In this document: positions 1-64,000 of the stretch, piece by piece | Numbering within the stretch: position 1 is the stretch's first letter | Layout of the letters: each line of letters begins with the position of its first letter | DNA from: a virus | IMG/VR virus record: IMGVR_UViG_3300017917_002374 | Location: 124,001-188,000 of that record | DNA: 64,000 nt | Strand: one strand, 5' to 3' | Notes under the pieces: generated by a model | Seen by the model: only the letters and a program-made list of their open reading frames with translations | The model's database searches: none | What the model was told of the DNA's origin: nothing | Position numbers and translations under genes: made by a program

Positions 1-2
1 GT

Positions 3-2513
3 ACTCCAGTAAGTCGTTTTTCCACTACCCATAGCAAAGAATATCATAAAGAACTGAGAATACAGTCAGGCAAACGTTTGTGGGAAAGTGATATCAATCC
101 TATTTTTCGTTGCTTAGAAAAACACTATCTTGGTGCCAATTCACCAAAACTGCAAACAGCATTTTTTGATATTGAAGTTGACTTTGATCCTGTAAGAGGA
201 TTTTCAAAACCAGCAGATCCATTCAATGCCATTACTGCAATCACAGTGTATTTTGATTGGCTAGACAAAACTGTGACCTTGGCTACTCCTCCCAAAAGCA
301 TGAGTTGGGAAACTGCTCAAGAAATCGCAGATCGGTTTGACAACTGTTTTCTGTTTGAACGAGAAACAGACCTGCTGGGCGCATTTCTTGATCTAATAGA
401 AGACGCTGATGTGCTCAGTGGGTGGAACAGCGAAGGTTTTGATATTCCTTACATGGTCATGCGTACCAAACGTGTGCTCAGCAAAGACGATTGTAGACGT
501 TTTTGTTTATGGGGACAGTATCCCAAAGAAAGAACCTTTGAACGTTTTGGTGCAGAAAATCTAACATTTGACCTCATAGGTCGGGTACATCTAGATTACA
601 TGCAACTGTACCGTAAGTACACTTATGAAGAACGTCACAGCTACAGTCTAGATGCCATTGGCGAACATGAACTAGATGAACGCAAAGTGGCCTACGAAGG
701 CACACTGGATCAACTGTACAACAAAGACTTTGAAAAGTTCATAGACTATAACAGACAAGACGCACTGTTGGTTGCCAAGCTAGACAAGAAACTCAGGTTC
801 CTGGATCTAGCCAACGAACTTGCACATGACAACACTGTGTTGCTACAAACCACCATGGGTGCCGTGGCAGTTACAGAACAGGCCATCATCAACGAAGCAC
901 ATCAACTGGGACTGATTGTTCCTAATAGAAAGGGTAGAGATGACCAAGGTGATACGCAAGCAGCAGGTGCCTACGTTGCTTTTCCCAAAAGGGGCATGCA
1001 CGACTGGGTCGGAGCGATTGACATCAACAGTCTGTATCCTTCTGCGATTCGGGCGCTCAACATGGGTCCAGAAACCATTGTTGGACAACTCAGACCAATA
1101 ATGACTGATAGATATATTCAAGATAAAATGGCAGCAGGCAGCAGTTTTGCAGATGCCTGGGAAAACATGTTTGGCAGTCTTGAATATACCGCTGTGATGG
1201 AAAATCAAGCCGGCACAGAAATTACCATTGACTGGGAAGATGGCAGTAGTACTCTACACAGTGCAGCAGAAATTTGGCGTATAATTTTTGACAGCAACCA
1301 GCCATGGACTTTGAGTGCCAATGGTACTATCTTCACTTATGAGAAAAAAGGTGTGGTACCTGGACTATTAGAGAGGTGGTATGCCGAACGAAAAGAAATG
1401 CAGGCCAAAAAGAAAGAAGCCGAAACCCCTGAAGATAAGGCCTTCTGGGACAAGCGTCAATTGGTCAAGAAAATTAATCTTAACAGTCTGTATGGAGCCA
1501 TTCTCAACCCAGGTTGTCGTTTCTTCGACAAGCGAATTGGCCAGAGTACTACTCTCACTGGAAGAATCATCGCAAGACACATGGACGCTTATATCAACGA
1601 GTGTATCATGGGAACATATGACCACGTGGGCGAAAGTATCATCTATGGAGACACTGATAGCTGTTATTTTACAGCCTGGCCTGCTATACGGGACGAAGTT
1701 GCCGCAGGACGTATGGAATGGAACAAAGACACCTGTGTGCAACTGTACGACACCATTGCTGATCAAGTCAATGCCAGTTTCCCTGCGTTTATGGAACGGG
1801 CGTGCCACTGTCCACGGAGTATGGGGTCGCTTATCAAAGGTGGACGAGAGCTAGTAGCAGAAAAAGGCTTGTATATTAAAAAGAAACGCTACGCTGTGTT
1901 GATCTATGATTTAGAAGGTGCAAGGCTGGACACACATGGCAAGCCAGGCAAGGTCAAAGCTATGGGGCTGGATCTCAAGCGTTCGGACACACCTAAGGTT
2001 GTGCAAGACTTCTTAAGTGAACTGCTTACTGATGTACTAACCGGATGTAACAAAGAGCATGTGTATGACAAGGTGCGTGAGTTTAAAATTGCTTTTCAGG
2101 ATCGCCCAGCTTGGGAAAAAGGCACACCCAAGCGTGTGAACAACCTAACCAAGTTTACCAAAGAAGAAGAACGTCTGGGCAAAGCCAACATGCCAGGGCA
2201 TGTGAGAGCAGCCATGAACTGGAACAATCTCAAACGCATGCACGGTGACAATTACAGCATGGCTATTGTGGATGGTATGAAAACCATTGTGTGCAAACTC
2301 AAAGACAATCCACTGGGATATACCAGTGTGGGATATCCAACAGACGAGTTACACATACCGCAGTGGTTCAAAGAACTACCCTTTGACGACGCTGCTATGG
2401 AGACCACCATTGTGGATCAAAAGGTAGAAAATCTGCTAGGAGTGCTAGAATGGAGCATAGCAGAACACACAGACATTGCCACAACCTTTGACAGTTTATT
2501 TTCATTTGAATAA
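3..2513 (+). CDS. 43: Family B DNA polymerase, T4 gp43 type (5' end outside window)
   Basis: Replicative phage DNA polymerase with 3'-5' proofreading. The frame is open from base 3, so the gene begins upstream of the window; the TTG at 78 is not a believable start. About 836 residues are visible against about 900 in T4 gp43, so only the N-terminal part is missing. Visible motifs: Exo I DIEV near base 168, an exonuclease-type YNRQDALLV near base 750, polymerase motif A SLYPS near 1030, motif B K-x3-NSLYG near 1475, and the catalytic motif C YGDTDS near 1636. The sliding clamp gene follows after a promoter, the usual pairing of replication proteins in T4-like phages. Family assignment is firm. 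Confidence 0.96.
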   Translation, partial: TPVSRFSTTHSKEYHKELRIQSGKRLWESDINPIFRCLEKHYLGANSPKLQTAFFDIEVDFDPVRGFSKPADPFNAITAITVYFDWLDKTVTLATPPKSMSWETAQEIADRFDNCFLFERETDLLGAFLDLIEDADVLSGWNSEGFDIPYMVMRTKRVLSKDDCRRFCLWGQYPKERTFERFGAENLTFDLIGRVHLDYMQLYRKYTYEERHSYSLDAIGEHELDERKVAYEGTLDQLYNKDFEKFIDYNRQDALLVAKLDKKLRFLDLANELAHDNTVLLQTTMGAVAVTEQAIINEAHQLGLIVPNRKGRDDQGDTQAAGAYVAFPKRGMHDWVGAIDINSLYPSAIRALNMGPETIVGQLRPIMTDRYIQDKMAAGSSFADAWENMFGSLEYTAVMENQAGTEITIDWEDGSSTLHSAAEIWRIIFDSNQPWTLSANGTIFTYEKKGVVPGLLERWYAERKEMQAKKKEAETPEDKAFWDKRQLVKKINLNSLYGAILNPGCRFFDKRIGQSTTLTGRIIARHMDAYINECIMGTYDHVGESIIYGDTDSCYFTAWPAIRDEVAAGRMEWNKDTCVQLYDTIADQVNASFPAFMERACHCPRSMGSLIKGGRELVAEKGLYIKKKRYAVLIYDLEGARLDTHGKPGKVKAMGLDLKRSDTPKVVQDFLSELLTDVLTGCNKEHVYDKVREFKIAFQDRPAWEKGTPKRVNNLTKFTKEEERLGKANMPGHVRAAMNWNNLKRMHGDNYSMAIVDGMKTIVCKLKDNPLGYTSVGYPTDELHIPQWFKELPFDDAAMETTIVDQKVENLLGVLEWSIAEHTDIATTFDSLFSFE

Positions 2514-2532
2514 CGTCGCACTTAATAATGTA

Positions 2533-2561
2533 TTGACAAATCTAAATACAATCACTATAAT
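2533..2561 (+). promoter_or_regulatory. Sigma70-type promoter upstream of clamp gene
   Basis: TTGACA at 2533-2538 and TATAAT at 2556-2561 with a 17-bp spacer: both hexamers are perfect consensus. A CTAAATA box (2542-2548), similar to T4 late promoters, lies in the spacer. It reads into the clamp gene starting at 2583. Confidence 0.85.
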
Positions 2562-2582
2562 CAACTATTACTGGAGAATCCT

Positions 2583-3314
2583 ATGAAAGACTATTTACAA
2601 GACATTGTACAACATACACATAGCCTAGGCATTATTGACCTAATAAAAATCACTGGCACAGACCAAGAGACCACACTGAGTGCTATTGCAGAAGATCGCA
2701 GCGTGATCCTAGATGCACAATTTAAAAATCCTGTGCCCGAGTTTGTTGGTACGTTTGGCATGCCCAACCTAGGCAAACTGAACACTATCCTGAACATTCA
2801 AGAGTATCGTGAAGATGCCAAATTGAGCATTCTTAGTCAAGATCGTAATGGCGCAACTGTGCCAGTTGGTATCCACTTTGAAAACAAAGCAGGTGATTTC
2901 AAGAATGATTATCGTTTCATGACCAGTGACATTATCAATGACAAATTGAAAAAAGTCAGCATGAAAGCTGTTCCTTGGAATGTAGAGATTGTGCCCACTG
3001 TGGCTGCTATTCAAAAGATGAAGTTTCAAGCCAGCGCCAACAGTGATGAGCCAGTGTTTGTGGTCAAAACTGAATCCAACAAACTGAAGTTTTTCTTTGG
3101 CGATCATAGCACACATGCAGGTGATTTTGTGTTTGCTGATGGTGTTGCAGGCACTTTGACCAAGAGCTGGAGTTGGCCAGTGGATGCGGTGATCAGTATT
3201 CTAAGTCTCAGCGGAGACAAAAATCTCAAGATCAGTGATGCCGGCGTGATGCAGATCACTGTGGATTCAGGTATTGCCACATACGAATACAAACTGCCAG
3301 CACAAACCAAATGA
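2583..3314 (+). CDS. 45: Sliding clamp, T4 gp45-like
   Basis: Probable processivity clamp that tethers the polymerase to DNA and, in T4, also activates late transcription. The 243 residues are close to T4 gp45 (about 228). The fold-level pattern is two repeats of alternating beta strands and a short helix, with a conserved early segment (FGMPNLGKLNTILN) matching the first-domain helix region of gp45-type clamps. It sits directly after the polymerase, has a good Shine-Dalgarno (GGAG at 2573) and its own consensus promoter. It ends in an ATGA overlap with the next gene. Sequence similarity to gp45 is weak by eye; the call rests on size, pattern and position. Confidence 0.8.
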   Translation: MKDYLQDIVQHTHSLGIIDLIKITGTDQETTLSAIAEDRSVILDAQFKNPVPEFVGTFGMPNLGKLNTILNIQEYREDAKLSILSQDRNGATVPVGIHFENKAGDFKNDYRFMTSDIINDKLKKVSMKAVPWNVEIVPTVAAIQKMKFQASANSDEPVFVVKTESNKLKFFFGDHSTHAGDFVFADGVAGTLTKSWSWPVDAVISILSLSGDKNLKISDAGVMQITVDSGIATYEYKLPAQTK

Positions 3315-3703
3315 TCAAGGGCATTTACTCAGGCGGCAAGTATGTCCAAGTAAACAATGGACAGACGCCGTCTGTTAGCATATACAACAGTGGCAACAGT
3401 TTTTCCAACGGCGCCCAAGGTTTTGCTGGACAGCTTCGCTACAATACCAACAATCAAAGCATGGAAGTGTTTGACGGCAACATGTGGCAGATAATCAGTA
3501 CCAGTGTTGCACAAGTCGGGCTGTCGCCAATTGCTGAAGAAGCTCTTGATTGGGTACGTCAAAAGATGCAAGAAGAAAAAGACCTGTTCGAACGCATGAA
3601 ACGACATCCTGGACTCAAAGACTCGTATGATCAGTTCAAAGTAATGGATGCACTTACTGCGGAAGAAGAAAAATCAAAATCTGGAGTATACCAACGTGCC
3701 TGA
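3311..3703 (+). CDS. Hypothetical protein
   Basis: A 130-residue protein of unknown function, translationally coupled to the clamp by ATGA. The N-terminal half is rich in Gly, Asn and Ser and carries GQLRYNTNNQSMEVFDG, a pattern common in phage tail-fibre and virion decoration proteins. The C-terminal half is helical and charged (about residues 70-125). It could be a small structural protein, but nothing in the sequence settles this. Confidence 0.7.
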   Translation: MIKGIYSGGKYVQVNNGQTPSVSIYNSGNSFSNGAQGFAGQLRYNTNNQSMEVFDGNMWQIISTSVAQVGLSPIAEEALDWVRQKMQEEKDLFERMKRHPGLKDSYDQFKVMDALTAEEEKSKSGVYQRA

Positions 3704-5237
3704 ACAAGATAACCTAACAGCCAAACAAAATGATTATGCTGTGTTTCTTCCTGCTATATCTGGCTTCTATGCGACCTTTATAGGAAAACAACGTGTTAAC
3801 AATGACTATGTTAATCCTGCTCGTATGCCTGCGGCATTACAAGACATGGAGCAATTTAATTGGCTCAACAGCCAGCAAGCCCTGTTCCCATACAAATGGA
3901 GCCTCTACTCAGGAGGACACGCCAATCTAGATCTCAACAAACCAGATGCTAGTGAGGATATGGTTCGTAAACGAGAACCTGGTACTGTACTGCTAGGAGA
4001 TTCAGGTGGATTCCAAATTGCAAAAGGTGTATGGGACGGCGACTGGCGAGCAGGGTCAGGTTGTCCGCGAGCACAAAAGAAACGTGAACAGGCATTGGCT
4101 TGGTTAGACGGTATCGCAGATTACGCCATGGTACTAGATATTCCCAGCTTTGTGATCAACGAAAAGAACGGTTACAAGTCAGGTATACGCACACTGGAAG
4201 AAGCAGCAGATGCCACCAAGTACAACAACGAATATTTTATCAAACATCGTAAAGGTATTGCCAATGGTGGTACCAAGTTCTTGAATGTGTTGCAAGGCGG
4301 AAATCATGCTCATGCTGATGAATGGTACGATATGATGAAAGGTTACTGTGATCCTGCTCAGTATCCAGATCGGCACTTTAATGGTTGGGCCATGGGTGGT
4401 CAGAACATGTGTGATGTACACCTGGTGCTGCGACGTCTAGTGGCACTGCGTCACGACAATCTGCTGCAAGAAGGCGTACATGATTGGATGCACTTCTTGG
4501 GTACTAGTAAACTGGAATGGGCACTATTGCTTACAGACATTCAACGTGCAGTAAGAAAGTATATCAATCCTAACTTTACAATCAGTTTTGACTGTGCCAG
4601 TCCTTTCTTGGCCACTGCCAATGGACAGGTGTATCATCATATTGATTTACCACATGATGGCAAATGGTGCTATCGCATGAGTCCTATTGTGGATGATAAA
4701 AAGTATGCCACAGACACAAGACCATTTGGTCAGGCTGTGCTGGCTGACAAACTGATTGATGTGTTTGATGAAAGTCCAATCAGTCGCAACATGATGATGA
4801 AAGATGTGTGCGTGTACAAACCAGGTGATCTAAACAAGAACGGCAAAGAAGGTCGTACCAGTTGGGACAGTTTCAGCTACATGCTGCTCATGGGGCACAA
4901 TGTGTGGACACACATTGAGGCTGTGCAACGAGCCAATAGAGAATATGACAACGGCACTTGGCCCAACATGCTGTGGAACGCACGTGGCGATCATGCCAAG
5001 TTTAGAGACATTGTGGATGCTATCTTTGCAACACCGGATCGTGCAGAAGCAGAAGCCATAATTGAACACTATGATCGCTATTGGATGGACATTGTGGGTA
5101 CCCGCGGGTTCAAAGGCAAGAAGACCAAAAATTCAAACACCATGTTCAATGCACTGTTTGAAGTAGAACATGATCAAATGGAACAAGAAGATTTGGACGA
5201 GTCCAAATTGGACGAATTGGAACTTGCTCAAAATTAA
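3696..5237 (+). CDS. dpdA: DpdA-like DNA 7-deazaguanine transglycosylase
   Basis: TGT-superfamily enzyme expected to swap guanine in DNA for a 7-deazaguanine (preQ0 or a derivative). Visible TGT signatures: GDSGGFQ near residues 101-107 (base-binding Asp 102), GWAMGGQ near 230 (equivalent of the bacterial AIGG substrate loop) and SFDCASPF near 297, where the Asp matches the catalytic nucleophile of the bacterial FDCVLPTR motif. I chose the GTG at 3696 (513 aa) because GGAG at 3683-3686 lies 9 bases upstream; an ATG at 3648 is possible but overlaps the previous gene more. That folE, queD, queE and queC lie in the same window strongly supports DNA rather than tRNA as the target, since phage DpdA enzymes occur with this set. 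Confidence 0.88.
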   Translation: MPEQDNLTAKQNDYAVFLPAISGFYATFIGKQRVNNDYVNPARMPAALQDMEQFNWLNSQQALFPYKWSLYSGGHANLDLNKPDASEDMVRKREPGTVLLGDSGGFQIAKGVWDGDWRAGSGCPRAQKKREQALAWLDGIADYAMVLDIPSFVINEKNGYKSGIRTLEEAADATKYNNEYFIKHRKGIANGGTKFLNVLQGGNHAHADEWYDMMKGYCDPAQYPDRHFNGWAMGGQNMCDVHLVLRRLVALRHDNLLQEGVHDWMHFLGTSKLEWALLLTDIQRAVRKYINPNFTISFDCASPFLATANGQVYHHIDLPHDGKWCYRMSPIVDDKKYATDTRPFGQAVLADKLIDVFDESPISRNMMMKDVCVYKPGDLNKNGKEGRTSWDSFSYMLLMGHNVWTHIEAVQRANREYDNGTWPNMLWNARGDHAKFRDIVDAIFATPDRAEAEAIIEHYDRYWMDIVGTRGFKGKKTKNSNTMFNALFEVEHDQMEQEDLDESKLDELELAQN

Positions 5238-5257
5238 TTTTTAATGCATAATAGTTT

Positions 5258-6079
5258 ATGCTCAACAGTTCTCTTGTAAAGAATATTGCACAGTCTTATG
5301 TGATGTGCAAGTACCTGTCTGCACTATGTGCTAGAATAGGTCCACACAACTACATGAACAGTGTGTTGAGAGTTGAACACGGCACCGGAACTGGCTTTTT
5401 TGGCATTGGAAACAGTGGCAGTACTGACTGTGTTAAAGAACGTTTTCGTGCTACCACTGATGCACTTGATCAAAATTTTGCCACTTGGCAAAAGATTGAT
5501 TTTGTAAGTGAAGGCTGTGTTGGTATAACCATGCGTGACTCGCAAGTACATCGTGTAGAGCATACTAGAGAAGTGATTGATTTATACAAACAGTTTGAAC
5601 AAGAATACATTATTACCGGTCGCAATTTCACTCCTGTTGAATTAGGAACTTGGTTAATTGAAAATCAAATTGTATGCTTGATTCAACAATCAGAACAAAA
5701 ATCCAAGACAGAATATAACGACAATCTTCCCTTTAGCAAATACAGTGCCAAGATATACTATAAAGGTACAGATATTTCTGCATATACCTTGGATCAGATC
5801 AAACAACTGAATAGACAACGGTTTGCTGGGGTAATTAAAGATTTACAACAGTTTAATTTTACAGATTTGCTAGATAAACAATCTAGAAATTTACTGCATG
5901 CCAAGAAAAAACACACACTGCCTCCCATGGACCTAGCTGTGAAATATTTTGATAATGAATTTTATCTGTTAAAAGAACACTATCATCACAAGCTGAACAA
6001 AAGAACAAATCCAAAAGACCGTTGGTACTGTGCCAACGACACTGCCAGATATATTTCATGGCTTGATACTGCGGTCTAA
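5258..6079 (+). CDS. Hypothetical protein
   Basis: A 273-residue soluble protein that I do not recognise. It has no signal peptide or membrane segment. The N-terminal third is mixed and Gly-rich (GTGTGFFGIGNSGS near 43-56); the C-terminal part is basic with Lys/His-rich stretches. It follows dpdA on the same strand after 20 bases with no clear Shine-Dalgarno, so it may share the dpdA transcript. A role connected to DNA modification is possible from position only. Confidence 0.65.
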   Translation: MLNSSLVKNIAQSYVMCKYLSALCARIGPHNYMNSVLRVEHGTGTGFFGIGNSGSTDCVKERFRATTDALDQNFATWQKIDFVSEGCVGITMRDSQVHRVEHTREVIDLYKQFEQEYIITGRNFTPVELGTWLIENQIVCLIQQSEQKSKTEYNDNLPFSKYSAKIYYKGTDISAYTLDQIKQLNRQRFAGVIKDLQQFNFTDLLDKQSRNLLHAKKKHTLPPMDLAVKYFDNEFYLLKEHYHHKLNKRTNPKDRWYCANDTARYISWLDTAV

Positions 6080-6082
6080 ATA
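6076..6082 (+). promoter_or_regulatory. Candidate late-promoter box CTAAATA
   Basis: CTAAATA lies 21 bases before the ATG at 6104, resembling the T4 late element TATAAATA. A TATAAT at 6081 overlaps it, but no -35 hexamer is found at the correct distance, so a T4-type late promoter is the better reading. Confidence 0.5.
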
Positions 6083-6103
6083 TAATACTCAAAGGATAAT
6101 ATT

Positions 6104-7078
6104 ATGGCAGAACTATTTAACATCAACAACAAGAAAAAAGTAATCAATCGCATTGGACGAGAATATTGGATCTGGAACACAGACAAATTGTATGAACAGC
6201 GCATGGCAAGAGAAAATGGTCCTTATCAATCACGCAACTTAGTAATGAATCGTAGATTGCTGCCCAATGCTAGAACTGTGATTGATGTAGGTGCTAATAT
6301 TGGCATGAATACCATTGAATATGCCACGTGGTGCAAAGACATTAAAAGTTTTGAGCCTATACAGAGCAGTCTAGAACTCATGAAGTTGAATGTGGATATT
6401 GCTCGTGCAGCCAAACTCAAAGGACGCTATTGGGATAACCGACTCAAACAAGTGCGACATCAACCAGATCACGACGACGGCTGGTTCAAGCAAGCAGATG
6501 GTACCTTTGCCAGTCTTGACTTAGTGGGCAATATTGAATATTTTGAATATGCTCTTGGAAAAGAAAATACCACTATTGTGATGGAACAAAAAACAGCAGA
6601 GTGCAGTAGAGGCGATGCTGTGCTGGCACAGGGGCGAAACACTCATAATCCTACACAAACAGCAGAACAAAGAACACTTGACAGTTTTAACTTTCAGGAT
6701 GTAGACTTAATCAAGATTGACGTTGAAGGCACCGAACTGTTTGTGCTTCAAGGCGCTGTGGATACCATACGTCGCTGTCATCCTGTAGTACAGGTAGAAC
6801 TGCGCGATACTCACTGCAAGAGATTTGGATACAAGTGCGACGATATTATTGATCTCATGATGAGTTTAGGTGATTATGTGATGTGCGACTTCAACGGCAA
6901 CGATCTAGGGAAAACTTATCAAAAGGTATCAGGTGTAATGGATAGATTTTTTGTTCCTAGATCAATATTTGTTGCTACAGAATTTAAAAACAAACGAGTG
7001 CATCCAGGCATGAAAAAAACAGCCAAAAAACCCAAAGTAGATCAAACAGTTGTGGACAATCTTTTAACAGTAGACTAA
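6104..7078 (+). CDS. FkbM family methyltransferase
   Basis: SAM-dependent methyltransferase of the FkbM family, which usually O-methylates sugars or small metabolites. The Rossmann SAM-binding motif VIDVGANIGMN is near residues 59-69, followed by SFEPI, the acidic residue that would hold the ribose. The FkbM C-terminal motif LIKIDVEGTELFVLQGA is near 203-219. At 324 aa it is somewhat longer than a minimal FkbM domain; a Lys-rich tail ends the protein. Good Shine-Dalgarno (AAAGGA). Likely part of the glycan-related gene set of 6-20 kb. Confidence 0.88.
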   Translation: MAELFNINNKKKVINRIGREYWIWNTDKLYEQRMARENGPYQSRNLVMNRRLLPNARTVIDVGANIGMNTIEYATWCKDIKSFEPIQSSLELMKLNVDIARAAKLKGRYWDNRLKQVRHQPDHDDGWFKQADGTFASLDLVGNIEYFEYALGKENTTIVMEQKTAECSRGDAVLAQGRNTHNPTQTAEQRTLDSFNFQDVDLIKIDVEGTELFVLQGAVDTIRRCHPVVQVELRDTHCKRFGYKCDDIIDLMMSLGDYVMCDFNGNDLGKTYQKVSGVMDRFFVPRSIFVATEFKNKRVHPGMKKTAKKPKVDQTVVDNLLTVD

Positions 7079-7087
7079 GGAGACTAG

Positions 7088-7294
7088 ATGTATAAGGAAA
7101 AAATCCGACACCTTGAAGAAATGCATCGCGTGTTAAACAAGCAAATTGACGACATGGAACGCAATCATCCTCATGTGGAAGTAAACAAACTTGCTGAAAT
7201 GAAAAAACAAAAATTAGCCTTGCGTGACGAAATCAGTCGCTTGACACGATTGCAATGGGAACATGACCACGAACGTGTGGACCTAGGAGATTGA
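7088..7294 (+). CDS. YdcH-like (DUF465) small coiled-coil protein
   Basis: A 68-residue, highly charged helical protein. The pattern LEEMHRVLNKQIDDMERN followed by LAEMKKQKLALRDEISRL matches the antiparallel helical hairpin of the DUF465/YdcH family, known from bacteria; the function is unknown. Shine-Dalgarno AAGGAG precedes the ATG. Confidence 0.75.
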   Translation: MYKEKIRHLEEMHRVLNKQIDDMERNHPHVEVNKLAEMKKQKLALRDEISRLTRLQWEHDHERVDLGD

Positions 7295-7295
7295 T

Positions 7296-7808
7296 ATGGA
7301 TAGACCAGGCCACGGCTTAGCTAAGATGTTTACAGGCATAGAAGTAGAACACACACCAGCACATGGTATGAAAACCTTGTTTGTGGTAGGTGTGCAACCA
7401 AAAGAATTGGTTGAAGCTGCATGCGTAGCCTACAAATGTCAACATGTGTATTTTGGTGCCAATCAAAGTTTTCCAAAATTGCATACCAACAGCAACGATT
7501 GGACAGTTTGGGAAAACATGATTTTTCCATTTCTTTCCCAAGGATATCTCTGCACTCTGGATCTTGATGTGAGTTGTGTAGAAGGCTTGCTGGAAAGCGG
7601 ACTTGTTGAACATCATAATTTTATTCCAATGATTTCAATTAAGTTGCCCTATATCAATCAACTAGGGTATAATGCTACAATCAAACTAGATGATAAAGAT
7701 TTTGCAGCAACCAATCCTGGCGTTTGGTGTCACAGTGTGCATGAGTTACAAAAACGCGAACAATTTACCAGTTGGTCTAAATATAGTCAAGATGAGGTCA
7801 TACGATGA
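7296..7808 (+). CDS. Hypothetical protein
   Basis: A 170-residue protein with several segments like a small alpha/beta fold (TLFVVGVQPKELVEAA; YLCTLDLDVSCVEGLLESGL). No catalytic motif is visible. Start chosen from AGGAG 8 bases upstream. It is coupled to the next gene by ATGA, so the run from 7088 to 8451 is one operon. Confidence 0.7.
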   Translation: MDRPGHGLAKMFTGIEVEHTPAHGMKTLFVVGVQPKELVEAACVAYKCQHVYFGANQSFPKLHTNSNDWTVWENMIFPFLSQGYLCTLDLDVSCVEGLLESGLVEHHNFIPMISIKLPYINQLGYNATIKLDDKDFAATNPGVWCHSVHELQKREQFTSWSKYSQDEVIR

Positions 7809-8008
7809 AAGAATTCTTAATAAGAGATGAAGCAGCATTTAAATTGCGAGGCACTATGAAACCGTGTTTGCGTCCAGATGATCTCTGGTGCGTAGAATTC
7901 ACCGGCGAACAGTACAATGACAAAGGCGAAATGACTGGTGCCAGCACCTATCAATTTTTTCTAACCAATGAACACATAAGCAAAATGGTACAGGGATTAC
8001 AATCATGA
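7805..8008 (+). CDS. Hypothetical small protein
   Basis: A 67-residue protein of unknown function, linked to both neighbours by ATGA overlaps. It is soluble with no recognisable motif. Confidence 0.6.
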   Translation: MKEFLIRDEAAFKLRGTMKPCLRPDDLWCVEFTGEQYNDKGEMTGASTYQFFLTNEHISKMVQGLQS

Positions 8009-8451
8009 CCATTCAAGCAGAACGTGAGCAAACGGATATCAATCAACAGGTAGCAGATCGCATGATTTGGGTATCCTTTGCTAAAGAAGGTATCCATAAA
8101 TACCCCGCAGCCTTGGAGGATCCAAAACTTGCAGACGTATCTTTTCTGGGTTATCCCCATCGTCATATGTTTCACTTCCGGGTGTCAATCTCGGTCTTTC
8201 ACAATGACCGTGATATCGAATTCATTCAATTCAAACGGTGGCTTGAATCATTGTATTCAGGGCAAGAAAATTGTTTGCGACTGGACTACAAAAGCTGTGA
8301 AATGATTGCAGATGATCTATATGTCCAAATTAATAGTCGTTATCCAGGCAGACATGTTATAATCAGTGTAAGCGAAGATAATGAAAACGGTTGTGAGATT
8401 GTGTATCGCGATCCACGCACACCAGAAAAAACTTTTCAACATCCAGTCTAA
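8005..8451 (+). CDS. Conserved T4-like phage protein of unknown function
   Basis: A 148-residue protein. The core (FLGYPHRHMFHFRVSI, then HNDRDIEFIQFKRW, then SCEMIADDL, YPGRHVIISVSEDNENG) is a pattern I associate with a small family widespread in marine T4-like phages; no function is established. The regular His/Asp pattern (YPHRHMFHF) could bind a metal, but that is speculation. Confidence 0.75.
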   Translation: MTIQAEREQTDINQQVADRMIWVSFAKEGIHKYPAALEDPKLADVSFLGYPHRHMFHFRVSISVFHNDRDIEFIQFKRWLESLYSGQENCLRLDYKSCEMIADDLYVQINSRYPGRHVIISVSEDNENGCEIVYRDPRTPEKTFQHPV

Positions 8452-8460
8452 TAGGAGAAA

Positions 8461-8739
8461 ATGATGGCTCAGCCAAAGTGGCTCAAAAAGTATTTGACCA
8501 TGCGTCCCGAAGTATCCAAGATCTACGATGATCTTGAGCAGTATCGCGAGTTCTGCGTTAATTATGGTCATGTGTTTGACGAACGTGATCTTTACAATGA
8601 ACGTAACACCAGTTATCAAGATTTCGTAAGACATCAAAGTGGGAAACATGTAAAGAATCGTTGGTATCAACGAGACGATGATCGTCCTCGTGTGCCAAGA
8701 GGACACAACAACTATCGCACAAGGAATAACAATGCGTAA
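8461..8739 (+). CDS. Hypothetical protein
   Basis: A 92-residue basic protein, rich in Arg, Asn, Tyr and Asp, with a disordered Arg/Asn-rich tail. Shine-Dalgarno AGGAG. Its 3' end overlaps the start of the following glycosyltransferase by 8 bases. Function unknown; the basic tail could bind nucleic acid. Confidence 0.6.
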   Translation: MMAQPKWLKKYLTMRPEVSKIYDDLEQYREFCVNYGHVFDERDLYNERNTSYQDFVRHQSGKHVKNRWYQRDDDRPRVPRGHNNYRTRNNNA

Positions 8740-9910
8740 GCTCTACTACATGGGGCTTGAACCTTACAAAGCACGATACACCTTACAGTTACAAGAGTGG
8801 AATCGTGCTGTGTTTGAACGGCGCGGTATCAACTATGAAATTGTTACTGGAGAAACTCTTAGTAATGATCAAGCTATTGTAACAGGACAGGTGCTGGATG
8901 CACATGGTCGCACATACTTTGGCATGAGTCAGTTGATGAACCTTATTCGTAAAATGAAAGCTGGAGAGCTTAATCATGCAGATGTTGTATACTTTGAAGA
9001 CATGTTTCAACCCGGCATCGAGAGCCTACCTTACATTCTCAATCAAATTGATCCTGTTAACCGTCCTAGGATTTTTGTGCGTTGTCTTGCTCAATCCATT
9101 GACCCAGATGATTTCGTACATGTATGGGGCATGGGCGAATGGATGGGCCATTATGAAAAGATGGTGGACAGTTTTGTAGATGGTGTATTGGCTACCAACG
9201 AAGAAATGGTCATGCACATGAAGGTGGCAGGTTGGAAGAGCAAGATCTACAACATTTCAGGCTTGGCCTTTGGTAAAGACGAAGTTCGCTCGCGTGTGCC
9301 CGGTGAACTGCGTCCATTCAACGAACGTAAGATGCGTGTGGGCTTTGCTGCACGTTGGGATCAAGAAAAGCAACCAGATTTCTTCATGGATCTCATTGAA
9401 GCATATCACGAACGTCATCCAGGATCTGGCATTGAGTTCTGTTTGTTTTCTGGTGCTAAACTAAAAAGCAACAACGACAGCTACATGGCTCGTACTCGTG
9501 CAATGCAAGCTGAAGGCAAGTTGACCATACATGAGGATCTGGAAAAGAATGAATACTACGAGCTTCTTAACGATACTCGTGTACTATTTAATTGTGCTTT
9601 GCAAGATTGGGTCAGCAACACTGTGTCCGAAGCCGATACACTGGGAGCAAATGTTCTCTATCCTGCGTATAGGAGTTTTCCTGAGTCTTTTGCTAATGAT
9701 CATGAACGTCTTTATGTACCCTGGTCAATAGACGATGCTCTGGACAAACTGGAAAAGCTACTGCGGGCACCGCATCCTAATCAAGGCAAAATCAGTGACT
9801 GGACCAATGGCACTGTGGACCGTATCCTTGATATCATTACAGGGCAAGGTGAGCAATGGCAGCGCATGAACACAGACTATCGCAAACACACACACGAAAG
9901 CAAGTTCTAA
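8732..9910 (+). CDS. GT-B type glycosyltransferase
   Basis: A 392-residue protein that looks like a GT4-like glycosyltransferase. The second half starts with a Rossmann-type entry (MRVGFAARWDQEKQPDFFMDLIEA near 195-220), passes through FCLFSGAKL, and has ELLNDTRVLFNCALQDWVSNTVSEADTLGANVLYP near 285-320, where SEADTLG is the acidic nucleotide-sugar-binding segment of GT-B enzymes. Start at 8732 rather than 8678 because AAGGA lies just upstream. The acceptor is unknown: phage DNA bases, a host surface glycan or a virion glycan. The nearby GalE would fit supply of UDP-sugars. Confidence 0.75.
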   Translation: MRKLYYMGLEPYKARYTLQLQEWNRAVFERRGINYEIVTGETLSNDQAIVTGQVLDAHGRTYFGMSQLMNLIRKMKAGELNHADVVYFEDMFQPGIESLPYILNQIDPVNRPRIFVRCLAQSIDPDDFVHVWGMGEWMGHYEKMVDSFVDGVLATNEEMVMHMKVAGWKSKIYNISGLAFGKDEVRSRVPGELRPFNERKMRVGFAARWDQEKQPDFFMDLIEAYHERHPGSGIEFCLFSGAKLKSNNDSYMARTRAMQAEGKLTIHEDLEKNEYYELLNDTRVLFNCALQDWVSNTVSEADTLGANVLYPAYRSFPESFANDHERLYVPWSIDDALDKLEKLLRAPHPNQGKISDWTNGTVDRILDIITGQGEQWQRMNTDYRKHTHESKF

Positions 9911-10146
9911 TGAGCTTTGACCTCTGGTACCAAATGTTGAAAGATTCTATATACTGGCAGAACATACCAGGAGACATGGCTGTTGACATCTATCATCGTA
10001 CTGTTGTGGCGTGGGGGCATGGTCAAAACTACTATCTACAATCAGGTCCGGAACGTGTGGATTTGACAAAACTCTATGAACAATGTAAACTAATTGAAAC
10101 TCTTAAAGGAACAAATTATGACAAAGAAATCCCCTGGGGCGGTTAA
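9910..10146 (+). CDS. Hypothetical small protein
   Basis: A 78-residue protein starting MSFDLWYQ, coupled to the glycosyltransferase stop by TAATG. The frame is open upstream, but this start fits the coupling. No motif recognised. Confidence 0.55.
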   Translation: MSFDLWYQMLKDSIYWQNIPGDMAVDIYHRTVVAWGHGQNYYLQSGPERVDLTKLYEQCKLIETLKGTNYDKEIPWGG

Positions 10147-10336
10147 AACAATCAGCGATAAACTGACCAAAGTTGGTGAATCATTCACAGTGAACATGTA
10201 CGATAATGGATACATGATTGAAGTAAGTGGAAGAAACAGCCAAGGTGATTGGGCAACTGCCAAAATCATGGTATCAAATCTCAACGATCTAACCACACTG
10301 ATTGCCGAAGCAGCAGAAATGGAACGGGACAATTAA
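10118..10336 (+). CDS. Hypothetical small protein
   Basis: A 72-residue protein starting MTKKSPGAV after AAAGGA; it overlaps the previous gene by 29 bases and ends in TAATG with galE. It has a short beta-rich core (FTVNMYDNGYMIEVSG) and an acidic C-terminal helix. Function unknown. Confidence 0.6.
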   Translation: MTKKSPGAVKTISDKLTKVGESFTVNMYDNGYMIEVSGRNSQGDWATAKIMVSNLNDLTTLIAEAAEMERDN

Positions 10337-11334
10337 TGTCTACCACTGTGTTAGTAACAGGTGCCACTGGCTATATTGGTAGTCATGTGTGCAAACATCT
10401 ACTTGATGCAGGTTATAGAGTAGTAGGTGTGGATCGTGTGAGTAGAGATCATGCTCTTCCTTACATGACTTTTTTAATCAATGAAGACTATTACAGCGAC
10501 GGTGTAGTTAATTTTTTAAATAGCGAAACTGTGCATGCGGTGGTTCATTGTGCAGGTACCAGTTTGGTAGGTCCTAGTGTGTTGGATCCTGCAGAATACT
10601 ATACCAACAACGTGGCCAAAACAGCTATGTTTCTGGATGTGCTGCGTCGTTTGCCTAATCCACCTGCGTTTGTGTTTTCTAGCAGTGCCAGTGTGTATGG
10701 ATCACCAGATGTGGATATCATCACTGAAGACACACCATGGAATCCTGTGAGTCCATATGGTCAGACCAAGGCCATGATTGAACTCATGCTCACTGACATG
10801 TGCAAAGCATACAACATGGCAGCCATGAGCTTGCGTTACTTCAATGCTTGCGGCGCAGATGTTGATTCTGGTGCACTAGGACAAGCACCAGGTGCCACAC
10901 ATATCATAGCCAGATTGTTAGAAAGCATAAGAGATCGTAAACAGTTTATTTTATATGGCAATGACTACAACACTCCTGATGGCAGTTGCATTAGAGATTA
11001 TGTGCATGTAGATGATCTTGCTCGTGCTCATGTATATGCCATACAGTATCTATTGAGTTTTGAACACAATCAGCATTACATGGTAAATCTAGGCAGTGGT
11101 CGCGGATACAGTAATGTGGATGTGATTGCTGCTGTGGCAAGACACATTGGACCTGTTGACTTGCTTGAAGGTTCTAGACGTGCTGGCGATCCAGATCGTT
11201 TGGTAGCCAGCAATGATCTGGCTCAAGCCTATCTAGGTTGGTCACCAGAACACTCAGATTTAGAAACCATTATTACCAGTGCGTGGCGTTGGTATAATAA
11301 CACATCAAATCTTGTTGACACAGCATCTAAATAA
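10336..11334 (+). CDS. galE: GalE-like UDP-glucose 4-epimerase
   Basis: Extended SDR enzyme that interconverts UDP-hexoses such as UDP-Glc and UDP-Gal. NAD-binding TGATGYIGS at residues 8-16, the SSSASVYG active-site Ser segment near 117-124, catalytic YGQTK near 143-147, and SLRYFNACGAD near 171, the last typical of GalE. Length 332 matches the family (about 338). Start placed at the TAATG junction. It probably supplies the glycosyltransferase at 8.7 kb. Confidence 0.88.
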   Translation: MSTTVLVTGATGYIGSHVCKHLLDAGYRVVGVDRVSRDHALPYMTFLINEDYYSDGVVNFLNSETVHAVVHCAGTSLVGPSVLDPAEYYTNNVAKTAMFLDVLRRLPNPPAFVFSSSASVYGSPDVDIITEDTPWNPVSPYGQTKAMIELMLTDMCKAYNMAAMSLRYFNACGADVDSGALGQAPGATHIIARLLESIRDRKQFILYGNDYNTPDGSCIRDYVHVDDLARAHVYAIQYLLSFEHNQHYMVNLGSGRGYSNVDVIAAVARHIGPVDLLEGSRRAGDPDRLVASNDLAQAYLGWSPEHSDLETIITSAWRWYNNTSNLVDTASK

Positions 11335-11343
11335 GTTTACAAT
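11315..11343 (+). promoter_or_regulatory. Sigma70-type promoter upstream of folE
   Basis: TTGACA 11315-11320, 17-bp spacer, TACAAT 11338-11343. The -35 lies in the last codons of galE. The spacer contains CTAAATA. The leader also has a small hairpin (TAGCC 11351-11355 with GGCTA 11362-11366). Confidence 0.8.
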
Positions 11344-11381
11344 TAACTATTAGCCATCCTCGGCTATAACTCGGAGAACAA

Positions 11382-12149
11382 ATGGTATACAATAAAATAT
11401 ATGTAAGTCACGATGAAGAAACAGCACTTGACGCAATGGCAGGTGATGCTGGTTACGAAATAGGCCAAGCTCACAAACATCTCGCATTTAAAATGCGTCG
11501 CGATGGTAAAAGATTCTGGGCCGGTGACAATATTAGCGAATATGTTGATGGCTACATGAAAGCACAGTTGATTGACGAAGCCACAGCAGCATTTGAACAG
11601 GTACTAGACACACTGTTGATTGATCGCGAAAACGATCCTAATTCAAAAGGCACAGCACGACGTCTTGCCAAGATGTACTTTAACGAAATCATGGCAGGTA
11701 GATATGATCCAGCCCCTGATGCAACCAGTTTCCCAAATCATACAGAAGATCGTTATGCAGGCATGCTGGTTGTTCGTAGCGAATTGCGCAGCATGTGTAG
11801 CCATCATCATCAACCAGTTAATGGAGTAGCATATATTGGAATCATTGCTGCCGATCAGCTGATTGGTCTAAGCAAGTACACTCGTATTGCTCAATGGTGC
11901 GCTCGGCGTGGTACACTTCAAGAAGAACTGTGCAATGATATTGCCAGAGAAATCATGAAAGCCACAGGCAGTAAAGATGTGGGCGTTTATATTCAAGCCA
12001 CACATGGTTGTTGCGAAAATCGTGGTATTATGGCGCACTCCAGTCTTACACAAACCACAGTTCTCACAGGTGTATTCAAAGATGATCCTGCGGTAAAGAA
12101 AGAGTTCATGGACAATATCAAACTGCAACAAGAATTTGCACCGCGATAA
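11382..12149 (+). CDS. folE: GTP cyclohydrolase I
   Basis: Converts GTP to 7,8-dihydroneopterin triphosphate, the first step of both folate and 7-deazaguanine synthesis. Zinc and active-site motifs: CSHHHQP near residue 137 (Cys and His ligands), GLSKYTRI near 163, and ATHGCCENRG near 205, holding the second Cys ligand. At 255 aa it is longer than E. coli FolE (222). Shine-Dalgarno CGGAGA. With queD, queE, queC and dpdA in the same window the likely job is preQ0 supply for DNA modification; folA and thyA in this window could also benefit from pterin. Confidence 0.94.
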   Translation: MVYNKIYVSHDEETALDAMAGDAGYEIGQAHKHLAFKMRRDGKRFWAGDNISEYVDGYMKAQLIDEATAAFEQVLDTLLIDRENDPNSKGTARRLAKMYFNEIMAGRYDPAPDATSFPNHTEDRYAGMLVVRSELRSMCSHHHQPVNGVAYIGIIAADQLIGLSKYTRIAQWCARRGTLQEELCNDIAREIMKATGSKDVGVYIQATHGCCENRGIMAHSSLTQTTVLTGVFKDDPAVKKEFMDNIKLQQEFAPR

Positions 12150-12160
12150 GGAGAGCTAAT

Positions 12161-12721
12161 ATGGCATTTTGGAAAGTTTCAACCACTCACAAAAAATCTT
12201 GTGAAGAACACATGATTTGGTATCAGTCTGGTCGCAGTTTCAAAATTATCACAGGATATCGTTGGGGAACATTCACAGTAGAAACCAATGACGACAATCC
12301 ACCTGAAGGCATAGACCCAGACAACCCAGAAGGTATCAACATGTATGATTATTTCAGCGACAATGCAGATTGCGCTGAACTAGACAGCATGGATGATGGT
12401 TGGTACATGGATTTTGAATTTGACGACGAGATGTTCTCAGAAGATGAACAAGAACAACTGCGCCAGCTATGGGAAGATGATAGCTTTTCTGCTTTAGAAG
12501 GTGCAGGCTGGGTCAATGACGAAACCGAAGCATGGTTGTTTGGACCATTAGAAATCACTAGAGAAGATGTTGAACCTTCTGCTGATGAATGGATCAAGGC
12601 AGACAATTTACCAGAATTACAGGATGTGTTTGAAAAAGACATGACTGACAATGTGCCAAAATCTGCCACGATTCCACTATGGCCATTTCCAACAGGAGAT
12701 AAAGATGATAAATCAAGTTAA
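12161..12721 (+). CDS. Hypothetical acidic protein
   Basis: A 186-residue, strongly acidic protein (many Asp/Glu, e.g. FEFDDEMFSEDEQEQL near 87-102) with a Trp-rich N-terminus. Strong Shine-Dalgarno AAGGAGAG. No family recognised. Strong acidity recalls DNA mimics, but many small marine phage proteins look like this. Confidence 0.65.
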   Translation: MAFWKVSTTHKKSCEEHMIWYQSGRSFKIITGYRWGTFTVETNDDNPPEGIDPDNPEGINMYDYFSDNADCAELDSMDDGWYMDFEFDDEMFSEDEQEQLRQLWEDDSFSALEGAGWVNDETEAWLFGPLEITREDVEPSADEWIKADNLPELQDVFEKDMTDNVPKSATIPLWPFPTGDKDDKSS

Positions 12722-12932
12722 GCAAGCAGCAGAAAATCTCATCAAGCGTGTTATGAACATGCAAACTTTTAAAATCATTAGACCACTACCTGACGAATTT
12801 GAGTTTCGCGGACCGGCACCGTTTGATATCCGGGTGGACAAAGAATGCATTATGACATTTACGGTTCACTGTATGACCTTACAAGAAGCCAATCAAATGG
12901 TTGATGAATATCTTGAAAAAAATTCTATTTAA
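12705..12932 (+). CDS. Hypothetical small protein
   Basis: A 75-residue protein; start chosen at ATG 12705 because AGGAG lies 8 bases upstream, in the end of the previous gene. Short alpha/beta pattern, no motif. Overlaps both neighbours, as expected for an operon of small phage genes. Confidence 0.55.
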   Translation: MINQVKQAAENLIKRVMNMQTFKIIRPLPDEFEFRGPAPFDIRVDKECIMTFTVHCMTLQEANQMVDEYLEKNSI

Positions 12933-13101
12933 TACTAAAATATACGTGTCCTTACTGGCATGTTGTATGTCCGTGGTGTGTATTGCACAAGCCATACTCA
13001 ACATAGATAATATGTCTGCTGCCATGGCGTGGGCAGTGGCTTGTGCAGCCTGGATACCGCATGTGTTTGTAAACCGACTAACCAAGGAAGATATAACATG
13101 A
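12904..13101 (+). CDS. Small membrane protein
   Basis: A 65-residue protein with two hydrophobic segments (about residues 14-32, VSLLACCMSVVCIAQAIL, and 38-57, SAAMAWAVACAAWIPHVFV) separated by a short polar turn: a two-helix inner-membrane hairpin. ATG at 12904 preferred over TTG at 12901. Overlaps the previous gene by 29 bases and the next by ATGA. Confidence 0.6.
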   Translation: MNILKKILFNTKIYVSLLACCMSVVCIAQAILNIDNMSAAMAWAVACAAWIPHVFVNRLTKEDIT

Positions 13102-13307
13102 GAGATCAATTAATAGACACACTACGAGTAAACTTTTCAGCCAATTTACTCAAACACAAAATGAATGTGGAAATCATGCTCAAGAAACCCATGGCCATTC
13201 ACGATCACACTGACTGGATGACTGCTGTGGAAAATGAGATGGCCATGATTGCAGAGTATGAAGACAAGCTGAGTGTGTTGAACAAACACTTTGGGAGCAA
13301 AGAATAA
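13098..13307 (+). CDS. Hypothetical small helical protein
   Basis: A 69-residue protein, mostly helical, no motif (MRDQLIDTL start). ATGA coupling upstream and TAATG downstream fix the ends. Confidence 0.6.
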   Translation: MRDQLIDTLRVNFSANLLKHKMNVEIMLKKPMAIHDHTDWMTAVENEMAMIAEYEDKLSVLNKHFGSKE

Positions 13308-13903
13308 TGGGTGCCATGCGAGAAAAAGATTCTGCAGACTTTGATCTAGAAGCATTCATTGATCTGTTTGATGAGGCAATTACCAGCGACGATCCAAATG
13401 TTCAAAAAACTCTACAGCATCTAATGGTTATTGCCGCGTTGGCTCGCAATCATAATCAGCACAATCACCGCAATGGCCCTCTGCGCAGACTGTTTGAAGA
13501 CGTTCGCGACATAAACAACAGACTTGGCCATCTAGAAACCAATCTTAGAGGTTATCAAAAAGGCTATGGTCCAGTTCCTACGCCATATCCTAGTATGCCT
13601 TTGAATCCAGTTCCTATTTGGACTGCTCCTACTACAGGCACACGCTGGCCACCTTCCCCAGGAACTTACCCACCAGGCACACTGTTTGCACAAGGTGTGG
13701 GCGGTCCAGTTGGGAGTGGCGCAGCACTAGCTGGTGCCCAAAGCACTACCAGCTACACCTGGGATCCTGTGGCGGCTAACAGCATTACTAAGAAAATCAA
13801 CAGCGGAACTCCTGGAGGTATTGCAGAACGTGTGGACGAATTGCTCAAGGATAACAAATACAAAGGCAGCAGTGTAGGAGCACCAGATGTTAAAACTGCT
13901 TGA
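13307..13903 (+). CDS. Hypothetical protein with Pro/Gly-rich low-complexity region
   Basis: A 198-residue protein: helical N-terminal half with a His/Asn-rich patch (ARNHNQHNHRNG near 46-57), then a Pro/Gly/Thr-rich disordered stretch (about 85-150), then a short helical tail. Such low-complexity linkers occur in virion and scaffold proteins, but the function is unknown. Confidence 0.6.
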   Translation: MGAMREKDSADFDLEAFIDLFDEAITSDDPNVQKTLQHLMVIAALARNHNQHNHRNGPLRRLFEDVRDINNRLGHLETNLRGYQKGYGPVPTPYPSMPLNPVPIWTAPTTGTRWPPSPGTYPPGTLFAQGVGGPVGSGAALAGAQSTTSYTWDPVAANSITKKINSGTPGGIAERVDELLKDNKYKGSSVGAPDVKTA

Positions 13904-14372
13904 GCGTTTGGGCCGCAAGCGTATCATTTATGATCGCATCAACAACGAGCCATATCTTGAACGCTACTATCTGTTCTTGAAAGAAAGAAAACGTTTTCCG
14001 TTTAATGTGTTTCTGCACAAATTCTTAAAAGGCGATCCAGATGATGTACATGATCATCCATGGCCATATGCCACACTGATTTTAAAGGGCGGTTATTATG
14101 AATATGTTCCAGTCTTTAATAGCAAAGGTCTTAAAACTCATGAACTTTGCCATTGGCGTGGGCCCGGACATTTCCGTATTTGTAAGCCTGAGTCTTTTCA
14201 TCGCATTGAACTAAAACCTGGTGTGACTGCATGGACACTGTTCATGCCAGGTCCGCACAAACGAGAGTGGGGATTCCTTACCGGCAAAGATCCATTGAGA
14301 AATTGGGAACACAATGAAAGTTATCTCACCAGGCGCAGTGGCTCTGCGCCCAATCAAAATCACAGTGAATAA
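13887..14372 (+). CDS. Cupin-like protein
   Basis: A 161-residue beta-rich protein. DDVHDHPWPYATLILKGGYYEYVP (split here by position: His 54 and His 56 in the first part, the Gly-rich turn after) matches cupin motif 1, and a second conserved strand around FHRIELKPG forms motif 2. Metal binding is likely; substrate unknown. Shine-Dalgarno AGGAG before ATG 13887, overlapping the previous gene by 17 bases. Confidence 0.68.
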   Translation: MLKLLERLGRKRIIYDRINNEPYLERYYLFLKERKRFPFNVFLHKFLKGDPDDVHDHPWPYATLILKGGYYEYVPVFNSKGLKTHELCHWRGPGHFRICKPESFHRIELKPGVTAWTLFMPGPHKREWGFLTGKDPLRNWEHNESYLTRRSGSAPNQNHSE

Positions 14373-14667
14373 ACTAAACCAAGAAATGGCGGATTGGTGG
14401 ATCATGCAAGGTGCCGAAGCACAGGAAATACATGATCCTTATTGGACGCATTTTCGTGGAAACGTGGTGGACAAACATTATCGTATTCGAATGCCAGGTC
14501 TAGGCGGCAAGTGGAGTCATAAGTTTAATGATGGCAGTGGCATACACCTAATTCATTTGCCAGAAATCTATGCCAGTACTGCCAGTTTGTTTTGTTTAAA
14601 ATTTTTTGATGCTATAATATCACATAACATAGAGGTTCCAAAACATGAAGATTCATTACAACAATAA
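14314..14667 (+). CDS. Hypothetical protein
   Basis: A 117-residue protein that overlaps the cupin gene by 59 bases and the next gene by 23. The central part (HYRIRMPGLGGKWSHKF) is beta-like. The long overlaps make the exact start uncertain; a later start is possible. No family recognised. Confidence 0.5.
   Translation: MKVISPGAVALRPIKITVNKLNQEMADWWIMQGAEAQEIHDPYWTHFRGNVVDKHYRIRMPGLGGKWSHKFNDGSGIHLIHLPEIYASTASLFCLKFFDAIISHNIEVPKHEDSLQQ
14610..14618 (+). promoter_or_regulatory. Possible extended -10 promoter
   Basis: TGCTATAAT, an extended -10 hexamer, lies 27 bases before the phosphoribosyltransferase start. There is no good -35 at 17 bp, so activity would rest on the extended -10. Confidence 0.4.
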
Positions 14668-15193
14668 ACATTTACACGCATGGTTGCACACGATCATGCG
14701 TCAAATGCAACACTACAATTTCAAACCAGATTACATTGTGGGTATTACTCGTGGAGGATTAATTCCTGCTACTATGTTAAGTCATTATCTTGATGTGCCC
14801 ATGCACACACTGGATGTGAGTTTTAGAGACAGCGGCACAGGACCAGAAAGCAATCTCTGGATGGCCGAAGATGCTTTTGGCTATGTGAACAAAGAGGATC
14901 GTACAGACGAAGGCACAGTTAGTGACCCTAAACTACGCAAGAACATTTTGATTGTGGATGATATTAACGACAGTGGTCGTACACTGCAATGGATCAAGGA
15001 CGATTGGGAAAGTGGTTGCATGCCTCGCAGTGAAGACTGGAATGACGTTTGGCATCATAATGTACAATTTGCGGTAATGGTAGACAACACCGCTAGTAAC
15101 TTTAAAGGTGTTGATTTTTACGGTACAGAAATTAACAAGCAAGAAACACCTGCCTGGGTAGTGTTTCCTTGGGAAAACTGGTGGGAGAATTAA
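14645..15193 (+). CDS. Phosphoribosyltransferase, Gpt-like
   Basis: Type I phosphoribosyltransferase. The PRPP-binding signature ILIVDDINDSGRTL is near residues 101-114, and IVGITRGGLIPA near 32-43 forms the PPi loop. The C-terminal PAWVVFPWE resembles the base-binding end of xanthine/guanine phosphoribosyltransferases. Likely a purine-salvage enzyme making a nucleotide from base and PRPP; in this phage a role with 7-deazaguanine bases cannot be excluded. Shine-Dalgarno GAGG. Confidence 0.82.
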   Translation: MKIHYNNKHLHAWLHTIMRQMQHYNFKPDYIVGITRGGLIPATMLSHYLDVPMHTLDVSFRDSGTGPESNLWMAEDAFGYVNKEDRTDEGTVSDPKLRKNILIVDDINDSGRTLQWIKDDWESGCMPRSEDWNDVWHHNVQFAVMVDNTASNFKGVDFYGTEINKQETPAWVVFPWENWWEN

Positions 15194-15643
15194 ATGCTGA
15201 ATGGTAAACGAGTAGGCTTTACAGCCAGTACATTTGATCTATTGCATGCAGGACATGTGGCCATGTTGCGCGAAGCCAAAGACAAATGTGAGTACCTAAT
15301 ATGTGCATTACAAAATGATCCTACTATGGATAGACCAAACAAAAATCGTCCTGTGCAGAGTATTGTGGAACGGCAGTTGCAACTGATTGGCTGCAAGTAC
15401 GTGGATGAAGTTTGGGTGTACAATACAGAAAAAGATCTAGAGGATCTATTGCTCACACTACCAATAGATGTTAGAATACTTGGCGTTGAATACGAAGGCA
15501 AGGAGTTTACTGGTCGTGAAATATGTCATAAACGTAATATTGAACTTTACTTTAACGGTCGTGATCATAGCTTTAGTAGCAGCGAGCTTCGTCAGCGTGT
15601 GGCATCAGCTGAGGATTCTAAGAAGAGATTAAACGAACAATAA
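15194..15643 (+). CDS. TagD-like cytidylyltransferase
   Basis: Nucleotidyltransferase of the cytidylyltransferase family (glycerol-3-phosphate cytidylyltransferase type). FTASTFDLLHAGHVAML near residues 9-25 holds the HxGH motif (here HAGH), and FSSSELRQRV near 126 matches the C-terminal ISTS-x4-R signature. Length 149 is near TagD (129). Product would be a CDP- or ADP-activated polyol or sugar, in line with the HldD-like epimerase at 17 kb. Confidence 0.85.
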   Translation: MLNGKRVGFTASTFDLLHAGHVAMLREAKDKCEYLICALQNDPTMDRPNKNRPVQSIVERQLQLIGCKYVDEVWVYNTEKDLEDLLLTLPIDVRILGVEYEGKEFTGREICHKRNIELYFNGRDHSFSSSELRQRVASAEDSKKRLNEQ

Positions 15644-15654
15644 ATATTAGTCTC

Positions 15655-15698
15655 AGCGGTCTCAAGGCATTCATCCCGCTTTACAAATTCTGCATGCC
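15655..15698 (+). promoter_or_regulatory. Candidate pseudoknot leader of queD
   Basis: Two interleaved 5-bp helices in the untranslated leader: AGCGG 15655-15659 with CCGCT 15676-15680, and GGCAT 15666-15670 with ATGCC 15694-15698, an H-type pseudoknot arrangement 25 bases before the queD ATG. It does not match the preQ1-I consensus I know. Five-base helices can arise by chance. Confidence 0.3.
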
Positions 15699-15722
15699 AT
15701 TGCTAACTTTCAGGAGATAACA

Positions 15723-16208
15723 ATGGCAAAATTTTACTCAACAAAAACATATGGTAATGACAGAGGTCTGTCATGTTGCTTTAGACAATGGCGTGCCACA
15801 CACAGTCATTGCTCCACACTACACGGTTATTCAATTGGCATTAAACTGATCTTTGAATGCGACACATTAGATGACAAAAACTGGTGCATGGACTTTGGAG
15901 GGCTCAAAGAATTCAAAGCATGGGCCGATCACATGTTTGATCATACATTGGTCATTGCAGAAGATGATCCTCATTTGGAAACATTCAAACAACTAAATGA
16001 AATTACGGGCGGATTCAACGAAAGCGGAGTGTGTGATTTGCGTATTGTGCCTGGAGTAGGCTGTGAAATGTTTGCCAAATTGTGCTATGACAAAATGGCT
16101 GAGCTATTAGCCAGCGGCACGATGCGTTATCCAATCAATCCGACTGTGCGTGTTAAAAGCGTTGAAGTGTTTGAACATGGTGCTAATTCAGCCACATACG
16201 AAGGATAA
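15723..16208 (+). CDS. queD: QueD-like 6-carboxytetrahydropterin synthase
   Basis: T-fold enzyme that turns dihydroneopterin triphosphate into 6-carboxytetrahydropterin, step two of preQ0 synthesis. WRATHSHCSTLHGY near residues 23-36 is the zinc/catalytic segment, MDFGGLK near 56-62 and MFDHTLVI near 71-78 are typical QueD motifs, and VEVFEHG near the end carries the substrate-binding Glu. Length 161. Unusual: the usual HGH zinc pair reads HGY, and an extra His (THSH) sits a few residues earlier and may replace it. AGGAG 8 bases before the ATG. Confidence 0.88.
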   Translation: MAKFYSTKTYGNDRGLSCCFRQWRATHSHCSTLHGYSIGIKLIFECDTLDDKNWCMDFGGLKEFKAWADHMFDHTLVIAEDDPHLETFKQLNEITGGFNESGVCDLRIVPGVGCEMFAKLCYDKMAELLASGTMRYPINPTVRVKSVEVFEHGANSATYEG

Positions 16209-16228
16209 AACAGTTTTTTAGCATTTTT

Positions 16229-16266
16229 GCCCGTTGTCAGTATTGACATTCGGGCTGTTTTGTTTT
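16229..16266 (+). terminator. Terminator overlapping a promoter
   Basis: Stem GCCCG 16229-16233 with CGGGC 16251-16255 encloses TGTCA 16235-16239 paired with TGACA 16244-16248 (loop GTAT), followed by a T-rich run to 16266. The -35 TTGACA of the next promoter lies inside the hairpin. Confidence 0.7.
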
Positions 16267-16271
16267 ATAAT
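16243..16271 (+). promoter_or_regulatory. Sigma70-type promoter
   Basis: TTGACA 16243-16248, 17-bp spacer, TATAAT 16266-16271; both hexamers perfect. Reads into the gene at 16302. Confidence 0.85.
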
Positions 16272-16301
16272 GTTGTTTCAATATTTCTTGAGGATTCTAT
16301 C

Positions 16302-16625
16302 ATGTCTCGTAAATTCAGCACCTACTCGCATTCAGTTAAAGATCTCAAAATCAATGTACGGTTTGAAGCAGAAGTATTAAATGAACAAGGTCTGGTCGTT
16401 GACGACAGTTTTGGTCTTGAGTTTCATGAATATTTTCATAGCTTGGAGATTGCTGCTGATGCCACACTTGAAAGCACAGCTCAAACTGTGTATGAACATT
16501 TTGAACAAAAACTGAATTCAGACCCTGCTAATGTTTATACCAACTTGATGGGCGACGAGTATCCTCGGGTAAAACTTATCTTTGTAGACGTACACGGCGC
16601 TTACACTGCTACCTATGGAGATTGA
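16302..16625 (+). CDS. Hypothetical protein
   Basis: A 107-residue protein starting MSRKFSTYSHS; ATG 16302 has GAGG upstream and follows a perfect promoter, so the longer frame from 16227 is not used. The beta-rich N-terminus and the ending (VKLIFVDVHGAYTATYG) faintly recall T-fold proteins such as QueD, next door, but the catalytic residues are absent. Function unknown. Confidence 0.6.
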   Translation: MSRKFSTYSHSVKDLKINVRFEAEVLNEQGLVVDDSFGLEFHEYFHSLEIAADATLESTAQTVYEHFEQKLNSDPANVYTNLMGDEYPRVKLIFVDVHGAYTATYGD

Positions 16626-16628
16626 TTA

Positions 16629-17069
16629 ATGAACATGCATAAACGTATTTTTGATGGCCCAGACCATTTAGACGAAAGCGATGCACCATGGGACGACACA
16701 GTGAGAAAAGACTTTCACGTGGCGGTGTTTAACGATAAGTACCCTGTGACCTCGGGTCATATGCTGTTTGTTCCTCAGTACAATAGCATCAGTGTACTCA
16801 AAGAAACCTTTGAGGATGCATTTGATTACGGAAAACAAAAAGTTGACACAGGGGAATGGGACGGCTTCAACATCGGACTTAACTATGGCGAAGCCGCGGG
16901 ACAGACTGTGTCATGGCCTCATATTCATCTTATACCCCGTAGAAAAGGCGATGTGCCGGATCCAGTAGGTGGTGTACGGAATACAATTCCAGGCAAAGGC
17001 AACTATAGAAAGATGCCAACCACAGTTCAAACAGTAGTTGGCGACAGTGAAGGCGGAGACATAGATTAA
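16629..17069 (+). CDS. HIT family protein
   Basis: A 146-residue histidine-triad family member, likely a nucleotide hydrolase or transferase. FVPQYNSIS near 47 and GQTVSWPHIHLIPRR near 83-97 match the HIT fold, with PHIHLIPR as the triad region; the family signature HxHxHxx is altered here (P-H-I-H-L-I-P). GGVRNTIPGKGNY near 107 is typical of phage and bacterial HIT proteins. Shine-Dalgarno GGAG 8 bases upstream. Coupled to the next gene by TAATG. Confidence 0.82.
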   Translation: MNMHKRIFDGPDHLDESDAPWDDTVRKDFHVAVFNDKYPVTSGHMLFVPQYNSISVLKETFEDAFDYGKQKVDTGEWDGFNIGLNYGEAAGQTVSWPHIHLIPRRKGDVPDPVGGVRNTIPGKGNYRKMPTTVQTVVGDSEGGDID

Positions 17070-17950
17070 TGATAATTGTAACAGGAGATCGTGGATTCAT
17101 TGGCAGTGAGTTAAAGCAGTATCTTGAGTCAGTTGGACACAAGGTTCACGGTCTTGATTGGGCCACTAGAGGCAAAACCTATACTGTAGATGAACCAGTT
17201 GAATGGATCTATCATATGGGTGCAGTAAGCAGTACCGACGCAGGCGATTGGCAGGAACTGGTTACAAAAAACATTCAAGACACACAGGCATGGATACGTG
17301 CAGCCGAGCAATGGAACTGTGGTATAACCTATGCCAGCAGTGCTAGTACATATGGTCCATGGACCAACAGTCCAGAATGGGGACCGGTGCAACCACAACA
17401 CTTGTATGGAGTTAGCAAGCTGGCAATTGACAATTGGTGTGCAGAACAATCATTTAGCGTACCTGTGCAAGGTGTGAGATTTTTTAATGTGTACGGACGT
17501 AATGAACAACACAAACGCCAGCCCAGTCCAGTCAGACGTTATCTTGATCAAGCAGCTACCAAGCGCGAACTCACAGTATGGCATCACAATGGTCGTTATG
17601 GATCAAGAGATTTTATCAGTATAGATGATACTATTCATGCCATGGAACAGTTACGTGCTGCTAGAGTAAGTGGAGTGTACAACATAGGCACAGGCAAAAC
17701 TGATAGTTTTTATGACATTGCCAAAACCTGTCAACGACTGGCAGGAGTGACCAATTGTAAGTTGGCGGTGGTCCCCATGCCTGAACACATGTTGGCTACT
17801 TATCAATGGGAAAGCTGTGCTAATTTGGACAAATTAAGGCAAGTTATTCCTGATTGGAATCCAGAAAACATACATGACTGGCTTGAACACAACTGGCAAA
17901 CCCTGTATAATAAAACAATTGAGGACTTAAACAATGAAATTCAAAATTAG
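17069..17950 (+). CDS. NAD-dependent sugar epimerase, HldD-like
   Basis: Extended SDR. NAD-binding VTGDRGFIGS near residues 4-13, ASSASTYG near 91-98, catalytic YGVSK near 112-116, and VRFFNVYGRNE followed by SRDFISIDD, the last two typical of ADP-heptose 6-epimerases (HldD/RfaD). 293 aa. Likely tailors an activated sugar together with the TagD-like enzyme; the exact substrate is not shown by the sequence. Confidence 0.8.
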   Translation: MIIVTGDRGFIGSELKQYLESVGHKVHGLDWATRGKTYTVDEPVEWIYHMGAVSSTDAGDWQELVTKNIQDTQAWIRAAEQWNCGITYASSASTYGPWTNSPEWGPVQPQHLYGVSKLAIDNWCAEQSFSVPVQGVRFFNVYGRNEQHKRQPSPVRRYLDQAATKRELTVWHHNGRYGSRDFISIDDTIHAMEQLRAARVSGVYNIGTGKTDSFYDIAKTCQRLAGVTNCKLAVVPMPEHMLATYQWESCANLDKLRQVIPDWNPENIHDWLEHNWQTLYNKTIEDLNNEIQN

Positions 17951-18830
17951 TGAAATTTTTTATAGTACGCAAGGCGAAGGTCGCTATGTAGGTGTGCCTA
18001 GCATATTCATGCGCACGTTTGGTTGTAATTTTAAATGTGAAGGCTTTGGTTGCAAGCCCGGAGAAAAAAGCAAAGAACGTGAGCAGGTTTTAGAGTTAAT
18101 ACATGCTGAGCCAGCAAAATATCAAAAATTTGAAGATCTTCCTTTAGTGTCAACTGGCTGTGACAGTTATGCTAGTTGGGATCCAAAATTTAAAGACTAC
18201 AGTCCTAGTATAGACAACGATACGATTGTAGAACGTATGATGTCTTTATTACCAAACGGACAATGGCAACAGCCTAACGGTAATAACATACATCTAGTAA
18301 TCACTGGTGGAGAGCCACTCCTAGGTTGGCAGCGTAACTATCCTTCTTTACTAGATCATCGTGGCATGTTTGATCTTGCCAATCTTACATTTGAAACCAA
18401 CGGGACTCAAGAACTTTCGGAAGATTTTTATGATTGGATACAGGACTGGCATGCTGATCCTGATTTTATTCAAGAACATCTAGGACAATTTAGAGAATTA
18501 GTGTTTAGTGTAAGTCCTAAGTTGAGTGCCAGTGGTGAAAGCTGGGCAGATGCAATCAAACCTGATATAATCAAACAGTATCAGGAGGTAGGACTAACCT
18601 ATCTTAAATTTGTAGTGTCAACTGCGGAAGACTTTCAAGAAGTAGACCAAGCAGTTGCTGAATATCGCAATGTTGGGTTCATGGGTAGTGTGTATGTGAT
18701 GCCTGTGGGAGGTACACTAGAAAGTTATAATCAGAATCGTGTGCATGTTGCAGACGAAGCACTCAAACGCGGTTACTATTACAGCCCAAGGCTTCACGTG
18801 GATCTGTGGGGCAACGGGTGGGGCAAATGA
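17934..18830 (+). CDS. queE: QueE-like 7-carboxy-7-deazaguanine synthase
   Basis: Radical SAM enzyme that contracts 6-carboxytetrahydropterin to 7-carboxy-7-deazaguanine. EIFYSTQGEGRYVGVPSIF at residues 7-25 is the QueE N-terminal signature and ITGGEPLL near 121 is the radical SAM GGE motif. The cluster cysteines are Cys31 and Cys35; the expected third Cys at position 38 is missing, with Cys40 or Cys76 (TGCDSY) as the alternative, suggesting an insertion between ligands two and three. At 298 aa it is longer than bacterial QueE (about 220). Start AGGA-supported, overlapping the epimerase by 17 bases. Confidence 0.9.
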   Translation: MKFKISEIFYSTQGEGRYVGVPSIFMRTFGCNFKCEGFGCKPGEKSKEREQVLELIHAEPAKYQKFEDLPLVSTGCDSYASWDPKFKDYSPSIDNDTIVERMMSLLPNGQWQQPNGNNIHLVITGGEPLLGWQRNYPSLLDHRGMFDLANLTFETNGTQELSEDFYDWIQDWHADPDFIQEHLGQFRELVFSVSPKLSASGESWADAIKPDIIKQYQEVGLTYLKFVVSTAEDFQEVDQAVAEYRNVGFMGSVYVMPVGGTLESYNQNRVHVADEALKRGYYYSPRLHVDLWGNGWGK

Positions 18831-19009
18831 GTGAAACTCATAAAAGAACACTGATTAGAGCCATTACCTGGCGCATCGTGGCCACCCTGGTCACTGCTGT
18901 TTGGACTGGACTAAGTGGAGCGATTGTGATTAATATTTTTATGACTATCGCACACTATATTCATGAACGTGCCTGGTTAAAAGTCAAATGGGGCAAAACA
19001 GATGGGTGA
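18827..19009 (+). CDS. DUF2061-like small membrane protein
   Basis: A 60-residue protein. KRTLIRAITWRIVATLVTAVW then an Ile-rich helix and a closing HERAWLKVKWG match DUF2061, a small two-helix membrane family of unknown function. ATGA overlap with queE. Confidence 0.75.
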   Translation: MSETHKRTLIRAITWRIVATLVTAVWTGLSGAIVINIFMTIAHYIHERAWLKVKWGKTDG

Positions 19010-19271
19010 CCAAAGTGTTCAAACTGACGGCGGAACATCAGGACGTTTGTTCTATAGTCGTGCGACATGGGAATGGTGCTTTGCCTGGCTGCCGCATCGT
19101 TGCGATAGATCCAATCAATTGATCTGGTTACGCTATGCCTATCGTGGTACTGTGTATTATGAAAGTGTCAAAGGTATTATGACAGATCGCGCAGCCTTGA
19201 CCAGACGTTGGCTCACCACAGATGAATTTCTTATTGGATCGCTGAAAGGAACTATTAATGGCTACAGCTAA
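19002..19271 (+). CDS. Hypothetical protein
   Basis: An 89-residue, Trp- and Tyr-rich basic protein (ATWEWCFAWLPHR near 21-33). Overlaps both neighbours (8 and 14 bases). Aromatic content suggests a small compact domain; function unknown. Confidence 0.6.
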   Translation: MGDQSVQTDGGTSGRLFYSRATWEWCFAWLPHRCDRSNQLIWLRYAYRGTVYYESVKGIMTDRAALTRRWLTTDEFLIGSLKGTINGYS

Positions 19272-19635
19272 AAAACCCACAGCAAAAAAAACTGCTACAA
19301 AAAAGACAGAACCCAAACTGCGTGTGGGTGCCAGTGCCAAGGACGCTGCTACAAAAAGAAACGAGCCATATATCAGTGTGCTTAATGTAGAGCTAGACCC
19401 AGACAATGTGCAAAATGGTGCATTTGAACTGGATTGGAATGATGTGTTTGTGGCCAAGCTGGTACGAGCAGGCTACAAAGGCAAAGACGATGCACAGATT
19501 GTGGATCAGTGGTTTCAGGACATTTGCCGAAACGTGCTCATGGAAAACTATGAGCAGTGGGCAGCCAATCAAACAGGCGAAAACAGAATTATAAATCGTC
19601 GTGATTTAGGCGACGGACGTACAGAGGTCAGCTAA
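19258..19635 (+). CDS. Hypothetical protein with Lys/Ala-rich N-terminus
   Basis: A 125-residue protein. The first 20 residues are a Lys/Ala/Thr repeat similar to histone H1 tails (AKKPTAKKTATKK), then a folded acidic part (about 38-105). The basic tail could bind DNA. AAAGGA Shine-Dalgarno. Confidence 0.65.
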   Translation: MATAKKPTAKKTATKKTEPKLRVGASAKDAATKRNEPYISVLNVELDPDNVQNGAFELDWNDVFVAKLVRAGYKGKDDAQIVDQWFQDICRNVLMENYEQWAANQTGENRIINRRDLGDGRTEVS

Positions 19636-20798
19636 TGACTCATACACTTCATACTCATATAACCACTGAAAACTTTGAGCAAGATGATTACAGAGTTTAT
19701 CTCACACGGGATCTTGAATGGACCACTCGTAATCATCCCATGCAAAAAACACCTATAGAGCTTGAGGGAGCATGGGGTGAACCAAATGCAAAATTTGATC
19801 CTGTGTTCATGCAACGACTGTGCGCATTTGCAAAAGATCATAAATTTTCTCTACCTCCTGATTCCATGTGGGGCAATTATTATCTGCATCATCAATCTTT
19901 TCTAGACATGCTCAAGCAGGATCAACTGGAATCAGCACATGATCTGTTGAATCTCATGCATCAATCAGTGCTAATGACCGGAATGTCACAAGGTGTTACC
20001 GAATTTGGTTACATCACAAGATATCCAGACACAGTTGGCACCATGCGATTGAAACGTCATTGGGATGTGTTTCTTGGTTTCATGGAATACTGCGGGGTGA
20101 TCAGTCCTCAAAATCATGAGCAAGGAGCCAGCTATGTGGCAACTCCTTTGAATGACATGTTGGATGCGTTGCCAGCAAATATTGTGGCACCACAATGGCA
20201 AGGTGGTCTTTGGTCACTTAAAACCAATAGAGGACTGTTTACAGACCGAGATCTTACTGCACTGTATCTTGCATATAAGATTAGAGAAAAAATGCCCGTG
20301 GAAGCATCTATAACCGAAATAGGCGGCGGTGCTGGATATCTAGGTTATTGGTTGCATGTTTTGGGTTATAGAAAAATTTGCATGGTAGACTTACCAAGCA
20401 TCATATGCTGTCAAGCCTATCAGTTGGCACAGAACATTGGTGCCCACGAAGTGTGTTTGCCAAACGAAGAATATCATGGTCAGGCTGTGAGATTTTTAAC
20501 TCCTGATCAATTTTATTCAAATGTTCACACAACAGATCTTGTGGTCAATTGCGACAGCATGCCAGAAATGGATGATGCCTCATTGCATGCATACTTGAAG
20601 TCTATAGCTCAATCAGCGAATTATTTTTACAGTATTAATCAAGAGTCTCGTGGCACGTATGGACCACAAAAACGAATGCAACATGTGGTACGCAGCGTGT
20701 TGAAAAAACAATACAGCACAAACTACACTCGTATAGATCGTAGTCTTTTTTGGTTACGCAATGGCTACACTGAAGAATGGTATTCTATAATCAAATGA
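19635..20798 (+). CDS. Putative sugar O-methyltransferase
   Basis: A 387-residue protein with a SAM-binding motif ITEIGGGAGYLGYW near residues 220-233, followed by MVDLPS (acidic strand-2 residue) and a downstream VVNCDSMPEMDD motif-II-like segment. The long N-terminal region (about 200 aa) before the Rossmann core and the EIGGG variant match putative sugar O-methyltransferases found in polysaccharide loci. TAATG coupling upstream. Confidence 0.78.
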   Translation: MTHTLHTHITTENFEQDDYRVYLTRDLEWTTRNHPMQKTPIELEGAWGEPNAKFDPVFMQRLCAFAKDHKFSLPPDSMWGNYYLHHQSFLDMLKQDQLESAHDLLNLMHQSVLMTGMSQGVTEFGYITRYPDTVGTMRLKRHWDVFLGFMEYCGVISPQNHEQGASYVATPLNDMLDALPANIVAPQWQGGLWSLKTNRGLFTDRDLTALYLAYKIREKMPVEASITEIGGGAGYLGYWLHVLGYRKICMVDLPSIICCQAYQLAQNIGAHEVCLPNEEYHGQAVRFLTPDQFYSNVHTTDLVVNCDSMPEMDDASLHAYLKSIAQSANYFYSINQESRGTYGPQKRMQHVVRSVLKKQYSTNYTRIDRSLFWLRNGYTEEWYSIIK

Positions 20799-21043
20799 AA
20801 AGTCTTGATCCGCCAGAATTTCTAACCTTTTGGGTGCTGTTCAGTCAAAGCAGCACCAATCTTTATTTTTCAACAACAGGTGCGCCGGTGAACCCTGGTA
20901 CCTCAGGTTTTGGAACTGGGTTCTATGCCACTCGGGACGAAGCAGAAAAAGCACGGACCTTTGCCATACTCAACGATAAAACGGATACCAAATTTCATAT
21001 TTTTGAACTAGAATTTCCAAATCCAGCCTACAAAGGTGGTTGA
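20795..21043 (+). CDS. Hypothetical protein
   Basis: An 82-residue protein starting MKSLDPPE through an ATGA junction. The middle has a Gly-rich GTSGFGTGFYATRDEAEKAR. Function unknown. Confidence 0.6.
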   Translation: MKSLDPPEFLTFWVLFSQSSTNLYFSTTGAPVNPGTSGFGTGFYATRDEAEKARTFAILNDKTDTKFHIFELEFPNPAYKGG

Positions 21044-21068
21044 CACGGGGTAAATAAAGTGCTATTAT
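21040..21068 (+). promoter_or_regulatory. Sigma70-type promoter upstream of the FEN-type nuclease
   Basis: TTGACA 21040-21045, 17-bp spacer, TATTAT 21063-21068. The predicted transcription start falls at or next to the ATG at 21075, so an mRNA from this promoter would be nearly leaderless. Confidence 0.8.
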
Positions 21069-21074
21069 TACTCC

Positions 21075-22064
21075 ATGAACTATTTGATCGTCGACACCGC
21101 TAACACATTCTTCCGCGCTCGCCATTCTGCTCACAGAGCTACTTCTCTTGAGGAAAAGGTGGGCTTTGCCATACATGTAACACTAGGCAGTATCTACAAG
21201 GCCTGGCGCGACCAACGTGCAGACCATGTGGTTATCTGTTTGGAGGGACGCAGCTGGCGCAAAGACTTTTACGAACCCTACAAGAAAAATCGTGCAGTGG
21301 CTCGTGCTGCTCTTACCGATGCAGAGCTAGAAGAAGATGCTGCGTTCTGGGCTGCCTTTGACGATTTAAAAACATTCTTTATTGAAAAAAGTAACTGCAC
21401 AGTTCTGCGTCATGAAAGTCTAGAAGCAGATGACCTTGTGGCAGGCTGGATACAGAGTCACCCACAGGACCATCATACTATTGTGAGTTCTGATACAGAC
21501 TTTTATCAACTGCTGGCAGATAATGTTAATCAGTACAACGGCATCAGCGACGAGCTTCATACCCTAAAAGGCATACTCAATAACAAAGGCAAATTGGTTG
21601 TTGACAAGAAGACCAAAGAGCCCAAGGTAATTCCTGATCCTAAATGGATCTTGTTTGAAAAGTGCATGCGTGGCGATCCTACTGATAATGTGTTTTCTGC
21701 ATTCCCTGGCGTGCGTACCAAGGGCAGCAAGAACAAGGTAGGTTTACAAGAAGCGTTTGCAGACATGGATCGCAAAGGTTTCAACTGGAACAATCTCATG
21801 CTACAACGTTGGATTGATCACAACGAAGTTGAGCATCGTGTGTTAGACGATTATGAACGTAATCGTGTTCTAGTGGATCTTACTGCACAGCCCGACCATG
21901 TGAAGGCCTGGATCGTTGAAACCATTACTGTAAATGCTGTGCCCAAAGATGTTGGACAAGTTGGCATGAAGTTCATGAAGTTTTGCGGGAAACATCAATT
22001 GGTAAAAATTGGTGAACAAGCCACAAGCTATGCAGAGTTTTTAGCAGCACCTTATCCCAAGTGA
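21075..22064 (+). CDS. rnh: T4 RNase H / FEN-type 5'-3' exonuclease
   Basis: Flap-type nuclease that removes RNA primers and flaps during lagging-strand synthesis. VDTANTFFRAR near residues 6-16, FYEPYKKNR near 66, EADDLVAG near 117 and SSDTDFYQLL near 134 hold the acidic two-metal site; GDPTDNV near 200 is the helix-hairpin region. 329 aa, close to T4 Rnh (305). Together with polymerase and clamp it forms the replication set. Confidence 0.88.
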   Translation: MNYLIVDTANTFFRARHSAHRATSLEEKVGFAIHVTLGSIYKAWRDQRADHVVICLEGRSWRKDFYEPYKKNRAVARAALTDAELEEDAAFWAAFDDLKTFFIEKSNCTVLRHESLEADDLVAGWIQSHPQDHHTIVSSDTDFYQLLADNVNQYNGISDELHTLKGILNNKGKLVVDKKTKEPKVIPDPKWILFEKCMRGDPTDNVFSAFPGVRTKGSKNKVGLQEAFADMDRKGFNWNNLMLQRWIDHNEVEHRVLDDYERNRVLVDLTAQPDHVKAWIVETITVNAVPKDVGQVGMKFMKFCGKHQLVKIGEQATSYAEFLAAPYPK

Positions 22065-22071
22065 GGAGACC

Positions 22072-22212
22072 ATGTTTAATCGTGATCTAGTAAACACTGT
22101 AAGAGAAATGCTAGAACGCAATTGGGACATTTATGATATGGCAACAAAGTTAAAGATGGATCCGCTTTTGGTAAGAGCCATAGTAGATTTTATAAACGGA
22201 ACACTAACATGA
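22072..22212 (+). CDS. Small helical protein
   Basis: 46 residues, starting MFNRDLVNTVREML after GAGGAG. A helical pattern (YDMATKLKMDPLLVRAIVDFING) looks like a helix-turn-helix, so DNA binding is possible. ATGA coupling downstream. Confidence 0.55.
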   Translation: MFNRDLVNTVREMLERNWDIYDMATKLKMDPLLVRAIVDFINGTLT

Positions 22213-22433
22213 ACAAAGAGCTGTTAAGAAAATTACAGTTACAGGCAGGTGGATCACACTATCCTGATATCAATCCGCAGATACAAGCAAAGTTCGCCGA
22301 GTTGATTGTTCAGGAATGTTTAGAACAGATTGACACAGTTCGCGATGGTTGTGACGAAGATGGCGAACATCAACAGGCATTGGGTGCTGATTGGGCCGGA
22401 CTAGCAGTGGCAAGACATTTTGGAATTGAATAA
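22209..22433 (+). CDS. Conserved small phage protein
   Basis: 74 residues. Contains KFAELIVQECLEQID near 28-42, a segment shared with the gene at 22549, so the two are paralogues. Function unknown; such proteins are common in phage early regions. Confidence 0.6.
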   Translation: MNKELLRKLQLQAGGSHYPDINPQIQAKFAELIVQECLEQIDTVRDGCDEDGEHQQALGADWAGLAVARHFGIE

Positions 22434-22552
22434 TGACACCTGAATTTATTGAACGTGCCAAGCGAGATTATGCAGAAGAAAAGTCTGTGCTGGATTGGGA
22501 CAGTTATTTGGCAGGATATCTTGCCTGCCTTAAACGATTTGCGAGTAAATGA
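22433..22552 (+). CDS. Small hypothetical protein
   Basis: 39 residues (MTPEFIERAKRDYAEE start), between TAATG and ATGA junctions that fit the operon well. Helical, no motif. Confidence 0.5.
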   Translation: MTPEFIERAKRDYAEEKSVLDWDSYLAGYLACLKRFASK

Positions 22553-22746
22553 TGAACGAACAAATTAAAGAATTAATGAAACAAGCTGGCACTGATTCCA
22601 GTGGTAAATGGATGGGAATGAATCATGCCGAAAAGTTTGCCGAGTTAATTGTGGCTGAGTGTATAAGACTTTGTGACCAAGTTGACTTAGCTGGTGCCGA
22701 TAATTGTATTGACAATATTAAAGACCATTTTGGAGTTAAAGAATGA
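22549..22746 (+). CDS. Conserved small phage protein (paralogue of 22209)
   Basis: 65 residues, with KFAELIVAECIRLCD near 27-41 repeating the motif of the gene at 22209. Start at the first of two ATGs, which gives the ATGA overlap. Function unknown. Confidence 0.6.
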   Translation: MMNEQIKELMKQAGTDSSGKWMGMNHAEKFAELIVAECIRLCDQVDLAGADNCIDNIKDHFGVKE

Positions 22747-22994
22747 CTGAAAAGAAACTGAACATACAATTTGCGCCTGGGTGTTTTGATCATTTTGAAG
22801 GTACTCAGGAAGAACTAGATGAGATGATAGCAGAGATCCAGGGCATATTTGAAAAGCTCACACCAGAAGAATTAGAAGCACAAAGTCGTCCGGTTTGCAT
22901 TGATGATCTACTTGATGACGATGACATTTCCGACGATGAGTTTGAACAGATGTTGAGTGCATTAGTAGGTAATAACGATCGTACATTGCAATGA
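22743..22994 (+). CDS. Conserved small acidic phage protein
   Basis: 83 residues; NIQFAPGCFDHFEGTQEELDEMI near 7-29 is a pattern seen repeatedly in T4-like marine phages. Very acidic C-terminal half. Unknown function. Confidence 0.65.
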   Translation: MTEKKLNIQFAPGCFDHFEGTQEELDEMIAEIQGIFEKLTPEELEAQSRPVCIDDLLDDDDISDDEFEQMLSALVGNNDRTLQ

Positions 22995-23218
22995 ATATCA
23001 CTGCTCATAAAAGCGTTATTCGCAGTATCCGCGAAGGGGATGCAGATTTCATGTTGCACGACGGCATGATCATCAGTCCTCGCGCTCATTTTCAAATCAA
23101 AAATGATTGTCCTGCGCATGTCAAGAATAATATTTTATGGGCAATCAACAACGGTTATCTTACGTGTGTGGCCAATGTGAAAGATCATGAATTAATGTGG
23201 GATCAGTTACATGAGTAA
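22991..23218 (+). CDS. Hypothetical protein
   Basis: 75 residues, mixed alpha/beta, no motif. ATGA coupled to the previous gene and overlapping the next by 8 bases. Confidence 0.55.
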   Translation: MNITAHKSVIRSIREGDADFMLHDGMIISPRAHFQIKNDCPAHVKNNILWAINNGYLTCVANVKDHELMWDQLHE

Positions 23219-23762
23219 ATTAAATTCCAGTCCTGATAGATATACCTTTCAGTTGAACAATTATGTGCAACGTATGACCGAAGCAGGACGACTGGATGAT
23301 CCTCATGTGCAACGCATGATCAAGTTTTATAAAGACTGGGCTATTCGTGCTGCCGAAGCAGAAGCAGATCCTGCATTTCAACAAAACAATCTTGAATGGG
23401 ATCTGCGTACCACAGACTGGGTCAGAGAAAAATGTCAAAGCGACAGTTATGCACAAAATCTTTATGCTGCCTTGTGCAACATGCGTTGGCAAAAACGTGA
23501 GGTAATTCCTATTCTAAAAGATGAATATTGGACCTGTACCTGGCGCAGTGCAGGAGGTATTGTGGCAGACATACAAGGCAGAGGCGACTATATTGATTGG
23601 TACTGCTCAGGTATACAAAATAATATAAGTCTAGACGAACGAGAAAATCAAGACTGGCATAACAATGGTTATGTGCCAGAAGGTACTGTGACTGAAGAAA
23701 TTGAAAATGACATGTATGTACTAGGCTGGATTCATAGCCCTTACCCGGAGGATGACCAATGA
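23211..23762 (+). CDS. Hypothetical protein
   Basis: 183 residues, Trp- and Tyr-rich with an acidic end, no signal peptide or membrane helix. Not recognised. ATGA junction downstream. Confidence 0.6.
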   Translation: MSKLNSSPDRYTFQLNNYVQRMTEAGRLDDPHVQRMIKFYKDWAIRAAEAEADPAFQQNNLEWDLRTTDWVREKCQSDSYAQNLYAALCNMRWQKREVIPILKDEYWTCTWRSAGGIVADIQGRGDYIDWYCSGIQNNISLDERENQDWHNNGYVPEGTVTEEIENDMYVLGWIHSPYPEDDQ

Positions 23763-23944
23763 AAAGAAGTTTCATGATTGACATGTTGATCTTGCTAGTG
23801 GTGTTTGTGGCCAGTGTAGGACTGCTGTTTTTGATTCCACAGCCCACACATCAAGTGATCAATTGCAGTCTGGCAGAAATTTCACCAGACTTCACTCCAG
23901 AAATGCGCAAGCAATGTAGAATGATTAGAGGAACCAAACTATGA
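23759..23944 (+). CDS. Small membrane-anchored protein
   Basis: 61 residues: an N-terminal hydrophobic helix (about residues 7-27) followed by a polar part with two cysteines, placed to lie in the periplasm. Could be a small spanin-like or superinfection protein, but there is no specific evidence. Confidence 0.55.
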   Translation: MKRSFMIDMLILLVVFVASVGLLFLIPQPTHQVINCSLAEISPDFTPEMRKQCRMIRGTKL

Positions 23945-24408
23945 CAGAACTCAAAGCACGACCAGTAGTTAAAAATAAATTCTGGATAGTTGAACGTGAC
24001 GGTGAAAAGATTGCCACTATCCAGGCAGTGGATGAAGGCGGATTCGTTTTTGTGGACAACGAACAACGACAACCATATGCCAACATCAAAAGCATTCGTA
24101 ACAAACTAAACATTGTTTTTGATCGTCCTGAAAAACAAAAATCCGAAGTAACCAACGAAGTGTATGGCTTTCCTGCATCTACCAAAACCTATAACTGTTT
24201 GTACGATGTAAGCAAACGTCTGCCTATCTATACCAAGAACTTAAAGAGCAAGAGTTACTATTGTGCAGGACACTATGCAATAAAATTTAACAACACTTGG
24301 ACCAAGGCCTATTGTCCAAAACTGATTACCTTGCAACGATATCAGTTTCTAGGCCCTTACAAAAGCAAATCTGAACTGGATCTTGCTGTGGAGAATGCCC
24401 ATGGATAA
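23941..24408 (+). CDS. Hypothetical protein
   Basis: 155 residues, basic, with KNKFWIVERDGEKIATIQ near 11-28 and a conserved-looking YYCAGHYAIKF near 105-115. Unknown family. Confidence 0.6.
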   Translation: MTELKARPVVKNKFWIVERDGEKIATIQAVDEGGFVFVDNEQRQPYANIKSIRNKLNIVFDRPEKQKSEVTNEVYGFPASTKTYNCLYDVSKRLPIYTKNLKSKSYYCAGHYAIKFNNTWTKAYCPKLITLQRYQFLGPYKSKSELDLAVENAHG

Positions 24409-24619
24409 TTTCACTCATCATGTGAGCATGTTTAATGACCGTGTGCGAGCCATGAATCAAACTCACAAAAACGAACTGCGACTAACCGCAGTGGAAGCAA
24501 ACAACCTACTATCAGATATTGTGGCTGTGCTAGCACAAGTGTCCAGCTTGAAACAACAGTTAGACTCTGCTAGTGAACAAGTGGTAGAAGTGGTCATGGA
24601 TGGCGGCGGATTTAAATAA
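24401..24619 (+). CDS. Hypothetical coiled-coil protein
   Basis: 72 residues. ATG 24401 is chosen over 24395 because GGAG lies 8 bases upstream. The region 20-60 is a continuous amphipathic helix (LLSDIVAVLAQVSSLKQQLD), probably an oligomerising coiled coil. Confidence 0.55.
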   Translation: MDNFTHHVSMFNDRVRAMNQTHKNELRLTAVEANNLLSDIVAVLAQVSSLKQQLDSASEQVVEVVMDGGGFK

Positions 24620-24635
24620 TATGCCCACTTTATAT

Positions 24636-24643
24636 CATAAATA
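24636..24643 (+). promoter_or_regulatory. Candidate late-promoter box CATAAATA
   Basis: Differs from T4 TATAAATA at one base and lies 22 bases before the ATG at 24665, in a short intergenic gap with no -35 hexamer. Confidence 0.45.
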
Positions 24644-24664
24644 AACAACAAGCAGGAACAGGAT

Positions 24665-24952
24665 ATGTCAAGACCAAAACCAACAGTGTTGTTAGAGTAC
24701 GTGAACAAGAGCAACTTTAAAAGTGAGCAGGTGCTCAGCAGCGAAGGAATCTGGGCAGTGTTCTATGATGGCAAGCCTATCAATCTCAAGAATCAAAATA
24801 TCTTGATTTCCTATCCAGGACCCAAGTACAAAAAAGTCAGTTTCAGCAACCCAGGGCATGCTATCAATCTAGCCAAGAAACTCAACACTCTGTTTAAGAC
24901 AGACAAATTTAGTGTGGTGATATTAAAACAAGGTGACCAAATCTTCCCTTAA
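24665..24952 (+). CDS. Hypothetical protein
   Basis: 95 residues, basic, beta-rich (FKSEQVLSSEGIWAVFYDG near 18-36). Looks conserved in composition, but no function known. Overlaps the next gene by 20 bases. Confidence 0.6.
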   Translation: MSRPKPTVLLEYVNKSNFKSEQVLSSEGIWAVFYDGKPINLKNQNILISYPGPKYKKVSFSNPGHAINLAKKLNTLFKTDKFSVVILKQGDQIFP

Positions 24953-25283
24953 GCCAGGACGTCAGCGTGACCACGAACAAACGCTGTTTAGAGGGCCACG
25001 TCCACGACAGATTTGGCAAAACCCTACTAATCCTGACAGTTTAAGACTTACCACAGAAGCATACAGTGTGCTGACCAAATACGAATGTGTGCCCAGTTAT
25101 CCTTTTAAGTTTACAGAAAGCATGAGCAACCGAATGCTATTACAACTTGACAGATTGATGACTGCGCCTTACTATATAGGTAGTCGTAAACAGATTCAGC
25201 TGTTAGGCGAAGCAGATGCCATCATGCTCAGTTTGCATGCAAATGATCTAGCACGATATTTGAATAACTTAGCAGAAAGTTAA
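24933..25283 (+). CDS. Conserved T4-like phage protein
   Basis: 116 residues from a GTG start. The second half (SMSNRMLLQLDRLMTAPYY, then GSRKQIQLLGEADAIMLSLH) is a pattern I recall from marine T4-like phages; no function. The Arg/Pro-rich N-terminus is probably disordered. Confidence 0.62.
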   Translation: MTKSSLKPGRQRDHEQTLFRGPRPRQIWQNPTNPDSLRLTTEAYSVLTKYECVPSYPFKFTESMSNRMLLQLDRLMTAPYYIGSRKQIQLLGEADAIMLSLHANDLARYLNNLAES

Positions 25284-25306
25284 CAAAAAGCATTTTGCCA
25301 AAAGAG

Positions 25307-25335
25307 TTGACGACAGGACTAAATAAACGTACAAT
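25307..25335 (+). promoter_or_regulatory. Sigma70-type promoter of a short transcription unit
   Basis: TTGACG 25307-25312, 17-bp spacer containing CTAAATA, TACAAT 25330-25335. Predicted start near 25342; the terminator at 25488-25519 would give a transcript of about 175 nt. Confidence 0.75.
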
Positions 25336-25342
25336 AGATACT

Positions 25343-25459
25343 ATGATGAAACACACTATTCTATCCGCTCATTATCAATTGCCTAATGTACAGGCAAATT
25401 GCCCAACCTTTATGGTTTCAATTGAGCGTGATCTAATTAAAGGAATGGGGTCTCGGTAG
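25343..25459 (+). CDS. Possible 38-residue ORF or part of a small RNA
   Basis: ATGATG right at the predicted transcription start opens a 38-codon frame (MMKHTILSAHYQ start, GMGSR end). There is no Shine-Dalgarno, so it would be leaderless. The unit between promoter 25307 and terminator 25488 may instead be a small RNA. The sequence does not decide between them. Confidence 0.35.
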   Translation: MMKHTILSAHYQLPNVQANCPTFMVSIERDLIKGMGSR

Positions 25460-25487
25460 AATCTAAGCAACAGGATAATACCCAAGA

Positions 25488-25519
25488 CCCCAGGATTAAA
25501 ACCCTGGGGTTTTGTTTTT
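25488..25519 (+). terminator. Rho-independent terminator
   Basis: CCCCAGG 25488-25494 pairs with CCTGGGG 25503-25509 across an 8-base loop and is followed by TTTTGTTTTT. Confidence 0.88.
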
Positions 25520-25531
25520 AGAAAGGAAGAA

Positions 25532-25696
25532 ATGACAACTGAACAAGAGATACTGTCGTTTCAAAAAAAGTTAGAAGAACGCGATTTTGTTTTAGACGAT
25601 GGATTGCTTGCTCAATTGATTGCAGGTAAAATGGAAAGAATGCGCAAGCAGTCAGAATTCATAAAACAATTGCAAGACATTAAGAAACGACGATAG
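25532..25696 (+). CDS. Small helical protein
   Basis: 54 residues (MTTEQEILSFQ start, DIKKRR end), ATG preceded by AAGGAAG. A strongly charged amphipathic helix with a basic end. It follows the terminator directly, so it depends on read-through or a promoter not seen. Function unknown. Confidence 0.55.
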   Translation: MTTEQEILSFQKKLEERDFVLDDGLLAQLIAGKMERMRKQSEFIKQLQDIKKRR

Positions 25697-25927
25697 TACA
25701 GTGTGATGCGGAACGAGGCTGCGGCAACACTATAACTTGCCAAACGGGCGGAGCTGAGGATGAAGCTGTGGCGATAACGCAGTGGTAAAATTCAGAATGA
25801 TAAAGCACATTCAAACACATGATGGCGGCCGGCGCCATGGGCGCACGTTACGGTGGCCCAGGAATGTGTTTTATCATACACTTTGGATGAACAGATAAAT
25901 CTGACTCCGAATCAGACAGACTCCTGG
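25697..25927 (+). ncRNA. Candidate structured RNA of about 230 nt
   Basis: No gene fits here. The stretch is GC-rich compared with its neighbours and has a clear architecture: a 16-bp stem of 25797-25812 with 25862-25877 (one G-U pair) closes a multi-branch junction holding hairpin ATGGCG 25822-25827 / CGCCAT 25833-25838 and hairpin GGGC 25839-25842 / GCCC 25856-25859, extended by CAC/GTG inside. Further pairing is likely in 25700-25790. It lies right before the tRNA promoter. It matches no RNA family I know. The ends are estimated. Confidence 0.55.
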
Positions 25928-25956
25928 TTGACAACAGCCCCCCAGAGTGTTACACT
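25928..25956 (+). promoter_or_regulatory. Sigma70-type promoter of the tRNA array
   Basis: TTGACA 25928-25933, 17-bp spacer, TACACT 25951-25956, with the first tRNA starting 12 bases later. CTAAATA follows at 25955. Confidence 0.75.
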
Positions 25957-25968
25957 AAATAGAGTTTT

Positions 25969-26050
25969 GCCCATGTGGTGGAATGGTAGACACGCTAGTC
26001 TTAGGAACTAGTGCGAGAGCGTGGGGGTTCGAGTCCCTCCATGGGCACCA
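25969..26050 (+). tRNA. tRNA-Leu(UAG)
   Basis: Acceptor GCCCATG pairs with CATGGGC; anticodon stem CTAGT/ACTAG with loop CTTAGGA gives anticodon TAG; short class II variable arm; CCA encoded. Confidence 0.93.
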
Positions 26051-26062
26051 TTAAATACGTGT

Positions 26063-26308
26063 ATGAAAGAACTGCTTAAAAATCTGCCTCAGATTCTAGG
26101 TGCCTTGCCTGAGATAGTAAAGTACCTCAAGTACATTCCTATTCTTATGGTACTAGGTGGATTAGGTTATCTAGCATATTTTTACATGCAAAATCACAAA
26201 GATCCATATGTGTGTGTTAACAATCAGGTATTTGAACAGTTACGAGTGGATAGCGATATCTATATTTTCAAAGGTGAAACCTGTGTTGATGCAAAAGATT
26301 TGAAATAA
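26063..26308 (+). CDS. Small membrane protein inside the tRNA array
   Basis: 81 residues (MKELLKNLPQIL start); the frame extends back through tRNA-Leu, so the ATG at 26063 is chosen. One transmembrane helix (about residues 24-42) splits an amphipathic N-terminal helix from a polar C-terminal part with two cysteines. It lies between tRNA-Leu and tRNA-Ala and would be co-transcribed. Function unknown. Confidence 0.55.
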   Translation: MKELLKNLPQILGALPEIVKYLKYIPILMVLGGLGYLAYFYMQNHKDPYVCVNNQVFEQLRVDSDIYIFKGETCVDAKDLK

Positions 26309-26310
26309 TT

Positions 26311-26386
26311 GGGGGTATAGCTCAGCTGGGAGAGCGGCGGCTTTGCAAGCCGTAGGTCGCAGGTTCGATCCCTGTTACCTCCACCA
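26311..26386 (+). tRNA. tRNA-Ala(UGC)
   Basis: Acceptor GGGGGTA/TACCTCC, anticodon loop TTTGCAA with anticodon TGC, T-arm AGGTTCGATCCCT, CCA encoded. Confidence 0.93.
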
Positions 26387-26393
26387 AATAAAT

Positions 26394-26470
26394 CCGAGTG
26401 TAGCGCAGCCTGGTAGCGCATCTGCTTTGGGAGCAGAGGGTCGGGAGTTCGAACCTCTCCACTCGGACCA
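26394..26470 (+). tRNA. tRNA-Pro(UGG)
   Basis: Acceptor CCGAGTG/CACTCGG, anticodon stem TCTGC/GCAGA with loop TTTGGGA, anticodon TGG; CCA encoded. Confidence 0.93.
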
Positions 26471-26477
26471 ATTCTAT

Positions 26478-26553
26478 TGGGGATTCGCCAAGTTGGTAAG
26501 GCATCGGATTTTGATTCCGACATTCGGTGGTTCGAGTCCATCATCCCCAGCCA
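26478..26553 (+). tRNA. tRNA-Gln(UUG)
   Basis: Acceptor TGGGGAT/ATCCCCA, anticodon stem TCGGA/TCCGA with loop TTTTGAT, anticodon TTG; CCA encoded. Confidence 0.93.
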
Positions 26554-26554
26554 T

Positions 26555-26631
26555 GCGACCGTAGCTCAGTTGGATAGAGTACTGGCTTGCGAAGTCAGTG
26601 GTCGGAGGTTCGAGTCCTTCCGGTCGCACCA
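26555..26631 (+). tRNA. tRNA-Arg(GCG)
   Basis: Acceptor GCGACCG/CGGTCGC, anticodon stem CTGGC/GTCAG with loop TTGCGAA, anticodon GCG; CCA encoded. Most bacteria read CGN Arg codons with an ACG (inosine) tRNA, so GCG is unusual. Confidence 0.92.
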
Positions 26632-26647
26632 GTTCAAGGAGATAACC

Positions 26648-26824
26648 ATGAAACCTATTACATTTGAAAATCGTGTAAGTCACGAGCGTGTGATCTGTGA
26701 TGACGTGCGGCAGGTTCAGACCATTGACGGCGTTGAGTTTCTACAGGTTAGACGTCAGAATGAGCAACGACATTTTTTAATGCGCAAAGACAGTTTGCAA
26801 AAAATTGTTGATAAAAAGAAATAA
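26648..26824 (+). CDS. Small hypothetical protein inside the tRNA array
   Basis: 58 residues (MKPITFENRVSHERV start) with AAGGAG upstream. The frame stays open back through two tRNAs, which is not meaningful. Mixed charge, a possible small beta domain; function unknown. Confidence 0.6.
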   Translation: MKPITFENRVSHERVICDDVRQVQTIDGVEFLQVRRQNEQRHFLMRKDSLQKIVDKKK

Positions 26825-26828
26825 CAGT

Positions 26829-26905
26829 GGTGTTGGTAGCTCAATTGGTAGAGTTCTGGATTGTGATTCCAGTGGTTGCGGGTTCAAGCCCCGTCCATCA
26901 CCCCA
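26829..26905 (+). tRNA. tRNA-His(GUG)
   Basis: Anticodon stem CTGGA/TCCAG with loop TTGTGAT, anticodon GTG. Start set at 26829 so that G29 acts as the His-specific G-1 opposite C73; the acceptor then has one T-T mismatch. CCA encoded. Confidence 0.88.
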
Positions 26906-26907
26906 AA

Positions 26908-26983
26908 GCCAACTTAGCTGATGTGGTCATAGCGGCGGTCTGAAGAACCGTGGAAAGACGTTCGATTCGTCTAGTTGGCACCA
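26908..26983 (+). tRNA. tRNA-Phe(GAA)
   Basis: Acceptor GCCAACT/AGTTGGC, anticodon loop CTGAAGA with anticodon GAA, T-arm AGACG/CGTCT; CCA encoded. D-arm short (GCT/AGC). Confidence 0.85.
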
Positions 26984-26984
26984 A

Positions 26985-27431
26985 TTAACCTTTGAATTCG
27001 CGCCAGGCGTTACAACAGCCGCGAGCATCAACTTTAGTATCTAGTTTGAAATCTTTGGGCAGCTTTTTGTTTAGGTCATCAAACAATGAACAGATCTTGG
27101 TGTCTGCGCCAAAGTACAAACAGTTTTCGCAACGCACTTGTCCTAGTACATAACCAGATGCTTTGGGATCAACTGGTCTTTCAATGAACTCTTGATCGTC
27201 CTTGGGCTCACCGTTGATATAGAGTGCGCAGCTGGCATTAGCCACAACCTTGAAGCTCTTAGGGTAAATGTTACAGCGTTCTTTTCCTGGCATAAAATGC
27301 AAACAGGTACCACATTGTGCATGTTGAGTCACACCAGGTGGCGGATCCATGTACAAAAATGCATCACGAGCAACTTTAGGTCCACTGTCCTTGGCTTCAG
27401 TGACAATTTGAATAAAATCTTTAAGATCCAT
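26985..27431 (-). CDS. Cysteine-rich protein on the opposite strand of the tRNA array
   Basis: 148 residues, read against the tRNA genes and filling the gap between tRNA-Phe and tRNA-Thr. Start at the ATG at 27431, since the earlier ATG (27452) would overlap tRNA-Thr. Cysteines form CGTC, then C-x5-YP, VRCENCLYFG and GCCNAW: two possible metal or iron-sulfur sites. No family recognised. The gap before it shows no sigma70 promoter that I can place. It is the only minus-strand gene before 52 kb. Confidence 0.65.
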   Translation of the reverse strand: MDLKDFIQIVTEAKDSGPKVARDAFLYMDPPPGVTQHAQCGTCLHFMPGKERCNIYPKSFKVVANASCALYINGEPKDDQEFIERPVDPKASGYVLGQVRCENCLYFGADTKICSLFDDLNKKLPKDFKLDTKVDARGCCNAWREFKG

Positions 27432-27444
27432 ACAGTATTTAGCT

Positions 27445-27518
27445 GCTCTCATAGTATAAAGGCATTACACTACATTGGTAATGTAGAAACTCTGGATCGT
27501 TACCAGATGAGAGCACCA
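27445..27518 (+). tRNA. tRNA-Thr(GGU)
   Basis: Acceptor GCTCTCA pairs perfectly with TGAGAGC; anticodon stem CTACA/TGTAG with loop TTGGTAA, anticodon GGT; T-stem TCTGG/CCAGA but T-loop ATCGTTA rather than TTCRANY. CCA encoded. Easy to miss because of the odd T-loop and short D-arm. Confidence 0.82.
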
Positions 27519-27520
27519 AT

Positions 27521-27594
27521 GCCCCTGTAGCTCAAAGGTAGAGCAATCGATTGATAATCGATAGACGTTGGATCGTTACCATCCGGGGGTACCA
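27521..27594 (+). tRNA. tRNA-Ile(GAU)
   Basis: Anticodon stem ATCGA/TCGAT with loop TTGATAA, anticodon GAT; acceptor GCCCCTG/CGGGGGT with G-T wobbles. T-loop ATCGTTA as in the Thr tRNA. CCA encoded. Confidence 0.87.
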
Positions 27595-27599
27595 AAAAC

Positions 27600-27675
27600 G
27601 GTAATGTAGCATAGTGGCCAATGCACCTCCTTCATACGGAGACTATCGCTGGTTCGAGTCCAGCCATTACCACCA
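27600..27675 (+). tRNA. tRNA-Met/Ile2 (CAU)
   Basis: Acceptor GGTAATG/CATTACC, anticodon loop TTCATAC with anticodon CAT, T-arm GCTGG/CCAGC. The sequence alone does not decide between elongator Met and a lysidine-modified Ile2. Confidence 0.88.
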
Positions 27676-27677
27676 AA

Positions 27678-27754
27678 CGGCCCTTAGCTCAACTGGATAG
27701 AGTTCTGCGCTTCGAACGCAGCGGTTGTGGGTTCAAATCCTGCAGGGCCGGCCA
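27678..27754 (+). tRNA. tRNA-Arg(UCG)
   Basis: Acceptor CGGCCCT/AGGGCCG, anticodon stem CTGCG/CGCAG with loop CTTCGAA, anticodon TCG; CCA encoded. Confidence 0.93.
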
Positions 27755-27762
27755 AAGAATAC

Positions 27763-27850
27763 GGAAGTGTGCCAGAGTGGTTTAATGGAGCAGTCTTGAA
27801 AACTGTCGTACTGAAAGGTACCGTGGGTTCGAATCCTACCACTTCCGCCA
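27763..27850 (+). tRNA. tRNA-Ser(UGA)
   Basis: Class II tRNA with long variable arm; acceptor GGAAGTG/CACTTCC, anticodon loop CTTGAAA with anticodon TGA; CCA encoded. Confidence 0.92.
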
Positions 27851-27880
27851 GTATTAGCAAAATAGCAACAAAATAGGCGG

Positions 27881-27909
27881 TTGACCATTATTCAATCATT
27901 TGCTACACT
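27881..27909 (+). promoter_or_regulatory. Sigma70-type promoter of the second tRNA group
   Basis: TTGACC 27881-27886, 17-bp spacer, TACACT 27904-27909, preceded by TGC (extended -10). It lies between tRNA-Ser and tRNA-Asn and could also drive the large RNA at 28183. Confidence 0.72.
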
Positions 27910-27927
27910 ATTGAAAGTTAGAAACAT

Positions 27928-28003
27928 TGTCTCGTAGCTCAGTTGGTAGAGCAGGTGACTGTTAATCACCCTGTCGCTGGTTCGATCCCAGCCGAGACAG
28001 CCA
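27928..28003 (+). tRNA. tRNA-Asn(GUU)
   Basis: Acceptor TGTCTCG/CGAGACA, anticodon stem GGTGA/TCACC with loop CTGTTAA, anticodon GTT; CCA encoded. Its GTT anticodon is a normal queuosine target. Confidence 0.93.
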
Positions 28004-28009
28004 GTTTTT

Positions 28010-28084
28010 GCACCCATCATCTAGTGGTTAGGATATCGCCCTTTCACGGCGAGTACACCGGTTCGAATCCGGTTGGGTGTACCA
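28010..28084 (+). tRNA. tRNA-Glu(UUC)
   Basis: Acceptor GCACCCA/TGGGTGT, anticodon stem TCGCC/GGCGA with loop CTTTCAC, anticodon TTC; CCA encoded. Confidence 0.92.
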
Positions 28085-28094
28085 GTTTAAAGTT

Positions 28095-28180
28095 GGGGAT
28101 GTGTGCCGAGCGGCGAAGGCAGCTGACTGTAAATCAGTGACAGAGAAACACCGTAGGTTCGATTCCTACCGTCCCCACCA
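28095..28180 (+). tRNA. tRNA-Tyr(GUA)
   Basis: Class II tRNA with long variable arm; acceptor GGGGATG/CGTCCCC, anticodon loop CTGTAAA with anticodon GTA; CCA encoded. Confidence 0.92.
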
Positions 28181-28182
28181 AG

Positions 28183-28856
28183 TTCCGGTTACCACTTTCC
28201 TGAAAGTGGCGTATGGTAAACGAGAAAACCCAGGTGGCTATGGCACCTTTAGCGAAACATAGACTCTGCATTACGATGTGGTGTCTCCGGTGTTTCAGAC
28301 GACATAGCAGCGTGGACACTACGCGGCACAGTCCTTTTAGTGTTCGGACAGGGTAACAACTCCAGCTTGGGGGCGACCGTGGAAAAGCGTGGCCCAAGCA
28401 TAAAGGCAAGTGCTATAGATGACAACTGGGTATCGTGTGTGGACGCACACACTATGCGGGCACTCCCGGCCGGGGACGGGTCCTGATATAACCAACAGCG
28501 GCTTTGACACACTTAGCGGTGGACGTCTAAATTGGTACTATAGCACTTACCTTTATGTCAAGACGTGGGGGCGCCACCCCCTACTCTGGTCCGGAGGATG
28601 AGAAGACCGTGGTAGGTCAGGACCTTACTGTTTGGTGCAAACAGCGTTGGCAATACGAGAATCCTCTCTGGTCGGGGAGCGGGTGGGGGCATGCGTGATG
28701 TGGGCAGTGCAAAGACTGTTCACTGATGTGCTATAATAACCGCCGCAGAGAGGAAGCACCTATTCAGGTCTCAAAGTGTTCATGGACGCACGCCAGCCTG
28801 TCACGTTGGAAGAAGGGGATCGTTACCCCTTGGGACCGCCAGATAAATTGAGAAGA
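28183..28856 (+). ncRNA. Giant structured RNA candidate (GOLLD/ROOL-like)
   Basis: About 670 bases with no credible gene, between tRNA-Tyr and the next CDS, clearly GC-richer than the flanking coding DNA. Many local hairpins are visible: CCACTTT/AAAGTGG near 28190-28208, AGGTG/CACCT near 28231-28247, GTGTG/CACAC near 28437-28453, GGGGG/CCCCC near 28568-28582, TGTTTG/CAAACA near 28630-28645 and AAGGGG/CCCCTT near 28813-28831. Size, GC, dense hairpins and placement in a phage tRNA array fit the GOLLD and ROOL classes of giant ornate RNAs. The class is inferred from context and form; I could not align it. Promoter 27881 may drive it. Confidence 0.7.
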
Positions 28857-28858
28857 CA

Positions 28859-29068
28859 ATGAGTGAATTTAAAGTATATTGGACCTACGGCGGTGAGAGC
28901 CATGGAGAAGCGTTTCAGGACGTGACCCAGGCATTGGATCGCTGCCAACAACTAAGAAACAGTGGTCGTAGATTTGTGACCATGGCCAGTGAAATTGATG
29001 ACATGGTTGGAGAGTTTGGAGTAACAGAAACGGACTCCACTTACAACTGGAAAAAACGGAGAATCTAA
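28859..29068 (+). CDS. Small hypothetical protein
   Basis: 69 residues (MSEFKVYWTYGGE start) right after the large RNA, with a weak GAGAAG upstream. Coupled to the next gene by TAATG. Function unknown. Confidence 0.6.
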   Translation: MSEFKVYWTYGGESHGEAFQDVTQALDRCQQLRNSGRRFVTMASEIDDMVGEFGVTETDSTYNWKKRRI

Positions 29069-29313
29069 TGAGAGATTATACGCCAAAAATTGCCAAGGCA
29101 GATCTTGAGCATGGTGCATACTATGCGGGTCGCTGTCGCAATGCACACGAAGCACGTTGGAACGCCAGCATACAAAAGTTCGTGCATTGGCGTACCAAAT
29201 TCAATCATACTTTTTTAGAAGAAATTTGTCATCCAGAAGACGAACAACAGTTTGATGTGTTTGTGGTTGAAGCAAAATTAGATAGACCAGAACGAGAAAT
29301 TCCATTAAAATAA
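29068..29313 (+). CDS. Small hypothetical protein
   Basis: 81 residues, His/Arg-rich middle (AYYAGRCRNAHEARWNASI near 17-35). No motif known. Confidence 0.6.
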   Translation: MRDYTPKIAKADLEHGAYYAGRCRNAHEARWNASIQKFVHWRTKFNHTFLEEICHPEDEQQFDVFVVEAKLDRPEREIPLK

Positions 29314-29366
29314 ATTTTTACACAAGGAGAGTCCAAAATGGACAGTGACAAGAGTGACAAACGCCC

Positions 29367-29441
29367 GGGGGTGTAGCTCAGAGGAAGAGCAACTGGCTTT
29401 TAACCAGTAGGCCGAGATATCGTAATTCTCCACCCTCACCA
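29367..29441 (+). tRNA. tRNA-Lys(UUU)
   Basis: Acceptor GGGGGTG/CACCCTC, anticodon stem CTGG/CCAG with loop CTTTTAA, anticodon TTT. T-loop ATCGTAA, another A54/T58 variant. CCA encoded. Confidence 0.85.
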
Positions 29442-29527
29442 TATGAAAACACATTATAGCGGATTTCGCAAGTATAAGTCGCATTCTAAAGAGTGCCCTT
29501 GAGATTGGATATAGTGTGTTTCCATAT

Positions 29528-29605
29528 GCAACGGTGGCAGAGAGGCCCAATGCAAGGGACTGCAAATCCCTAAAACCGTGAGTTCGAATCTCACCCGTTG
29601 CTCCA
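29528..29605 (+). tRNA. tRNA-Cys(GCA)
   Basis: Acceptor GCAACGG/CCGTTGC, anticodon stem GGGA/TCCC with loop CTGCAAA, anticodon GCA; CCA encoded. Last tRNA of the array. Confidence 0.9.
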
Positions 29606-29627
29606 TTTCAAACTCTAGGAGGTCACA

Positions 29628-30095
29628 ATGCCGTGGATAGAAAATGTTGCTGCCACTGATGTGTCTCAGGGTTTTCATCATGCAGCAGGCGATAACAGCA
29701 TGCTGATTCAAATTGCCGATCCTGCAGGTTGGTTCCCCACTCCTAAATATCAGTTCAAAGAAATACACCAGTTTGAATTCTTGGACGCAGAGGACTCAGA
29801 TGGCTTTCCTGAGGAAGCCAAGTGCTCACATGCACAAGCCGCTGAACTGGTTCGCCTGCTTCAGCATGCACTTGACAATCGCATGAATGTGGTTGTACAC
29901 TGTATGGCTGGTATTTGTCGTAGTGGTGCGGTATGCGAAGTTGGTGTGATGTTGGGATTTCAAGATACTGAAAGGTTCCGTCAACCCAATCTGCGTGTGA
30001 AACATCGCATGATGCAGGCACTGGGCTGGTCATACAACGCAGATGAACAGCCAGATCCAGACAGCTGGCGCAATTTTAAATTAGGAAACATATGA
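29628..30095 (+). CDS. Dual-specificity / tyrosine protein phosphatase
   Basis: 155 residues with the phosphatase P-loop VVVHCMAGICRSG at 88-100 (Cys92 nucleophile, Arg98, Ser99; HCx5RS). An acidic patch (FLDAEDSDG near 51-59) may supply the general acid. Removes phosphate from Tyr/Ser/Thr or an RNA/lipid substrate; could act on host signalling. AGGAGG Shine-Dalgarno. ATGA coupling to the next gene. Confidence 0.85.
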   Translation: MPWIENVAATDVSQGFHHAAGDNSMLIQIADPAGWFPTPKYQFKEIHQFEFLDAEDSDGFPEEAKCSHAQAAELVRLLQHALDNRMNVVVHCMAGICRSGAVCEVGVMLGFQDTERFRQPNLRVKHRMMQALGWSYNADEQPDPDSWRNFKLGNI

Positions 30096-30544
30096 AAATT
30101 GGTTTTAGTTTTGGCCGTTGTGTGGCCAGTATTGTGCGTGGCGAAGTGAACATTGATGATGTGTTGTGCATTATTGCTCGCACTCACATGCCCAGTGCTG
30201 CTGCTGTCAAAGCCGTGATTCAATCATACCTTTATGAACCTAGCTATCTAATGGGACTGGACGCTAACACATGCGAAGCTGTGGGACTAGAGCTGTTTAT
30301 ATCTGGCAAGGTACTAGAACCAAGAGCCAATGGCATTGGTGTGATCAAGGTGCCACGTGATTATGTGTGGATGGATCTTTATCCTACTGTGGCGGACACA
30401 CAAAATGCAGGCGTTCGTACTGCATGGGAAAATTATCGTATGATGATAGAGCTAGCAGAGCATGTGCCGGATGGTGATTACCAACAGGAAGTATATCAAC
30501 ATTCACCTAAAATGAATCTTAATGATGATGGCCAAGAAATCTAA
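30092..30544 (+). CDS. Hypothetical phage protein
   Basis: 150 residues. N-terminal MKIGFSFGRCVASIVRGEVNIDDVL is a conserved-looking start; the rest has no known motif. Overlaps the next gene by 23 bases. Confidence 0.6.
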   Translation: MKIGFSFGRCVASIVRGEVNIDDVLCIIARTHMPSAAAVKAVIQSYLYEPSYLMGLDANTCEAVGLELFISGKVLEPRANGIGVIKVPRDYVWMDLYPTVADTQNAGVRTAWENYRMMIELAEHVPDGDYQQEVYQHSPKMNLNDDGQEI

Positions 30545-30926
30545 CGTATTGAAAAATAATTGTTTTTTACTCAGTTGGGATTGCAATGGGCTTGAAGCTT
30601 GTGTGCCCTTACACGAGCTAGAGGAAAAATACAATCAGGCAAATAAAGCACGAGTATGGACCACTTTGGCCAGCGAAAATGGCGAGGATCCTGGTAACCC
30701 TGTAGACAGAGAAATCAATCATGTCTACACTAGTATACTCTTTAGAGCTAGATTGAATCCGCAGCGACACTATGAAGTTTACACTGTGCAAACAGATCCT
30801 AGTATCTCCAAAGAGGACATGATTCGCATGTTTAAAGACAGTCCACAGAGCATGGCGGATCTTGTGCGCGAACGTGGTGAACGTCTCTACGGTGATCGTA
30901 GCAAAAATACAACAAAAATCACATAA
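30522..30926 (+). CDS. Hypothetical protein
   Basis: 134 residues; start is one of three consecutive ATGs (30522, 30525, 30528). Contains FLLSWDCNGLEACVPLHELEE near 15-35. Function unknown. Ends before a strong promoter. Confidence 0.58.
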   Translation: MMMAKKSNVLKNNCFLLSWDCNGLEACVPLHELEEKYNQANKARVWTTLASENGEDPGNPVDREINHVYTSILFRARLNPQRHYEVYTVQTDPSISKEDMIRMFKDSPQSMADLVRERGERLYGDRSKNTTKIT

Positions 30927-30934
30927 AATAACCG

Positions 30935-30963
30935 TTGACAACTGCCTAATGGTGTAGTATTAT
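30935..30963 (+). promoter_or_regulatory. Sigma70-type promoter with hairpin leader
   Basis: TTGACA 30935-30940, 17-bp spacer, TATTAT 30958-30963. The leader has hairpins ATAGCA 30971-30976 / TGCTAT 30981-30986 and CTCCTAG 30994-31000 / CTAGGAG 31010-31016 before the Shine-Dalgarno, which would protect the mRNA 5' end. Confidence 0.78.
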
Positions 30964-31038
30964 AAGAATCATAGCAATAGTGCTATACAATTTCTCCTAG
31001 AACCTTAAACTAGGAGCAATTAAAATTTGGAGATTATT

Positions 31039-32313
31039 ATGTCAACTGCAACTGTACCTGCTCAGGCTAACAAACGCCTAGGCACAAAAAAATTCGCCAA
31101 GCTGGCAACCAAGGTCTTGGTTCAGCAGGCCGCTACAACACCAGCTACCTATGCAGCGCAGCAAAATGCTCGCTACAATCACACAGGCAGCATCTATGTA
31201 AATCTTTCTCAACGATTCAATAATACTCTTGCCAATCTGCCTGCAATGAAGGCCACAGGCATTCGCGCACAAATCGCCGCCGCATGTAAGGAATTTCAAA
31301 AACGTTATCCTCATGTGACCAAGTTCAGCGATTTACAACTAGCAGATGCTAAACTAACGACCCTGGGAACTATTTTTATTGACATCACCATTCAGCGTCT
31401 ATTGGACTTGGGTTGGGTAGTCACGATCCTCAAGAACTTTCGCGAAGTGCAAGCTGATCCTATCAAACTGTATGAAGTGATGGATGGCGGCGACCTAGCC
31501 AAAGAATTAGGTGTTGGCACAGTGTTTGCCAGCTGGGACGCTCAACACACCGCTATTGTGTACTGGATCATTGCTGTGATGATCAACAAAGAAGATCCAA
31601 TGAAAGTAGAGGTTCCTAGCGTGATTTACAAGGTTAAAAATCGCGCAGACATTCGCGAGAACTTTGTGAACGGTAACAGTCGTGCAGGCAAGCATCTGTT
31701 GGACAGTATTGACCTGTTTGCACAAATGGTATCTGGTGTGCGTGTGGACGGTAGCAAGGACACCAAGTGGGAAGAAGCAGAACTCAAACAGCAATATCTT
31801 GAACAAGCAGATCTGTTTGTAACTGCTGAAAAGTTTGGCAACACTCACATGCCAGGTGCTATCAGTCGTATGGCAGAAATAGACAAGTACACCAGTGATG
31901 TGATCCGCAAGTTCTGTTTGTATTCATCACAAATTGATCCTCCTCGTCCAATTGATTCGCAGGAAATAGAGATCATGTGTGCATGGTTTGACATGGCCAA
32001 GAATGCAGGTATTGACTATGATGATGCACAAGTGGTTGAACTGGCTACATACGTGTTGAATACATTTGGTCAAGATTGGGGTAACGAAGCCAGTCCATTC
32101 TGGGACAAGGTTAAACATTCATATCAGAACTGGCACAACAAATATTACAAAAAGTTTCCTGCTAGTATGCGTCCTAACTCACGCATGGCCAAGAACTGGA
32201 ACACCGGCGGTACTTTTTTGTGGGCACAGTTGAACAAGAGCTGGAACCACAACCCACTGCCTCCGTTGAGCAATAGCACACCTTTTGTGCCTGACAACAA
32301 TGACCTGTACTAA
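31039..32313 (+). CDS. ParB/DGQHR-like phage protein
   Basis: 424 residues. The central part (GTVFASWDAQHTAIVYW near 160-176, then MKVEVPSVIYKVKNRADIRENF near 187-208, then GKHLLDSIDLFAQMVSGVRVD) resembles ParB-N/DGQHR-type domains, where D-x-QH-x mimics the DGQHR motif; such proteins occur in DNA modification and plasmid partition, but the match is partial. ATG 31039 is chosen over TTG 31027. It has its own strong promoter and a structured leader, so it is probably highly expressed early. Confidence 0.6.
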   Translation: MSTATVPAQANKRLGTKKFAKLATKVLVQQAATTPATYAAQQNARYNHTGSIYVNLSQRFNNTLANLPAMKATGIRAQIAAACKEFQKRYPHVTKFSDLQLADAKLTTLGTIFIDITIQRLLDLGWVVTILKNFREVQADPIKLYEVMDGGDLAKELGVGTVFASWDAQHTAIVYWIIAVMINKEDPMKVEVPSVIYKVKNRADIRENFVNGNSRAGKHLLDSIDLFAQMVSGVRVDGSKDTKWEEAELKQQYLEQADLFVTAEKFGNTHMPGAISRMAEIDKYTSDVIRKFCLYSSQIDPPRPIDSQEIEIMCAWFDMAKNAGIDYDDAQVVELATYVLNTFGQDWGNEASPFWDKVKHSYQNWHNKYYKKFPASMRPNSRMAKNWNTGGTFLWAQLNKSWNHNPLPPLSNSTPFVPDNNDLY

Positions 32314-32314
32314 C

Positions 32315-32887
32315 ATGACTACTACTAAAACACTAGTTGAAAGCTGGAAGCCTAAGAAGAAAAAGATGGTCAAGCGCAATGACATTGCCTATCAGCAGTG
32401 TCTAGAGGAAACAACACAAGCACTAGAACGTTTGTTGGAAGAATATCGCACCACGGTATTTGAAGAAGACATGCGAGCCAGGCTCAAGCGCGATGCAATG
32501 GACCATTGGATTCGTAGGTATCATAAGTATGCCATACAAGGTAAAATTAAATCGCACTACAAACAACGAGGAGTGAGCATGGCTCCAGAAGACTGTATAT
32601 TTGAACACGTGATTCCAGAGGGTCAGGCCAGAGACATGTTGATTGATGGTGCTCTTACCATAGTTCAAGCTCTCAATATCCCCACTTGCCGTATCAGTCG
32701 TGTACATAACAAGATGCTGAATGACCGGGGCATGCATGATCACAATACTGAACCTTATTATCCTTTTAAGCGGTATGTGCAGGGCATGCAAGATGCAATT
32801 GAAATAGAAACTTACAATGGACAAGTAATTTCTGATTTAAATACTTGGACATTAGATGATCATTTCAAACAATTTAATATTAGATGA
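32315..32887 (+). CDS. Hypothetical protein
   Basis: 190 residues starting MTTTKTLVESW. Lys-rich N-terminus, helical middle, and CIFEHVIPEGQARDMLIDG near 88-106. Directly follows and probably works with the ParB-like protein. Function unknown. Confidence 0.6.
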   Translation: MTTTKTLVESWKPKKKKMVKRNDIAYQQCLEETTQALERLLEEYRTTVFEEDMRARLKRDAMDHWIRRYHKYAIQGKIKSHYKQRGVSMAPEDCIFEHVIPEGQARDMLIDGALTIVQALNIPTCRISRVHNKMLNDRGMHDHNTEPYYPFKRYVQGMQDAIEIETYNGQVISDLNTWTLDDHFKQFNIR

Positions 32888-32891
32888 TATT

Positions 32892-33314
32892 ATGAAACTG
32901 GATAGACTTAAAAGGTTTGATAAAAGCAAACATGAACAATTAGTTGGCTTGCTGCAATGGTGCGAGCTCATGGGTCTCAGCGGCCGTGATCTCGTCAGTC
33001 TAGGTGGTCACATTGATCGCTTGCAGGCTCGCGAGGCTGCTCAAAAAAACATTGAGATTGCCAAAGGCTACAAGATTGATCTAGTGGGCCACGACACCTC
33101 TACCGACGCAAGATTCAGTCTGAAGACCATAAACGGTAGATATCTTTTTCAATACTACAGTTACAATCAAGTGCATGTGACCAGCTACAAGACCAAGGTC
33201 AAGAAAATTTTTGCAGTGGATCCTTATGATCTAGGTCGCATGGGTTGGCGCAAGGCTTGGATATACCGTGCTGTTCTAAATGTGCATTCTGGCAAAATAC
33301 TTTTGGATTTTTAA
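32892..33314 (+). CDS. Hypothetical protein
   Basis: 140 residues (MKLDRLKRFDKSK start), helical N-terminal half, beta-rich C-terminal half (RYLFQYYSYNQVHVTSYKTK). No family recognised. Confidence 0.6.
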   Translation: MKLDRLKRFDKSKHEQLVGLLQWCELMGLSGRDLVSLGGHIDRLQAREAAQKNIEIAKGYKIDLVGHDTSTDARFSLKTINGRYLFQYYSYNQVHVTSYKTKVKKIFAVDPYDLGRMGWRKAWIYRAVLNVHSGKILLDF

Positions 33315-33315
33315 C

Positions 33316-33972
33316 ATGACAAAATACATAGAAGATCGTACCGAGCTGCATGAAGCTCTTTATCAAGACTGGGCCAAGATCGCTCCGTTACAAGGAACTC
33401 ATACCTGGTTTGGTGTAACTGTACAAAAGCATCCGTTTGACATCTGGGTCTATCAAGAAATGCTGTACCGTATGCGTCCGGATGTGATCATAGAAATAGG
33501 ACACTGTGTGGGCGGCAGTACCATGTTCTTTGCTCACATGCTGGATCTGTTGAATCATGGACGCATTGTAACCATAGATATCACAGATGGTCTTCGTGAC
33601 ACTAGACCAGAATTGTCCAAGCATGCTCGTATTGAATGGATCACAGCCGATGCCACAGATCCGCGAGTGGCAGAACATGTGAAATCAAAAATCAAGCCAG
33701 ACGAACGAGTATGGATCATTGAAGACAGTGCTCATGATTTCTGGACCACGTACAATGTACTAGAAGCCTATCATGATTTGATCAAACCTGGCGATTATTT
33801 TGTGGTGGAAGATACCATTTGCCAACATGGTCTTGCAGAAGGTCCGGCAATAGGTGCTTGGGAAGCTGTAGATGCGTTTTTGGAACAACATCCAGATTGG
33901 CAAGTGGATCGCAGCATGGAAAAGTTCAGCATGACCTGGTGTCCACGTGGATTCTTGCAAAGAAAAAAATAA
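33316..33972 (+). CDS. CmcI-like methyltransferase
   Basis: 218 residues. DVIIEIGHCVGGSTMFFAHML near 57-77 is the SAM-binding strand, RIVTIDI near 86 the acidic loop, and VWIIEDSAHDFWTTYNVL followed by DYFVVEDT is the pattern of the cephalosporin hydroxylase/CmcI and rhamnosyl O-methyltransferase family. The closing MEKFSMTWCPRGFLQR matches the family end. Likely methylates a sugar on host surface or virion. Confidence 0.85.
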   Translation: MTKYIEDRTELHEALYQDWAKIAPLQGTHTWFGVTVQKHPFDIWVYQEMLYRMRPDVIIEIGHCVGGSTMFFAHMLDLLNHGRIVTIDITDGLRDTRPELSKHARIEWITADATDPRVAEHVKSKIKPDERVWIIEDSAHDFWTTYNVLEAYHDLIKPGDYFVVEDTICQHGLAEGPAIGAWEAVDAFLEQHPDWQVDRSMEKFSMTWCPRGFLQRKK

Positions 33973-33978
33973 GCTACA

Positions 33979-35037
33979 ATGAAACTTTTTATAACCATGC
34001 GAGATACCATTCACGGTCGTGAAAATTTTACAATCAAATGGAAAATTAAAGAGACTGTGTTAGCAAAGAACTGGGCCAATCTATTAATATCAAACGTGCT
34101 GAATAGTAACCATCCTATTGAAAAAACCTATTGTCTGTTTGGATGGCAAACAACATGGGACAGTAATTATTCAAGAAATCTTGAGGTTCTTTGTGTAAAA
34201 CTCAATGATGCTATTGCAATTATCAATCAAAACATGTGTCCTCTAGGGTACAACAAAATCAATCTAGATTTTACTGTTGATAAATTAAAATCAAACGATC
34301 ATCAAACATTGATGAATGAAATACATCATCATTTTGAATTGCTTATTGGACAAATTTGGAATGTAAGTGAATGGTATAAAAAGACCCCAAATGAACTTAC
34401 GAGAACTGCCATTCGCATGCTCAATAACTATTGCCACGAAATTGAAAGTGCAATACGTGTAATTAATATTCAAACCCAACTCTCATTGGAAAAATTTTCA
34501 GCACTCTTATATGCTCCATGCACTGTAAACATTTCTTGTAATGGGGTCAACAGTCAAGGAAAATACTACCTGACGAAAAATTTGAAGTACCTAAGTTTGC
34601 CAGAATTTGAATGCTTCCAAAATCACACAGCATGGGGAGATGTAACATTATATTATGCACAATTAGGCAAAACACATCTTGACGCCTTTCGGGATCAAGA
34701 CGAATACATTGATAGAAAAAATATCAGCAGTCATCAAACCATTACTGGCGAATTTGTAATTGATTTTAGCCCTGGCGAAATCATCCAGGATGATTTTAAA
34801 GCATGGTGTGAAAAACATGACTTTGATTTAAACGACAAAACTCTTGGTATAGGGTTTCCTGTAGTGGCATCTATTGAAAATCCATTCTTAACAGAAGCAG
34901 ATCTAGTAAGACATATAAGAAAGTATAATGATCTATACCAAATAGGTGTTGAAGATGATCAAGGTTCTATTACAGCCACGAAAATCTATGACTATACCTG
35001 GAAAGACGAGGAAGAATGGAAATGCTTACAATCTTAA
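33979..35037 (+). CDS. Hypothetical protein
   Basis: 352 residues, mixed fold. MKLFITMRDTIHGRENFTIKW at the start, a helical middle with NEIHHHFELLIGQIWNVSEW near 113-132, and a beta-rich C-terminus. The pattern is one I recall from unknown proteins of marine T4-like phages. No catalytic motif visible. Confidence 0.65.
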   Translation: MKLFITMRDTIHGRENFTIKWKIKETVLAKNWANLLISNVLNSNHPIEKTYCLFGWQTTWDSNYSRNLEVLCVKLNDAIAIINQNMCPLGYNKINLDFTVDKLKSNDHQTLMNEIHHHFELLIGQIWNVSEWYKKTPNELTRTAIRMLNNYCHEIESAIRVINIQTQLSLEKFSALLYAPCTVNISCNGVNSQGKYYLTKNLKYLSLPEFECFQNHTAWGDVTLYYAQLGKTHLDAFRDQDEYIDRKNISSHQTITGEFVIDFSPGEIIQDDFKAWCEKHDFDLNDKTLGIGFPVVASIENPFLTEADLVRHIRKYNDLYQIGVEDDQGSITATKIYDYTWKDEEEWKCLQS

Positions 35038-35050
35038 CAAAATTGCAAGG

Positions 35051-35079
35051 TTGACCAAAAAGATCTATTTTGCTATACT
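35051..35079 (+). promoter_or_regulatory. Sigma70-type promoter
   Basis: TTGACC 35051-35056, 17-bp spacer, TATACT 35074-35079 with TGC upstream. Reads into two small membrane proteins. Confidence 0.75.
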
Positions 35080-35101
35080 ATGTAACAACCAGGAGATCAA
35101 G

Positions 35102-35182
35102 ATGTTTTGGATATTTTTAATATTTGTTATATTGTTAATATGGGGCTACTTTGCCTACATAGACGGAGGCAAACATGATTAA
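35102..35182 (+). CDS. 26-residue membrane peptide
   Basis: AGGAG followed by an ATG opening a 26-codon frame: one hydrophobic helix (MFWIFLIFVILLIWGYFAY) and a short polar tail. Overlaps the next gene by 8 bases. Confidence 0.6.
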   Translation: MFWIFLIFVILLIWGYFAYIDGGKHD

Positions 35183-35357
35183 ATTTCTCAAACACATTTG
35201 GGCAGGTGGATGGAGCGTTAGGCTCAGCTTCTTGGTTGTGTTTCTGTTTGGCGCTATGGCCCTTTTGACCATGCCTGGTCCAATCATCATACTCACCTTG
35301 GTGATAGCAAGTTTTATCAGACTGATCAAACATTTTCATGACAACGATTACAGTTGA
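35175..35357 (+). CDS. Small membrane protein
   Basis: 60 residues with two hydrophobic segments (about 17-31 and 33-50) around a Pro-Gly-Pro turn; GGAGG upstream. Function unknown; small early phage membrane proteins often affect host or superinfecting phage. Confidence 0.62.
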   Translation: MIKFLKHIWAGGWSVRLSFLVVFLFGAMALLTMPGPIIILTLVIASFIRLIKHFHDNDYS

Positions 35358-35382
35358 CTGTAATTCGCACATCGCATACAAT
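35354..35382 (+). promoter_or_regulatory. Sigma70-type promoter upstream of moxR
   Basis: TTGACT 35354-35359, 17-bp spacer, TACAAT 35377-35382. Confidence 0.75.
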
Positions 35383-35414
35383 AACCCAGCTAACACAATT
35401 TTATAGGAGTAGAG

Positions 35415-36524
35415 ATGAGTTCTAAATCCACTGAAAGCCGTACTGTTACTACCCAAGGCGCACGTCGCGGTATTCTTAAATGTTTCAAAACCAAGCGTCC
35501 TGTGTTTCTTTGGGGTCCTCCGGGCATTGGTAAATCCGAACTTGTTGCAGGTATCACTGAAGAACTAGGCGGTCATATGATTGACCTGCGTCTGGGTCAA
35601 ATGGAACCAACTGACTTGCGTGGTATTCCTTACTTCAACAAAGAAAAAGGCGTAATGGATTGGGCACCGCCTATTGATCTTCCGGATGCAGAGCTTGCTG
35701 CTCAGTATCCTTTGATCGTGCTGTTCTTGGATGAGATGAACTCAGCTGCTCCTGCTGTTCAAGCAGCCGGTTATCAATTGATTCTCAATCGCCGAGTGGG
35801 TCGTTATGTACTGCCGGACAACGTGGTTATTGTGGCTGCTGGTAACCGTGAAAGCGATAAAGGCGTTACCTATCGTATGCCTACTCCGTTGGCGAACCGT
35901 TTTGTTCATTTGGAACTGCGTGTGGATCATGCCAGCTGGGAAAATTGGGCCACTGCCAATCGTATTCACAAGGACGTGGTTGGTTACATTGGTTTTGCCA
36001 AACAAGATCTGTTTGACTTTGACAGCCGTAGTCCAAGTCGTGCATTTGCCACTCCGCGTTCTTGGAGTTTTGTAAGTCAGTTCTGTGAAGACAATGATAC
36101 CACTGATCAAGAACTCACTGATCTGATCGCAGGCACTGTGGGCGAAGGTATTGCCATCAAGTTCATGGCACATCGTAAGGTTGCAGGTCAAATGCCCAAG
36201 CCAGCTGATGTGCTCAGTGGCAAGGTCAAAGAACTGCAAACCAAAGAAGTTTCTGCTCAGTATTCTCTAGCAGTGAGCTTGTGCTATGAATTGCAAGAGC
36301 ATCATCAGAACGGCGCCAAGCCAGAACAGTGGAACGAAATGGCTGATCATTTCTTGGCATTCATGATGAACAACTTCAACACAGAGCTAGTGGTTATGGG
36401 TGCTCGTACTGCTCTTACCACTTTCAATCTACCCTTGGTACCAACCAAACTCAAGAACTTTGACGAGTTCCACAAACGATTTGGCAAGTACATTTTGGCA
36501 GCCAGTGCCAAAGACAGCAAGTAA
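35415..36524 (+). CDS. MoxR-family AAA+ ATPase
   Basis: 369 residues. Walker A GPPGIGKS at 34-41, Walker B LFLDEM near 104-109, sensor 1 AAGNRESDKG near 141-150, and the MoxR-type arginine region PTPLANRFVHLE near 156-167. MoxR proteins act as chaperones with VWA partners; the VWA protein follows here, in its own transcription unit. AGGAG Shine-Dalgarno and a private promoter and terminator indicate a single-gene unit. Confidence 0.9.
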   Translation: MSSKSTESRTVTTQGARRGILKCFKTKRPVFLWGPPGIGKSELVAGITEELGGHMIDLRLGQMEPTDLRGIPYFNKEKGVMDWAPPIDLPDAELAAQYPLIVLFLDEMNSAAPAVQAAGYQLILNRRVGRYVLPDNVVIVAAGNRESDKGVTYRMPTPLANRFVHLELRVDHASWENWATANRIHKDVVGYIGFAKQDLFDFDSRSPSRAFATPRSWSFVSQFCEDNDTTDQELTDLIAGTVGEGIAIKFMAHRKVAGQMPKPADVLSGKVKELQTKEVSAQYSLAVSLCYELQEHHQNGAKPEQWNEMADHFLAFMMNNFNTELVVMGARTALTTFNLPLVPTKLKNFDEFHKRFGKYILAASAKDSK

Positions 36525-36527
36525 CAA

Positions 36528-36554
36528 CAAGGGCTACGGCCCTTGTTTTGTTTT
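36528..36554 (+). terminator. Rho-independent terminator
   Basis: CAAGGGC 36528-36534 pairs with GCCCTTG 36539-36545 around a TACG loop, followed by TTTTGTTTT. It runs straight into the next promoter. Confidence 0.9.
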
Positions 36555-36581
36555 GACATAAAAGATCTAGCCGTGTACAAT
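36553..36581 (+). promoter_or_regulatory. Sigma70-type promoter upstream of VWA gene
   Basis: TTGACA 36553-36558, 17-bp spacer, TACAAT 36576-36581; the -35 begins at the end of the terminator T-run. Confidence 0.8.
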
Positions 36582-36606
36582 ACAGTATTACATACAAGGA
36601 GTGACT

Positions 36607-37923
36607 ATGAGCATAGCAGGTACTACCGCAGTTGACACTAAAAAAATTGCCAAAGATATCTTGGATCGCGTGGGCGCAAGCGCAGAAGATGTTGTAGAAC
36701 GCAAGCCGGTGGATCCTGTTGTGGATGCGCAGGTGCGTGAAAAAATTATTACCGCACGTATTGCACTCTTGCTCAAGGCTCCGTTCTTTGGTAATCTAGC
36801 CACTCGCCTTCAGCTTAAGAATGCAGACGACTGGTGTCCTACTGCTGCCACTGACGGACGCAACTTCTATTACAATACTGAATTTGTTCAAAAACTACCC
36901 CCTAAACAATTAGAGTTCTTGGTTGGACACGAGGTACTGCATGCTGTATATGATCATATGGGTCGGCGTGTGGATCGTAAACCCAAGATCTTCAACATTG
37001 CCTGCGACTATGCTGTGAACGCAGACCTAGTGGATCAGCGTGTGGGCGAACGCATTACTGTGGTTCCCATGCTGTATGATACCAAGTATCGCGGCATGAG
37101 CGCAGAAGCTATCTACGACGACCTCATGCAAAATGTAAAAGAAGTCACATTGGATCAGCTGGCACAGATGCTGCTGGACGAACACTTAGATGGCAACGGC
37201 GAAGGTGAAGGCGATAATGACAAAGACGGCAAAGGTCGTCCCAAACTAAGTGAAGCAGAAAAAGCAGCCATTCGCGACGAGATTCGTGAAGCTGTGCTCA
37301 ACGCGGCTCAACAAGCAGGTGCAGGCAACATTCCTGCAGGTGTTAAACGCATGATCAAGGATCTTACCGAGCCTGTGATCAACTGGCGTGAGCTACTGCA
37401 ACAGCAGATTGAGAGCACTATCAAGAGCGACTTTACCTGGATGAAACCCAGCCGCAGAGGGTGGCATATGGATGCAATCATGCCCGGTATGCGACCAGGC
37501 GAACAGATTGATGTGTGCATTGCCATTGACACTTCTGGTTCAATTAGCGAGCGAGATATCAAAGACTTCATGACCGAAATCAAGGGCATCATGGAAGCCT
37601 ACGATGAATACAAGATTCATGTATGGTGTTTTGATACTGAGATCTACAATCCGCAGATCTTTACTAGCGACAATCTTGATGATATTGCTGCATACGAACC
37701 ACAAGGTGGTGGCGGAACCGACTTCATGGCTAACTACGAGTTCATGAAAGAGAACAATATTGAACCTAAAAAGTTTATCATGTTCACAGACGGTATGCCA
37801 TTTGGTGAGTGGGGCGATGAACAGTATTGTGACGCTTGCTGGATCATCAAAGGCAATCCAAACGCAGAACCGCCTTTTGGTGTGTGGGCACATTATGAAG
37901 AAGCTGCAAAGGAGGCAGCATGA
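36607..37923 (+). CDS. Metallopeptidase-like / VWA domain protein
   Basis: 438 residues; AAGGAG 5 bases before ATG 36607. The N-terminal domain has FLVGHEVLHAVYDH near 104-117 (HExxH zinc motif of DUF2201 proteins). The C-terminal VWA domain has the MIDAS DTSGS near 307-311 and GGGGTD near 364. A charged, Gly/Asp-rich linker (near 200-215) joins them. With the MoxR ATPase it forms the usual MoxR-VWA pair, whose phage role is unknown; remodelling or maturation of a protein complex is likely. Confidence 0.88.
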   Translation: MSIAGTTAVDTKKIAKDILDRVGASAEDVVERKPVDPVVDAQVREKIITARIALLLKAPFFGNLATRLQLKNADDWCPTAATDGRNFYYNTEFVQKLPPKQLEFLVGHEVLHAVYDHMGRRVDRKPKIFNIACDYAVNADLVDQRVGERITVVPMLYDTKYRGMSAEAIYDDLMQNVKEVTLDQLAQMLLDEHLDGNGEGEGDNDKDGKGRPKLSEAEKAAIRDEIREAVLNAAQQAGAGNIPAGVKRMIKDLTEPVINWRELLQQQIESTIKSDFTWMKPSRRGWHMDAIMPGMRPGEQIDVCIAIDTSGSISERDIKDFMTEIKGIMEAYDEYKIHVWCFDTEIYNPQIFTSDNLDDIAAYEPQGGGGTDFMANYEFMKENNIEPKKFIMFTDGMPFGEWGDEQYCDACWIIKGNPNAEPPFGVWAHYEEAAKEAA

Positions 37924-38198
37924 AAAAGTTCTTGAATTTTTTGAAGTGGGCCTGGCGCAAGACTGACTGGTTTGATAGGAGCATGATGGTTGCAAGTTTC
38001 TTGATAGGAGCCTCGCTACCTCAAGATGGTCCTGCAGGCAAATATTTACTTTATGCTGGATTAAGTATACCTGTACTATGGGCCTTGCGATTTGTACTGT
38101 ATGTTGGACCCAGGAATGCTTGGCGAGAGTACAACAAAGAACAAGAACAAACTGTTGAATTACTAAAAAAGGATTACTCCAATGAACGAAGATTTTAA
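37920..38198 (+). CDS. Membrane protein
   Basis: 92 residues with an amphipathic N-terminal helix and two hydrophobic stretches (about 22-33 and 42-61), then a charged tail. ATGA coupled to the VWA gene. Confidence 0.6.
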   Translation: MKKFLNFLKWAWRKTDWFDRSMMVASFLIGASLPQDGPAGKYLLYAGLSIPVLWALRFVLYVGPRNAWREYNKEQEQTVELLKKDYSNERRF

Positions 38199-38340
38199 AT
38201 TGTTTATTTGGCTCATGGTAATCTTTGTGGCTTTGCCCTTGCTGGGACTTGGAGTGAGTGAATGGCGCAAACAAGATTGCAAAATTGAACTGGCCAAGGC
38301 AGGCAAAACTGTTGAAGAGATAACAGCCATATGCAAGTGA
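38182..38340 (+). CDS. Small membrane protein
   Basis: 52 residues (MNEDFKLFIWLM start), one N-terminal membrane helix (about 6-25) and a polar tail with two cysteines. Overlaps both neighbours. Confidence 0.55.
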   Translation: MNEDFKLFIWLMVIFVALPLLGLGVSEWRKQDCKIELAKAGKTVEEITAICK

Positions 38341-38549
38341 TCGCCTGGCTCAGAGGTATACCTGTTTGGTACTGGTGCTGGAGTTTCAGCACCATTTGCA
38401 TAGGGCTGGCACTCATGCTCTACTATCCTTACAACAGATACTTCTTGATAGCTAGTGTGTTGTGCAGTCTAGCACTGGTAAGTAACTATGTAATTTACAC
38501 ACTGATAACCCATGCAAAAAATTCTAGATTTTTTCAAAATAAAAAGTAG
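38331..38549 (+). CDS. Membrane protein
   Basis: 72 residues with two clear transmembrane segments (about 10-32 and 37-60). Overlaps neighbours on both sides. Unknown role. Confidence 0.58.
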   Translation: MQVIAWLRGIPVWYWCWSFSTICIGLALMLYYPYNRYFLIASVLCSLALVSNYVIYTLITHAKNSRFFQNKK

Positions 38550-38712
38550 GCCTGTATGGGAATATAAGATTATTCCCATAATAGATGCTGACGATGGTAA
38601 TTTTGTAGAGTACGAATTGATCATGAATGCTCTAGGCGACCTTGGGTGGGAATTTGCAGGCATATACAAAGACTATCTAATTTTTAAATCATGCTCAAAC
38701 AAAACGAAGTAA
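38512..38712 (+). CDS. DUF4177-like small protein
   Basis: 66 residues. VWEYKIIPI near 15-23 followed by MNALGDLGWEFAGIYKDYLIF resembles the DUF4177 pattern (WEYKv then LN-LG-GWELV). Function unknown. Confidence 0.6.
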   Translation: MQKILDFFKIKSRPVWEYKIIPIIDADDGNFVEYELIMNALGDLGWEFAGIYKDYLIFKSCSNKTK

Positions 38713-38981
38713 ATCCGTTAAATGTGTTTGGTTTGCGCCGGGTAGAGCATTGCCCGCCTCACTTTGAGACCTTGTGCTTTGACCTAAAAACCAACGAAAA
38801 AAATATCTCAGATTGGATCTATGAAAATCTTTCCAGTAGATTCTTTTTAGGAGATACCTATATTTTGAGTCCAGAAAACAACAATGTGGTATTATGTCAC
38901 AAGGTAGGATTTGAAGATTCTAGCGAGCTTACTTATTTTGGCATGTTTCTTGATACCATAAACACCTACGATCACTTCTAA
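38691..38981 (+). CDS. Hypothetical protein
   Basis: 96 residues, Cys- and Asn-containing, no recognised motif. Overlaps the previous gene by 22 bases. Confidence 0.58.
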   Translation: MLKQNEVNPLNVFGLRRVEHCPPHFETLCFDLKTNEKNISDWIYENLSSRFFLGDTYILSPENNNVVLCHKVGFEDSSELTYFGMFLDTINTYDHF

Positions 38982-39042
38982 ATAAATTTTCTCTTACACA
39001 CATCGGTCGTTAAATACACTGTGTTAATTACGGAGGAAATGT

Positions 39043-39306
39043 ATGTCTGAAGAGCAAGCGCAACCAGCTGGTCCAAACTTGACCATTGCTGACCTTATAC
39101 TCACCGCGCAAATTATTCAAGCTGCTGCACCAAAAGGCCTGTTTAAAGCAGAAGAGCTAAAAGTGGTTGGAGACTTTTATGAAAGATTGATTGGATTCTT
39201 AGAATCATCTGGAGCCATTCAAAGACCCAACCCGCCCACAGAAGCAGTTCAAGAACCAACCCAAACTCAGGAGAAAGCAAATGCTAAAACACGTCGGAAA
39301 GCATAA
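39043..39306 (+). CDS. Small helical protein
   Basis: 87 residues with a strong GGAGG Shine-Dalgarno. A helical domain (about 15-60) and a Pro/Gln/Thr tail. TTAAATA (39010-39016) and CTAAATA (38978-38984) upstream may be late-promoter boxes, so it may be a late gene. Function unknown. Confidence 0.65.
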   Translation: MSEEQAQPAGPNLTIADLILTAQIIQAAAPKGLFKAEELKVVGDFYERLIGFLESSGAIQRPNPPTEAVQEPTQTQEKANAKTRRKA

Positions 39307-39952
39307 CGATCGCAAGATTGCACTGCTCTGGAGAGAAGTACCAAACGAAGATCACATGTGTCTAGTGGTTTACAGTGATCTATTACCTAGACTGATTCAT
39401 GACGAGATCATGAAAGTGCTTGAAAGCGCCAGCGGTCAAGCAGCAGAAAATCTAGCTGATGCACTATGGCGCAATGTAATGGCTGACGGTAGAAACACAC
39501 TGGAAGCCTTGCATCGCGAAGGTTTCATTAAGAAAGTGCCAACCAATCAAGTGATAGTCACACCCAACGCCAAGAGCACCGTACGTCTTGATGAATTGAA
39601 TACTATTCTTAACGAGATGAAGAATGGTGAAGATGCTGTGAAAAGAATGGCAGAGCTTGATGCTAGTGCAGGCATGACTGGTAAAAAACGTCGTGCTCCA
39701 GAGCCGCGTGAAGTTGGCATGCCGCGAGACAGTCGCGGACAACCAGCACAAGTTCCTTTAACTGAAGCTGCTGATGTGCTTCTAAGTGATGCTGATTTAG
39801 CAAAACAAAGATTAGATCAAGCAGAAAAAATGCGAGCAAATGCTCAACAATTACTAGCCGAAGCAGAGCGATTAATGGCAGAGGCAGCAGAATTTGATCC
39901 AAAGTTAAAGACCAAGCCAAATGCCAAGAAAAAATCAATCCAAGCGCATTAA
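39281..39952 (+). CDS. Conserved T4-like phage protein
   Basis: 223 residues. The N-terminal half (MLKHVGKHNDRKIALLWREVP, HMCLVVYSDLLPRLIHDEIMKVLES) is a pattern I recall from marine T4-like phages without known function. The C-terminal half is a long Ala/Glu/Lys helix (about 155-205), likely coiled coil. Overlaps the previous gene by 26 bases. Confidence 0.7.
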   Translation: MLKHVGKHNDRKIALLWREVPNEDHMCLVVYSDLLPRLIHDEIMKVLESASGQAAENLADALWRNVMADGRNTLEALHREGFIKKVPTNQVIVTPNAKSTVRLDELNTILNEMKNGEDAVKRMAELDASAGMTGKKRRAPEPREVGMPRDSRGQPAQVPLTEAADVLLSDADLAKQRLDQAEKMRANAQQLLAEAERLMAEAAEFDPKLKTKPNAKKKSIQAH

Positions 39953-40244
39953 CATTGACCATAGAGAACGATGGAAAAGCATATTGAAAGGTGTTACCAA
40001 GGACGAAGTCCCGGTGGCACTGATCAAGTCAGTAACAGTCAATCTACTAGACGGAACTCAAGTGGAAATAGATGTTCTTGAGTTACTGGATCAAGGATAT
40101 GACACTGACGAAATTGAAAGCATGCTTAACAGTCGTTTGAAAAAACTTGATGAAATAATCAAAGATGTAGATTTTTTTATCAACGTTGACAGTGTGGCAA
40201 GCACTGTGCAACCGGTCACAGATGACATATTAAAAAACCTATAG
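39921..40244 (+). CDS. Hypothetical phage protein
   Basis: 107 residues, basic N-terminus, acidic rest (VTVNLLDGTQVEIDVLELLDQG near 38-59). Overlaps the previous gene by 32 bases. Function unknown. Confidence 0.62.
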   Translation: MPRKNQSKRINIDHRERWKSILKGVTKDEVPVALIKSVTVNLLDGTQVEIDVLELLDQGYDTDEIESMLNSRLKKLDEIIKDVDFFINVDSVASTVQPVTDDILKNL

Positions 40245-40245
40245 C

Positions 40246-40749
40246 ATGATAGCAAGCATTTTTTCAGTTGACCAAACCGGAGGAGTTGGCAATAGAGGTA
40301 CATTACCTTGGCGACATCACCCAGAAGATATGGCATGGTTTAAAGAACTTACTACCAATCATATTGTGATCATGGGACGTCGTACATGGGATGATCCTCG
40401 TATGCCAAAACCTTTACCGCAACGCACTTGTATTGTGGCCAGCAGTTCCAATATCTCATCACATCCTCGTATACGCATAATCAGTGGGGACCTAAACAGT
40501 AAAATTCTTGAATTAGAACAACTGTATCCTAGCAAAACCATTTGGCTCATAGGCGGTGTTAATCTATTGAACCAATGTAAAAGCATCACCGATTATGCAT
40601 ATATCACTCATCGTAAGGGCAGTTTCTTTAGCGACACTCGCATTGATCTTGCTCGTTATATGGCAGGCATGCGAATTACCAGCAGTAGACCTAGCACGGA
40701 TAAAATGTTAAACTTTGCTGTATACAAGAACATTGACCCATTTAGATAA
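40246..40749 (+). CDS. folA: Dihydrofolate reductase
   Basis: 167 residues, typical DHFR size. GNRGTLPWR near 15-23 (M20-loop equivalent), DMAWFKELT near 28-36 (Asp28 near the catalytic position), MGRRTWDD near 43-50 (NADPH site) and IWLIGGVNLL near 100-109. Regenerates tetrahydrofolate used up by ThyA, next gene, to which it is coupled by TAATG. Confidence 0.93.
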   Translation: MIASIFSVDQTGGVGNRGTLPWRHHPEDMAWFKELTTNHIVIMGRRTWDDPRMPKPLPQRTCIVASSSNISSHPRIRIISGDLNSKILELEQLYPSKTIWLIGGVNLLNQCKSITDYAYITHRKGSFFSDTRIDLARYMAGMRITSSRPSTDKMLNFAVYKNIDPFR

Positions 40750-41666
40750 TGAAACCCTATCATGAAGCTCTCCAAACTGTTTTACGAGACGGTACCCAAC
40801 GCGGCGACCGTACTGGCACTGGCACTATCAGTGTATTTGGTATGCAGCAACGTTACGACCTGGCTGCAGGATTTCCTGCGGTAACAACAAAAAAACTAGC
40901 GTGGCGAGCTGTAGTCAGCGAGTTGCTGTGGTTCATTGAAGGTTCAGGGGATGAAACTCGCCTACGAGAGATACTACATGGTAGTAGGGATTCCAGTAAG
41001 GACACCATCTGGACTGCCAATGCTACCGCAGCATACTGGAAGCCGCGAGCCAAGTTTGATGGTGACCTAGGTCGTGTGTACGGTGTACAGTGGCGTCATT
41101 GGCGTACTATTAAAGAACGCGAAGCCAATGGATCTTTTAAAGATAGTTTTGGAACCACTTACCGTAGAGTGGGTAACAATATAGAAGTACAGGAAGTTGA
41201 TCAACTATTATCTCTGATCAACGGAATCAAAGCAGATCCATACGGACGAAGACATATGCTATCAGCATGGAACCCAGGCGAATTAGAAGCCATGGCCCTG
41301 CCCCCGTGTCACTGCTTTGCGCAGTTTTATGTAGCAGATGGAAAGTTGTCGTGTCAGATGTATCAAAGATCCTGCGATATGTTTTTAGGTGTTCCTTTTA
41401 ACATCGCTAGCTATAGTCTGCTCACACACATGATAGCACAGGTGTGTGATCTGCAAGTAGGTGAGTTTGTTCACGTACTCGGCGATGCCCACATATATCT
41501 GAATCACGTAGAGCAGGTAAAAGAACAATTGCAACGTGAACCCTTACCCGCTCCACAACTATGGCTCAATCCAGACATCAAAGACATCACTCAGTTTACC
41601 ATGTCTGATATACGTCTGGAGAACTATCAATGTCACAAAGCAATACCGGCACCCATGGCAGTATGA
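40749..41666 (+). CDS. thyA: Thymidylate synthase
   Basis: Makes dTMP from dUMP. Catalytic Cys in LPPCHCF near residues 183-189; DRTGTGTISVFG near 20-31 and VTTKKLAWRAVVSELLWFI near 46-64 are typical ThyA motifs; MYQRSCDMFLGVPFNIASY near 204-222 binds substrate. 305 aa against 264 in E. coli, with insertions near 85-140. Confidence 0.96.
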   Translation: MKPYHEALQTVLRDGTQRGDRTGTGTISVFGMQQRYDLAAGFPAVTTKKLAWRAVVSELLWFIEGSGDETRLREILHGSRDSSKDTIWTANATAAYWKPRAKFDGDLGRVYGVQWRHWRTIKEREANGSFKDSFGTTYRRVGNNIEVQEVDQLLSLINGIKADPYGRRHMLSAWNPGELEAMALPPCHCFAQFYVADGKLSCQMYQRSCDMFLGVPFNIASYSLLTHMIAQVCDLQVGEFVHVLGDAHIYLNHVEQVKEQLQREPLPAPQLWLNPDIKDITQFTMSDIRLENYQCHKAIPAPMAV

Positions 41667-41893
41667 TCTTTGCTGAGTTTTTTATAGGCGATGTAGAAGA
41701 TCCAGAGATTTATGCAGCTGAGCCTCTTTGGCAATGGCAACAGAGTGAAGCAGGTAAATTTGTCATGGAACATGCACTAGAAACTCCAAGTTTTCAAATC
41801 ATGCCTAATATGGAAACCATGGGCTACAAGGTTCGTGTATATGGCAATCTGTCAGAAAGAGATGAAGTTTTTTATAGGTTGAAATACAAATGA
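41663..41893 (+). CDS. Hypothetical protein
   Basis: 76 residues from the ATG that makes an ATGA overlap with thyA (a start at 41630 is also open). Contains PSFQIMPNMETMGYKVRVYG near the end, mixed alpha/beta. ATGA coupled to the next gene. Confidence 0.6.
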   Translation: MIFAEFFIGDVEDPEIYAAEPLWQWQQSEAGKFVMEHALETPSFQIMPNMETMGYKVRVYGNLSERDEVFYRLKYK

Positions 41894-42855
41894 ATATCTT
41901 GGTTACCGGCGGTGCCGGCTTTATTGGACACAATGTAGTTCATGAACTAGAAGCTCAAGGACATGCTTGCATGATTCTTGATAATCGTACCACCTACGGT
42001 ATCATACCAAACGAGCACATGAGCGCACTGCATGAAGAACGGAGACAATTTTATACCGCTCCTGTACATGGCATTGATCTTGGACACAGTGATGCGGCCG
42101 GCTGTGACTGGATCATGCGACACTACGCAGTTGACACGGTGTTGCACTTGGCCAGCTTTCCAAGACAGAAAGTGGTCAGCGCCAATCCTGGACTGGGCGC
42201 AGAAGTTATGATGGTTGGACTCATGCACTTGTTGGAAGCTGCTAAGAAAAACAATATCAAACGTTTTGTGTATGTGAGCAGCAGCATGGTGTACGGTGAT
42301 TTTACCAATGATATTGATGAAGACTATCCTTGCAATCCTATTGGGCAGTACGGCATCATGAAATTGGCCGGAGAGTGGTTGGTCAAAGACTATGCTCGCC
42401 GCACAGGCATGGAATACGTGATTCTACGACCCAGTGCTGTGTACGGACCACGCGACATTGAAGATCGTGTGGTCAGTAAGTTCTTGATAGCAGCCATGCA
42501 AGGCATTCCTTTGCGTGTAAAAGGCGAAAAAGAAATGCTGGATTTTACCTATGTAGATGATGCTGTAGCGGGCATTGTAGGAGCCACGCTAAGTGCAAAC
42601 AGTGTCAATAAAACCTATAACATCACTCGTAGTGCCAGCCATACCCTGCATCAAGCAGCATTGCTGGCCATACAAACTGTGGACAGACCCGGACACATAA
42701 CTTTTGAAAGTGCAGATGCAGAGTACCCCAGTCGTGCCAGCTTGCGCATAGATCGGGCTAGAGCTGATTTTGGCTACGAGCCAAAAGTGGACATTACCCA
42801 AGGGTTCCAACTTTATTACAATTGGCTCAAAACGTCCGTTTACGCTCAGTCATAA
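41890..42855 (+). CDS. NAD-dependent nucleotide-sugar epimerase/dehydratase
   Basis: 321 residues, extended SDR: VTGGAGFIGHN near 5-15, VSSSMVYGDF near 131-140, catalytic YGIMK near 154-158 and LRPSAVYGPRD near 178-188. Likely acts on an activated hexose. It is the third epimerase of the window with galE and the HldD-like enzyme. Confidence 0.86.
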   Translation: MNILVTGGAGFIGHNVVHELEAQGHACMILDNRTTYGIIPNEHMSALHEERRQFYTAPVHGIDLGHSDAAGCDWIMRHYAVDTVLHLASFPRQKVVSANPGLGAEVMMVGLMHLLEAAKKNNIKRFVYVSSSMVYGDFTNDIDEDYPCNPIGQYGIMKLAGEWLVKDYARRTGMEYVILRPSAVYGPRDIEDRVVSKFLIAAMQGIPLRVKGEKEMLDFTYVDDAVAGIVGATLSANSVNKTYNITRSASHTLHQAALLAIQTVDRPGHITFESADAEYPSRASLRIDRARADFGYEPKVDITQGFQLYYNWLKTSVYAQS

Positions 42856-42860
42856 AATCT

Positions 42861-42915
42861 CATAAATAATAGAGCTATTGTATTTTTGGACAGCTCAAAA
42901 AACTGTCCATAAATA
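42861..42915 (+). promoter_or_regulatory. Hairpin between two late-promoter-like boxes
   Basis: CATAAATA at 42861-42868 and again at 42908-42915 (25 bases before the next ATG) flank a hairpin TGGACAG 42887-42893 / CTGTCCA 42903-42909. The second box overlaps the end of the hairpin. Confidence 0.5.
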
Positions 42916-42939
42916 CACAATCTATTACAGGATTAAAAC

Positions 42940-43806
42940 ATGGCAGGACCAGGCGTATTCCCCAAAGAAAATGGGGACATCATATATTATCAAGATTATA
43001 ATGCAATCCGTGCTATTATTGAGCCAATTTTAGGCGTAGGATCTGGAAACAACGGCTATGGACAAGTTCTAACCAGCTCTAATATAAATCAATTTGATCA
43101 AATAACAGAACTGCACTGGGACAATTTACGTTCAGATATTGATAAATGTCTTACACACCAAAGTGGCGGTACTTCGCTGACCAACGTGTCTACCTCAACA
43201 ACCATTTTAAAAGATCTAATTAATCAATATAAAACTGGTGCTGATACCGCAGTTACAAATAAAGATCTTGTGTTTGCTCAAACGCAGTCAGCACTTGGAA
43301 CCGGTATTAGTAGTACATATGCCACTCCGTGGAAAACATCTATTCGTCACAGAGTCACTGTAACATTTTCTACTGCCAACGATGCAAGACATTTTTTTAA
43401 TCTTGGTGGTAATATACGTCTTACTGCCAGTCAAACTGGTAGTGTGGCAGCAACAAAAGATCAACGTTGGGCCGAACTAATTGACAGTTTAGGTGGCATT
43501 TATTACACTCCTAGCAATTATCGCACAGGAGGTAATATTATAATCAAAGCTCAAACTTTTAGTGTGAGTCCGTATGCCGCCAACTTTTATCAAGCATGGG
43601 GCGAACGCACGAGTGATACTACCTTAGTAATTACTGCATTGTTTAACGATGCTTCTGTGCAAACTGGATTTAATCAATCACAAGCTCAATTTGATGAAAA
43701 TGTAACCTTATCTATAACCAGTGCTGTAGATTTTTTCAAATCAATCGGAGCTATTGTAGGTGTTGTTCCTAGCAGCGTTACAAATCTGTTTGCTCTAGGA
43801 CCTTAA
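42940..43806 (+). CDS. Probable virion structural protein
   Basis: 288 residues, rich in Gly, Ser, Thr and Asn, no cysteine, beta-rich composition typical of phage virion proteins (MAGPGVFPKENGDIIYYQDYN start). The leader carries late-promoter-like boxes, fitting late expression. No specific family can be named. From here the sequence becomes noticeably AT-richer. Confidence 0.6.
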   Translation: MAGPGVFPKENGDIIYYQDYNAIRAIIEPILGVGSGNNGYGQVLTSSNINQFDQITELHWDNLRSDIDKCLTHQSGGTSLTNVSTSTTILKDLINQYKTGADTAVTNKDLVFAQTQSALGTGISSTYATPWKTSIRHRVTVTFSTANDARHFFNLGGNIRLTASQTGSVAATKDQRWAELIDSLGGIYYTPSNYRTGGNIIIKAQTFSVSPYAANFYQAWGERTSDTTLVITALFNDASVQTGFNQSQAQFDENVTLSITSAVDFFKSIGAIVGVVPSSVTNLFALGP

Positions 43807-43855
43807 ATTTTCAATGAGATCTGTCTACTGATAATTACAGTAAAGGATCTCAATT

Positions 43856-44200
43856 ATGTCTGAACTTGATCAACTGCTAGCAGAAGCAGCATTTCAAACT
43901 CATTTCAAGCAACAAAAAGAATTTTTATCAGTTGTGTTCAAAGATGCCTGTGTGTTTACCTACAATGGCGGAATTTTTGAATTGACTCCTGAATTTTTAG
44001 CTGGTCTACAGTTGCGCAACAATTATAATACAGATAATAAGATATGGGCCATTGATAGAAATCAAACTTGTATTTTAATTGACAACGTTGATCTATTCAT
44101 TGAAAAAGCAACTAAAATTTACAATAAGGCATTGGAAGAATACGGAACTGCATGGAATAACATGCGCACCAAACGATCAGTAAGTGCATTGATAAAATGA
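43856..44200 (+). CDS. Hypothetical phage protein
   Basis: 114 residues with an AAAGGA Shine-Dalgarno. DACVFTYNGGIFELTPEFLAGL near 30-51 is a pattern I associate with small marine-phage proteins. ATGA coupled to the next gene. Confidence 0.62.
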   Translation: MSELDQLLAEAAFQTHFKQQKEFLSVVFKDACVFTYNGGIFELTPEFLAGLQLRNNYNTDNKIWAIDRNQTCILIDNVDLFIEKATKIYNKALEEYGTAWNNMRTKRSVSALIK

Positions 44201-45027
44201 GTCAAGGGTTTCTTTTATTTGCACACAATAACGAACATATCAACTATGGCGAACTGGCTGTATGGTGTGCCCGACGATTAAACCATTATTATAATCGCCC
44301 AGTGTCGTTGGTGTGTGACAGCAATACATTACAAAGTATTGAGTCAATCAAATCGTCGCATTTTGATAAGATAATTCTTTCTGAAGTTACCACTTCTCAA
44401 TTAAAAAGATATCATGACAAATTGTATTCGTTTAACAATCTTGATCGTACTGATGCATTTGAAATAACCCCGTACGATGAAACTATTATAATTGATACAG
44501 ATATTGCAATACAATCATCTGTGATGAACTGTTTATGGAACAGTGTACATGATTTTGTAGTGTGCGCAGACTCGCTACATGTGTTTTCAAAAAAAATTGA
44601 AGAATTTAAATATCTAAGTCGCTACAGTTCAAGATTTTTTTGGGCCACACAGTTTTATTTTCGTAAAACTGAACAAACCAAGTTATTTTTTGATACTTGC
44701 AAATATGTAAAAGAAAACTATTGGTGGTATGCGCAATTATATGATTTTGATTCTAATCTTGTGCGCAATGATTACTTGTGGAGTATTGCCCTTGATCTTA
44801 TGGGAGGATCGGCCAACAGTTCTTGGTGTGCAACTATGCCTTGGAAACTTTTTTATGCAACAGACGACGAGCAGTTATTTGATTTAACTGAAGATAAAAT
44901 AATTTTAGGTAATACTAATACTGTTCGGTCTAAGGAAGTATGTGTGATTAGAAACAAAGATGTACATCTAATGAACAAAAATCAACTGATCTACTTTGTC
45001 AAAAAAGAGTTAGGATTAAATCCATGA
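44197..45027 (+). CDS. GT-A-like glycosyltransferase
   Basis: 276 residues. TIIIDTDIAIQSSV near 98-111 has the DxD metal motif of GT-A enzymes; LSEVTTSQLKRYHDKLYSFNNLDRTDAFEITPYDET precedes it and contains the donor-site segment. Paralogue of the next gene by layout (ITPYDET-IIID-D versus LTPYEET-VILDADM). Acceptor unknown. Confidence 0.65.
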   Translation: MSQGFLLFAHNNEHINYGELAVWCARRLNHYYNRPVSLVCDSNTLQSIESIKSSHFDKIILSEVTTSQLKRYHDKLYSFNNLDRTDAFEITPYDETIIIDTDIAIQSSVMNCLWNSVHDFVVCADSLHVFSKKIEEFKYLSRYSSRFFWATQFYFRKTEQTKLFFDTCKYVKENYWWYAQLYDFDSNLVRNDYLWSIALDLMGGSANSSWCATMPWKLFYATDDEQLFDLTEDKIILGNTNTVRSKEVCVIRNKDVHLMNKNQLIYFVKKELGLNP

Positions 45028-45824
45028 GTAAAGGATATTTGGTCATGGCACAAGGGGGATATATTAAGCAGGCAGAATATTTGGCGCTTAGTATTCATAA
45101 AACCCAAAAAGAAATAAAAAATATCAGTGTTATAACTGATCAGCCTACAGACTGTAAATTATTTGATCAGGTATTACCATTACCTGATACCGATATGGCT
45201 AAACATGCTGATTGGAAAATACACAATCGTGCGCAGTTTCTTGATTTAACACCTTACGAAGAAACTGTGATTCTTGATGCTGACATGCTTTTTCTTACAG
45301 ATGTTAGTCATTGGTGGAGCAATTTTAGTCGTTATGAGCTGTTAATCACAAATAAAGTTTTAACCTATAGAGGCAATTGGGTTACCCATAGTCCGTATAG
45401 AGAGACCTTTGTTGAAAATCAACTGCCAAATGTTTATTCTGCATTTACATATTTTAAATCTCAAGGAGTTACTAAAGAATTTTTTACCTTGATTAAGTCT
45501 ATGGTATTAAACTGGGATGAATGGACAGCACATTACGCTCCTAGTAGTACACAACTTTGGCCCAGTATAGATTTAGCCATGTCCATGGCAGTAAAAATCC
45601 TAGGGTGCGAAAATCATGTTACCAGCGACCGGCATTACCCAACATTTACTCATATGAAAAGTGGATGCCAAGGATGGAAAAACTATGCTGAAGATTGGCG
45701 TCTACATCTACCAGTTCATGTTCGTCAGAATCAATTAAGATTAGGAAGTTATGTACAAAGTGGTGTTTTACACTATGTGATTAAAGATTTTGTAAATCCA
45801 ACAATTATGGATATCTTCAAATGA
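45024..45824 (+). CDS. GT-A-like glycosyltransferase (paralogue)
   Basis: 266 residues. LTPYEETVILDADMLFLTD near 76-94 carries the DAD motif, with SIDLAMSMAVKILG near 183-196. Shares the overall pattern of the previous gene, so a tandem duplication is likely. ATGA junctions on both sides. Confidence 0.66.
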   Translation: MSKGYLVMAQGGYIKQAEYLALSIHKTQKEIKNISVITDQPTDCKLFDQVLPLPDTDMAKHADWKIHNRAQFLDLTPYEETVILDADMLFLTDVSHWWSNFSRYELLITNKVLTYRGNWVTHSPYRETFVENQLPNVYSAFTYFKSQGVTKEFFTLIKSMVLNWDEWTAHYAPSSTQLWPSIDLAMSMAVKILGCENHVTSDRHYPTFTHMKSGCQGWKNYAEDWRLHLPVHVRQNQLRLGSYVQSGVLHYVIKDFVNPTIMDIFK

Positions 45825-46351
45825 ACTTTTTATACTACGATAAAGATACCGGAGCAATTAAAGCTATATCACCAGTTTTAGATTCTAGTATATCTGATCC
45901 ATATATCAAAATACATCCAGATCTTGGGCAAGATTTTTATTCAGGCAAAAAACATACACATCAATACGCTGTAAATTATCGTGGAGAACTTTGCGAAAAA
46001 CATAATCCTGGCAAACAAAATTCTTCAGATAACAGAATTTATTGTATTCCTTATTGTTCAGATTCACAGAGTGAGTTTTTATTAGAACAAAACTGTACAA
46101 ACAAAAGCATCAAATTGAGCCTAACCCCTGAAGCTAGTGCATGGTGGCAAAATAACAATTGTTTTGGACAAACACATTATTTTATTGTAGCTTGCCCTCC
46201 GCAAGATCCTTATTTCTATTACTGGACATTTGTATTTGAAATATCTCAATTAATTAAAGGTTCGGTAATTTATCATTATCAAGGTTCTGATAATTTAAGT
46301 TTTTTTACTAGAAAAATTTTTGAAAGTTATTGTCATGTCAAACATTATTAA
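45821..46351 (+). CDS. Hypothetical protein
   Basis: 176 residues with many aromatic residues and a few cysteines (IYCIPYCSDSQSEF near 69-82). No family recognised. Overlaps the next gene by 17 bases. Confidence 0.58.
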   Translation: MNFLYYDKDTGAIKAISPVLDSSISDPYIKIHPDLGQDFYSGKKHTHQYAVNYRGELCEKHNPGKQNSSDNRIYCIPYCSDSQSEFLLEQNCTNKSIKLSLTPEASAWWQNNNCFGQTHYFIVACPPQDPYFYYWTFVFEISQLIKGSVIYHYQGSDNLSFFTRKIFESYCHVKHY

Positions 46352-47978
46352 ATTGCACGAGCTTGATTGTATATTTTTAAGCTACGACGAACCAAATGCC
46401 GATTACAATTACGCAGATTTACTTTCAAAAGCGCCTTGGGCTAAACGTGTACACGGAGTTAAAGGCAGCGATGCAGCACACAAAGCCTGCGCAGATCTTA
46501 GCGAAACCGAACATTTTATAACCGTTGATGCAGACAATATAGTAGATCCAAAGTTTTTTGACTTATCTTTTGACTTAGATAATTTTGGCACTGGTGTAGA
46601 AAGTCAACTGAGTTGGAGCGGAAGGAACAATATCAACGGCCTTGTTTATGGCAACGGTGGATTAAAATGTTGGACTAGACAGCATGTATGGCGTATGCGT
46701 ACTCATGAACAGGCCGAAGATAATACCAATCAAGTGGATTTTTGCTGGGATCCTTATTATCACCATGTTGAAGGGTGTTTTAGTATAGTATACAACAATG
46801 CCAGTGCTCTTCAGGCATGGAGAGCTGGGTTTCGCGAAGGTGTAAAAATGAGTTTGCTTTCAGGAATAAAATTGTCAAATCCCAAGCATGGCAACTTTAA
46901 AAAACAGCTTCCAAAACAAAATTATCAAAGACTAATGGTTTGGATGACTGTTGGCGAAGATGTTTCATACGGATTATGGGCTATATACGGAGCACGTATG
47001 GGTTGCTATATGACCAATTGCACAGATTGGGATTACACTCAGGTGAGAGATTTTGATTATCTTGATTCATTGTTCAAAGAGCAAGAACTTTTGATAGATA
47101 ATGAACCATTGCTTAGACAAGCATCTGTTCAACTTGGAGAAAAACTTTCTACCCGACTGAATCTTGAATTTGCTAATTTTAACAAACAACAAAGTTCTTT
47201 TTATAAAGAAACCAATGTATATCTTCCTCGCAGTAATCAAGTTATCAACAAATCATTGACTTTTATCACAGATATACAATTGCCTATTTACTACGATGTT
47301 GTTTTTATTAGTAACGGCGAACCTCATGCAGATACAGTTTATCAGCGTTTACTTAACAAGTGCGGAGATAAAATTAAAATACATCGGATTGATAATGTCA
47401 AAGGAATATTTAATGCACACAAGGCCGCAGCTAATATAGCTAATACAGAAATGTTTTTTGTTGTTGATGCTGATGCATGGATTACAGATAATTTTTCATT
47501 TCCTACAGTAAACGAAATCAACGACACTAGATACAATTATATATATTATAGTGTAAATCCTTTGAATCATCTCTGTTATGGACACGGAGGCCTAAAAGTT
47601 TTTCCTAAGCATGTGTTTGACCAACCACTAGATGAATACGTTGATATGACGACCTCAGTTGGACAAGGAATAAAAATTCTTCCAGTTATTAGCAACATAA
47701 CCAAATTTAACACAGATGCATTTAGTACTTGGCGGACTGCATTTAGAGAGTGTGCTAAATTAAGTTCAGGAATCATTGCAGAACAAGTGCATTACGATAC
47801 AAAATATAGATTAGACGTTTGGACCAGTTATGCATCTGGAGATTTTGCAAACGAATGCATTCAAGGAGCAATAGCCGGAAAAACCTATGGCATGGAAAAT
47901 AAAAACAATTTAGAAGCCATGCAACGTATTAATGATTATGAATTTTTAGAAAAATTGTATAAAGAAACAAATGGCTAG
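46335..47978 (+). CDS. Tandem-domain GT-A-like protein
   Basis: 547 residues made of two similar halves. The first has CIFLSYDEPNADYNYADLL near 12-30, RVHGVKGSDAAHKACAD and FITVDADNIVDPKF; the second has VVFISNGEPHADTVYQRLL near 319-337, RIDNVKGIFNAHKAAANIA and FFVVDADAWITDNF. Each half has a DAD motif and a GYGH/YGNGGLK-type segment later. This is an internal duplication in one ORF of a family I recall from marine T4-like phages. Start ATG 46335, since the earlier TTG lacks support. Confidence 0.7.
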   Translation: MSNIIKLHELDCIFLSYDEPNADYNYADLLSKAPWAKRVHGVKGSDAAHKACADLSETEHFITVDADNIVDPKFFDLSFDLDNFGTGVESQLSWSGRNNINGLVYGNGGLKCWTRQHVWRMRTHEQAEDNTNQVDFCWDPYYHHVEGCFSIVYNNASALQAWRAGFREGVKMSLLSGIKLSNPKHGNFKKQLPKQNYQRLMVWMTVGEDVSYGLWAIYGARMGCYMTNCTDWDYTQVRDFDYLDSLFKEQELLIDNEPLLRQASVQLGEKLSTRLNLEFANFNKQQSSFYKETNVYLPRSNQVINKSLTFITDIQLPIYYDVVFISNGEPHADTVYQRLLNKCGDKIKIHRIDNVKGIFNAHKAAANIANTEMFFVVDADAWITDNFSFPTVNEINDTRYNYIYYSVNPLNHLCYGHGGLKVFPKHVFDQPLDEYVDMTTSVGQGIKILPVISNITKFNTDAFSTWRTAFRECAKLSSGIIAEQVHYDTKYRLDVWTSYASGDFANECIQGAIAGKTYGMENKNNLEAMQRINDYEFLEKLYKETNG

Positions 47979-49341
47979 CACTGTCAATTTTTACAAATCT
48001 GTCAAGGAAGCATTAGACGCAGTAGGCCCAGGTATGTGTTTGGCCAAATGGTACCAAGTTACTCTGCATCTTGAGAACGGGCATAATCATAGTTGTCATC
48101 ACCCTAAAACTCATAAAACTCCTTTAGAAGAACTAGACAAAACTCCAGATGCTTTGCACAATACAGTTTATAAAAACACAGTTAGAACCATGATGCTAAA
48201 TGGCCAGCGTCCAGATGAATGTAGATATTGTTGGAATATAGAAGACACTGTGACCAATGAATCATTAGTGTCCGATCGTGTGTTAAAGAGCAGTTGGGGT
48301 ATTGAGAAACTGCCAAACATTATAGAACAAACAGTTGCCCTTGGCAACAACAGTCAACCACCACCAAGCCACATGGAAGTCAGCTTTAGTACCACTTGTA
48401 ATTTTGCATGCAGCTATTGTAGTGCAGATGTAAGCAGTAGTTGGATGAAAGAATTACAAGAACACGGCAAGTACCCAACAGAGTACCCTCTAATTTCAAT
48501 TGAACAAATACAGCGTGATGGAAAAATTCCTATATCAGACAGAGAACATAATCCGTACATTGAAGCATTTTGGAAATGGTGGCCTGATCTGTACTCTCAC
48601 TTGCAGGTGATGAGGATTACTGGTGGAGAACCTTTACTAAGTCCGCATACATTTAAAGTTTTTGATTGGATCAAAAACAATCCTCGTCCAGATCTTGGGT
48701 TGGCACTAAACAGTAACATGGGGGTGCCTGCTCTGTTAATTGATAGGTTTATAACTAAAATTAAAGATATTCTGCATAACGATCTAATTAAAGATTTTAC
48801 ACTGTACACTAGTTGTGAGGCACATGGTTCAAACGCAGAGTACATACGTCATGGGATGAAATATCAACAATGGTTAGACAATTGTAGCAGATTTCTTCAA
48901 GAGATACCACAGGCAAAAATTAGTATCATGGTAACTTATAATGCCATGAGTACTGTGTCATTTTTATCATTTTTACAAGACGTAACCAATTTAAAAAGAA
49001 AATTTAAAAATCGTCTTTCTTTAGACATTGTATACATGGCTAATCCAAAATGTATGACTATTGACATTTTATCAAAAGAATTTTTAGTTTATATTGAACA
49101 GCAGATGAAATATATATCAATCATGCATGCTCAAGGACTTTATAATGATTGGGAACTTCATAAAATACGTAGATTACAGGATTATTTTGAATCCAGGCTC
49201 AAGGATCCAATGAAAAATTTAGATGTTTTTAGAAGAGATTTTAAAGTGTTTGTTGATGAACATGACCGACGTAGGGGTACAAATTTTTTGCAAACTTTTC
49301 CACAGATGAAAGAATTTTACACATTATGCAGCAATTCTTAG
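47971..49341 (+). CDS. Radical SAM protein (twitch-type)
   Basis: 456 residues. Cluster motif CNFACSYC near 144-151 (CxxxCxxC) after FSTT, a GGEPL motif near 213, and an N-terminal ECRYCWNIEDT near 75-85 with extra cysteines. Resembles twitch-domain radical SAM proteins found in phages, often near methyltransferases and glycan genes. Substrate unknown. ATG overlap of 8 bases with the previous gene. Confidence 0.85.
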   Translation: MASTVNFYKSVKEALDAVGPGMCLAKWYQVTLHLENGHNHSCHHPKTHKTPLEELDKTPDALHNTVYKNTVRTMMLNGQRPDECRYCWNIEDTVTNESLVSDRVLKSSWGIEKLPNIIEQTVALGNNSQPPPSHMEVSFSTTCNFACSYCSADVSSSWMKELQEHGKYPTEYPLISIEQIQRDGKIPISDREHNPYIEAFWKWWPDLYSHLQVMRITGGEPLLSPHTFKVFDWIKNNPRPDLGLALNSNMGVPALLIDRFITKIKDILHNDLIKDFTLYTSCEAHGSNAEYIRHGMKYQQWLDNCSRFLQEIPQAKISIMVTYNAMSTVSFLSFLQDVTNLKRKFKNRLSLDIVYMANPKCMTIDILSKEFLVYIEQQMKYISIMHAQGLYNDWELHKIRRLQDYFESRLKDPMKNLDVFRRDFKVFVDEHDRRRGTNFLQTFPQMKEFYTLCSNS

Positions 49342-49880
49342 ACCTTAACAAAGATGCATTTAGCAGTGGTCAAATAGGTAGCAAGCTATGGCTGTGCAAA
49401 CAACTTGAATTAACTGATCTTTATAGTAAAGAAACAGCTATCTATGGTGGTTGGTATGGATTAACCGCATTTCTTTTGTTAAGTAGATCAAAGTTCAATG
49501 TTGAAAAAATACGCAGCTATGACATTGATCCTGCTTGTGTACCAATAGCGGACATGATTAATGAATACTGGGTATGGCAAGATTGGAAGTTTAAAGCATT
49601 TACAGAAGATTGTAATCATCTTTATACCGAAGCAGATTTAATTATAAACACTTCAACAGAACATTTTGATGGTTTTGGCTGGTGGCACAATATCAAAAGT
49701 GGTACCGCAGTTGCTTTACAAGGCAATAATATGAGGCACGATGACCATGTTAATACCTGCGGTTCTTTAACAGATTTTTGCGAACAGTTTCCATTAACCA
49801 ACGAAATTTATAGAGGATCATTAGAATTTAATTATCCCGAATGGAGTTTTGAAAGATACATGATTATCGGCATTAAATAG
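49326..49880 (+). CDS. Class I methyltransferase-like protein
   Basis: 184 residues. TAIYGGWYGLTAFLLL near 36-51 and SYDIDPACVPIADMINEYW near 62-80 form a SAM-binding strand-loop and acidic second strand; LIINTSTEHFDGFGWW near 103-118 is motif-IV-like. Follows the radical SAM gene with a 16-base overlap, so the pair may act together. Confidence 0.72.
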   Translation: MQQFLDLNKDAFSSGQIGSKLWLCKQLELTDLYSKETAIYGGWYGLTAFLLLSRSKFNVEKIRSYDIDPACVPIADMINEYWVWQDWKFKAFTEDCNHLYTEADLIINTSTEHFDGFGWWHNIKSGTAVALQGNNMRHDDHVNTCGSLTDFCEQFPLTNEIYRGSLEFNYPEWSFERYMIIGIK

Positions 49881-49884
49881 TATT

Positions 49885-50520
49885 ATGGAAATTGAATGCG
49901 GACCGGAGAATGATAAACGCACTCTAAAAGTATCTTTACCTCCAGTAGAAAAAGTAGGTGTATTTGTAAGCGGGGGTATTGATAGTGCTTTATTATACTA
50001 TCTACTTCTAGCAGAGAAGTATTTTTTACAAAGCAATCACCAGATTTACCCAATAGTAATCTACAGAAAAGAAGGGTCAAAATATTTTGCTGAGCCGGTA
50101 ATTAAAAAAATAAACAGTATTTTTGATCATGCTCTTCCTACAAAACGGCTTGGTAACACAACATTGCCCGAAGTACAACAGGTAAAATCAGCAGTTGAGC
50201 AAGCATTTCGTCTTCCGCCATATTTTCAAAGTGTTTTTATTGGAGTAATACAAAACAGACCAGAGCACGTTGTTGGGTTTGATCCAATACCACTACCCGA
50301 AGAAAAAGATAACGTGCTGATGCCTTTAAAGCATTTAGAAAAAACACATATTGTAGATTTATATTTTAGATTAGGAATTAATCATTTGCTTAAATACACT
50401 CATAGTTGCGATCAAAATGAACAATTATTGTGTCATGTTTGTAATGGATGTAGAGAACGGGCATGGGCGTTTGATCAATTAAATTTACAGGATCCAAGAA
50501 CAAATGAATCTCACACATAA
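49885..50520 (+). CDS. queC: QueC-like 7-cyano-7-deazaguanine synthase
   Basis: 211 residues. PP-loop SGGIDSA at 29-35 activates the substrate with ATP; the C-terminal cysteines 175, 183, 186 and 189 form C-x8-C-x2-C-x2-C, the zinc site of QueC, followed by RERAWAF. Converts 7-carboxy-7-deazaguanine and ammonia to preQ0. It is divergent in the middle, but both signatures are present. It lies 31 kb from queE, in the AT-rich part, and completes the preQ0 pathway. Confidence 0.85.
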   Translation: MEIECGPENDKRTLKVSLPPVEKVGVFVSGGIDSALLYYLLLAEKYFLQSNHQIYPIVIYRKEGSKYFAEPVIKKINSIFDHALPTKRLGNTTLPEVQQVKSAVEQAFRLPPYFQSVFIGVIQNRPEHVVGFDPIPLPEEKDNVLMPLKHLEKTHIVDLYFRLGINHLLKYTHSCDQNEQLLCHVCNGCRERAWAFDQLNLQDPRTNESHT

Positions 50521-51256
50521 CGATAAAGTGCGAGGGTTACAAGTAATTAACCACATCGCATCTATAGTTGGCATATCATTGGCTTTTTATTTTCAAGAAT
50601 GGTACTTGTTCTTAGTGGCTTTACTAGTCTACTGGGCCATTGGAATTTTAGGAATTAATGTAGGATATCATCGCTTGTTAAGCCATAGATCTTTTAAAAC
50701 TCGTCTATGGACTGAAAAACTGTTAAGTGTTATTGGTATACTTACTACTGTAGGTTCTCCACTAGCATGGGTAGCAATACATAGACAGCATCACAGACGT
50801 GCAGAACATCCAGGCGATCCACACAGCCCATATCTAATTGGAAACTTACGGGCATGGTTTGGCATATGGCCTAAAATTAGACTTGATTTAAAACTTATCC
50901 GAGATCTGCGAGAACAAGAATTTCAAAGATGGTTACATAAAAACTATTTTGTTATAATTTTTGCCTATGTTGCTATACTAGCTTGTATCAATCCGTGGCT
51001 TGTTGTTTTTGCTTATTGTTTACCTGCTTGTTTGTGTTTGCATTCTTCAAGTGCGATCATTGTAATTGCTCACAGACATGGATATGTTACTCATAAAGTA
51101 AATGATCACAGTCGTAATAGTTGGATTGCAAATTTGATTACCATGGGCGAAGGTTGGCATAATAATCATCACGCTAAACCATATGCATGGAGCAATTGGG
51201 AAAAATGGTGGGAATGGGACATACCTGCACTGATTATACGAGTTATCAAAAAATGA
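50504..51256 (+). CDS. Fatty acid desaturase 1
   Basis: 250 residues, delta-9 type membrane desaturase that introduces a C=C in an acyl chain. Three His boxes complete: HRLLSH at 56-61, HRQHH at 93-97, and HNNHH near 223-227; DPHSP follows the second box. Four hydrophobic segments. Overlaps queC by 16 bases, ATGA with the next gene. One of four desaturases here. Confidence 0.93.
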   Translation: MNLTHNDKVRGLQVINHIASIVGISLAFYFQEWYLFLVALLVYWAIGILGINVGYHRLLSHRSFKTRLWTEKLLSVIGILTTVGSPLAWVAIHRQHHRRAEHPGDPHSPYLIGNLRAWFGIWPKIRLDLKLIRDLREQEFQRWLHKNYFVIIFAYVAILACINPWLVVFAYCLPACLCLHSSSAIIVIAHRHGYVTHKVNDHSRNSWIANLITMGEGWHNNHHAKPYAWSNWEKWWEWDIPALIIRVIKK

Positions 51257-51870
51257 ACGCTATCAAATTAAAAAAACAATTTGATTTGCACTCGTATCAA
51301 CTTGAGGGCTTAACAACACAATTTGGTCTTATTGTTAACGGTGTCTATCGCGGAATAAGATATTTTAAGGTACAGGACAAAGCTGCTCTTAAGTTACTAG
51401 ATATGATTCCTGAGCGATATCAATCAAATTTTGATTTTAGTTGGGTTGAAATTAATTGCAAGATTCCCATACATGTGGATTCTATAAACCAAAGTGTGAT
51501 TAATATATATTACAAGACCGGTGATGCAGTAACTAACTTCTATAAACCAAAAGTTAAAAATAGTTATTATTTTGATCAAACAAACGCATACCATCACAAC
51601 GAGGTTGATCAAGAATCCACACAATGGTTTCAAGAAGAAAATGTTGATTTAGTTGAAAGTTTTATAGCTCACGAGAAAGACGGCTGGGTATTAAATACTT
51701 CACAGCCTCACAGTGTCAACCCATCAAATATTTTAAACGGCGAAACCTTTGAAGTTAACGGCGTTATATATAGCTGCGATATTTTTCGAACTTTTGTTCA
51801 AATTTACACCGCGACTTATCAATTTGATCAAGTCTGCGAAATGCTTCAAGCTACAGGATACATTGACTAA
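51253..51870 (+). CDS. 2OG-Fe(II)-oxygenase-like protein
   Basis: 205 residues starting MNAIKLKKQF at an ATGA junction. PIHVDSINQSVINIYYKTGDA near 72-92 supplies H-x-D, and NTSQPHSVNPSN near 152-163 a possible distal His; the strand pattern matches small 2OG oxygenases of phages. It sits between two desaturase genes (TAATG with the next). Substrate unknown. Confidence 0.6.
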   Translation: MNAIKLKKQFDLHSYQLEGLTTQFGLIVNGVYRGIRYFKVQDKAALKLLDMIPERYQSNFDFSWVEINCKIPIHVDSINQSVINIYYKTGDAVTNFYKPKVKNSYYFDQTNAYHHNEVDQESTQWFQEENVDLVESFIAHEKDGWVLNTSQPHSVNPSNILNGETFEVNGVIYSCDIFRTFVQIYTATYQFDQVCEMLQATGYID

Positions 51871-52637
51871 TGAAAAAATACGGTAAAAACTTTTGGATGT
51901 GGTTCCTTCCTGCACATGTGTTAGGATTATTAGGTTTATTTTATGCGCTGGATAACCTATTAACTCTTTTTTTTCTTTGGTTTGTTATAGGTGTTGTTGG
52001 CAACGGCGTGGCAGCACATAGATATTTCGCGCACGGTCAATTTAAAACTTGGAAACCAGTTCGCTGGGGCCTCGCACTATTAACAACCCTAGGAGGCATT
52101 GGGCCTATTAGTTATTGGACTATTCAACACAAAGCTCATCACCTTTTTTCAGATACAGAGCTTGACCCTCATTCTCCTAAACACAAAAACATATGGCAAG
52201 TATTTTACTCATGGACTTTTCCCCAGGGACAAAATCAACAAGAATACCTCAAACATCGTTGGGCAAAGGTACTAGCAGCAAGACAAATGCGCGATCCTAT
52301 GTTTAGATTTTTTCATAATCACCATTACACTATTATCTACTTGTTCTGTTTATTGTTATTTGTAATAGATCCGGTACTACCATTAATCTATTGCTTGGCT
52401 TATGCAATAGACTTTTTTAAATTAGGTCTGATTAATTTTGTATGTCATAACTATGGCTATAAAAATTTTATTGGCAACGATTCAAGTACAAATAACTTAT
52501 GGCTTGGGTGGCTTACTCTAGGATTTGGATGGCATAATAACCATCATGCCAATCCTGGAAAATTAGTGCTTCAAGAAAAATGGTGGGAAATTGATATTGA
52601 AGGATATATAGGTAAACTATTATCTAAAAAATCATAG
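51870..52637 (+). CDS. Fatty acid desaturase 2
   Basis: 255 residues. His boxes HRYFAH near 50-55, HKAHH near 89-93 and HNNHH near 224-228, with DPHSP after the second. Multi-pass membrane protein. Divergent from desaturase 1, so not a recent duplicate. TAATG coupled to the oxygenase-like gene. Confidence 0.93.
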   Translation: MKKYGKNFWMWFLPAHVLGLLGLFYALDNLLTLFFLWFVIGVVGNGVAAHRYFAHGQFKTWKPVRWGLALLTTLGGIGPISYWTIQHKAHHLFSDTELDPHSPKHKNIWQVFYSWTFPQGQNQQEYLKHRWAKVLAARQMRDPMFRFFHNHHYTIIYLFCLLLFVIDPVLPLIYCLAYAIDFFKLGLINFVCHNYGYKNFIGNDSSTNNLWLGWLTLGFGWHNNHHANPGKLVLQEKWWEIDIEGYIGKLLSKKS

Positions 52638-54080
52638 ATTAAAAATCATAGTTTTGTAGATTTCAAATAATCGTTTTTTATCTCTTGCGTATTGACGCCA
52701 GGGTAGATCACTGGCAGGTATGTTTTTTAAATCTTTAATGTCGTAGCCATAACTTAATAAGGCAAATAAAAACCAAGTTGACGGTGTATTTTTTCCATAT
52801 AGTCCATGTGCGTTAAATTCTTCTGCAAGCTCTAATGCTTTAGAATATGTAAAATTGTCATTATACCAGTGCCCGTCACTGTCAATAGTATATCCGTATT
52901 GTGCAAAATTTATATCAAACTCGCTTTTGTAATGCGTGTCTGATCTAATGAACAGCGGAAACCATACATCATTAATAGGTGATTGTTGGCACCATTCGTG
53001 TGTTTGTCTAATGGTATTTTCTGTATCGTGTGGTAATCCTATTATAAAACTACAAGTGATAGGTATTTCTTTTTTCCACTGATTATCGTGCAAATCAAGT
53101 AAAAAATCTTTGACTTTGGTTGGACTCATTCCTTTACCAATTACTTTACCAGTGCGATGATTCAGAGTCTCAATTCCAAAAAATGCAGATCCAAGCCCCA
53201 TTTCATAAAGCAAATTTATTTGTTCTTTGTGATGATAAATTAAATCTAATCTTAAGTAAGTAACAAACTTAATTTTAAAAGGTAAAGATGTAATCGCTTG
53301 ATGCAATCTCTCTAGTTTGAATGTACTATCGTTAAATGTATCGTCAGTAAAATAATAATTTGTAGTTCCATATAATTCGTAGTTTTTAACTAACTCATTC
53401 TTAATGTGTTCTGGATCTCGTAGATAATCAAATTTCTTTTTTCCATTAAGTGGATAAGCACAAAACTTACATTTAAAAATACAGCCTCTACTAATTTCTA
53501 TTGGTAAAGTTTCTTTAGGCAACACACAGTCGTGCTTGTGCCATTTATGATCCATGTGTTCAATATCAAAATGATCCGCGGCACCGTCTATAATACTAGT
53601 AGTACCTTGCATGGGCCAAATTCTTTTTGTTTTTTTCTTGATATTGATCAAATATTCTACAACACTTTGTTCACTATATCCATGAAAAATTGCATCAAAC
53701 AAACTATCATTTTTAATCTGATGACTTTGTGCACCACCTGCTAATAATTTTAATCCAGGATATTTGGATTTAATTTGTTCTAAACTTTGACGTATTGTGG
53801 TAGGAATAACTGTTTCAAAATTACGATCAGCACTAATAAATTTTTTCTTAGTGGTTTCGTTAAAATAGAAACTAGTAGATACCCCAATAGCCAGAGTGCT
53901 TTGATCAACAAACTTATCCAATAAACTATTGATTTCTTCTAGACTAAAATGATCAGTAAAATCAATCACCTGGCAGCTGAATCCGTGATCACGGCAATGT
54001 GAGGCCACTTGGTAAGCTCCAATAGATCTTTGCCAAACAGGACCAGCTGTGTTTGTTAGTATAACCAAATCAACGGACAT
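52632..54080 (-). CDS. B12-binding-type radical SAM protein
   Basis: 482 residues. ISRGCIFKCKFCAYPL near 195-210 holds CxxxCxxC; the N-terminal part (about 1-170) has the alternating pattern of a cobalamin-binding-like domain (LAIGVSTSF, LKLLAGGAQSH), although no DxHxxG is seen. FFGIETLNHRTGKVIGKGM and TCSFIIGLPHDTENT are typical of B12-type radical SAM enzymes. Could install methyl groups or rearrange acyl or peptide substrates. Converges with desaturase 2, overlapping by 6 bases. Confidence 0.82.
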   Translation of the reverse strand: MSVDLVILTNTAGPVWQRSIGAYQVASHCRDHGFSCQVIDFTDHFSLEEINSLLDKFVDQSTLAIGVSTSFYFNETTKKKFISADRNFETVIPTTIRQSLEQIKSKYPGLKLLAGGAQSHQIKNDSLFDAIFHGYSEQSVVEYLINIKKKTKRIWPMQGTTSIIDGAADHFDIEHMDHKWHKHDCVLPKETLPIEISRGCIFKCKFCAYPLNGKKKFDYLRDPEHIKNELVKNYELYGTTNYYFTDDTFNDSTFKLERLHQAITSLPFKIKFVTYLRLDLIYHHKEQINLLYEMGLGSAFFGIETLNHRTGKVIGKGMSPTKVKDFLLDLHDNQWKKEIPITCSFIIGLPHDTENTIRQTHEWCQQSPINDVWFPLFIRSDTHYKSEFDINFAQYGYTIDSDGHWYNDNFTYSKALELAEEFNAHGLYGKNTPSTWFLFALLSYGYDIKDLKNIPASDLPWRQYARDKKRLFEIYKTMIFNL

Positions 54081-54138
54081 AATTTTTGTACTTGCGAAGT
54101 GAGAGTATAACTACTTATAACAAGAACGAGAAAGAAAA

Positions 54139-54801
54139 ATGAAACTAGCACTTATTACCGGCGGTACCAAAGGTATCGGAAAAGCCATTGCTGAAGTTCT
54201 AAAAAATGAATATGAAGTTGTCACTGTTGGTAGATCTAATTCTGCTACAGAACCGGGTGATCTTAATGATAAAAATTTTAGACATTATCTAGCTACTAGG
54301 TATACCCCCGATGTGTTTGTCAATAATGCAGCACTTTTATCTTATAACCTTGAAACCATGATCAACATGAACGGTATCATAGCTGTTGATTTACTTTTTA
54401 GGTTCTACGAAAAAATGCCTAGCGGTAAAATAATTAATGTGAGCAGTATTAGTGCAGAAAAAAACTTTTTAGCAAAAGAACCTGAAATACGCATTGCTTA
54501 CGCAACTGCTAAAAAATATTTAAAAGATGTTTCTCTAGCTTTATCTTATAGTAAAAACAAACCAGTTAAGGTTATGTGCGTCAGTCCTGCTGCTACTGAT
54601 ACTGACATGATAAAATCTATTTCTAATAACTATCAACCACTTGAAGAACACTATACCAACTACGATTGGAATACAAGTATTTGTTGGACTAGGCCGCACG
54701 AAGTTGCAAATATTGTTAAATGGATGATTGATCAACCAGAATGGATTAATATTCCCGAACTAGTAATTGATAACCATTATTCAAATGCAATTAATTGGTA
54801 A
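54139..54801 (+). CDS. Short-chain dehydrogenase/reductase, FabG-like
   Basis: 220 residues. TGGTKGIGKAIA at 7-18 (NADP(H) site), NVSSISAE near 109-116 (catalytic Ser) and YATAKK near 132-137 (Tyr/Lys). Pattern is that of 3-oxoacyl-ACP reductases and related SDRs, though the substrate is not certain. Its place between desaturases, carrier protein and hydroxylase fits an acyl-modifying role. Confidence 0.85.
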   Translation: MKLALITGGTKGIGKAIAEVLKNEYEVVTVGRSNSATEPGDLNDKNFRHYLATRYTPDVFVNNAALLSYNLETMINMNGIIAVDLLFRFYEKMPSGKIINVSSISAEKNFLAKEPEIRIAYATAKKYLKDVSLALSYSKNKPVKVMCVSPAATDTDMIKSISNNYQPLEEHYTNYDWNTSICWTRPHEVANIVKWMIDQPEWINIPELVIDNHYSNAINW

Positions 54802-56685
54802 TTATAAATCCCAAAAAAACAATCTATCTTCTGGAGATTTTGAATCAAAAAAAGTTTTTTGCGCTTGTATTTGAATTTTTTCCAAAACTCCTTCTTTTAA
54901 AGTCACATTGTCATACACATAGTATAGATATAAATCATTACTGTAAGTCACGCTGTGGGGAGTATAAGCGGCATTAAAAATTAAAACACTGGATCTTGCA
55001 TGTGTTTGAATTGTGCAAGGTTCAATATTTTCTACATAAGAATTTAATAAATTAGGGTTTGTATAATAACGTGAAAACAACGGATCGGTTTCGCTGATTG
55101 GATCATAAAAAGAGTAAGTAACTGGTTTGTCAAAAAATGTTAATCTAACAATAAATGTAATTGTATATTTTTTTACATCACTAAATCGGTGGGTATGAAC
55201 ATTGATTTGTTTTCCTAAACTATTGTGCCCAACAAGAACTGCGGAATGTTCACAGTCATAAATGTATTCTTGTGCCATTTGTTCCACTTGATGGCTTAAC
55301 TTTGTTAATCTATGATATATAAATGGTTCTTTACCAATCGCAAATTGTAATGCATGTTCAAAATCATATGTTAATAAATCTGGAAAATCTTTCATTGATT
55401 TTTGACTCGGGTCAAGACGAACTATATCACTGGTTCTCTTTTTAAAATACCTGGCTCCATCTATACCAACATTCTTAAATTTTCCTTGACCAATATACTG
55501 TTGAACTTTTCCCAAAGGAACAATGTTTATTACAAACCAATAAGCAAAATAAGGAATAAAAACCCAGTCTATCAACACATTTGCATCAGGATATGTGGTT
55601 TCTAGGAACTCGCTTGTATACCCATCAGAGGATGTGTAACGATAAAAATCAACTGATTTATCTAGATAGTTTTTTTGCAATCTATCAATCATGTTTTGAT
55701 ACTGTTCACTAGTTCGTTTAGAAAAGTCATAGTAAGAATTTTGATTCCAGAAAATCACTCTTAACTCTGATCTCAGCTGATCAAAACTTTGATGTTCTTC
55801 AACTGCTAGAACTTCGGGCGCAGTTAATAAAAGTGTGTACAGATCTTTTACATCTTGCTCAGAATGAGTTTGTTCAATTAATTCTTTCTTGTGTGTAACA
55901 TTGTATACCGTGTATCTTTCTTGGTTGTTATAAACTTTTTTAGGATTATATTTGGTTACACTTGATTTCAAGAGCTTGTTATACTTGTTTATATCAGGTA
56001 TACCGCTGACTACCATTAGTATTTTTGATTTTCCTTTGTGATCTGCTCCGTGCAAGAAAGCTCCGTTGTTAAAAGCAAAAGAATTTGTATCGTCGGGCAA
56101 GATTACATAATCAAGTTTTGTGTCATTACCTTTATTCTTTGCAACATAAAAAGTTGGATCAGAGTTTTCGTCGTAGATAATACTTCTACATGACAATGGT
56201 AAATTGTAAGTCCAATCTTGATCTCTATGCAAGTCAACCGGTCTTGTGTTTGACCAAAATCTTATAAAAAAGATTTCTTTATAAGGAAATAATTCAAATA
56301 CTTGTTCGTATAACTCAGGAAATATTTTTGTTGCATCAACATTGTGATTTGCAATAGTGTTTGTTCCAAACCATTGTTTTGCTGAAGGAGATCTATAAAT
56401 TTCTAAGGTACGCCAATAAGGATTGTGCCAACTGCTTTGATTATCATTTTTGTCAGCATACTCATCAAATGATTCTATTTGTCGTAAACCTGGTATAGAA
56501 TTTTTTTTAAAATAATCTACAAAATGTTCTATGTCTTTAGGTAAAATTTTTTCAATAGCCAAAGGCATCCAGGGAATATCACTATATTCCCTTTCTAAAT
56601 TAATAAATTGTTGTTGCGTTTGACTGTCTAGCCAAACTGTCTGTGGAGTAGGTTTGCCCGAATGATCAAGCGGGGTCTGGATCAT
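54802..56685 (-). CDS. Double-domain 2OG-oxygenase-like protein
   Basis: 627 residues. The N-terminal half has PVDLHRDQDWTYNLPLSCRS near 149-168 (H-x-D) and FLHGADHKGKSKILMVVSG near 210-228 (distal His and Lys/Arg); the C-terminal half has INVHTHRFSDVKKYTITF near 490-507 and a closing FNAAYTPHSVTYS near 573-585. It looks like two jelly-roll oxygenase-type domains with a linker. No known family match; the second domain's metal site is unclear. Overlaps the next minus-strand gene by 20 bases. Confidence 0.55.
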   Translation of the reverse strand: MIQTPLDHSGKPTPQTVWLDSQTQQQFINLEREYSDIPWMPLAIEKILPKDIEHFVDYFKKNSIPGLRQIESFDEYADKNDNQSSWHNPYWRTLEIYRSPSAKQWFGTNTIANHNVDATKIFPELYEQVFELFPYKEIFFIRFWSNTRPVDLHRDQDWTYNLPLSCRSIIYDENSDPTFYVAKNKGNDTKLDYVILPDDTNSFAFNNGAFLHGADHKGKSKILMVVSGIPDINKYNKLLKSSVTKYNPKKVYNNQERYTVYNVTHKKELIEQTHSEQDVKDLYTLLLTAPEVLAVEEHQSFDQLRSELRVIFWNQNSYYDFSKRTSEQYQNMIDRLQKNYLDKSVDFYRYTSSDGYTSEFLETTYPDANVLIDWVFIPYFAYWFVINIVPLGKVQQYIGQGKFKNVGIDGARYFKKRTSDIVRLDPSQKSMKDFPDLLTYDFEHALQFAIGKEPFIYHRLTKLSHQVEQMAQEYIYDCEHSAVLVGHNSLGKQINVHTHRFSDVKKYTITFIVRLTFFDKPVTYSFYDPISETDPLFSRYYTNPNLLNSYVENIEPCTIQTHARSSVLIFNAAYTPHSVTYSNDLYLYYVYDNVTLKEGVLEKIQIQAQKTFFDSKSPEDRLFFWDL

Positions 56686-57052
56686 TGAAAATTTGATCGT
56701 AACTTATTCTTTGTTCCTCAAGAATACGAGGATCGTCTGACGCCCATGCATAATCATCTTCTGGCGGATACAGCCTATGAAATTCAATGCCCATGGTTTG
56801 CATGTATTCTTCCATTGCTCGCTGTAATTCTAAATGTTCAGTTTCGTGATCTTTGTGCCAAGAATCATAAGATTCTTTTGATTCCCAAACAATATAAATC
56901 TGAGCATAGCTTTTATCTTCTGATCGATAGTATAAAATGTCCAAAACTCTAGGATCAGCAAAAATAGTAGATCCTAGCTCTATTGGGCCCAAATAATGTT
57001 CAAGCAACACGTCTGCGCCTGGCTTTTCATAAGTTTGTTTAACAACGTACAT
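56666..57052 (-). CDS. ABM-like dimeric alpha/beta barrel protein
   Basis: 128 residues. VLDILYYRSEDKSYAQIYIVWESKESYDSWHKDHETEHL (about 36-74) fits the antibiotic-biosynthesis-monooxygenase fold: beta strands, an aromatic-rich helix and a final helix. May oxidise or bind a small hydrophobic substrate. Acidic C-terminus. Confidence 0.58.
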   Translation of the reverse strand: MYVVKQTYEKPGADVLLEHYLGPIELGSTIFADPRVLDILYYRSEDKSYAQIYIVWESKESYDSWHKDHETEHLELQRAMEEYMQTMGIEFHRLYPPEDDYAWASDDPRILEEQRISYDQIFNDPDPA

Positions 57053-57078
57053 AAACTTTCCTTGTGGATATATTGGAA

Positions 57079-57085
57079 CTAAATA
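57079..57085 (+). promoter_or_regulatory. Candidate late-promoter box CTAAATA in a divergent gap
   Basis: Lies 26 bases before ATG 57112 in the gap between the minus-strand gene at 57052 and the plus-strand gene at 57112. The complement of the same motif (TATTTAG, 57095-57101) could serve the minus strand. Confidence 0.45.
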
Positions 57086-57111
57086 TCTTTACAACTATTT
57101 AGTGCTATGGA

Positions 57112-57585
57112 ATGTTTTTAAATTATCTTTATCATTGGCCAAAAATTCCGCTAGAACTGCATCAACAAGTCTCACATATAATTACAAACGAACAAGACGA
57201 ACTAGATAAGTTTGTAGGAAGTTTTTACGCTCCTTATAAACTATTTCCGATTACAGGAGAGTTGGGCAACTGGTTAAAATCAAATTTGCCTATGAAATTT
57301 GGATCTTGTTTTCACATACATGTAATCACCGATGATCTTGTGGTTCATAAAGATTACATGCAAGAAAAATATAAAGTAAACTATATATTTGAAACTGGCG
57401 GAAGTTTAGTGCGCACAAACTTTTACAACGATAATCAAATACTAGTAGAGTCTCACCAAGTATCGCCTTACGAGTGGCACTGGTTTGACGGTACTACATA
57501 TCATAATGCAACTAATATTGAACCAGGAAAAAAACGTATTGCAATAACTTTAGGAACTAATGATGTTGACAGTTTTGACCTATGA
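57112..57585 (+). CDS. 2OG-Fe(II)-oxygenase-like protein
   Basis: 157 residues. VVHKDYMQEKYKVNYIFETGG near 77-97 gives H-x-D (His79, Asp81), TTYHNATN near 129-136 the distal His, and GKKRIAITLG near 140-149 the Arg that would bind the 2OG carboxylate. Small jelly-roll type. Substrate unknown. Confidence 0.65.
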   Translation: MFLNYLYHWPKIPLELHQQVSHIITNEQDELDKFVGSFYAPYKLFPITGELGNWLKSNLPMKFGSCFHIHVITDDLVVHKDYMQEKYKVNYIFETGGSLVRTNFYNDNQILVESHQVSPYEWHWFDGTTYHNATNIEPGKKRIAITLGTNDVDSFDL

Positions 57586-58162
57586 ACATTTGGATCTTTT
57601 TTTAGAATTAAAAAAGAACAATCCAGGGCAGTGGAAATTAGGAATAGCGTTTGAACAAACAGTAGATAATTCTAGATTTTTTCTTGAACGATTGGTATCA
57701 GAAAAAGCATTTAGTGTTGGATGGATAGAAGATGGCAAATTACTTAGTATGTCAAGTATGCACGATCTAGATAATCAAACCTGGGGCTGGCTATACTATG
57801 CTAACGTCGCACAATCTTATATGAATTTTTCGCGCAATCATGGACTAGAAGTAATTAACGAGATGTTTAAAGAAGCTGCTAAAAGAAAGTACAGTACTTG
57901 TGTTACTCTTGTGCGAGACGATTTTGCATCAATTACTAGCGATGCAGTTGGAAAGATGCAGAAAACTATCGCATCCTGGCATGACCAAGTACCAGAAATA
58001 AAAAAATATCATTGGGTTGATGAAGCTAAAATTCCCGCCAATTCATTTTCAAAATTGTTTTATGTGTCTTGGATGATGGGTTTTAGAACATGGCCTGTAA
58101 ATCTTAGAGTAAGACTGGGATTTTTAAAACAAGAATTTCGTAACGAAATTTTATTTTCTTAA
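57560..58162 (+). CDS. Acetyltransferase-like protein
   Basis: 200 residues. The middle part (AFSVGWIEDGKLLSMSSMHDLDNQTWGWLYY, about 50-80) and later strands suggest a GNAT-like fold, but the acetyl-CoA P-loop is not clear. Overlaps the oxygenase gene by 26 bases. Confidence 0.5.
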   Translation: MMLTVLTYEHLDLFLELKKNNPGQWKLGIAFEQTVDNSRFFLERLVSEKAFSVGWIEDGKLLSMSSMHDLDNQTWGWLYYANVAQSYMNFSRNHGLEVINEMFKEAAKRKYSTCVTLVRDDFASITSDAVGKMQKTIASWHDQVPEIKKYHWVDEAKIPANSFSKLFYVSWMMGFRTWPVNLRVRLGFLKQEFRNEILFS

Positions 58163-58603
58163 GCATTGCCGAGTCTTGAAACAAATATCCCATATAGGCC
58201 AAAAAAGTCCAAAATTTACTTTGCTATTAACATGATGTAGTAAATGCCATTTTCCGCTAGTTAACCAGGGGTATATTGAAAAATTTTTGTTGTGTTCTAT
58301 TCTTTCTTGCAACAACGAAGCCCACAGATAATAAAAAATAAGTATCCACCAATGACCAGTAATCCAACTAAAAATGACTGTGGGAATCACTTCTGTTATC
58401 CATAAATCAGCGGTGCTTTTATAGGTATCATTGAATAATAATAAGTTATTCCAATGCCATTTGGTATGATTTAGATTTATATATTTGTGATGATCCCAAT
58501 GCCAAGATCGTAACATGGGTATCTTATGCACTGCTCTGTGAATCCAATACAACACAAAAGTCCAGAGTAAAAATATAGATATAAAATTAAAACTTTTTTC
58601 CAT
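58151..58603 (-). CDS. Fatty acid hydroxylase / sterol desaturase family protein
   Basis: 150 residues. His clusters HRAVH near 22-26, HWDHHKY near 35-41 and HLLHH near 123-127 (HNKNFSIYPWL before) match the fatty acid hydroxylase family, which hydroxylates or desaturates acyl chains at a di-iron site in the membrane. Shorter than typical members (about 200-270), so it may be a minimal form. Converges with the acetyltransferase-like gene (12-base overlap). Confidence 0.82.
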   Translation of the reverse strand: MEKSFNFISIFLLWTFVLYWIHRAVHKIPMLRSWHWDHHKYINLNHTKWHWNNLLLFNDTYKSTADLWITEVIPTVIFSWITGHWWILIFYYLWASLLQERIEHNKNFSIYPWLTSGKWHLLHHVNSKVNFGLFWPIWDICFKTRQCLRK

Positions 58604-59072
58604 ATACCATAATTGATGCTTTTGGCCCAGAATAGCTAGTAGGCTGATTATCTTTAATTTTTATTACATCCTTATTTTGAACTGATACCAAACTCATAGT
58701 TCGTTTAGCTCCTAGTTCTTTTGATTTTTGAAGATAATAAGGAAAACATAGCTTACTAATTCCTGTACCACGTTCTTCGGGTAAAGAGAAAGCCGTTACT
58801 AACATTGAAACTTTATCTTCAGTGATAACAAAAGAAAGTCCACTTAATACCTTGTGATGTGCATCTTGAGCATATACCGCATGACAAGAACTTAACTGTT
58901 CCCAATAAAAACCTTGAGTTCCTAGATTGTTCCTTAACAGTTCTGCATAAGTGTTAAAAAGTAAACCCAAAGCAGGACTTTGTACTATTTTATTGGCAAA
59001 GTATATATTAATATCTTTAAGATTTTTATCTTTTGTTGATTCTAATAATATAACATCATGCAGCATCTTCAT
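58587..59072 (-). CDS. GNAT-like acetyltransferase
   Basis: 161 residues. LVTAFSLPEERGTGISKLCFPYYLQKSKELGAKRTMSLVS (about 91-130) has the GNAT P-loop-like RGTG and following helix. May use acyl-CoA or acyl-ACP. Overlaps both minus-strand neighbours. Confidence 0.65.
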   Translation of the reverse strand: MKMLHDVILLESTKDKNLKDINIYFANKIVQSPALGLLFNTYAELLRNNLGTQGFYWEQLSSCHAVYAQDAHHKVLSGLSFVITEDKVSMLVTAFSLPEERGTGISKLCFPYYLQKSKELGAKRTMSLVSVQNKDVIKIKDNQPTSYSGPKASIMVYGKKF

Positions 59073-59532
59073 TAATTAAAGACCTTGTTAAAATATAGTG
59101 AGTGGGGTGCATACCAACTAGCTTTGATCTATTTAGACTTGACAGATCTTCAATATGCAAAATATGATATAATCCACTAATGTCTTTTTGTTTGCCATAC
59201 GAGATCATATGGTCAATACATTTCTTATGCATATTACTGCTATAAGAATATGCTGGATCTTCAAAAATCAAAAGAATATTAATCATGTTAAATTCTTTTT
59301 CATTAACAAAACAGATCCCCCCAATTGTATTTTTATCTTTGTCTGCCGCCCAAATAATTTGTGCATCATTGAGTTTTTTCCACTCTAAACTGGGCTGTTG
59401 AATATTTTGAGTGTGCATGTTAGATAAAGTCTGAAAAATTACTGCAAGCACCGATCGTATTGCCACATGTTCACAATACCAGAAAGTTATTTCTTGATCT
59501 TGATCTTTAATGGTTTCTATAAGTTGTTCCAT
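59056..59532 (-). CDS. GNAT-like protein (divergent relative)
   Basis: 158 residues; ATG at 59532 is chosen because GGAG precedes it at good spacing. Similar layout to the previous gene (IIWAADKDKNTIGGICFV beta strands, then a helix), but the acyl-CoA P-loop is not clear. Probably a diverged duplicate. Confidence 0.52.
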   Translation of the reverse strand: MEQLIETIKDQDQEITFWYCEHVAIRSVLAVIFQTLSNMHTQNIQQPSLEWKKLNDAQIIWAADKDKNTIGGICFVNEKEFNMINILLIFEDPAYSYSSNMHKKCIDHMISYGKQKDISGLYHILHIEDLSSLNRSKLVGMHPTHYILTRSLINEDAA

Positions 59533-59547
59533 TTTACTCTCCAAAAA

Positions 59548-60087
59548 CTAAACTAAATTTTCTAATACTTCTTGGTATGTATGATTACACCATTGGAATG
59601 CAACAAAAATTCGTGGGTTAAGTGAAATTCGTTTTACGCTATGTATTTCGCTTACATTTAATAGATAGGTTTGATTACTACTGGCCACAAATTTGCAAAC
59701 TGGATTTAAATCTGTTTCATGATAGATGTTTTCTATACTTTGTCCGCTATGTGCATATCCTCGTACTTGACTATTTTTTGTTGCGTAAAATATAGTATGA
59801 TCATGTTCGGCTTCAACATAGTAATTTAAACTTGCATTAACGTTGTGATCTTTATGAGGATTGAGCATACCCTCGCCATTTATTTCTGCGTATAATGCGT
59901 ATGTAGGAGTAATTTTACAGAATTTTTTAATGTTTAATTGTAAAAAAACTTCTTCGTTGACAGAGAAATATGTGAGCATGGAGTTGTATTGATTAACTTG
60001 TGTCTTTTTCAAGGTATGAAGGACCTCAATATTATGCTCCATGTAATTTTTAGTTTGTTGAAAATAACCTGGAAAACTATTCATCAT
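59548..60087 (-). CDS. 2OG-Fe(II) oxygenase-like protein
   Basis: 179 residues. LNPHKDHNVNASLNYYVEAE near 76-95 (H-x-D: His79, Asp81) and EIHSVKRISLNPRIFVAFQW near 147-166 (distal His, then Arg) form a complete 2OG oxygenase pattern. Overlaps the PP-loop gene by 11 bases. Confidence 0.72.
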   Translation of the reverse strand: MMNSFPGYFQQTKNYMEHNIEVLHTLKKTQVNQYNSMLTYFSVNEEVFLQLNIKKFCKITPTYALYAEINGEGMLNPHKDHNVNASLNYYVEAEHDHTIFYATKNSQVRGYAHSGQSIENIYHETDLNPVCKFVASSNQTYLLNVSEIHSVKRISLNPRIFVAFQWCNHTYQEVLENLV

Positions 60088-60991
60088 AATATATTTCTTT
60101 GATAGGCGACAGTACTACCTGTCGAAATAAATTTCCATTGTGTACTCCAATGGCTAAATCTCTTTGTAATGGCCCAAACATATAATCCTCAATATCTTCT
60201 AATCCGTGCTTTTTTGCTCTTGGTATTAGTTCCGGCCAAGCTTCTCTATATCCCTGAATCTTTGTAGAATGTACTCCTCTTTTGCCCATAATTTTATCTG
60301 AAATTAAATCATTAAACCACTTGGTTTTAGCATAGGCTTTAAGTAGTCTATGAGACCATCGTAACCAATCTGAAATTCCTACTCTGTTTTGATTGATAAA
60401 ATATTTTAGTCTTCCAAAATCATATTCAATTTCAACATTTAACCAGGTACCCGGCTTGTCATAGCCCGGAGTAGTTCTCCAAAGTTCAGGGTTACCGTCG
60501 CCTAGTATAGGAATACCATCAACCCTATCAGTTAACGCTAGTGTTGTTAGTATTGGTGGTATAGTTATTTGAGCCTTTCTGCTACATTCTGCTATGTCAT
60601 GTTCAAAAAAATTTTTTACGTTAAAATCAATAAATTTGTAAGATACATTCATATTTTCACAGGCAACCACAGCATGAGACACATCATAGATGTTTAGATA
60701 ATCTTCAAACCTTCCAATATAAACCTGAAATGGTACACCAGCTTCTTTGAACGCTCGAACAAGCATTTCGCTTTCGCCGCCTCCGGAAAGCATTAAACTG
60801 AATTTTTCGTTTGGGTAATGATCTCTAATGCTTTGGCATGCTAATACCATTTCAGTTCTTAAATCTTTACACGGTGTTGAATCTAGTTCAAAATCAATGT
60901 TAAAAATTTGATCGTTGTTGCTTCTAAACAAAGCCGTGGGATCATCGTCGTAATACCACTTCATCCAGTTGTTTTCAAGGTAGGTAAACAT
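60077..60991 (-). CDS. Asparagine-synthase-like PP-loop protein
   Basis: 304 residues. FSLMLSGGGESEMLVRAFKE near 64-83 contains SGGGES, a PP-loop variant for AMP formation, as in the C-terminal domain of asparagine synthetases and beta-lactam synthetases; there is no glutaminase domain. DGIPILGDGNPE near 159-170 fits the following helix-loop. Could activate an acid for amide or ester formation. Joined to the next minus gene by TAATG. Confidence 0.7.
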   Translation of the reverse strand: MFTYLENNWMKWYYDDDPTALFRSNNDQIFNIDFELDSTPCKDLRTEMVLACQSIRDHYPNEKFSLMLSGGGESEMLVRAFKEAGVPFQVYIGRFEDYLNIYDVSHAVVACENMNVSYKFIDFNVKNFFEHDIAECSRKAQITIPPILTTLALTDRVDGIPILGDGNPELWRTTPGYDKPGTWLNVEIEYDFGRLKYFINQNRVGISDWLRWSHRLLKAYAKTKWFNDLISDKIMGKRGVHSTKIQGYREAWPELIPRAKKHGLEDIEDYMFGPLQRDLAIGVHNGNLFRQVVLSPIKEIYYDE

Positions 60992-61509
60992 TATAAATTG
61001 TGTTCAATACAAAATTGCTTTACATCATTGTAATGAATATCGTATAAAGAAAGACTCAATAACATACGTCTTTGTTCTCTAGTAAACACACAATGTGGTT
61101 GTTTTAAATTCATTAAAATACCTTTATTACTTGCGTACGGCACTTCACAAGTTTCTCTTAATTCAATTGTGGGTTTACTGTGTAGGCGCTTTGCTGCAGA
61201 ATAGAAAGCATGTCCGTCAAAACCGTTTAGCAGTACATTCACAGCAACCTTTCTTGGTATATCTGTATGCCAGTGGTAGAACGTACTAGGGTCTATACAT
61301 AAAAGATGTATGTCGCAAACAAAATTATCAAAAAATTCTTTGACCCACTTGGTTTGCCAACTCACGGTGTTAACCGGAATTACTAGCATTTCAAATGCGT
61401 GTGCTGTTTTCCATTGTGAAACATGTGCTTGATCAACCATTTGCATCACAGCGTCGTGATCCAAAAAATCATCTTTGAGTGTATAGAAAAATTGAGAGGA
61501 ATCTAACAT
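60991..61509 (-). CDS. 2OG-oxygenase-like protein
   Basis: 172 residues from ATG 61509 (the ATG at 61569 would reach the opposite-strand gene). FYHWHTDIPRKVAVNVLLNG near 78-97 gives H-x-D, and QPHCVFTREQRRMLLSLSL near 138-156 a distal His and Arg. Substrate unknown; TAATG junction with the PP-loop gene suggests joint action. Confidence 0.66.
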   Translation of the reverse strand: MLDSSQFFYTLKDDFLDHDAVMQMVDQAHVSQWKTAHAFEMLVIPVNTVSWQTKWVKEFFDNFVCDIHLLCIDPSTFYHWHTDIPRKVAVNVLLNGFDGHAFYSAAKRLHSKPTIELRETCEVPYASNKGILMNLKQPHCVFTREQRRMLLSLSLYDIHYNDVKQFCIEHNL

Positions 61510-61526
61510 ATTGAAATAACCGTGCC

Positions 61527-61534
61527 TATAAATA
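61527..61534 (+). promoter_or_regulatory. Late-promoter box TATAAATA
   Basis: Exact match to the T4 late-promoter core, 29 bases before the ATG at 61564, in the divergent gap between minus- and plus-strand genes. Confidence 0.6.
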
Positions 61535-61563
61535 CTTATCACTAAAACCCATGAAAGATAAAA

Positions 61564-62109
61564 ATGCATGCTATAACTTGGCAGCCTGGTACCGACACAT
61601 TACTTGATCCATTATTTGATTTTCATAGAGAAATGCACTTTCGGAAGCAAGATCATCCTCTTTGGAAAAATTATAATAGGAGTCATTTCTTTGAAGAATG
61701 TGTGGCAATAAGTTTGGCATTTAATGAGCACAACATACCAGTATTGGGTAGTAGCATACTCAAACGAGACTGCTGGCCTAACAACGTTTATAGAATTTTA
61801 AATCGTCTCTGGGCCATGAATCCGCATCCCAGTCCAATTAAAGATTTACACCCTAGCGGGGGTCCAATACTAAGATCTCAGATTGACTGGCTTAAAAAAA
61901 ACTATGAGTACGATTTAGTGTTTATAAGTCGCGAATCTTCATACTGGCAAGAATGGACTGTGAATCAATACAAACGTTTATATGACTTAGAGTTTGAATA
62001 TGATACTAAATTATATCAGGTATGTGATAATCCAATAGACGACAGTTGTTGGCAACGTATAATTTATCAAGGTAATAAAGAACTATTGACACAATGGTCT
62101 CAAAAATAA
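61564..62109 (+). CDS. Hypothetical protein (possibly acyltransferase-like)
   Basis: 181 residues. Dense in aromatic and His/Asp residues (FDFHREMHFRKQDHPLW near 18-34; a possible GNAT-like core near 45-110). Not recognised. Overlaps the following desaturase by 16 bases. Confidence 0.52.
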   Translation: MHAITWQPGTDTLLDPLFDFHREMHFRKQDHPLWKNYNRSHFFEECVAISLAFNEHNIPVLGSSILKRDCWPNNVYRILNRLWAMNPHPSPIKDLHPSGGPILRSQIDWLKKNYEYDLVFISRESSYWQEWTVNQYKRLYDLEFEYDTKLYQVCDNPIDDSCWQRIIYQGNKELLTQWSQK

Positions 62110-62882
62110 TAAAACAAATATTCCACTGGACCCCTACCTGGGGTGCCTGGCTACCTGTGCAGTTTTTTGGTATATTGGCTATCTATAATATTTTGACTGG
62201 TTCTACTTCGCCTTATTGGTGGATCTATACAATTATAGGATACTTTTTGTTTTCGGTTATAGGTATATCAATAGGATACCATAGATATCTAAGTCATAAA
62301 AGTTTTAAAACAAGAAAAATTTACCAAAGAATCATGCTCTGGTGCGGCGTAATGGCTGCACAAGGCACTCCTATTTTTTGGGCTATCATACATCGAGGGT
62401 ATCATCATAAGCACACCGATACAGATCTAGATCCTCATAGTCCAAGACATGGATTTTGGCATTCGTACCTTGGATGGTTATTTAAAATTAGACCTGTTAT
62501 GAATACCAAATATGTATTAGATCTAATGAAAAATCAGGACGTATTTTTTGCCCATAAAAATTATTTTACTATATTGTGGATATCAAATATTTTGTTATTG
62601 ACTATTAACGTAGATCTTTGGTTATATGGTGTGATGTTGCCTTGTTTTTTATCTTTCCATGCTTATGCTACCAACACTAGTATAAATCATTGCAAGGCAT
62701 TAGGTTATCAGCGATATAAATTAAACAACGATAGTACTAATGTAATAGTACTTTGGCCTTTATTATTTGGTGATGCGTGGCACAATAATCACCATAATAG
62801 AGCCGCTGATCCAAATTTTGGAAAAAGCACTTGGGAATTAGATCCTGCTTTTTGGATTATTAAGTTGATTCGTTCTGATTAA
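62094..62882 (+). CDS. Fatty acid desaturase 3
   Basis: 262 residues. HRYLSH near 63-68 and HNNHH near 230-234 are complete, but the second box reads HRGYHH (H-x3-HH) instead of H-x2-HH, before DLDPHSP. So one iron ligand is shifted by a residue, which could alter activity or need a different ligand. Multi-pass membrane protein. Its 3' end overlaps the end of the opposite-strand ACP gene by 23 bases. Confidence 0.9.
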   Translation: MVSKIIKQIFHWTPTWGAWLPVQFFGILAIYNILTGSTSPYWWIYTIIGYFLFSVIGISIGYHRYLSHKSFKTRKIYQRIMLWCGVMAAQGTPIFWAIIHRGYHHKHTDTDLDPHSPRHGFWHSYLGWLFKIRPVMNTKYVLDLMKNQDVFFAHKNYFTILWISNILLLTINVDLWLYGVMLPCFLSFHAYATNTSINHCKALGYQRYKLNNDSTNVIVLWPLLFGDAWHNNHHNRAADPNFGKSTWELDPAFWIIKLIRSD

Positions 62883-63120
62883 GAATTTTTTCAAGTGCGT
62901 CATGAAGACTTTGCAAAGTTTTTATTTCTGCGATTTCAGGGTACTCGTCAAGATTTATATCTATACCAAACTCTTCGTCACAGGCAATCAATAGCTCAGT
63001 TAGACTAAGACTATCAAGTCCTAAATCTTTTTTAAACTGTAAATTAAGATTGATATCAGTAACTTTCTTTTTATTAAAATGCTCACGTACAATTTTTAAC
63101 AAACGTTCTTCAATATTCAT
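62860..63120 (-). CDS. acpP: Acyl carrier protein
   Basis: 86 residues. DLGLDSLSLTELLIACDEEFGI near 32-53: Ser37 in DSL is the 4'-phosphopantetheine site, and the following acidic helix II is the partner-recognition helix. Size and acidity fit type II ACPs. Encoded opposite to the desaturases with convergent/divergent ends. A holo-ACP synthase begins at 63956, which would activate it. Confidence 0.93.
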   Translation of the reverse strand: MNIEERLLKIVREHFNKKKVTDINLNLQFKKDLGLDSLSLTELLIACDEEFGIDINLDEYPEIAEIKTLQSLHDALEKILNQNEST

Positions 63121-63158
63121 AGAATGTGCGCTCCGTATATATTTACACAGTACAGGCC

Positions 63159-63959
63159 ATGTTTATAAATATTTTTATGACCTTTGCTAATCAATATAGA
63201 CTTTTTTATTTTATCATACTTTTGTCTGTCCCATTAAGTGTATTTGTAGCTATTCAAACATCTATTTGGTATTTGATAGGCAGTTATCTGTGGATGCGTA
63301 TCACAAGTTTTTTATTTGTTCAAATAGGTATGCACAGATACTTTGCTCACAATGGGTTTACTACCGATAAAAAGCGTCATATTTTTTTAACTTTAGGCAG
63401 TATTCTCACTGGTAATGGCAGTCCATTAACTTGGAGTACTCACCATTTACATCATCATAGACATAGCGATACCAATCTTGATTTACATAGTCCTGTAAAC
63501 GGTATCATTAATACTACATTTTTATGGCCTATAAGAGATGTTAGTTATTTTGAAAACGGAAAACAAATAGGAATTACGCCAAAAAGACTTGTTAAAGATA
63601 AATTACTAATGTTTATTCATCAACACTATTTCAAAATATGGATCTTCATTATTCTACTAAGTGGGTTTATTGACTGGAAAATTACTTTGTTCTTATTTTT
63701 AGCTCCTGCAGGATGGAGTGTACTACACGGAAACATAATTACCAACTTTATAAGTCACTGGAAGCTGCCAGGGTCTTATAGAAATTTTGATACTAACGAT
63801 AACAGTTACAATAACAAATGGATTCAGCTACTACAATTTGGCGAAGGTTTACACAATAATCATCACCATAACATGCGTGATTATAATCAAGCTGTACGAA
63901 AAGACGAATTTGATTTGGCCGCTTGGACTATTGATAAATTTTTTAAGGTCACTAAATGA
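63159..63959 (+). CDS. Fatty acid desaturase 4
   Basis: 266 residues from ATG 63159 (the frame is open from a GTG at 63126). HRYFAH near 58-63, HHLHHH near 95-100 (H-x2-HH satisfied) and HNNHHH near 234-239; DLHSP replaces the usual DPHSP. The longest loop between box 2 and 3 of the four desaturases. ATGA junction with acpS. Confidence 0.92.
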   Translation: MFINIFMTFANQYRLFYFIILLSVPLSVFVAIQTSIWYLIGSYLWMRITSFLFVQIGMHRYFAHNGFTTDKKRHIFLTLGSILTGNGSPLTWSTHHLHHHRHSDTNLDLHSPVNGIINTTFLWPIRDVSYFENGKQIGITPKRLVKDKLLMFIHQHYFKIWIFIILLSGFIDWKITLFLFLAPAGWSVLHGNIITNFISHWKLPGSYRNFDTNDNSYNNKWIQLLQFGEGLHNNHHHNMRDYNQAVRKDEFDLAAWTIDKFFKVTK

Positions 63960-64000
63960 TTATTGGCACAGGAATTGATTTGGTAACTATTTCAAGATTT
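63956..64000 (+). CDS. acpS: Holo-ACP synthase (3' end outside window)
   Basis: Only 15 codons are visible: MIIGTGIDLVTISRF, which matches the highly conserved AcpS start (GIDLVEI-R), where the Asp holds magnesium. The enzyme moves 4'-phosphopantetheine from CoA to ACP. ATGA coupled to desaturase 4. The identification is strong for so short a stretch because this N-terminus is characteristic. Confidence 0.85.
   Translation, partial: MIIGTGIDLVTISRF

Follow-up and report, generated by a model that had tools for sequence, protein, structure and literature searches.

What fills the long stretch without genes that directly follows tRNA-Tyr in the tRNA array of a large phage? The window, the 64,000 nucleotides of DNA that we analyzed, corresponds to bases 124001–188000 of an IMG/VR virus record of 354,959 bases, and its source is an uncultured jumbo phage. 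It encodes a T4-type DNA polymerase (phrog_262), and the phage is large and T4-like; a TerL family search gave no match, the terminase family searched being probably the wrong one. The tRNA array comprises 18 tRNA genes on one strand (25969–29605), including tRNA-Tyr (GTA; 28095–28180, + strand; Rfam 53.7 bits), which ends in an encoded CCA. The original prediction placed about 670 GC-rich and hairpin-rich bases without a gene immediately after tRNA-Tyr. The start point and the lack of a gene are borne out, but the length is not: the last ~75 nt are a divergent tRNA-Asp (GTC; 28767–28841, + strand) recognized by ARAGORN and Rfam (34.5 bits compared with a gathering threshold of 29), and the non-tRNA part left to explain is therefore ~585 nt (28181–28765), starting right after the encoded CCA. 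Its GC content is indeed high (0.51–0.56 compared with 0.40–0.49 across most of the flanks). The longest open reading frames in it span 87–91 aa and none is plausible as a gene, and in almost all homologues of the elements described below every one of the six frames is interrupted, so that a coding signature is lacking in the comparative data as well. Elsewhere in the array, between tRNA-Phe and tRNA-Thr, a 155-aa open reading frame with no PHROG match lies on the opposite strand (26985–27452, − strand). The minimum free energy of the interval as a whole is merely mildly below that of shuffled sequences (z −1.64; 1 of 20 shuffles equally good), and structure is thus not provable from energy alone; the proof is comparative.

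On the evidence of homologous loci, the interval is not best read as one RNA; three independent RNA families, which we designate M1, M2, and M3, lie head to tail in it. Relatives of a neighboring gene provided the starting point, yielding locus L002 (close; 96% identity over 237 bases) and locus L012 (a weak match in another tRNA array). A DNA pattern based on the L012 match retrieved ~30 more contigs with a common core, which is M3, and the remaining upstream part matches two other sets of loci, at ~28183–28402 (M1) and ~28404–28556 (M2), whose placement relative to M3 differs. M1 (28181–28397, + strand) is supported by homologues in L108, L082, and L112 and by the covariation in alignment A3; M2 (28398–28558, + strand) by the ends of its closing helix P1 and a match to covariance model R2 at 28406–28559 (E 2.7e-23); and M3 (28559–28765, + strand) by a match to covariance model R3 at 28561–28762 (E 5.3e-36) and its relatives in L002 and L012. 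The units are about 215, 160, and 205 nt in size and abut, separated by 0–2 nt and without an intervening tRNA. Pattern scans located M3 in 64 viral stretches and M2 and M1 in at least 119 each, a few of these being chance matches, and a profile search of all 305 fetched loci gave 205 M1, 143 M2, and 115 M3 matches. The distinct sequences collected from IMG/VR contigs number 179 for M1, 130 for M2, and 104 for M3. These families recur, mostly placed between tRNAs, in the arrays of numerous further large uncultured phages.

Covariation identifies all three families as structured RNAs with covarying pseudoknots. M1 has a 5′ hairpin (CACTTTCCTGAAAGTG), a helix formed by GGACACT and AGTGTTC, a 3′ hairpin (GCTTGGG/CCCAAGC), and an invariant motif, GGACAGGGTAACAACTC, which is located at 28346–28362 of the window (152346–152362 of the genome) and is the feature present in at least 119 viral stretches. 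Its hairpin loop CTATG pairs with a downstream CATAG, and this pseudoknot covaries to CTAGG/CCTAG and CTGGG/CCCAG; over the 36 sequences of A3, 88.4% of cells are paired compared with 78.9% after shuffling (covariation score of 0.273 vs. 0.121). M2 consists of the closing helix P1 of up to ~20 bp, a 7-bp hairpin, and hairpins P3 and P4. The GACG loop of the 7-bp hairpin is invariant, and its stem pairs in all sequences even though five of the seven pairs have changed on both sides. The loop of P3 forms a pseudoknot with a downstream strand, found as GCCG/CGGC, GCGA/TCGC, GCGT/ACGC, or GCAT/ATGC, whose outer pair is poorly aligned in A1 (37.5% of cells) and rests on reading the sequences. In A1 (48 sequences) paired cells amount to 91.4% compared with 67.1% after shuffling, and the score is 0.586 compared with 0.186. 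M3 is composed of seven covarying helices and two pseudoknots and includes the conserved strands GGCAATACGAGAA, GTCGGGGAGCGGGTGG, and CTATAATAACC. The first pseudoknot pairs a loop ACCC with GGGT (also ATCC/GGAT and GTCC/GGAC) and the second pairs GGT with ACC; alignment A2 (51 sequences) has 95.3% paired cells compared with 77.2% after shuffling, a score of 0.494 compared with 0.167, and two-sided changes in 27 pairs. A conserved TATAAT in M3 was considered as a promoter and rejected as the main reading; some family members have TACAAT instead, and the hexamer sits between covarying strands.

For each of the three units, 0 of 500 shuffles attained the observed covariation score. Shuffles ignore relatedness, so these counts are not probabilities; control alignments with slid registers, which preserve relatedness, agree, the score dropping to about 0.04–0.10. 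Covariation in homologues, anticipated by the original prediction, is thus present in every unit. The hairpin richness it described holds in the sense of covarying structure but not as an exceptional folding energy of the whole: M2 alone is exceptional (z −3.99 for the window copy; family mean z −5.4), and M1 and M3 are near chance relative to shuffled sequences, as is expected where much of the structure is pseudoknotted.

The units keep a fixed relation to tRNA strand and a variable relation to one another. In pairings of units with tRNAs, 6398 are on the same strand and 3 on opposite strands. M3 starts a median of 3 nt past the end of a tRNA, M2 ends a median of 8 nt before the next tRNA, M1 often occupies the whole gap between two tRNAs, and P1 of M2 reaches the CCA of the upstream tRNA in many relatives. 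The tRNA-Asp that follows in the window has a low score and an odd D-arm (AAAGTGTTCATGGACGCAC); this form is also found after M2 in L145, L159, and L183, and the tRNA-Asp at this place in L002 is more standard. Of 15 large records, 10 contain M2 and 11 contain M3, almost always as one copy, which amounts to about one copy per record of 260–365 kb; the exceptions are one 524-kb record with two M3 copies and one record with two M2 pieces at its ends. The exact M1 motif is absent from most large records, and divergent M1 copies were detected by profile in loci of some of these records (L163, L182, L205, and L230). All three units are present in 16 loci, in the orders M1-M2-M3, M1-M3-M2, and M2-M1-M3 and with one or two M1 copies, and the profile search of the 305 loci revealed other pairwise orders; M1 and M2 are adjacent in 13 loci and M3 and M2 in 26.

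A minority of copies (eight of M3, seven of M1, and five of M2) are on loci without a recognized tRNA, and a whole-contig search of four such contigs of 31–86 kb found no tRNA. M3 and M2 stay together on two tRNA-free contigs, L138 and L148, and M3 is alone on others. These contigs are fragments and the tRNAs may lie elsewhere in the genomes, so that independence of tRNAs is suggestive only. A probably structured element of ~110 nt (GGGACAAGTGCGTTC..GTGAATC..GGTG.CAC.TCCCAAAACCACC), which we term M5, is located beside M2 and/or M3 at L138:11101–11212, L148:2033–2144(−), and L186:90–201(−), the first two on contigs without tRNAs; a profile search for M5 beside M2 and M3 on tRNA-free loci gave only three copies.

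The original prediction likened the interval to GOLLD and ROOL RNAs and allowed for a new branch or a new class. A cmscan of 28085–28960 against all 4227 Rfam families (E ≤ 10) returned two tRNAs and three subthreshold matches, with neither GOLLD nor ROOL among them. One of the three, tmRNA_permuted (19.1 bits compared with a threshold of 47; E 0.12), rests on the T-arm of tRNA-Tyr. The other Rfam 15 families (ribozymes, introns, riboswitches, rRNA, RNase P, SRP, 6S, and sRNAs) have no match in the interval at or near their cutoffs. For 18 homologous loci searched at gathering thresholds, tRNA and tmRNA are alone among the matches listed; for ten homologous loci searched at E ≤ 1, again without GOLLD or ROOL, nothing convincing covers the new elements, the subthreshold matches being on tRNAs or chance-like. 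The interval is accordingly neither a member nor a branch of GOLLD or ROOL, and the alternative of a new class of ornate noncoding phage RNA in a tRNA array stands. Among the best blastn matches listed for the window region in cultured phages, the tRNA-Tyr part alone is represented; searching 50,697 phage records with M1, M2, and M3 from relatives gave nothing at E ≤ 1, a search that can miss divergent copies, and an M2 pattern has no exact match in GTDB genomes, with the same proviso. In the literature on GOLLD and ROOL, on T4 rnaC and rnaD, and in surveys of noncoding RNAs, we did not find the three families described, although an earlier description is possible. From these searches M1, M2, and M3 are previously uncatalogued families that are absent from Rfam.

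The array contains other noncoding elements. Inter-tRNA noncoding spacers of the fetched loci have a terminal helix of at least 9 bp in 176 of 456 cases compared with 31 after mononucleotide shuffling, and they form several other recurrent families, so that M1–M3 seem to be the most clearly defined part of a larger group. In the window, an element closed by CATATGAAAACACA...TGTGTTTCCATATG lies between tRNA-Lys and tRNA-Cys (29442–29527); similar AAACACAT...GTGTGTTT elements with varying interiors follow tRNA-Lys in L012 (1361–1440), L103, L104, L159, L176, and L201. Another noncoding, hairpin-closed element (TGATAAAGCACATTC...GAATGTGTTTTATCA; 25799–25878) is located just upstream of a promoter candidate (TTGACA-17-TACACT; 25928–25956) and tRNA-Leu. 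In other phages, an inter-tRNA hairpin RNA of ~75 nt (GAGAGCCAC...CCTGG..ACTAGGTCCTGCAACC..GTGGCTCTC), with stem changes that look compensatory, is found in about a dozen loci (e.g., L161:989–1063, L162:4675–4751, and L012:954–1016). Inter-tRNA families of ~160 nt (GATAGACG..TTGAGTCC..CGAGACAATCCAG.GAGTCC..GATAGTTGGGC; L098:1460, L116:1162(−), L119:11184, and L069:797) and ~125 nt (TTTTGCTGATGTAAGC..AAACGGTA..; L095, L103, and L275) were also observed. Promoter-like inter-tRNA sequences followed by GTTCTTTAAAAATTT precede tRNAs of related phages at L103:2252(−), L189:2559, L156:7734, and L090:8578(−); GTTCTTTAAAAATTT resembles the boxA antitermination element of bacterial rRNA operons and was not found in the window.

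We favor the reading, to which we assign a probability of roughly two in three, that M1–M3 are separate noncoding RNA genes of the tRNA array whose products would be co-transcribed, excised, stable, and trans-acting, possibly jointly. A sigma70-like promoter candidate (27881–27909, + strand; TTGACC-17-TACACT with a TG before the −10 element, an extended −10), which is a consensus match only, lies upstream of tRNA-Asn, and the tRNAs Asn, Glu, and Tyr, the units M1, M2, and M3, and tRNA-Asp would then share one transcript. We infer that trimming of the 3′ end of tRNA-Tyr would free the 5′ end of M1, that the RNase P cut at tRNA-Asp would free the 3′ end of M3, and that the 20-bp closing helix of M2 may serve as an RNase III-type separation point. 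The compact, pseudoknotted products could then persist and act in trans, possibly together, in parallel with T4 rnaC and rnaD. That knotted, conserved, near single-copy RNAs occur in shifting places argues for trans-acting products, and the joint presence of the trio and the frequent adjacency of M2 and M3 hint at a joint role. In the phage of the window, where the units abut, one long transcript could act as a unit.

A more ambitious proposal, which we regard as possible but less likely than not, is that M1–M3 and further array families constitute one multi-RNA assembly of jumbo phages, a phage-specific RNA or RNP machine encoded in or beside tRNA arrays. The pseudoknotted RNAs seem to be inherited together with their order shuffled and, in some lineages, to remain together without tRNAs.

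The elements might instead act in cis, aiding the processing or folding of tRNA precursors (as entry points for RNase III, E, or P or as insulation) and being functionless once excised. Their position between tRNAs, the long closing helix of M2 that often extends to the CCA of the upstream tRNA, and the general enrichment of terminal helices in inter-tRNA spacers are consistent with this role; however, there is about one copy per genome despite many tRNA junctions, and the conserved loops and pseudoknots go far beyond a simple stem. The presence of M3, or of M3 with M2, on tRNA-free loci also argues that these are not merely tRNA-processing signals, and we consider a purely cis-acting role unlikely. 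Similarly improbable, in our judgment, is a narrower version of the trans-acting reading in which M1–M3 are decoys that bind and blunt host RNA-targeting defenses (e.g., anticodon nucleases) or ribosomes. Phage tRNAs have often been proposed as replacements for cleaved host tRNAs, and the setting, a large T4-like phage with a tRNA array, is consistent with such a role; but M1–M3 have no known partner and no tRNA-like fold, the RF00005 model having no match inside them.

The single giant RNA of the original prediction would retain M1-M2-M3 as one 585-nt molecule with a quaternary structure like that of GOLLD or ROOL, a fusion of modules found separately elsewhere. The abutment of the units without an internal tRNA, the adjacent pairs in other loci, and a total size within the range of ROOL speak for it. 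The structure of each unit is closed in itself, however, the GOLLD and ROOL models are unmatched, and order and spacing vary across the 16 loci with all three units, of which only the genome of the window has a contiguous trio; given parts that are separate and reordered in other phages, we judge this not to be the best reading and quite unlikely. Mobile DNA cassettes (MITE-like or attC-like inverted repeats) moving through tRNA arrays without an RNA function would account for the permuted order and for the inverted-repeat ends of M2 and of small elements such as that at 29442–29527, but are highly improbable given the near single copy per genome, the constant orientation with tRNAs, the retention of pairing through base changes in pseudoknots and internal hairpins, and the absence of any recurring mobility gene or duplicated target among what was seen.

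Phage tRNA arrays are commonly taken to encode nothing but tRNAs, and GOLLD, ROOL, and T4 rnaC and rnaD have no settled function. M1–M3 are three well-supported structured RNA families with enough covariation for drawing models and annotating genomes, and one locus has thereby exposed members of a conserved phage RNA set. Their co-occurrence and permuted order convert the vague question of what giant RNAs near phage tRNAs do into testable ones: whether the units are excised, whether they persist, and whether they associate with one another, with the ribosome, or with a phage protein.

Among known systems, tmRNA (beta and permuted) is also pseudoknotted and is found in the same region of two relatives (L159:13913–14302 and L169:2025–2375(−), scored by the beta and permuted tmRNA models), but M1–M3 have neither a tRNA-like domain nor a tag reading frame. 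GOLLD is one molecule whose length often exceeds 800 nt, its 3′ region universal and its 5′ region variable, and it forms a homo-oligomeric nanocage, whereas the interval of ~585 nt comprises three separable units of 160–220 nt without a conserved joint order; the likeness to GOLLD and ROOL is in tRNA-side location and ornateness and not in sequence or organization (PMC12286853). ROOL RNAs are found in phages and prophages near tRNA islands and contain many pseudoknots (PMC12286853). M1–M3 are likewise complex pseudoknotted RNAs beside phage tRNAs, a resemblance we read as analogy and not homology, since ROOL is one RNA in contrast to three separable units and, like that of GOLLD, its model is unmatched at E ≤ 10. 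The closest parallel is with T4 rnaC (139 nt) and rnaD (119 nt), stable RNAs of the phage tRNA cluster that are classed as late, were checked by northern blot, and still have no known function (PMC9697503). Like these, M1–M3 are small structured RNA genes adjoining tRNAs on the same strand of a phage tRNA cluster, a likeness of position and structure. T4 has two such RNAs, whereas the arrays here have three or more families whose order is permuted, besides other spacers, and M1, M2, and M3 profiles searched with nhmmer have no match to rnaC or rnaD in the T4 cluster. The best reading is that M1–M3 are comparable to T4 rnaC and rnaD in kind, by analogy and not by homology.
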